A DNA stretch of 27,035 nucleotides from Schoenoplectus triqueter (lineage: Eukaryota > Streptophyta > Magnoliopsida > Poales > Cyperaceae). The stretch spans positions 1 to 27,035 of the forward strand of contig CAXKVV010002030.1 in NCBI GenBank assembly GCA_964058805.1, in the 5' to 3' direction. A program made the translations under genes and the position numbers. Numbering within the stretch: position 1 is the first letter of the stretch; each line of letters opens with the position of its first letter. The notes beneath the pieces were generated by a model. The model was not told where the DNA came from. It saw only the letters and a list, made by a program, of their open reading frames with translations, and did not search any database. Below, one piece after another: positions 1-27,035 of this stretch.

Positions 1-1059
1 AAACTTACAGTAGTCTATCTCATATTATATATATTTTTAAATGTTATATATATATATATATACTTTATTTGTAATCAACAAATAATCATTTAAGAGTTCA
101 AATTCTATATTGATTTCAATCATCACTTTCTTTTTATATACAAGTATTTATTTTTTAATTCATTATTTATATTTCATGTGAAGTTATTATTTTTTAATTT
201 TTATTCATGAATTGTGATGCCATTAATAAGTTATCTATTATTATTATTCAATATTAATAAAAAATATTTTATTTAATTAAAATGTCAACTCGTATAATTC
301 ACAAAATTTTGCATATAAAAAAATATAAATCAGATTAAATTATAAATAAATTAGCTAAAAAAATTCAACTAAATATAATCAAATTAATTTTTAATTTAAT
401 ACAAAATCATTGAACCACTCATTATACACTCCTATTTGTTACCGCAGATACATGCAATGAACCGAAAGAACAAAGTTCCACTCTTCTGTTTTAAGGAGCA
501 GATTTTCAACCCTTTGTCAGATGCCATGCCAAACCATGTGTCATGTCCCGAGAATGGGGAGTGCGATATCTATCAGATCAAATTTTAAGTCCGATGAATA
601 CCTTGTAGTACTGTCCAATTTTGAAGTATGACATTTTACATCAGAAGAAAAACTTATACATGAATTTTAATATCGCTTAACACATTATACAGGCGGATTT
701 AAGTGGCTAGGGGTTTGACCCCCTCATTTATACAAATTCTTAATATATAAAGAAATTTACTTTTCAAACATATCACATCATCATTTTTTTATTATTGATT
801 TTGTTTAAATCTTTTCATCTTCTTCAATTCAAAAGTTTATATAAAAATAGTTTCTCTCTTCTCATTTAAAATAATATTTAAGGTGAAACTTAACGGTTAA
901 AATGATCCAACTTTTTTATATGATCATTTATAGATTATTATGTATCTAATTATATTATTTACTATTATAATAGTTATTTTTATAATTATCATTATTACTT
1001 AGCATTTAAAAATATTATGTCTAAATTTTTTTAATGTGAAAATTTATTAAATATATTTA

Positions 1060-1128
1060 AAATTTTATATTATTAATTATTTATTTGAGAACTATATTGT
1101 CGGGATGAATCCCGAGTTACAACCCTAG
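1060..1128 (+). mobile_element. Helitron 3' terminus
   Basis: TCGGGA (1100-1105), a four-base loop, TCCCGA (1110-1115), then GTTACAACC and CTAG (1125-1128) followed by T. A perfect hairpin of at least 6 bp about ten bases before CTAG|T is the classical plant Helitron 3' end. The element would extend leftwards through the AT-rich sequence; I cannot place its 5' end, so only the terminal part is listed. Confidence 0.65.
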
Positions 1129-1129
1129 T

Positions 1130-2570
1130 ATTTAGAGAGATTATGAAAATCAATTAAATTTATATAAGAATTACCGATTGAACCCTCTGTTATGAAAATT
1201 AGTTATCAATTTAGTCTTTATTTTAGATTTTTTTTAATAAGCATACAATATATATATATTGCTTATTCTCTATTAGTGATATTATAATTCAAGATTTATT
1301 AAGTATTTTATATTGTTGCTAATATAATAACTATTTATGAACTTTTATATTATATTTTTAAATATGTTGTGATTATTTTTTGGATCCGTTAACCCGGCTC
1401 TTATAGTCAAATTCTGCCTCTTCCTCTGATTTAACAATTATTATACTTCATCGAATAAAATTTGATCTGATGAATATTAAAACTTCTCTGCTTCCCTATC
1501 TTCAAATTTGATCAATAGCTTTAATTATCTGAAAGTTTCGTATTGCACCAAAATATATTGCTTCTAATTCAACAAAACATCCGTATACGTGATTTGCAAA
1601 TTAATCATATCCATACACTCAGGAGAGGAGCCAAACCTTTTGAGTAAGGAGACACAATTTAAATTTTTTGGTTAAGGGAGATAAAATAAAAAAATTCTTT
1701 AATATATTTTTTATTTTTTTCTGAAAAAAATATATATATTACAAAGTTCTTTTTAAAAAGAAATATGCCAAAAGAGGCCCTGCAGGCCTAATCGCCAGAA
1801 ACCATGTCCTAAGCAATTAAAAAGAAAAGACTATCACAGACTATTTATTTCAGAAAAATAAGATATACATCAAGAATCTAGTCTAAATGCTTTTGGACGT
1901 CTTTAGAAAATGGGATAAATAAAAGAAAAATAAAAAGGGCTTCTAGATGGTACAAGGTGCGCTAAGGCATTCCAACTTAAAATCAAATAAAAAAAGATAA
2001 TGATATATTCATGATTAAATAAATCTGGGGATTCTACATGGAGATTTGACCAAGCAAATCCTAGAAACGGGATAATATCATTAACTTAATGATATCATGA
2101 CTTAGTAGCCGTTGTAATTGACTATTGTTTTCATTTTCCAAGTTCTAACCTGCTGCGTGTTGGGGCCGCCTCTCTTTTTATAATTTCTAACCTCGAACTT
2201 GACAACTCACGGAGTTACTTTTTAATTTGTATGAATATTCTCTATTTTTAAGGAATAATATAATTATCCCCGTTGCTACGTCTTCATATTTTGTCCCCGC
2301 GATTTGTTTTCCTTTTTTATACAACATCGAATCAGTGATTTTCCTTCTTTAGTGAGGACAGTGAGTCAAACAACTATCTAAAATTTTCAAATTTTCAAAT
2401 CGCTACAATGATTGCAACTCTTCCTTTTATTCACATTTTTCAAGCCTTCTTTTTAAACTGCTCTAGCATCTCTCTTTTATTTCTTCTCTTCAGAAAAATC
2501 AATAATCAATATCTTTTCAACACTTCTCCTCGGATCCGATAAAAAGATAAAAAAAACCCCACAAAAATCA
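1130..2570. other. Intergenic, no gene seen
   Basis: AT-rich DNA. Only short features stand out: a near-palindrome AGGCCCTGCAGGCCT near 1776 and the inverted repeat at 2075-2095. No reading frame of note and no RNA gene recognised. The same holds for 1-1060, apart from a possible transposon edge near 690. Confidence 0.6.
2075..2095. repeat. 21-bp perfect inverted repeat
   Basis: ATATCATTAA, one C, then TTAATGATAT. A perfect 10-bp stem with a single central base. AT-rich, so function is doubtful; it stands alone in intergenic DNA. Confidence 0.8.
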
Positions 2571-2572
2571 AG

Positions 2573-2573
<1 letters not shown>

Positions 2574-2603
<30 letters not shown>
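2574..2603. repeat. (TA)n microsatellite
   Basis: About 15 uninterrupted TA units. Likely to vary in length between individuals. A shorter TA run lies at about 46-62. Confidence 0.95.
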
Positions 2604-2607
<4 letters not shown>

Positions 2608-2739
2608 AATATGATTTAGAACAAGGTGAACAATGAATAACTTTTATTTTATTCTTAATAGATGTTATGATCATTGTTAATAATAGAGCCAGTAATAGAT
2701 TCACAAAGGAGTTGACTTATAGTAATGATTAACAACTTG

Positions 2740-3800
2740 TTAGGTTGATATAAATAATATATTATTTTAATATAAATAGCATCAAAGCTCTAAATGAAAG
2801 GTTTATTTTGCATAAGCATATATAACGAAGTGTTTTAACAACTAATATAAATAGTTTCAATGACTTGTATAACTACCATGCTCCGAAAAGAAATGATTGA
2901 GACAATTGATTACAATAATGTGTTGGTATATTATTAATATAAATAATAATTTAGTAACATATAATTAATCCCAAAAATTCATATAAATAGTTTTGGAGTA
3001 AAAAAATATTTTTTTTCTTTCATTCTGACTGGGACGTGTATTTACAATTGTTTTGCTTAAGCCATTTATATTGATGTGTTCCTACTGGTATTATAATACA
3101 TAACTTATCCATTGACATTTAAATGACACAAAAAGTTGGTATACATAGTATAACTTTTGCATTTGTGACGTGCCTTTTACTAATTATTTTTGTGACGTGT
3201 ATTTAACTATATATATTTTTGTCCATGCAGATATAAATTGTGATTCCACTATTACTGTAAATAATAATTCTGTTACGTAAAAATAATTCCACTAACATGT
3301 GTAAATGCTGATACGTGTATATGGCAGATCAGTCTAATCCGCAAAACAGTTATAATAATTTATTTTTTAATTTATATAAATAATTTGACTAGTTGGTATA
3401 AATAGTTGGCACGTGTATAAACCATGACAATATAATCAACAAAAAACAATTATATTAATATTATTTTATCATTAATATAAATAATTATGATGAGACATGT
3501 AAATAATTTGACTAATTGGTATAAATAGTTGGCAAACGTATATACCAAAATAATATAATGCATGAAAATGCAATTACAATAATATTTCACTTAATATAAA
3601 CAATTATGATGCTACATATAAATAATTTGACTAATTGGTATAAATAGTAGGGACATGTATTCATAAACAGTAAAAATACATTTGTTATTTTGCTATTAAT
3701 ATAAATAACTATTTTGTTACATGTTAATAAATTGGATAATTAATGTAAATAATATTTAATAGTCAATGAGGTATTTTATGTCAATAAATTAAATAATTGA
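2740..3800. repeat. Degenerate tandem repeat of about 120 bp, rich in TATAAATA
   Basis: The block TAATTTGACTARTTGGTATAAATAG recurs at 3381, 3504 and 3623 (spacings 123 and 119), with weaker relatives at 3284 and 3727. Between them a second block, TAATATAAATAATTATGATG, alternates. Counting both, ATAAATA occurs at least a dozen times. The repeat is old and divergent; there is no coding potential. It may be a decayed minisatellite or part of a larger transposon. Confidence 0.7.
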
Positions 3801-4307
3801 TTAAATAGTGTCAAGAGTCATAACAAGTATTGGCCCTCAAATAACTAAAAGACGAAAATAACTAAATGACGCTTCATGTAAGCAGTTGCAATTGTCATTG
3901 TGTCAAGAGATGCGGCTATAGTGTGCGGTTCAAGAACAAATTATTAATCAAAGCTTGAGCGCTAGCGACTGCATTGTTGACTATTTGTTTGACCCGTCCG
4001 GTCAATATGGGGATATTCTTTGGGACAGAACTGCGGGGATTAATATCAGTCCCCTTTTTTAAATAGAAAAAAATAAAAATTGCATCATCTTACTGGTTTT
4101 TTCGGCTCAAATAAAATTGCTATTTATATTAAAAATAAATAAAATAAATAAAAATTGCCATTTATATTAATAGCAAGGTTAATTTTGTTCATACTAATAC
4201 ATTTGTGCTACGAAAATATCGATATATTTTAATTATCATAACTAAGAAATTTGTCAAATTAACTAATATTAATAATATTTTAGATTAAATACAATAATCA
4301 TCATCTA

Positions 4308-4478
4308 GGCCGAGCCGGAACTGGTGCAGGCGGGTAGGTTCGTGAAACATCACGAGCGGGGTAGGTCATCAATTTTAGGCTTGTGGGTATAAATTGGGTA
4401 GGCTGGGCTGAGAATTTTGAAGGACTTATCAGATCCCGAGTTTGACATAAACCCGGATCTACCCGGCCCATGTCACCT
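4308..4478. mobile_element. Possible hAT-like remnant, GC-rich
   Basis: A patch of CGGGTAGG, CCGGATCTACCCGGCCC and related strings in AT-rich surroundings. The right edge reversed reads TAGGTGACATGGGCCGGGT, like hAT ends, and the left edge TAGGCCGAGCCGG is weakly similar. No matching 8-bp duplication is visible. Confidence 0.3.
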
Positions 4479-4569
4479 ATTCCGTAGAATGAATTGGAGA
4501 GAGAGATTATATAACTCCGGATTTTGTATTGAACAAAATTTAAACAAATTTGCTAGAACTTAGATCTTC

Positions 4570-4690
4570 TTTTCAGGCATCTTACCGACTTGCAAGCACA
4601 ATAATTATACTACGAACATTTGAAAATCTCTTAATTTGTGAAAAACGGGAGAAAATAAATACAAAAGAGAGAAAAAAAGTTGGGCACTGC
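4570..4690 (+). repeat. Dispersed repeat, copy A
   Basis: TTTTCAGGCATCTTACCGACT, then TTGCAAGCACAATAA and GAAAATCTCTTAATTTG followed by A-rich sequence. The same order of blocks recurs at about 7855-8015. Family unknown, non-coding. Confidence 0.5.
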
Positions 4691-4699
4691 ATTAGACAA

Positions 4700-6980
4700 T
4701 TGGATCGACGCCTGAGGTAAATCCCAAAATATCTAAGACCCATATATATGTAAATGATGAACATGTAAACATAGTACCCAATTTGGGCCCATAATCTCAC
4801 AATACGTCAACTCTGACAAATGATCGGACAAAAAGAAGATTGTGAATCTGATATAGTTTCTTTATTTCTTTGTCTTAAAAAAAAAACTAATGACGACTTA
4901 ATAAAAGCGCCAGAACAAAGAACAATTTGGAACCAAAACGGAGTAAATTTATAGGCAATTGAATATGGTAAAGGAAAAGGTAATAGTATTAATTCGTTAA
5001 ACAGAGAAGGCGCCATACTTGGCTACAAATCGTCCCAAGCGAGATAACATTAATCGAGCTAGATAGCATCCATCAAGAGAAAACAAGCACAGAATCTGTA
5101 AATATCATTTTCTTTTTATTTGTTAATGCAAGAATGACACTGGATGAATGATGTACGGGATGTTAGTTACATAATAATGAATTAATGATGATGACGATGA
5201 TGATGATGATGATGATGATGATAGAAGAATTAGTTGTAGTCATTCAAAAGTTATGTTGAGAAGTTGTGAAGTATTTTGTACGTGATGTTTCTTTTTTAAA
5301 AAAAATCTTGATCACACAGTAACAATATTTGCATGAACTACCAATAATGTCACAATATATTTATGATTTCCATCTTTCAAGATTCTTTATATAAGATTTT
5401 GAAGATTTATGGTGACAACCATACATAATCGGTTGGTTCACAGTGAGGAATTGGAGGAAACTAATTTTCTATTTACACCTTAAAGTTTCAAACATAACAA
5501 TACGAATGTGTATTTTTTAAACACTTAATCAAAACTCATATTTTATTGTTGTTCATGTTAACCATGACTTTTAAGTTTTTATGTTCTCACAAATTTGAAA
5601 TAAAACAAATAAATACTGATCAATTGCAACTCAACCATGAGGATCTTATTTATTATAAGAAGACATTTTTTGACAAGAATTATAAATCTTGATATCTTTA
5701 TCTTCTCCACTATTATTAGTTTGTGCCTGATTTTGTTTAAAAAAATATGAACCAAAAACATTTAGTGTCAAAATAATAATATGGAATTGAGTTAGCCGTA
5801 CTTCCAGTTAATTGCGATACTACTGCCTCCAATATAACAAATCACTTCCCATTTTTTCTTCTAAATTTTAGCTTTGAATATCGTAAATTGGTGATTGACA
5901 TATTTCAAGATCAATAATTGTTGTTCCTCATTTTCGCTTGAATTTGCATTAATTTCATCAAAAACTCCTCAATTGTTATTAGTATTGGTTTGCATTGGTT
6001 TACTATTATTATTCACAATTTGGTACACACAATTGCTAAACTGATGATGTGAGATGAGGTGGATCAATGTTGGAAAAGGAAAAATGAAGACGTGCTTTTT
6101 TATATTATCTACTGAAACTCGAAAGAAACTTTATTTAAGAATGTAATTTGTGAATTTTTATCAATGTATTTGCATAGTCGCTTAATTAATTTTTGATAGA
6201 AACAATCTTAATTATGAGTTGTTATTCTGCTACCATCCAATTTCTAATCTCATATACCAGCTTGCTCCAATCTTGTACTCTTAAATTCTACAGATCAAAC
6301 TATGGATAGTCATCAGAACTAAATGATTAGAAAATAAATGGACGGGTAATACGAGGCCCCAGGAACCCATAATTACAGCTGAATGTCCCTTTGCATATCT
6401 AACTGATAAGTGATGACAGGGCATGATACAATACATATATAATTGAAGATATTTTTTTTTGTTTAGAAAAAGGAGAAATATACGTTAATCAAGGACACAA
6501 ATTGTTTCAAAAGCTATTAATTTTGTTCTTTTATCCAAAACTGTCTCAGAAGCTATTAACATATTCAGCTATTTCTTAAACAAACACGCAGAAACAACAA
6601 AGAACAAACAAAAATAGTAGTTAACCTGTATAGTTTTAATTACTCAGCAAATATAACCAACCATATTCCCCAAATGGTGTAATATGCACTATCAGAAATT
6701 TAGATTAACGCAATTTTAACTAGAATTGTGTATCAGAAGAATCAGAAGCCAATATTGAAAACAAAAATTTCTGATTAGAATGAGATACTACAGAATTTTT
6801 ATTCTTTTGGAAACAATTAGGGCTGGGCTAATTATAAAGCATCTAAGAATTGGAGAGTCCATTTTTTGTCATGGTAATTTTTTATTATACCCATTTTATC
6901 CCTCAATTAGACGGATAATATTTATTTTTGGTTGATCGAACGTATGTGATCCCGTCCATTGATCCCCTCTTTCTCTCCAT
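4700..6980. other. Intergenic, no gene seen
   Basis: AT-rich DNA with the ATG microsatellite and short frames only (60-70 codons, low-complexity, rich in Ile/Leu/Lys/Phe), none with a recognisable domain. The short inverted repeat AATTAG/CTAATT near 6816-6834 is the only structure noted. Confidence 0.55.
5185..5222. repeat. (ATG)n microsatellite
   Basis: About 12-13 ATG units with one C interruption near 5195. It lies in intergenic DNA and is not part of a reading frame. Confidence 0.95.
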
Positions 6981-6984
6981 TTCT

Positions 6985-7602
6985 TTCTCTTATATACTAT
7001 TATTTCCATAATATTATTTTTTTATTTAGCAACCTTGTGCATATTTGGTAAGAAATTAATGGTGATAATATATGTTAGAATAATTTACTTTTCTTGCCAT
7101 AAAAATCATGAATCATTAACTCATATTGTGCAAAAATCCCATCCAAGATTAAATATAGTCTTTATTATAGATTTTCTTTATAATTTGGTGAATTTATAAT
7201 TTAATATTAGATAAATGTGATTTTTTTTATCTTATAATGTTTTAATGTTTAAATAAAAAAGTCTGCTGCAACTAGAGGTGGCAGAACCCGACCCGACCCG
7301 ACAAACCCGTCCGACCCGTCCGGACCCGAACCTGACCCGACCCGATTTTTTAAGAAAGTCAAACTGACCCGACCCGACCCGAACCCGACCTGACCCGACC
7401 CGACCCGAGATCAAATGACCTTCAATCCAATCGAAATCTATCAACGATCTAAAAAAACACAACATGTAAATTGACCCGACCCGACCCGACCCTGACCCGA
7501 CCTGATTTCTTCCAGAAAGTCAAACTGACCCGACCCGAATCTGAACCCGACCCGACCCGCCCGATTGCCATCTCTAGCTGCAACGCGCGGGTATATAGCT
7601 AG
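6985..7602 (+). mobile_element. Non-autonomous Helitron, 3' end clear and 5' end tentative
   Basis: Removing the hAT insertion joins AAAAAAGTCT to GCTGCAACGCGCGGG and then TATATAGCTAG, followed by T at 7603. A GC-rich hairpin region a few bases before CTAG, then T, is the plant Helitron 3' signature, and a similar end occurs at 17811-17837. The 5' end is a guess at the TCTTATATACTATTATTT string near 6987, which resembles the TC(T)ATACTATTA starts of plant Helitrons. No Rep/helicase coding sequence. The 3' end is fairly safe, the 5' end is not. Confidence 0.5.
7273..7576. mobile_element. Non-autonomous hAT element built of CCCGA units
   Basis: 304 bp. Ends TAGAGGTGGCA and, reversed, TAGAGATGGCA (10 of 11 match), flanked by perfect 8-bp duplications GCTGCAAC at 7265-7272 and 7577-7584, which together are diagnostic for hAT. 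The interior is almost entirely CCCGA/GACCCGACC pentamers on the plus strand, plus two copies of an AAGTCAAACTGACCCGA block (from about 7356 and 7517). There is no coding capacity; the 77-residue reading frame on the minus strand is a by-product of the pentamers. It would need a transposase supplied in trans. Confidence 0.9.
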
Positions 7603-7679
7603 TAATTTTGAATGTGTTCAGTTTATGCCAAATAAATACGCTCAGGCTAGCTTTCTCAAAAATATTTTGATGATCTTTT

Positions 7680-8015
7680 TTCATGACAAAGTACTCTGCT
7701 CAGAAACAACTAGCTGTTGCTTATTTTAAAAATGACAAAAGATGAATCCGGACCAATCTGAAAAAAACGCATCTACGCATTGACTGAAAATCAGCAACCT
7801 ACATTTTTGGATCACAATTCAAACGAAGTTACTAAAAATTTAGATTTTTTTTTTCCAGGTACCATACGACTGCTCTTGCAAGAACAATAAGAGTTGAAAT
7901 TGAAAAATCTCTTTTTTGATGAAAAGATGAGGTCTGAGCCCCCATGAAAAATCTCTTAATTTGCGACTCGCGTGAAAACTGAAGGAAATAAAAACAAAAT
8001 AAAAAAAGTTGCTAA
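7680..8015 (+). repeat. Dispersed repeat, copy B
   Basis: The right part (about 7855-8015) matches copy A at 4570-4690. The left part (CAAAGTACTCTGC, then AAAAATGACAAAAGATGAATC and GACTGAAAATCAGC, 7687-7800) matches a third copy at about 9360-9570 (CAAAGTACTCTTGC, AAAAATGAGAAAAGATGAATC, GATTGAAAATCAAT). Copy B therefore links the other two. Unknown repeat family without coding sequence. Confidence 0.5.
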
Positions 8016-8020
8016 CCTCG

Positions 8021-8101
8021 GTCTCATTAGAAATGTGCTAATGAGACTGATATATTTGACGAAAAAAAGTAGTGGGACTGACACGTTCTAAATGTGCCAG
8101 T
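8021..8101. repeat. Two related stem-loops in tandem
   Basis: GTCTCATTAG (8021-8030) pairs perfectly with CTAATGAGAC (8038-8047) around AAATGTG. A second arm pair, ACTGACAC (8077-8084) with GTGCCAGT (8094-8101), matches at 7 of 8. The right halves share AAATGTGCYARTGAGA, so the second looks like a diverged copy of the first. It may be a transposon end; no reading frame is present. Confidence 0.6.
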
Positions 8102-8198
8102 GAGATTTACACGCTACTATGCATAATAATCCATATGGGTGTATTCATATATAGCTCCCATAAAAAAACACACCAAGTATAACGTATCACTACAAATA

Positions 8199-8736
8199 TA
8201 TTTTTTTTTTTTGAGAAAAAGATAAAGATCAATTCCTCAAATTTCATTAAAACTTGATCACAACATGTGATATAATTACATAATTATAAAATATGAAAAA
8301 TCAACTAATAACAAATATAGCCAAAACCATAATGTTCTCTTGCCTTGTTACTGTCTACGTCTACTCTGTGAACCATCCTTTGTATTCCTTCAGAATTTCC
8401 GTCACTATCTGTCTCAGGTTTTGTAAGTCATCTGCAAAAATCCTTCTACACCTTTCTCTCCATAATACAAATATCGTTGTCACTTCCAATTGCCTCCATT
8501 TTTTATCATGTTGCTTGAATAGTAGAAGGTGGCATGCTTATCGGCATGATTCCTTGTATATAATCTTGCAGTTGAATTGCCAGGCTACATTCGTGAAATA
8601 TATGATGGATGGTCTCTGCATCATTATAGCACACGCAGCAGAGATTGGCCATCTGCCATCCTCTTCTGATCAAGCAGTCAATTGTTAGAAGTTTGTTGTG
8701 CAGCTTAAGTCAAAGGAATATTTGAACTCTTGTCAG
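8199..8736 (-). mobile_element. 5'-truncated L1-type LINE fragment
   Basis: On the minus strand the fragment begins at VQIFL-LKLHNKLL (TGG to TGA at the dash), then IRRGW, CCVCYNDAETIHHIFHECS (the zf-RVT Cys/His region at the end of plant L1 reverse transcriptases) and, after a frameshift, LWRERCRRIFADDLQNLRQI and a stop at about 8368. It ends in a run of about 12 A (T on the plus strand, 8201-8212). The flanking 11-mers CACTACAAATA (8188-8198) and CATTACAAATA (8737-8747) match at 10 of 11 and fit a target-site duplication. The plus-strand frame at 8293-8688 is a shadow of this. Confidence 0.8.
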
Positions 8737-9359
8737 CATTACAAATAATTAAGGTTCTGACTCTGCTGTCCTTTTCAATTTTCGCGTCTTCCAGCGCAAA
8801 ATGTATTGCCCAAAGGGAGAATGAAGGCAAAGGTCAGACAGTGGATGGAGAACTGATATCAAAGTAGATATCGTCCTTAACGATTGAATTAGATTTCTTA
8901 AGGATCAGATCTAACGGGCCTACGAAGGATTGGGAAATGATTAGGTTTGATAAAAAAATTAAAGAGCTGAGTTTAAAAAATTTGATTTTTAAGTGGTGAG
9001 TCTGATCCTTATTAAGTTTTCTGGATTCTAAAAGACGGATATGAATCGATAGATAAGAGCTTGATATTTTTTTTTGCGATTATATATATTTTTCTAATGT
9101 TAATTTGTATATGTATAAAAATATTAAATTATATTTTCTATTTTGACATTTCTACTTTTTAAATTTTTTTAAATACAATTAATATATAATATAAAATATT
9201 AAAAATAGAATCTGAAAAGACCGAATTAGAATAGCCTATTTTTTTTAAAAAAAATGAACTAGTTCTTTATCATTAAAAAGAATCAAACTGGTTTTATAAG
9301 AGTCCGAGTTTTTTTAAGGACTGATCGGACCGAATTCAAAATCTGAACCCTTCTTATAC

Positions 9360-9570
9360 CAAAGTACTCTTGCATAACCAACCAATACCAAAGCACGGCA
9401 AAATAGATACAAAATAAAGTGAAAATAGAAAAGACGAACCTGAACCATTCCGAAACAAAATTATCTCTTATTCATAATAAAAATGAGAAAAGATGAATCT
9501 TAACCAAATCCGGCAATCCGGAAAAAAAAATTATGTGGGTTGATTGAAAATCAATGGCTAGTTATATTTT
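9360..9570 (+). repeat. Dispersed repeat, copy C
   Basis: Shares the CAAAGTACTCT, AAAAATGASAAAAGATGAATC and GAYTGAAAATCA blocks, in order, with 7687-7800. Spacing between blocks differs (about 120 against 45 bases), so indels have accumulated. Confidence 0.45.
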
Positions 9571-9693
9571 AGGCATGAACTGCCAAAATTTGAAATTTAC
9601 AATATTATTAGTTGAATAATGTAATCACAAAAGCTAAATACAAATATATCCCAGCAATAGCATATTGATTAGAAAATGTACTAAATTTATCAA

Positions 9694-9707
9694 CCCCCCC
9701 CCCCCCC
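9694..9707. repeat. Homopolymer of 14 C
   Basis: A run of 14 C followed by AACCCACACACACC, in otherwise AT-rich DNA about 300 bp downstream of the PPR stop codon. Length is uncertain by the nature of such runs. Confidence 0.9.
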
Positions 9708-10014
9708 AACCCACACACACCAAACGCATTAAGAAAACAACCTCAAATAGTCAAATCTGATCACGTAAACAAAATGCAGGTCCCACCATTCACCTCATTG
9801 TGAGCTCTCTCTAAATCAATTGTATTTAAGCAACTGAACACATGTCAGCTATCAACCACCTTTGCAGTTTGCCAAATCAGCAGGACAAGAGAGCACGTCA
9901 TGAAAGAATTAAGTTGAAATTAAAAAAAACTATAAAAAAAAGAAATTAATTTTTTTTCACAAAGAGCATGTTCAAAGTTCAAAAAAGCAACTCTGTTGCC
10001 TTCGTATCTTCACC

Positions 10015-12750
10015 TCATTCCAAGGGTTTATTCATAAGAATTGTAAACGTCACCTCATTGGGCTCAAGGCCATTGGAAATCATCTCATGCAGCAATTCCA
10101 TTGCATTGTCAAGTTCACCTTTCTTGCACAACCCGTCTATAAGAGTGTTGTAAGTCACAACATCGGGATTTCGGCCTTCTGAAATCATGCTATGCATAAC
10201 CTCCTTTGCCTTCTCAACTTCACCTTTCTTGCACAGCCCATTTATAAGAGTATTGTAAGTCACTACATCAGGTTCCTCACCATTGGAAATCATGCTATCG
10301 AGCACCTCCTTGGCCTTCTCAATTTCACCTTCCTTGCACAGCCCATCTATGAGAGTGTTGTAAGTCACAACATCAGGCTCATGCCCTTTGGAAATCATTT
10401 CATGCAGATATGCTTTTGCCGACTTAATTTCACCTTTCTTGCACAATCCATTTATAAGAGTGTTGTGAGTTACTACATTGGGCTCAAGCCCTTCTGAAAC
10501 CAAGCAATTCAGCAACTCCATTGCATTCTGCATTTCACCTTTCTTGCACAGCCCATCAATAAGAGTGTTGTAAGTCACAACATCAGGCTCTTTCCCTCTG
10601 GAGATCATGTCATGCAGCAACTCCTTTGCTTTGTCAATATTACCTTGCTTGCACAATCCATCTACAAGAGCGTTGTAAGTCAGAACATCAGGTTCTTGCC
10701 CTTTAGAAATCATACTATCGAGCACCTCCTTTGCCTTCTCAATTTCACCTTTCTTGCACAACCCATGTATCAGAGAGTTGTAAGTTACCACATTGGGTTC
10801 CAGACCTTGGAGAATCATGCTATCCAGCAGCTCCTTTGCCTTCTGAATTTCACCTTTCTTGCACAACCCATTGGTGAGAGTGTTGTAAGTCTTGACATCA
10901 GGCTTGTGCCCTTTGGCAATCATGCTATCCAGTACCTCCTTTGCTTTCTCAATTTCATCATTCTTGCACAAAGCATTTATAAGGATGTTGGATGTCACAA
11001 CATCAGGCTCATGCCCTATTGAAATCATGCTATCCAGAACCTCCTTTGCCTTCTCGTTTTCACCTTTCTTGCACAACCCATCTATAAGAGTGTTGTAAGT
11101 CACAACATCGGGTTCGTACCCTCTGGAAATCATTTCATCAAGCAACTCCTTTGCCTTATCAATTTGACCTTTCTTACACAACCCATTTACAACAGTGTTG
11201 TAAGTCACGACATTGGGCTCGTGCCCTTTTGAAACCATGCTATGCAGCACCTCCTTTGCATTCTCAATTTTACCTTTCTTGCACAGCCCATCTATAAGAG
11301 TGTTGTATGTTACAACGTCAGGCTCATGCCCTTTAGAAATCATACTATCGAGCACCTCCTTTGCCTTGTCAATTTCATGTTTCTTGCACAACCCATCTAA
11401 AAGAGTATTGTAAGACACAACATCAGGCTCATGCCCTTTAGAAATCATGCTACTCAAAACCTCATTTGCTTTATCAATATTGCCCTTCTTGCACAGCCCA
11501 TCTAAAAGAGTGTTGTAAGTCACAATATCTGGCTCGCGCCCTTCAGAAAGCATATTATCCATCAACTCCTTTGCCTTCTCAATATTCCCTTTCTTGCACA
11601 GCCCATATATAAGAGTATTATAAGTGACGACATCTGGTTTGTGCCCTCTAGAAATCATGCTATCCAGCAACTCCATTGCCTTTTCAATATTATCTTTCTT
11701 GCACATCCCATCCAAAAGAGTATTATAAGTCACGATATCGATTTCGTGCCCCTTGGAATTCATTTCATGCAGAAACTCCTTTGCGTCCTCAATTTCACCT
11801 TTCTTGCACAACCCATTTATAAGAGTGTTGTAAGTCATAGTATCAGGTATGACCCCAGAAGGACACATTTGTTTATACAAATCAAACGCTTTTGTGAGTT
11901 CACCTTCCTTACATAACTCATCTATAACTGTGTTATACGTGATCACAGAGGGTTCACAGTCACCACCTTGTTTAACCATTTTAAAAAGCAGACGAAGGAC
12001 TAAGCCAGTGTTGCTTTTGGAGCAAAGCCCCTTGAGAAGAATGTTATATGAGAACACATTTGGTATGCATCCTAACTTAGGCATTTTGTAGAGCATAATG
12101 TCTGCAGCCTCGCCGATCCTATTTTCTGAACAAAGGCAGTCAAGTATTGGACTGAAAGTCACGGTCTCAGGTCTGTGACCCTTTTTGAGAAGCAGTCCAA
12201 GAAAAGAAAAGGCTAGGTCAAACCGATTCATATGGGCACAATAGTTGATCATTATCCCATAGGTATATCTATCAGGCCTGATTCCTTCAGTTTGGATTAA
12301 ACGGTTGAAGAGGGAAAAAACGGTGGGGTAAGAGTTGTGAACCAACGCGGTTAGTAGCTCATTAAAAGGAACAACTGAGTGTGGAGGAGGGTTCTGGAGA
12401 GCCAACAGATAGTGAAATCGGATAAGCAACTCTTGGGTAGAAATGGTACTAGCCTTCCTTTTTCGCCTTCTTTCCACCTTCTCTGTCTCCAGCTTCCCCT
12501 TGCTCTTGAAATGCTGTTGTTGGTGTGTCCTCCTCCGAACCTTCTCAAGACTGTTACCAAGATTGGCGCCACCGGTGCAATTAATTGAAGAGGGTGGTAG
12601 TTTTGTTCGGCTAGTGATTCTCTGAGGTTGACATTTGGATTGGGGTGCAGAATAGCAGAAAAGACAGAGGTCATGATGAGAAGACAATGGGGATTTGGAT
12701 GGGAATAGGGAAGCTGAAGGTGAAAGAGGACAGAAGGGCAGATGCATCAT
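10015..12750 (-). CDS. P-class PPR protein, RFL-like N-terminus plus highly uniform 18-motif array
   Basis: Single-exon gene of 911 residues. The start chosen is the ATG at 12750 (A at -3, followed at once by a second ATG); the frame is open seven codons further only to a GTG, which a plant nuclear gene is not expected to use. Residues 1-125 are rich in Ser, Pro and basic residues, with few acidic ones near the N-terminus, which fits an organelle-targeting presequence. Motifs 1-4 (126-268) are divergent, 35, 35, 36 and 37 residues long, and resemble restorer-of-fertility-like proteins (e.g. the GCIPNVFSYNILLKGLC block). Motifs 5-22 (269-898) are all exactly 35 residues and nearly consensus. 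A 13-residue partial motif ends the protein. No E, DYW or SMR domain is present, so sequence-specific RNA binding in mitochondria or plastids is inferred, not catalysis. Residue 5 is Asn in motifs 4-22; residue 35 is mostly Asp. Certain as a PPR gene; RFL membership is likely; the organelle is unknown. Confidence 0.96.
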   Translation of the reverse strand: MMHLPFCPLSPSASLFPSKSPLSSHHDLCLFCYSAPQSKCQPQRITSRTKLPPSSINCTGGANLGNSLEKVRRRTHQQQHFKSKGKLETEKVERRRKRKASTISTQELLIRFHYLLALQNPPPHSVVPFNELLTALVHNSYPTVFSLFNRLIQTEGIRPDRYTYGIMINYCAHMNRFDLAFSFLGLLLKKGHRPETVTFSPILDCLCSENRIGEAADIMLYKMPKLGCIPNVFSYNILLKGLCSKSNTGLVLRLLFKMVKQGGDCEPSVITYNTVIDELCKEGELTKAFDLYKQMCPSGVIPDTMTYNTLINGLCKKGEIEDAKEFLHEMNSKGHEIDIVTYNTLLDGMCKKDNIEKAMELLDSMISRGHKPDVVTYNTLIYGLCKKGNIEKAKELMDNMLSEGREPDIVTYNTLLDGLCKKGNIDKANEVLSSMISKGHEPDVVSYNTLLDGLCKKHEIDKAKEVLDSMISKGHEPDVVTYNTLIDGLCKKGKIENAKEVLHSMVSKGHEPNVVTYNTVVNGLCKKGQIDKAKELLDEMISRGYEPDVVTYNTLIDGLCKKGENEKAKEVLDSMISIGHEPDVVTSNILINALCKNDEIEKAKEVLDSMIAKGHKPDVKTYNTLTNGLCKKGEIQKAKELLDSMILQGLEPNVVTYNSLIHGLCKKGEIEKAKEVLDSMISKGQEPDVLTYNALVDGLCKQGNIDKAKELLHDMISRGKEPDVVTYNTLIDGLCKKGEMQNAMELLNCLVSEGLEPNVVTHNTLINGLCKKGEIKSAKAYLHEMISKGHEPDVVTYNTLIDGLCKEGEIEKAKEVLDSMISNGEEPDVVTYNTLINGLCKKGEVEKAKEVMHSMISEGRNPDVVTYNTLIDGLCKKGELDNAMELLHEMISNGLEPNEVTFTILMNKPLE
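10057..11946 (-). repeat. 105-bp tandem repeat, 18 units, encoding PPR motifs 5-22
   Basis: Eighteen head-to-tail units of exactly 105 bp, each encoding one 35-residue PPR motif, with no indels across 1890 bp. Units share long identical DNA runs: about 40 bp ending in the same CACCTCCTTTGCCTT string (plus strand) is found in motif 16 (from 10698) and motif 10 (from 11328), 630 bp or six units apart. Identity at synonymous positions points to recent duplication or gene conversion and not only to selection on protein. Copy number is likely to vary between individuals, and short-read assemblies could misjudge it. Confidence 0.93.
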
Positions 12751-13299
12751 TTTAGCCTTATTTGGTCTCACTCCAGGATATTTAAGCTTTTTTAACTAAC
12801 AAGATTGAGGTTTTTTTTTCTCTTTCAAGTGGCAGCACGTCTATTTTTCTATTACTACATTGAAAAGACAGTAAATCACCAATACAGTTTATGGACAACA
12901 ATGCAATTTTGGTTATTGAAATTGTAAAATCTTGTCATTCCCTAGAGGTCTAGAGGACCATGAACTTTAAAAATCAGCTAAAGAAGCAGTTTTATGCATG
13001 TAATCAAATTGAGTTAAAGCTGAAACTCCTAAAGTTTTATTAGACTGGTCTTCACACTTCAAAATATATCTGTGCTGAGTATGAACTGAAACCTGTTCAT
13101 TATCAGGCCCGGAATATGCAAACTGGCTAGACCAACTTTGCATGCTTTTGTCATTCTATACATGTCCCAATTCCAAGAAGGTAGACACACTAACAGCTAA
13201 AAATGAAAACAAAGCATGAGAAGCTCTGGGTTGTAAAGATGAATGCAGTTGAAGCACTGTAAAGTTCAGTGACTCAATCCACACGATAAAATGCAACGC

Positions 13300-13700
13300 A
13301 CCTGAAACGTCGAGGTCAGGCAAGAGCACAGATTCTTCTGGCATGCTAGAGATGGAGTGTTTCACCGTCCAAAATTGATGGGCATTTCCGCAAGCACTTT
13401 GCGTGCATGAAAGTGGTGGTTAGACTGAACTGAAAAGGAAAAGGAGGAGAGGAGGGATCGGATAGATAAATAGACAGAACGAACTGGTAGACAATTCGGT
13501 TAATTTCAATCCACAAAGAGGAAGAGGTAGAGAAGGAATCCGTCCCTACATCCATCCAAGTAAAAGACGAGATGAGATGGCGAGAAAGAGGTACCGATTT
13601 TTTCTTCCTCGGCCCGAATGGAAGGAAGAGGGATTAAGAAAATGAGAAAGAGAGGAGAATATCGAAGCCCAGTTGGGGATCTGTCATCTGGGCCGAAACC
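13300..13700 (-). promoter_or_regulatory. Putative promoter and 5' leader of the PPR gene
   Basis: On the minus strand this stretch runs from two site II-like elements (GGCCCA at 13689-13694 and TGGGCT at 13666-13671), which are common in promoters of plant organelle-protein genes, into a pyrimidine-rich leader (about 13540-13660). A possible splice donor, TTTCAG|GTGCGT, lies near 13300, and a possible acceptor, TTTTCAATGTAG, near 12850. Together they would make a 5'-UTR intron of roughly 450 bp ahead of the ATG at 12750. The motifs are visible; their link to the PPR gene and the intron are inference. It could instead be a separate transcript. Confidence 0.35.
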
Positions 13701-14646
13701 AGTCTGACCGAAAAGCATGACGTGCAAATGTGCAATTGCTCTTACTTTGAGATTCGTACCGAGTAACAGTACAGATGGAATGATGGTACTGGGGTAACTA
13801 TTCTCTGGATAGCATTTTATGTGGAAAGATTTTATTACTGTTAAATTAGAATCGATCTCTGATCGAACATATTATATCAAAAATACTCCACCTAAAAACT
13901 TTTTTTTTTTGCTTCCAAGCGATGTGGTTCCGGTGGCACTGAGTTCTTTCCTCAATATTAATGTCCGTTGAAAAAAGTGACCGAACTGCCCAGAAAATTA
14001 TATCCTACATGGTTTAGGGATAATGGTCAAATGATTAATAAGCTAAGTGTGCTTTAGGGCTATTGCGTATCAAAACATTGTTTGTGGGGGGCGGGGAGAA
14101 GGAAATATTTCTTTCGATACCAAGTCATCTTGCTTCAAGCAGGAACCATACTAAGGGTGTAAACGGGTCGGGTTGGTCGAGTTTTACATAAGTTTTCAAT
14201 CCGATAGATACTATTCAGATTATAATATTTTTAATCCATAACCAATCAATTAAAATAAAAAACCGTTAAATTCATGTTTCTTTTTGGCGGTTTGGTTTCG
14301 CGGGTTTCGTGAGTTTCACAAGTTTATGTAAATTGATAAAATTCTTCATATAAAAAATGATGACATAATTAATAACCGAAAGTAAGTTAGATACAATATT
14401 TGCATAAGCACAATACAGTGACGAGTTTATTAGAAAGTTTAAATTCAAAGTAACACGATATCGATGACAATAAGTCAATAACATCATAGTTGCTTACATA
14501 ATACATAATCTAAGAAATAAATTATTCCTAACAATATAAAAAAAACTTTATCTCAATAATTAATTATGATATCTAAATAAAACGAGAACCAAATTTTGGT
14601 CTAAAAAGTAAGAAACTCATGTTAACTTTGGTCTTCTATTGGATTT

Positions 14647-14752
14647 AGTGCACCGTTTAGATTTCAAACCTACAACAAAAGAAAAAAGAAAAAAAATTCA
14701 GTGCACCGTTTAGATTTCAAACCTACGAAAAAAAGAAAAAAGAAAAAAAAAT
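14647..14752. repeat. 53-bp tandem duplication inside the hAT element
   Basis: The 27-bp string starting AGTGCACCGTTTAGATTTCA occurs at 14647 and again at 14700, each followed by an A-rich GAAAAAAGAAAA tract. Two copies of a unit of about 53 bp; a local duplication within non-coding hAT sequence. Confidence 0.85.
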
Positions 14753-14939
14753 ATGGTGAACATACAAATGGTACAAGGCATTTGTAAATTCTTACAAAAT
14801 TGATGATGCAACTCTCTGTACAAATAAAAAGATGTTATTTATCTCTGTGATAGTAATATTTCCTACAGTACTAGCAACCATCAACTCTGAAAAAATACAA
14901 ACATGAACAGTGTAAGAATGCTTAATGAATATAATAAAA

Positions 14940-15812
14940 GAGTTAATTGCATAATATAGTATTTTTCACTTTTTTCCAATGCTTCATATGTTGCATCATC
15001 CTCCATCTCCTCTTTAACATCACTAATAATTTTACTGGATCACAATCAATTTGAAGTACACTTAAGTGCTTGCACAATTTTAGGAGAAAGAGAACTCTTA
15101 AATGGGTCTAGAATGCGGCCACCCGTGCTAAAAGCCGATTCAAATGCAACTGTTGATATTGGAATAGCCAAAATATCTCTGGCTATGGAAGAAAGAATAG
15201 GATACCTAGTAGTATTTGTCTTCCACCAAAGTAAAATATTAAAGGAACTATTATCATCATCCTCACATGGTTATACTAAGCATTTTCCGACCTTTGATTT
15301 ATTTTCCTTAGATTCTTTAGACATCATATGAAGCTTATATTGGAATTTCACAAAATCAGAATAATTTTTCTCGGCCTCCTCAATGTTACTTGAGATAGAG
15401 GCTCCTCCAATGAAACTATTAGCATCAACATCCCCACAAACACTAGTACCAGTAGTGAGTGTATCATACTGTAGACAGTACTGTTCATACAATTGATTTA
15501 AAATTCTTTGTCAAATCACTTCCCTTCTCTCTACCATACATATTTTCAAACCAAAAATTGATGTACTGCGATTTATAACGTGCATAAAAAATAACAGCAA
15601 TAAAGAGAAGCATGTTAAGCTTTGTTAGGTCATCTCAATATTTATTAGACTTGATTTTTATTTTCTCTGCCATTAACCTCAGCTCTACATTAGAAGCATT
15701 AGATGTAACATGTAAAAAATCTGAAAACATTAAGGTAGCCCTATAAAAGAGTTTCAAAAACTTAATAAAACACTTCCAATCATCTTCATCAGGTGGTAGG
15801 TCGGGTAACTCT
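14940..15812 (-). pseudogene. hAT transposase pseudogene, C-terminal half
   Basis: Reading the minus strand from about 15812 gives PPDEDDW, then a FLKLFYRATLMFS segment and NMLLFIAVIFYARYK, like the DUF4413/RNase H-like region of plant hAT transposases (RICESLEEPER type). Further on come LLWWKTNTTRYPILSSIA, RDILAIPISTVAFESAFSTG and GRILDPFKSSLSPKIVQAL, the hAT C-terminal dimerisation domain. The usual VASESAFS reads VAFESAFS. Stop codons interrupt it (for example just before the WWK block and after KCTSN), and there is a frameshift near 15495. The coding-like frame continues past the TGA at 15046 to about 14940. In a working copy this protein would cut and paste the element; here it is dead. 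Confidence 0.87.
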
Positions 15813-15830
15813 TACAGCCCTAAACCTTAC

Positions 15831-17749
15831 TGTTGTGAGTTGTCCATGAGCTCTTAACTAATGAGGGTTTCCTGATGCAATGATGCTGGATATTAGACCG
15901 AGGAAAATTCGCTTAGTTTTTTTGGTTATGTAAATAGATCGCAACTACATAATGCTCATTAATATTGTTTTTGTTCTTTGAGCCTATTAAGAGTTATGTG
16001 TGGTATTGGTGCCAATTAAAGATTTGAATTTGATAAAGTCGATGTAATAAATTAAGTAATTAATAACTTAATGTGAATCATGTGGCTTGTTTCCAAAATC
16101 CAATGTGTCCCTTTTGTCATTTTCTTTTTCATATCCTGCTCGGAAAAAATCTTGTCTTCCTTTTTTATATGTATGATCTACATATTTATATTTATACGGG
16201 GTTGTCACTGCATATCTACAATTTGAAATCTCAAAAATCCAATATGAATCCGCATGAATTAGTTTTCTCAAAAATCAGGGCTGCTCCATTCACTATTAAA
16301 TTAGTTTTGTAACATTTTATGCTTCTGAATTAGTTTTCTAGATATTGCTGATGAAATGCAATAGCAAGTTCAATCTATCATGGTTGCTCCATTCACTTTT
16401 GTAGGTTTAATTTTACAGAATTATCTAATTCTTATTTAAACATTTAGGTTTTCAAATTTCAAATTTTGGGCAACTAGTTCTGATTATTTTGTTGATTTTT
16501 TATTCATGATGTGGTTAATGAGGTAATTTATTTCTTTCCTTGAATAATACAGAGGAAAGGTTGATTTCTCCTCAAATTAATATAGGCAGACAAATATATA
16601 TATGGAAAAGAGGAAAAGGTACTAATGGTTGCATCCTCTGTATTTCTTTTGTTTCTAATACTCACACCATGTTAATTTTAATATTTGCATCTGACGACAT
16701 TGCTTTCTTCACCACATGATAGGTAGCTATATTGTTTATGTGGATGTAATAGATGTTTCAGATAATTTTCTTTGTTCAATTAGGCCCAACACCTATGTGA
16801 TCTAGAATTTACATGTGCTCAATTCTAATCATTGGTTCAACGCCAATTTTAATTTTCCTTTTTTATCAGGTATTGTAATTAAATTTCTAATATTAGTAGT
16901 TTTTAAAAATGGTGAATATTTAGAATTGGAGATAAATCTGCATTCGAGTACTCCAATCAAAAAAAAAAAATCTGCATTTGAGTACAGATATCTGTTCTAA
17001 TTTTGATACTGGTATATTGTCTATAACTGTTATTTGCTCAAATCTCTATTTATTATTGCATAAAGTTGTGGTTAACCAATTGCCTTCAGCTTCGAGTCTT
17101 GTGTTTTCATTTCAGAGATAAATTTTAATTTCTCAAATCTATATTTTTATGTAAATTGTAATTGTAGTGGATTGTTATTTGAATTTCTGAGTTCTTTGTC
17201 AACTGCATCCGTCCAACCATTGCACCCTTGACCCTCCTATGAATTAAAAAGGATTTCATAGTTGCTCACCCCCCCGGACGGTAATGTATATACTTATTTT
17301 GGCTGATTTGTCACTACTCTATAAGATGCAAATGAAAAATGATTTATTAGTCCAAATTTTGACTTATATATCACTCTTAATTACACTTGTACGTCATTAA
17401 ATTCAACTATCTAAGTATTTGATCATTTGCCCGTTTAATTAAAATATTTTTGAAGATTACAAGGTGTGAACAAATTTTACATTAAATATTTTTATTCTTC
17501 AATAATATTATAAATATTATTATGATGTATTTTTAATTTCTAACTTTTAATAATAGAAATATAGATGACTCAAAGACATAATCTTTTGAGTTGTAAGAGC
17601 TGGTCATTTTCCTTAAAAAAAAGATGAAAAAAATGTTACTGAAGAACTTGAACTTTTATTTTATTTTTGGAAACTATTTCTTATTTTATTGACAAAGTTT
17701 TTGTCAAATTGAAAAAATAATTTTTCTTGTACCTTTTTTTATTTATAAA
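15831..17749. other. Intergenic, no gene seen
   Basis: AT-rich sequence between the hAT element and the third Helitron end. Short frames (16068-16312, 16815-17000) have no recognisable domain and no splice context that I can support. Confidence 0.5.
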
Positions 17750-17837
17750 ATTTATATATTAGATGATGCATCAATTATCTTATTTTTTTTTATATAAAAA
17801 TAGAAAAGTCTGTTGCAATGTGGGCATATGCAGCTAG
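17750..17837 (+). mobile_element. Degenerate Helitron 3' terminus
   Basis: AAAAGTCTGTTGCAATGTGG followed by GCATATGCAGCTAG and T matches the Helitron end at 7255-7602 (GTCTGCTGCAACGCGCGGG, then TATATAGCTAG) apart from mostly C-to-T changes, as expected from decay of methylated cytosine. The AT-rich sequence just upstream is also similar. The 5' end was not located. Confidence 0.45.
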
Positions 17838-18667
17838 TTGTATCAGAAATATAATTGTTTACTAGAGTTTTGTAGTCATTAGTATGTTATAAATTTAGTG
17901 GTCTAATTTTATTAGTTTTTGAATATTCTAGTCATTTTTATTAAGATAAGGTAATTAATTTGCTCCAGTGTCTAATTCGTTAAAATAGGATTTATTTTTT
18001 TCAAAATATATTCTCAATCATATTGAGATGCCAATAAATTAATGCACCAGGTACACTAATATAATTTCATGGATACAAATTTCTACGAATCATGAACTAT
18101 AAGTAGAAGCGCGGAATAACCCTTGAAGTCAATAAAAAGAGTGAATAGAAACACCCAATTATATGAAGAATACTTTAAAATATTAATACTCCTTTCTATC
18201 ATGATCAAATACCTTTTTTAGTTCATTATATGAACATATTAAAAAAGGTTAAATAAAATATTAAGCTTTCTTACCTTGTTGGCAGTGTCAACTGGTAAGT
18301 GCTCCAGACCTCCCGTGGATAAGGCGTTGGATTCTTTTTTTTTTTTCTGGATTTTATGAATTCACTTAGATATTACAAGTAGGCTAATTTTGAATTTTAT
18401 ATGGATCTAATCGTTAAACTATAACTATTACAAATTTGATGAAATCTTAACAATCTTCTATTGACCACCGAATAATATTTAAATTACATAAAATTTAAAA
18501 TACTATTAGACTGTCTGATAGGTCAACATCTTAGCCCTCATAACACTGGGTGTATATCATCTGTAGTGCTGCAAAATTTACAATGAACAGTTTTTTTTTA
18601 TGAATAATATTATGAACGGTGTTTTAATTCAAAGAATCATTTATTATTCAAATCCGAACAGAACTAT
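17838..18667. other. Intergenic, weak tRNA-like patch only
   Basis: AT-rich. At 18289-18335 the string TTGGCAGTGTCAACTGGTAAG faintly resembles a Pol III A box, and GCGTTGGATTC a poor B box, followed by a run of T. This could be a decayed SINE head but is below the level needed for a call. Confidence 0.3.
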
Positions 18668-18676
18668 ATAAATTTT

Positions 18677-19062
18677 GAGAAGGGATACAATTACCACCAT
18701 TTTGGTGCCACATCGGTGCCATTAAAATTAAATATCAAATAACTATTATTTAAATTCTTAAATATCAAAACTAATTGAAGGAATATTTTATAAATATCAT
18801 TTTATATATGTAAATAAAAAATTATATTATTTCAATATCATTTATATAGGCATCAAGCGTTAATAAATTCAACGGACCAAATTGTACAGTTTAGACACGT
18901 TACTTGATGGTTATCCAAATAAAGTTATTTTTTTATATTTTTCATATACATACAATTGAGATGATATAGAATACATCTGACCGTTCACATTTTTAAATTT
19001 ATACATAAATAAATAAATAAATATCATGGACACAAAAAAAAATGATAATTGAATCCCTTCAC
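18677..19062. mobile_element. MULE-like MITE with 9-bp target duplication
   Basis: 386 bp. The left end reads GAGAAGGGATACAATTACCA and the right end, reversed, GTGAAGGGATTCAATTATCA: 17 of 20 positions agree. Both sides are flanked by the identical 9-mer ATAAATTTT (18668-18676 and 19063-19071). A 9-bp duplication with terminal repeats beginning with G suggests the Mutator superfamily. The interior is AT-rich with no coding capacity. The target 9-mer is A/T-only, so its weight is moderate; the inverted repeats carry the call. Confidence 0.75.
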
Positions 19063-19479
19063 ATAAATTTTACGGTACAACGGAGAATATGAATTCCATA
19101 ACACTGGCGGCCCAATTAAAAGGCTTGATATATTCTCCTCCGACAACCATTACTATGCTACGGTCGGGGACAAATAACGAAGACCTATATACAAAGCTCC
19201 ATGCCAAAATTGAGGGGGGAACTAAAAAATATTTTATACCCGGAATGAACAATCTTAGTAATTAGGATAGACTTTGAACATATAAAATTCTGTATTTATC
19301 ACTATCATGTGTTTATTTAGTACTGCACTTTAACCCTGAACAGAGGAACTATTATATTCTAGTACAAGTAAATTGTGAATATGTGATCCAATCACAAGGC
19401 AGTAGAGAACTTGGAACATACTAAAAGCAACAAGCAAACAATGAGTCAGCAAATGGTGAAAGGGGGAAAAAACCCATTA

Positions 19480-19736
19480 AGACTAAAATGGCCACCACAC
19501 TCGGGCTACGTATCGTCACAGAGGGGTAGCATAATTGCATAATCCACCTTCTTTACCACCTTACATGTTACATCCATAAAGAAAAAAAAAGAAATAAAAT
19601 AAACAATCTGTACAAAATACTTCCAGCCAACCCCACCGACCCCCTCCTCCGCAGCCAATCAAGCCATTCTTCTCTCCCTGTTAATGCTGAGAGAATGTTT
19701 CACACAAAGATGAACGCATTAGCTAAATTAACTACA
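19480..19736 (-). other. Putative 3' UTR of the membrane-protein gene
   Basis: Downstream of the TAG, the minus strand continues as moderately GC-rich unique sequence, including a GGAGGAGGGGGTCGG run, before AT-rich DNA resumes. No canonical AATAAA signal is evident, so the end point is only an estimate from the composition change. Confidence 0.35.
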
Positions 19737-22700
19737 CTAGCTAGGTTCTGTACCAGTGTTACTCGATGAAGTTGGAGAAGGGTAGGGAAATGGGTAGTGG
19801 TGGTGAGATGGCCATGAGACCTTCTCGGGTTGGCATGGACATGGCGCCGCAGCTGGAGGTGGGACCGGGTGAGCAATAAATGTGGGTACATCTTGTCCAG
19901 GCATTAGTACTGATACACCTTTTGCATACACTGACATCTGCAATTTTGCGTAAAATGAAGAATAATAATCAGTCAACAATAAACATGCACTAGACTTGGT
20001 GATTTTGTGCCTTTTCAGATAGTGGCCTCTATTTAGTGAAAGTTGATCACTTTGTCACTTCAGTATAAATCAGATCATGCCTAAAGCATGTGCACATCTA
20101 CATTTGTGGTTGTCTAATAGTAATATCCATCAAGGGATTTGTGCCAATTTATCTTTGGCTCCACACAATCCCAGCATTAATTTCATACCCTACCTAAAAA
20201 GTTCAAGTTTTGATTCTTCTAAATTTTAATATATGGTGCGTCTTGCATTAGGAGCAGTGGAGCACACATAAAAAAATCATAGCTTATCAGTTCTCTCAAC
20301 ACTCTACCTTTCTCTCTCTTGTTGTCAGCTCCAATTCTCCTCTCATCTCACTCAGGGACTCAGGGTAAACCTCCTTTGCTCTCTCTTATTCTCCTATACT
20401 ATGTTTCCCGAATGATAAAACTCCTTTTATTTTATTTAAAAATGGTAGAAATTTTGCCAACTAATTTAAAAGGGAAAAAAAACTCTACTCTGATGCATTA
20501 GCAAATAAAAAGAGAATTGACAATCTAGTCAACAAATAAAAATAATCTCGTCTCTTAAATGAATCAAAACTATTTAAAATGCACTGAACTTACAAGGAGG
20601 CGCAAACTCTACTTATCAACCGTTTACATTATAATATTAAATATATTCTATTATAAAATTGAACCTACATATATTCTTATTACAATTTTTAGGAATTAAT
20701 GCATACAAAAATAAATGATATATATTCATAATATAGTTTGTTACAACTTACAAGAATTTTATATGCTTCAAAGGCAGCATTTTTTTATATGAATGTGTAC
20801 TAAATAATAAATAGATGTATAGTATTATTGATTGATACTTTCTAATGCGCCACATTCTTTCTTTTATTTTTTTTTTAATTTGTAGGGGCCCATATTCAAC
20901 AAAAATAAAAGATTTATTGCTAAGTGTACCGCCAGTAATAACTTCTAATTTAATGATTGATTAAGAAGCGCTAGGCTAATAGATATTCATAATCCGAAAA
21001 ATCCGATTCGAATCTGCACAAATGGATCCGCATATGTATCCTTAAAATATATTCGTTAGTTTATTGGATCCGCATATGAATTCTAGAAAATGATCCATCC
21101 AATATAATGGATCCGCATTTGAATCTTATAAGATTTGAATTCGAATCCGTTATGAATTCGATAAATAAATATAATTATATCATATGTCAATTAATAAAAT
21201 AGACATGTACAATTTAGTACAAATTGAAGAGCAATGTTTATGTTTCACTCTGTATTGATTCCTAAAGTTAAATAGTAGTTATTGTATTAATTAGATAGAT
21301 TTTATTATATTATTTGATGTTTATTGTATGTTTTGAAAGTTGAAACAAATAGTTATGATTGTTGTTACGTTTATGATTGGAACAAATAATTTTAAGATTG
21401 CTATAATAGTAAATGTGAATTATGATGGTAGTTACGTTTGAAATAATTTTTCTCTTGTCATATATTAATTATGTTATTTTTAATATTATTATAATACAAG
21501 ATCTGAAATATGATCCGAATCCGATCCGAAATTCGCTATAATAGTAAATATGAATTTGCATTTGAATTCTCAAAATTTTATTGGATACGGATCCGCATAT
21601 GGATCTTATAAATTTTTAATGGATTCACATTTGAATCCTCCGAGATCCGATTCGAATCGGATCCATTGACAGCCCTAAGAAGCGCACAAAATTCTTTTCA
21701 GATTGAAGGGAGACAAAATTACTTATTATAGATATGTGGTTGCAGCAAGTTTTTTTGGTAAAACATCATGGCAACATTTTTACGGCAGTAGTATTTAAAC
21801 TATACAATTCCCAAAAATTTTTTTGCTCATGTGACCATATAAATAAGAAAAATCAAATGAAATCAAAATTTACAATTACTCGAGGAAAAATAATCTAAGC
21901 ATCAGAAAACAACATCAATAGTAAAAAAAAATTATTAGAAATTTAAGTAATACATTATGAAATGTTATGTAAGATCCTTTCTCTTGTGTGCATCTCGAAT
22001 GTGCCAACCATGAAAAGGGTAATTGCCGGATAAATACTTTCACGATGTAATTTCTAAATTACTCTCCACGAGGTAAAATATAATGTAGCATATTTCCGAA
22101 AGTTATGCTAGCATTTTTCTAACGCATAATTAGATTTTATTTTCATGGTAAGATAAAGCAAACACATAACACCTAATTGTAAGCTACCTCAGATTGTCCT
22201 TCATCAATTCTCAATTTGGTTACTCAACAGCTAAAACAATTTATAATTTTTTTTGAAGTAATATCCTTAAAAAGATTCTAAATTCAATCAATTTTACCGA
22301 GACATCACAAACAATACGTAAGCATTGGTGCTTTACCAGTTACACCTACTGGTTTGTAAAAAGTGAGCTATAAACCCTAAGAAGTTTTATTCCCACATCA
22401 AGGTCCAAGGAACAAAAGCGGGAGCTGTACTACTGTACTAGGCAGTAAAATAACAGGGTCTAGACCACAAAGTTAGCAAGTCAAAAGCAGAAAAGCTCAG
22501 ACAAGAGTAAAAGGTAAGACAGCTTTATCCCATCCCCAAGGTAAAAAAGCCAAAAGAGGGAGAAAAGGTATCTCACCTCGGGAGACGGGAAACAAAGCTT
22601 GTTCGCCTCGAGATCTGCGCCTCCGCTCCTCCCCCAGAGTCTAGTCCTCCTCCTCCCGTTCCGATCACCTCCCGTGGAGTCACCGCCGACAGAGCGCGGC

Positions 22701-22933
22701 CTGAGGAAGTGCTCGAAGAGCGCCATGAAGAGGAACATGGAGACGAGAATGGCGGTGGCGACAAACCCGAACGACACCGCACTGACGGAGGAAGTACCGT
22801 CAGGATCGCGCCATCTGTTTTCTCCAGCGATGGATCCACTCTCCTTCCCCACAGGAGGTCCCCCGCCACTGCTACCACCTCCTCCCTTGATAGGCGCCAT
22901 GGCTGGACTAATTAGAACCGTCGCCTCTCTCAT
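19737..22933 (-). CDS. Small single-pass membrane protein, two exons (22577-22933 and 19737-19937)
   Basis: Exon 1 (22933-22577, 119 codons) ends CCCGAG|GTGAGA and exon 2 (19937-19737) begins after TTGCAG, both in phase 0, giving a 185-residue protein that ends at a TAG. Residues 1-50 are Gly/Ser/Pro-rich; about 53-77 form one hydrophobic segment (FVATAILVSMFLFMALFEHFL) followed by basic residues, which suggests a single-pass membrane protein; 85-110 are Arg/Gly-rich. Exon 2 carries the block VLMPGQDVPTFIAHP and a Pro/His/Ser-rich tail. From memory, this combination of one membrane helix and a C-terminal MPGQDVPTFIAHP block occurs in uncharacterised plant-specific proteins, so no function is claimed. 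Start choice is open: the first ATG is at 22933, but the ATG at 22900 sits in a stronger context (GCCATGG) and would give 174 residues. The exon 1 DNA is far more GC-rich than its surroundings. Confidence 0.85.
19938..22576 (-). other. Intron of the membrane-protein gene (2639 bp)
   Basis: GT-AG intron in phase 0, with donor GTGAGA at 22576-22571 and acceptor TTTTGCAG ending at 19938. Without splicing, the reading frame continues for 31 hydrophobic codons to a stop at 22481, a run with no resemblance to the family's C-terminus. The intron is AT-rich and holds one recognisable insertion, the hAT element at 20972-21677. I see no other gene or RNA in it. Confidence 0.85.
20972..21677. mobile_element. 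Non-autonomous hAT element in the membrane-protein gene intron
   Basis: 706 bp, flanked by perfect 8-bp duplications AGAAGCGC at 20964-20971 and 21678-21685. The right end reversed reads TAGGGCTGTCAATGGATCC, a standard hAT terminus; the left end (TAGGCTAATAGATA) is eroded. Subterminal DNA at both ends is full of GGATCCG, GATTCGAATC and CCGATTCG repeats, which in hAT elements serve as transposase-binding sites. The AT-rich middle encodes nothing. Confidence 0.85.
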
Positions 22934-23230
22934 TTCAGCAACACCACGAAGAATTCGTTATCACTTGTGAGAGAAATGTATACTGTAAAGTGGGGAATAC
23001 AGGTACAGGTACTGCTAATCTGCTAGAGGGAGTACAACATGTTAGAGTATAATATCTATCTGATCTCGATCTCGATCTCTTATCGTACTAAGGATGTTTT
23101 CTGGATTCGCTGGAGAAGTTTTCTTCTCTGTTGGAGAAGAAATGGCGTGCGGAGAGAGGGGGGACAAAAGAAGAGTGAGTGAGACGAGGAGATATTTTTT
23201 TAAGTTGCTTTTTCGTTTTAAAGAGAGAAC
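22934..23230 (-). promoter_or_regulatory. Putative 5' leader and proximal promoter of the membrane-protein gene
   Basis: Upstream of the first ATG, the minus strand has long pyrimidine-rich stretches (for example CTCACTCACTCTTCTTTTGTCCCCCC and then TCTCTCC near 23150-23190) and a GATCTC/GAGATC-rich patch near 23065-23085, which is typical of plant 5' leaders. No convincing TATA box is seen at a fixed distance. The transcription start cannot be placed from sequence. Confidence 0.35.
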
Positions 23231-23259
23231 GATGACTTCGCCTCTGAGTCTCTGACATG

Positions 23260-26200
23260 ACTCCTGTTTCTATTATTTTTTTAAGGGTAAAAACCCCGTA
23301 GACAAGTTTTCTTTATCATACTTGCTTTTGAAGGGAGTGTCGAGCGGGGCCGATATGACAGTGAGTGAAAAATTGTGGATAGGTTCGTTCTACGCTGCAG
23401 GAAATAAATACGCCGCTCTTATCACAAAATAGTGAGTTCTGATTCTGAAATTCGGTGTTAACAAATCTGTTTGGTCTTTTTTTCACTCGTTAGAGCGGGG
23501 AAAAAAGTTCTCTGAGAATGAATGTATTTTTTTTTCCATTGACAAGTGGGAAGGAAGGATCGAACATGCTTTGGAAATGAGAATGGATAGTTGTGGGTTA
23601 CGATAAGACTCATTTCCAACGATGTGATAGCTGCTAGGAAATATATAATTAAGCCCAGTCGATTGTTTTTTTCTCAAAATTTTCTGGTTTTTGGTTACGT
23701 GAGTATGGTCTCTGCTCTCTAAATTTGATGGTAAAAAAAAATACTGAGGTGTGTAAATTTTGAAGAAAATAAAATTAACTCACACCGTCAAATTTCGAAA
23801 AGCACCAGATTTCGTCACATTTTGTCGTCAAAATTTTGAAGGAAATAAAACTAACAGTGTTATTAGCCAAAAAAACATCGAATAAATATCTCAACATTGT
23901 TAAATTTCTCAAGCGTGTCCAAACACCTAAACGGACCCTACGTAATGACAATAGTGTATCATATTATTCAATCGAATCATATTGGATAATTAACATTCAA
24001 TTTAAATAATATTTCAAAGAAAACAATATAATCTATACCAGCTTATATATATGGAGTCAGATGAAATTAAAAAACATCCTAGAAGACGATTTTATTTCTC
24101 TCTCTTCGATAGTAAGTCAATCTGCGGAGGAACCAAGTTAGACGTTAGTCGGTATCTGAACACCAACTCAGTTCATTGAAAGATAAAGATCGTACAGTAA
24201 AAAATAAATTTTCTTTTAACTCGAACATTCTATTTATTTGAACCGGACACCCCTTATCGATCATTTCTGGTGCCGCCGCTAAAGTCAATAATATATCAAA
24301 TTAATCATTATAATAATGCAACTAAACTAAAACATTGTAACCCCATTCCCCTAATAAGTCCAAAACAATGACAAAAAATAAGTATTAAAAAGAACCGTAA
24401 ATTTTAAGCGCTTTAAAATTTTGATGGAGATCCCTTAATTATCATTTTTTTCATCGTTTTAAGTTGCTTCCTAAAATATGTCAAAAATATAAAAATTAGA
24501 AAAATTTACTAGCTTACTCTTATTATCATTAATTGTTTGTATATGTTTCATGCAAGTTAGAATAATAATTTGAATTTCATCAAATATAATTAAATATGAT
24601 TTATTGCAAATTTTGTGCCATTTCTTGAATAAAAGTTGCATCAATTTTCATATAATATGCATGTCATATATTAATTACATTGTACTAGTTGGATTAAAAA
24701 AAATATAAAAGTACTTTCCACATGAATCATAGTTATCAAAATAATTAGTTATTAATTGGTCCCGCCCTCAAATTTTCTATAGCGAAGCAGCATATTTTCC
24801 TATTTTAGGTCCTTTCCAAAATTCAAATGTTTTGATACTATTTAAAGTATGGTTGTCAGTTGTCACACAATGCAAAATCAATTCAAGTATGGTTATCTCT
24901 ATTCTATGTGTATATACGACTTAATTGTTCATACGAATATTGTATACAAGAACAACAGCAAATAATGATGTTATAATGAATCATAGACTCTTGTAAACAA
25001 ACCATCTTTTGTTTTTGAAAACATTTTCGGCCAAATATATGCAATCATATAGATTCATGTAATTAATAGTAGTTCACAAAATATAACTTTTAGGTCAGAG
25101 AACTCATACGTGAGCGTACCACCTCCCTCCTTATAAAAAAAAAACACTTTTGACCGTGTGTTAGTTTAAAGAATTAATAGTAATGAAAATGACATATATT
25201 GAATGCAGTTCAAATGTACTTTGTACATTGTGAGAGAAACGATCATCTATTATTATTATTTTGCAAAATATTCGTTTTCGTTTTATTTTTTATTGTATCA
25301 TATATTTTTATATGATAGTTTACAAATTTTCGAAACTCACAAATTTAATCGGATCCTAATAAAATTTTCCCTTTCAAATTCTCATTATATTTTAAATACA
25401 CACATCTATTCACAACTAACATCAGAATAATAGAAATAATCATCTATCATGCGACGCAGTCCAAAAATTGCTTTCATATTCAACTGTTGAATTTTAATTT
25501 AGAAGAACCTGATTCTACGAATACGATTACCTAGAATATTTGGATAATTCAAATTGAATTAGATTCAATAAAAAAAGTATTTGAATTAGATAATAAGATA
25601 TGGTAAGATTTTTGAAGTGTACGCCGAGTCCACCCATTAGAATATTTGAATTTATCATAGGGTGAGACCGCGAGACAGTATAGGGACCAGTCTCTGAGCC
25701 AATAGGTGAAGACTAGGGACAGGCCTACGTGGAATTTTATGGAAAGGGGTAAAATAAATGCCCTGATATCTGACTTTAATTACTTAACTGCCATTGTAGC
25801 TGGGTGGAGACTGGAGACCGACCTTATTGTTTGGTCATGAGTAAGTTGGAGGGGCACAGTCCATCTCACTGAACCACCTCCAGCCTCCTTTGTCATCTTG
25901 TCTTTTATTAATATTAATTTAATTAATTGACATATAATTTAACTAATAATACATTTTTATAATCACTAGATATGGTTTTTTATTTTTTTTCAAAATTAAA
26001 AATCTTCTTTGTGGGATCACTATTTTGGGTTATTACTAAAAAAAAATCAATATTCCACGATTTACTTCAAAAGAAATTCTTGGTCTTCGTATATGACAAC
26101 TTAATTGACTCCTTTTATAACAAAAGAGATTTCAAATCTTAATTAATTTTTATCACATTCGGTGAATCTTTTTTCTCAAACAACTCATAACATAACAGAT

Positions 26201-27035
26201 CAAAGGAAAAAAAATTTCAATAGCAAATTCTAGCTCAACTCATCTGTTTATTGATTAGTTGATTAATACACCGTGAGGTTCTTTTAATTTATGTCGCAAA
26301 TTGTTCCAAGAGAGCGACGTATCATCATAAAATAAATTCTCCAGAGAGGCGATCTTCAGGATTTGATATAAATTTTGATACAACAACGGTTTTGTCTCCA
26401 TTCTCCAAGCCCATTCGTCGTTTTTAGGAATGATAAATATTTTTTATTCTAACCATTTTTTATTAAGCTTGTGTTTTCCAGAAAAGGAAAGGTCTTTTTA
26501 GTGGACTAGGTTCGCACCTCTTAGAAATAAAAAAATGAGTTGGCAGCTATCCGCATTAATTTCACATTAAAATTCATAATAATCATTAAAAATATGAATC
26601 TCGAAATCAACGGCTCAGAGTAACTAGGAACCCATTTTTTAATTTGAAGAGATGTAAACTTACCTAAATCCTTTTTTAGTGCTTATCCTATCTACGACTT
26701 TCACATATTCTTGTCGAAAATGCAAAACTACATAAACAATTAAGAGAAAGAAACTAATTACTTGTGTAGAAATTCTAGACACATAATTAATTCATTAAGG
26801 TGGTTGATGCGGTAAGGATGGAGACAATATTAAATAGAAGGATATTTGATGCAGATTTACTTCAAAAATTAATGTGCAATAGATGTATTTTTTGTTTATT
26901 GACCTTTTATTTTTATTTTATGTTTTATTGATTTTTTAATTTTTTTATTGACTTTCTAGCTTTTAAGTTTTAGTTTTTTTCTGTGCTTTTTTGTTCTTTG
27001 TATCAGCTTATAAAAGTTATACGTAGTTATATTTT
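23260..27035. other. Intergenic, no gene seen
   Basis: AT-rich DNA with no supportable gene. Two patches differ. At 23700-23940 there are two copies of an AAATTTTGAAGRAAATAAAA block and an edge AAACGGACCCTA that resembles a MITE end. At 25610-25890 a GC-richer stretch has CTACGTGG, GAGCCAATAGG and GGTGGAGACTGGAGACC, and could be promoter or exon sequence of a gene outside the window. The last kilobase is very T-rich. Confidence 0.5.

Follow-up and report, generated by a model that had tools for sequence, protein, structure and literature searches.

A probable restorer-derived P-class PPR gene of Schoenoplectus triqueter with 18 consecutive Asn5 motifs, a putative clamp on uridine-rich organelle RNA

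Diversifying selection is known to drive rapid change in the codes of restorer-type PPR proteins. A gene that probably descends from them, in which the scaffold drifts and the code stands still, can be set against its own sister genes as a natural comparison and raises a set of related questions. Which RNA would such a protein read? Is its uniformity held by selection, or does it only record the way in which the array was built? What would the protein do once bound? The gene considered here lies in a window of 27,035 bases (the whole stretch of DNA that was analysed), corresponding to contig C1971 of an 82-Mb assembly of 2,086 contigs. Its PPR frame, on the minus strand, is the one long open frame of the window (Table 1), and an Rfam scan of the window returned nothing at gathering level.

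The Pfam family PF13041 (PPR_2) matches the window protein in 21 stretches with 1131.7 bits, and its tandem PPR motifs, including 18 units of 35 residues, are those of a P-class protein, with neither a DYW nor any other added catalytic domain among the best 25 of 30 Pfam families. The first-pass annotation had described motifs 5 to 22 as 18 motifs of exactly 35 residues, all with Asn at position 5, and with Asp at position 35 except for Asn in motifs 11, 15, 18 and 22. This description is confirmed by the tiling of 10057-11946(-), by the presence of Asn5 in 18/18 motifs, and by the counts at position 35 (Asp in 14/18, Asn in 4/18). Motifs 1 to 4 had been read as U, unclear (G/E), A and C, which corresponds to the N/D, G/E, S/N and N/S pairs of the motif table, and the complete target then predicted, 5'-U-?-A-C-U6-Y-U3-Y-U2-Y-U3-Y-3', agrees with the published PPR code, motifs 5 to 22 contributing the predicted core U6-Y-U3-Y-U2-Y-U3-Y. 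With 14 ND and 4 NN codes in 18 consecutive motifs, the array contains a run of like codes comparable to those of the homopolymer readers KPAF4 and dPPR-U10, its longest pure ND run being six. Codon 5 is AAC in 14 motifs and AAT in four. Motif pairs of the array share 75% DNA identity on average and none exceeds 87% (median dS 0.64, dN 0.21), so that recent tandem copying, or repeats collapsed in the assembly, were judged unlikely; no higher-order repeat stands out within the array (mean identity 0.70-0.77 at lags 1-14).

Table 1. Features of the PPR locus in the window.
Feature	Position	Strand	Description
PPR open frame	10015..12771	-	918 residues counted from GTG
First ATG of the frame	12750-12748	-	Residue 8
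N-terminal leader	12445..12750	-	102 residues ahead of the RFL-like body, rich in Ser, Thr and Pro
Motif 1	within 11947..12375 (motifs 1-4 together)	-	Code ND, 35 residues
Motif 2	within 11947..12375	-	Code GE, 35 residues
Motif 3	within 11947..12375	-	Code SN, 36 residues
Motif 4	within 11947..12375	-	Code NS, 37 residues
Motifs 5-22	10057..11946	-	18 x 35 residues, tiling from residue 276
Motif 11	11212..11316	-	Code NN, predicted U or C
Motif 15	10792..10896	-	Code NN, predicted U or C
Motif 18	10477..10581	-	Code NN, predicted U or C
Motif 22	10057..10161	-	Code NN, predicted U or C
Start of motif 23	10015..10056	-	Stop codon after 13 residues
Stop TGA of the frame	10017-10015	-	
Stretch behind the stop	9982..10014	-	Resembles the remainder of motif 23 over 11 codons; a second stop follows

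How unusual is such an array? Counting motif 4, the window protein carries an unbroken run of 19 Asn5 motifs, compared with a maximum of nine, reached by two proteins, among 245 database PPR proteins (a sample biased because it was drawn from relatives of two query proteins and not from all PPR proteins) and of seven among 21 further frames from the same genome, which bears out the earlier suggestion that so uniform an array is rare among natural PPR proteins. The sample consists of those of 249 fetched proteins that have at least six motifs, taken from the listed matches (e.g. 120 of 1039) of searches with the window protein and with one other PPR protein of the same genome. The frame of this second query resembles At4g31850, and its best database match reaches 50% identity. 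ND is the commonest code of the database proteins (788 of 3667 motifs, 21.5%), and an ND run of six also occurs in two other proteins among the 15 best rows of the comparison. The unusual trait is the unbroken Asn5 combined with Asp or Asn at position 35, not a pure ND run. Among the literature matches listed, we found no earlier plant example of a natural PPR array that is uniform or reads U, which is no proof of absence.

Could this uniformity simply be a family habit? Four close relatives on contigs C1516, C199, C1677 and C72 share 57-63% identity with the window protein (main repeat segments of long frames) and provide a control; a fifth, on C773, is of the classical type and cut by the contig end. 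Only motifs with a successor 35 residues on, or last in their array, were counted (20 of 22 in C1516, 13 of 14 in C199, 11 of 12 in C1677, 20 of 21 in C72 and 19 of 21 in the window gene), and under this same rule the mean amino-acid identity between motifs is 0.59-0.68 in the four paralogues versus 0.61 in the window gene. The near-consensus scaffold is therefore a family habit, the four paralogue arrays being about as regular as that of the window gene, and a closer fit to the PPR consensus is reported for RFL (restorer-of-fertility-like) motifs than for the other motifs of the P class (PMC5075784, in excerpt). Asn5, on the other hand, is found in 31/64 motifs of the four paralogues versus 18/18 in the window gene (Fisher p = 2.2e-5; the 18 Asn5 motifs are motifs 5 to 22, with motif 2 and C773 left out). 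The enrichment persists when motif 2 is kept (p = 1.8e-4), when every HMM-called motif is counted (19/21 versus 32/69, p = 3.1e-4), when C773, with Asn5 in 6/8 motifs, is added (p = 6.5e-5), and when C773 is added with all HMM motifs (p = 8.4e-4). Asp35 alone is not significantly enriched (14/18 versus 36/64, p = 0.11). The proposal that a near-consensus, uniform array is exceptional thus stands for the uniform code and falls for the scaffold, which is about equally regular in the four paralogues with their mixed codes and is an RFL trait generally. That the uniform code is a mere consensus effect was ruled out, as C72 is more homogeneous (amino-acid identity 0.68 versus 0.61) and yet has mixed codes. 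On this comparison, the distinctive part of the window gene is its frozen code, not its scaffold. Several related copies, some with stops, were found on C1516 and C1677, and a broken copy on C105; the window contig holds a single copy only.

Over residues 95-330, the closest of 22 matches by identity are PPR proteins of Rhynchospora (44-48%, four proteins) and Oryza meridionalis (46%), which bear no database label to this effect and which we take to be of the RFL type by their likeness to rice Rf1a. This kinship suggests a monocot of the sedge-grass order. Motifs 1 to 4 fall inside the part compared with these sedge and rice homologues. The window gene likely derives from the restorer-of-fertility-like clade, and is best described as a P-class PPR gene of likely RFL descent, not a standard RFL. 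With the RFL proteins of Poales (Rhynchospora P0051 and P0062, and the rice RFLs of PMC5075784, in excerpt) it has in common many near-consensus motifs, the identity of 44-48% to the four sedge proteins, and paralogues that are grouped with broken copies. It differs from them by its added leader, by its uniform code (that of P0062 is mixed, NN TN ND NN TN TN SN ND TS ND ID), and in that no RfCTD-like tail was found in the window. The leader can be aligned with the leaders of the four paralogues and has no counterpart in C773 or in the four aligned Rhynchospora homologues. Its first 16 residues are devoid of Arg and Lys in the window gene and all four paralogues (5/5), as in 1/8 proteins named 'chloroplastic' and 1/16 named 'mitochondrial', these comparison proteins being hand-picked from the listed matches and some of them likely fragments. 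Given these counts, the leader is weak evidence against a mitochondrial signal of the standard type and no proof of a plastid one, and its composition does not, on this sample, separate plastid from mitochondrion. Entry into an organelle is predicted, the plastid being slightly more likely than the mitochondrion.

At the other end of the protein, the C-terminal segment of P0051 recurs in six other Rhynchospora proteins (72-95% identical) and presumably represents RfCTD, the C-terminal domain whose deletion abolishes RFL cleavage (PMC11094755, citing Huynh 2023, in excerpt). Neither an RfCTD-like tail nor a downstream exon was found in the window: the seven Rhynchospora C-terminal segments align best with PPR motifs of the frame itself (29-32% identity), and elsewhere in the window they give one match below E = 1 (E 0.92, 19010-19222). 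Behind the frame of C1516, 126 bases may be what is left of this segment (best E 3.8e-4). C72, like the window gene, ends inside its last motif, so the terminus varies within the clade. The stretch behind the window stop resembles, by eye, the C-terminus of C1516.

What, then, might the protein do? The reading that we tentatively prefer, with a confidence just short of even, is that of a P-class PPR protein, likely RFL-derived, whose 18 consecutive Asn5 motifs (Asp35 or Asn35) would serve as a passive clamp on long uridine-rich organelle RNA and not as an RNA-cutting guide. The array would have grown by internal duplication from one Asn5 motif, after which selection would have held the code while the scaffold diverged. 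Once imported into an organelle, the protein is predicted to lie along its RNA with the N-terminus at the 5' side, each N5/D35 pair reading U and each N5/N35 pair U or C, so that the array, according to the code, would span a stretch of 18 pyrimidines that includes 14 U. With no cleavage domain found behind the array, cover is the likely effect, and it may block exonucleases or keep the RNA stretch unfolded. Since the registers on U-rich RNA would be nearly equivalent, the protein could occupy many positions and need no single site, its predicted target class being U-rich tracts. A bolder form of the same idea, in which a new leader redirected a restorer-type PPR protein to the plastid, the cleavage domain was lost and a fast-evolving code became fixed as a U reader, the outcome being a general poly-uridine-binding organelle protein (the natural counterpart of dPPR-U and the uridine analogue of KPAF4), appears unlikely.

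The same array could have arisen by neutral homogenisation, that is by recent growth from one Asn5/Asp35 motif through unequal crossing over or gene conversion, the uniform code being a founder effect without any selected U-rich target, which we consider somewhat unlikely. In motif trees built with codons 5 and 35 excluded (99-base alignments, support values not considered), 17 of the 18 window motifs form one clade, and, set beside the motifs of the four paralogues, each of the 18 is closest to another motif of the window gene. Expansion from within is thus the likely origin of the array, a mode of growth also described for RFL genes (PMC5075784, in excerpt), and the 18 motifs cannot be counted as independent. 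C1516 itself carries an internal duplication of 7-8 motifs, with motif pairs at 88-98% DNA identity. Such growth in the window gene is, judging by the median dS of its motif pairs, not very recent, and homogeneity of the scaffold did not prevent C72 from keeping a mixed position 5. Position 5 has zero entropy in the window array, the lowest of 35 columns, and is as invariant as Cys12, Lys13, Ala20 and Gly31, versus entropy ranks (from low to high) of 23, 35, 32 and 34 in the four paralogues. By Fitch counts, it underwent no amino-acid change in the window gene versus 5, 5, 6 and 6 in the paralogues, while the other columns of the window gene changed 3.6 times on average. How improbable this is depends on the rate assumed: at the paralogues' relative rate 7.3 changes are expected (P(0) = 6.7e-4), and at the window gene's own average column rate 3.6 (P(0) = 0.027), the latter value counting on the side of a founder effect. 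The third base of codon 5 did change, three times, giving a ratio of replacement to third-base changes of 0:3 versus 22:11 in the paralogues (p = 0.051, borderline). With no change at position 5 here and 5-6 per paralogue, the code appears to have been frozen and not just homogenised, and selection holding a U-reading code seems likelier than a pure founder effect. At positions 5 and 35, diversifying selection is described as stronger on clustered RFL genes than on singlets (PMC7380019, in excerpt), and by this measure the window gene resembles a singlet of an extreme kind.

That the gene encodes an ordinary mitochondrial RFL protein, which binds a single transcript, possibly a sterility-linked one, at one U-rich site and promotes its cleavage, is decidedly unlikely. 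Its kinship over residues 95-330 with sedge and rice proteins taken for the RFL type fits this idea, and so does the grouping of related copies, some broken, on C1516 and C1677, as RFL genes do (PMC5075784 and PMC7380019, both in excerpt), but the RfCTD-like tail not found in the window, a leader whose first 16 residues are free of basic residues, and a code that is frozen where clustered RFLs diversify at positions 5 and 35 (PMC7380019, as excerpted) speak against it. The gene might also have begun to decay, with its last motif cut short and its target no longer bound, the code being unchanged by chance. The TGA 13 residues into motif 23, followed by an 11-codon remnant, could be read in this way and is counted against the preferred explanation, and stops occur in sister copies on C1516, C1677 and C105. 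Yet 918 codons are open, C72 also ends inside its last motif, and the body of the protein, with dN of 0.31-0.39 and dS of 0.71-0.96 relative to the four paralogues (132 codons; dN/dS about 0.34-0.55), is on these ratios constrained; we regard early decay as very improbable.

As for the RNA that the preferred clamp would cover, the code gives a class of targets and not an address. Under assumed genome sizes and base compositions, 18-nt sites are expected by chance about 0.001 times per organelle genome when exact, about 0.6-0.9 times with at most two mismatches, and about 63-71 times with at most four, so that a site cannot be pinned down by the code alone. No organelle genome as such seems to be included in the assembly, since COX1 and ATP6 gave no match in it, rbcL gave one match, a fragment with a 79-residue frame, and psbA/D one truncated copy with a 277-residue frame.

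Several known proteins help to put this array into perspective. The two best PDB sequence matches of the window protein are cPPR-Telo1 and dPPR-U10, in keeping with the likeness to designed PPR proteins pointed out from the outset. dPPR-U10 (PDB 5i9f; PMC4837458, in excerpt) consists, like the window protein, of tandem 35-residue near-consensus N5/D35 motifs and aligns without gaps to window motifs 6-14 over 221 residues, and 19 motifs of the window protein share on average 51% identity with the dPPR design unit. It is synthetic, with 10 motifs set between PPR10 ends, whereas the window gene is natural, with 18 such motifs (four of them N5/N35) and a leader. The available part of the same paper (PMC4837458) describes dPPR-U10 in complex with its U-tract RNA, one base per repeat with Asp35 selecting U via a water bridge in dPPR structures, binding of dPPR-U8N2 proteins at about 20-75 nM, and acceptance of U and C alike by NN at about 15 nM. 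If the preferred explanation is true, evolution and protein design would have converged on one kind of uniform array, and the protein could be put to use as a long U-tract binder of natural origin.

By analogy of code, KPAF4 of Trypanosoma brucei comes closest among natural proteins (PMC6329795, in excerpt): five T/N repeats lying side by side led to its discovery, and its ligands in vivo are predominantly short A-tails. Both are natural PPR proteins with consecutive identical codes and homopolymer reading, which for the window protein is a prediction; KPAF4 differs by its seven repeats, its preference for adenosine and its location in the trypanosome mitochondrion, and is likened by code, not by kinship. 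KRIPP11, a trypanosome protein of 27 kDa whose ligands are G runs of four or more, preferably in quadruplex form (PMC6242908, in excerpt), likewise combines a natural PPR architecture with the homopolymer-tract specificity predicted here, and differs as a small G-tract and quadruplex binder. PfPPR1, with ten 35-residue motifs, prefers UUAU, recovered in 20 of 50 selected clones (PMC6899631, in excerpt).

The paralogue of the window gene on contig C1516, one of four near relatives with mixed PPR codes, carries an internal duplication of seven to eight motifs, the motif pairs being 88–98% identical at the DNA level, and provides a snapshot of PPR array growth. Downstream of its frame, a short segment resembles the sedge RFL C-terminal segment (best E 3.8e-4) and, judging from this resemblance, is possibly a remnant of it; if real, such a remnant would fit loss of the C-terminal domain within the clade. 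Among the matches listed in the database PPR sample, the next most uniform arrays include those of P0126 (Linum tenue) and P0129 (Cucurbita argyrosperma), with Asn5 runs of nine and eight motifs, respectively, and codes that are mostly ND/NN in both.

Features located in the window and on other contigs of the assembly (G000)
Feature	Location	Strand	Size	Remarks
PPR paralogue	L010 (contig C1516) 1662-4577		972 residues	
Candidate remnant of sedge RFL C-terminal segment	L010 4685-4810		126 bases	downstream of C1516 frame
Broken relative of window gene	C1516 9620-11163			stop codons or short frames
Broken relatives of window gene	C1677 1-8000			stop codons or short frames
Broken relative of window gene	C105 75851-77050			stop codons or short frames
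Repeated element	window 6833-7272		~440 bp	further genome copies
Open frame	window 22481-22933	minus	150 residues	
Plastid-type psbA/D fragment	C823 9319-9969			

The repeated element of the window has at least 40 other copies elsewhere in the genome (95–96% identity), many of which continue directly into sequence matching the window from 7577 onwards, so that the window copy has about 300 additional bases, in which GACCC pentamers are abundant. The psbA/D fragment, on a C823 locus that also carries a tRNA-His gene, probably represents plastid DNA that has been transferred. The small open frame of the window, for which a Pfam search returned no match, is Gly-rich at its start and also includes a hydrophobic segment.
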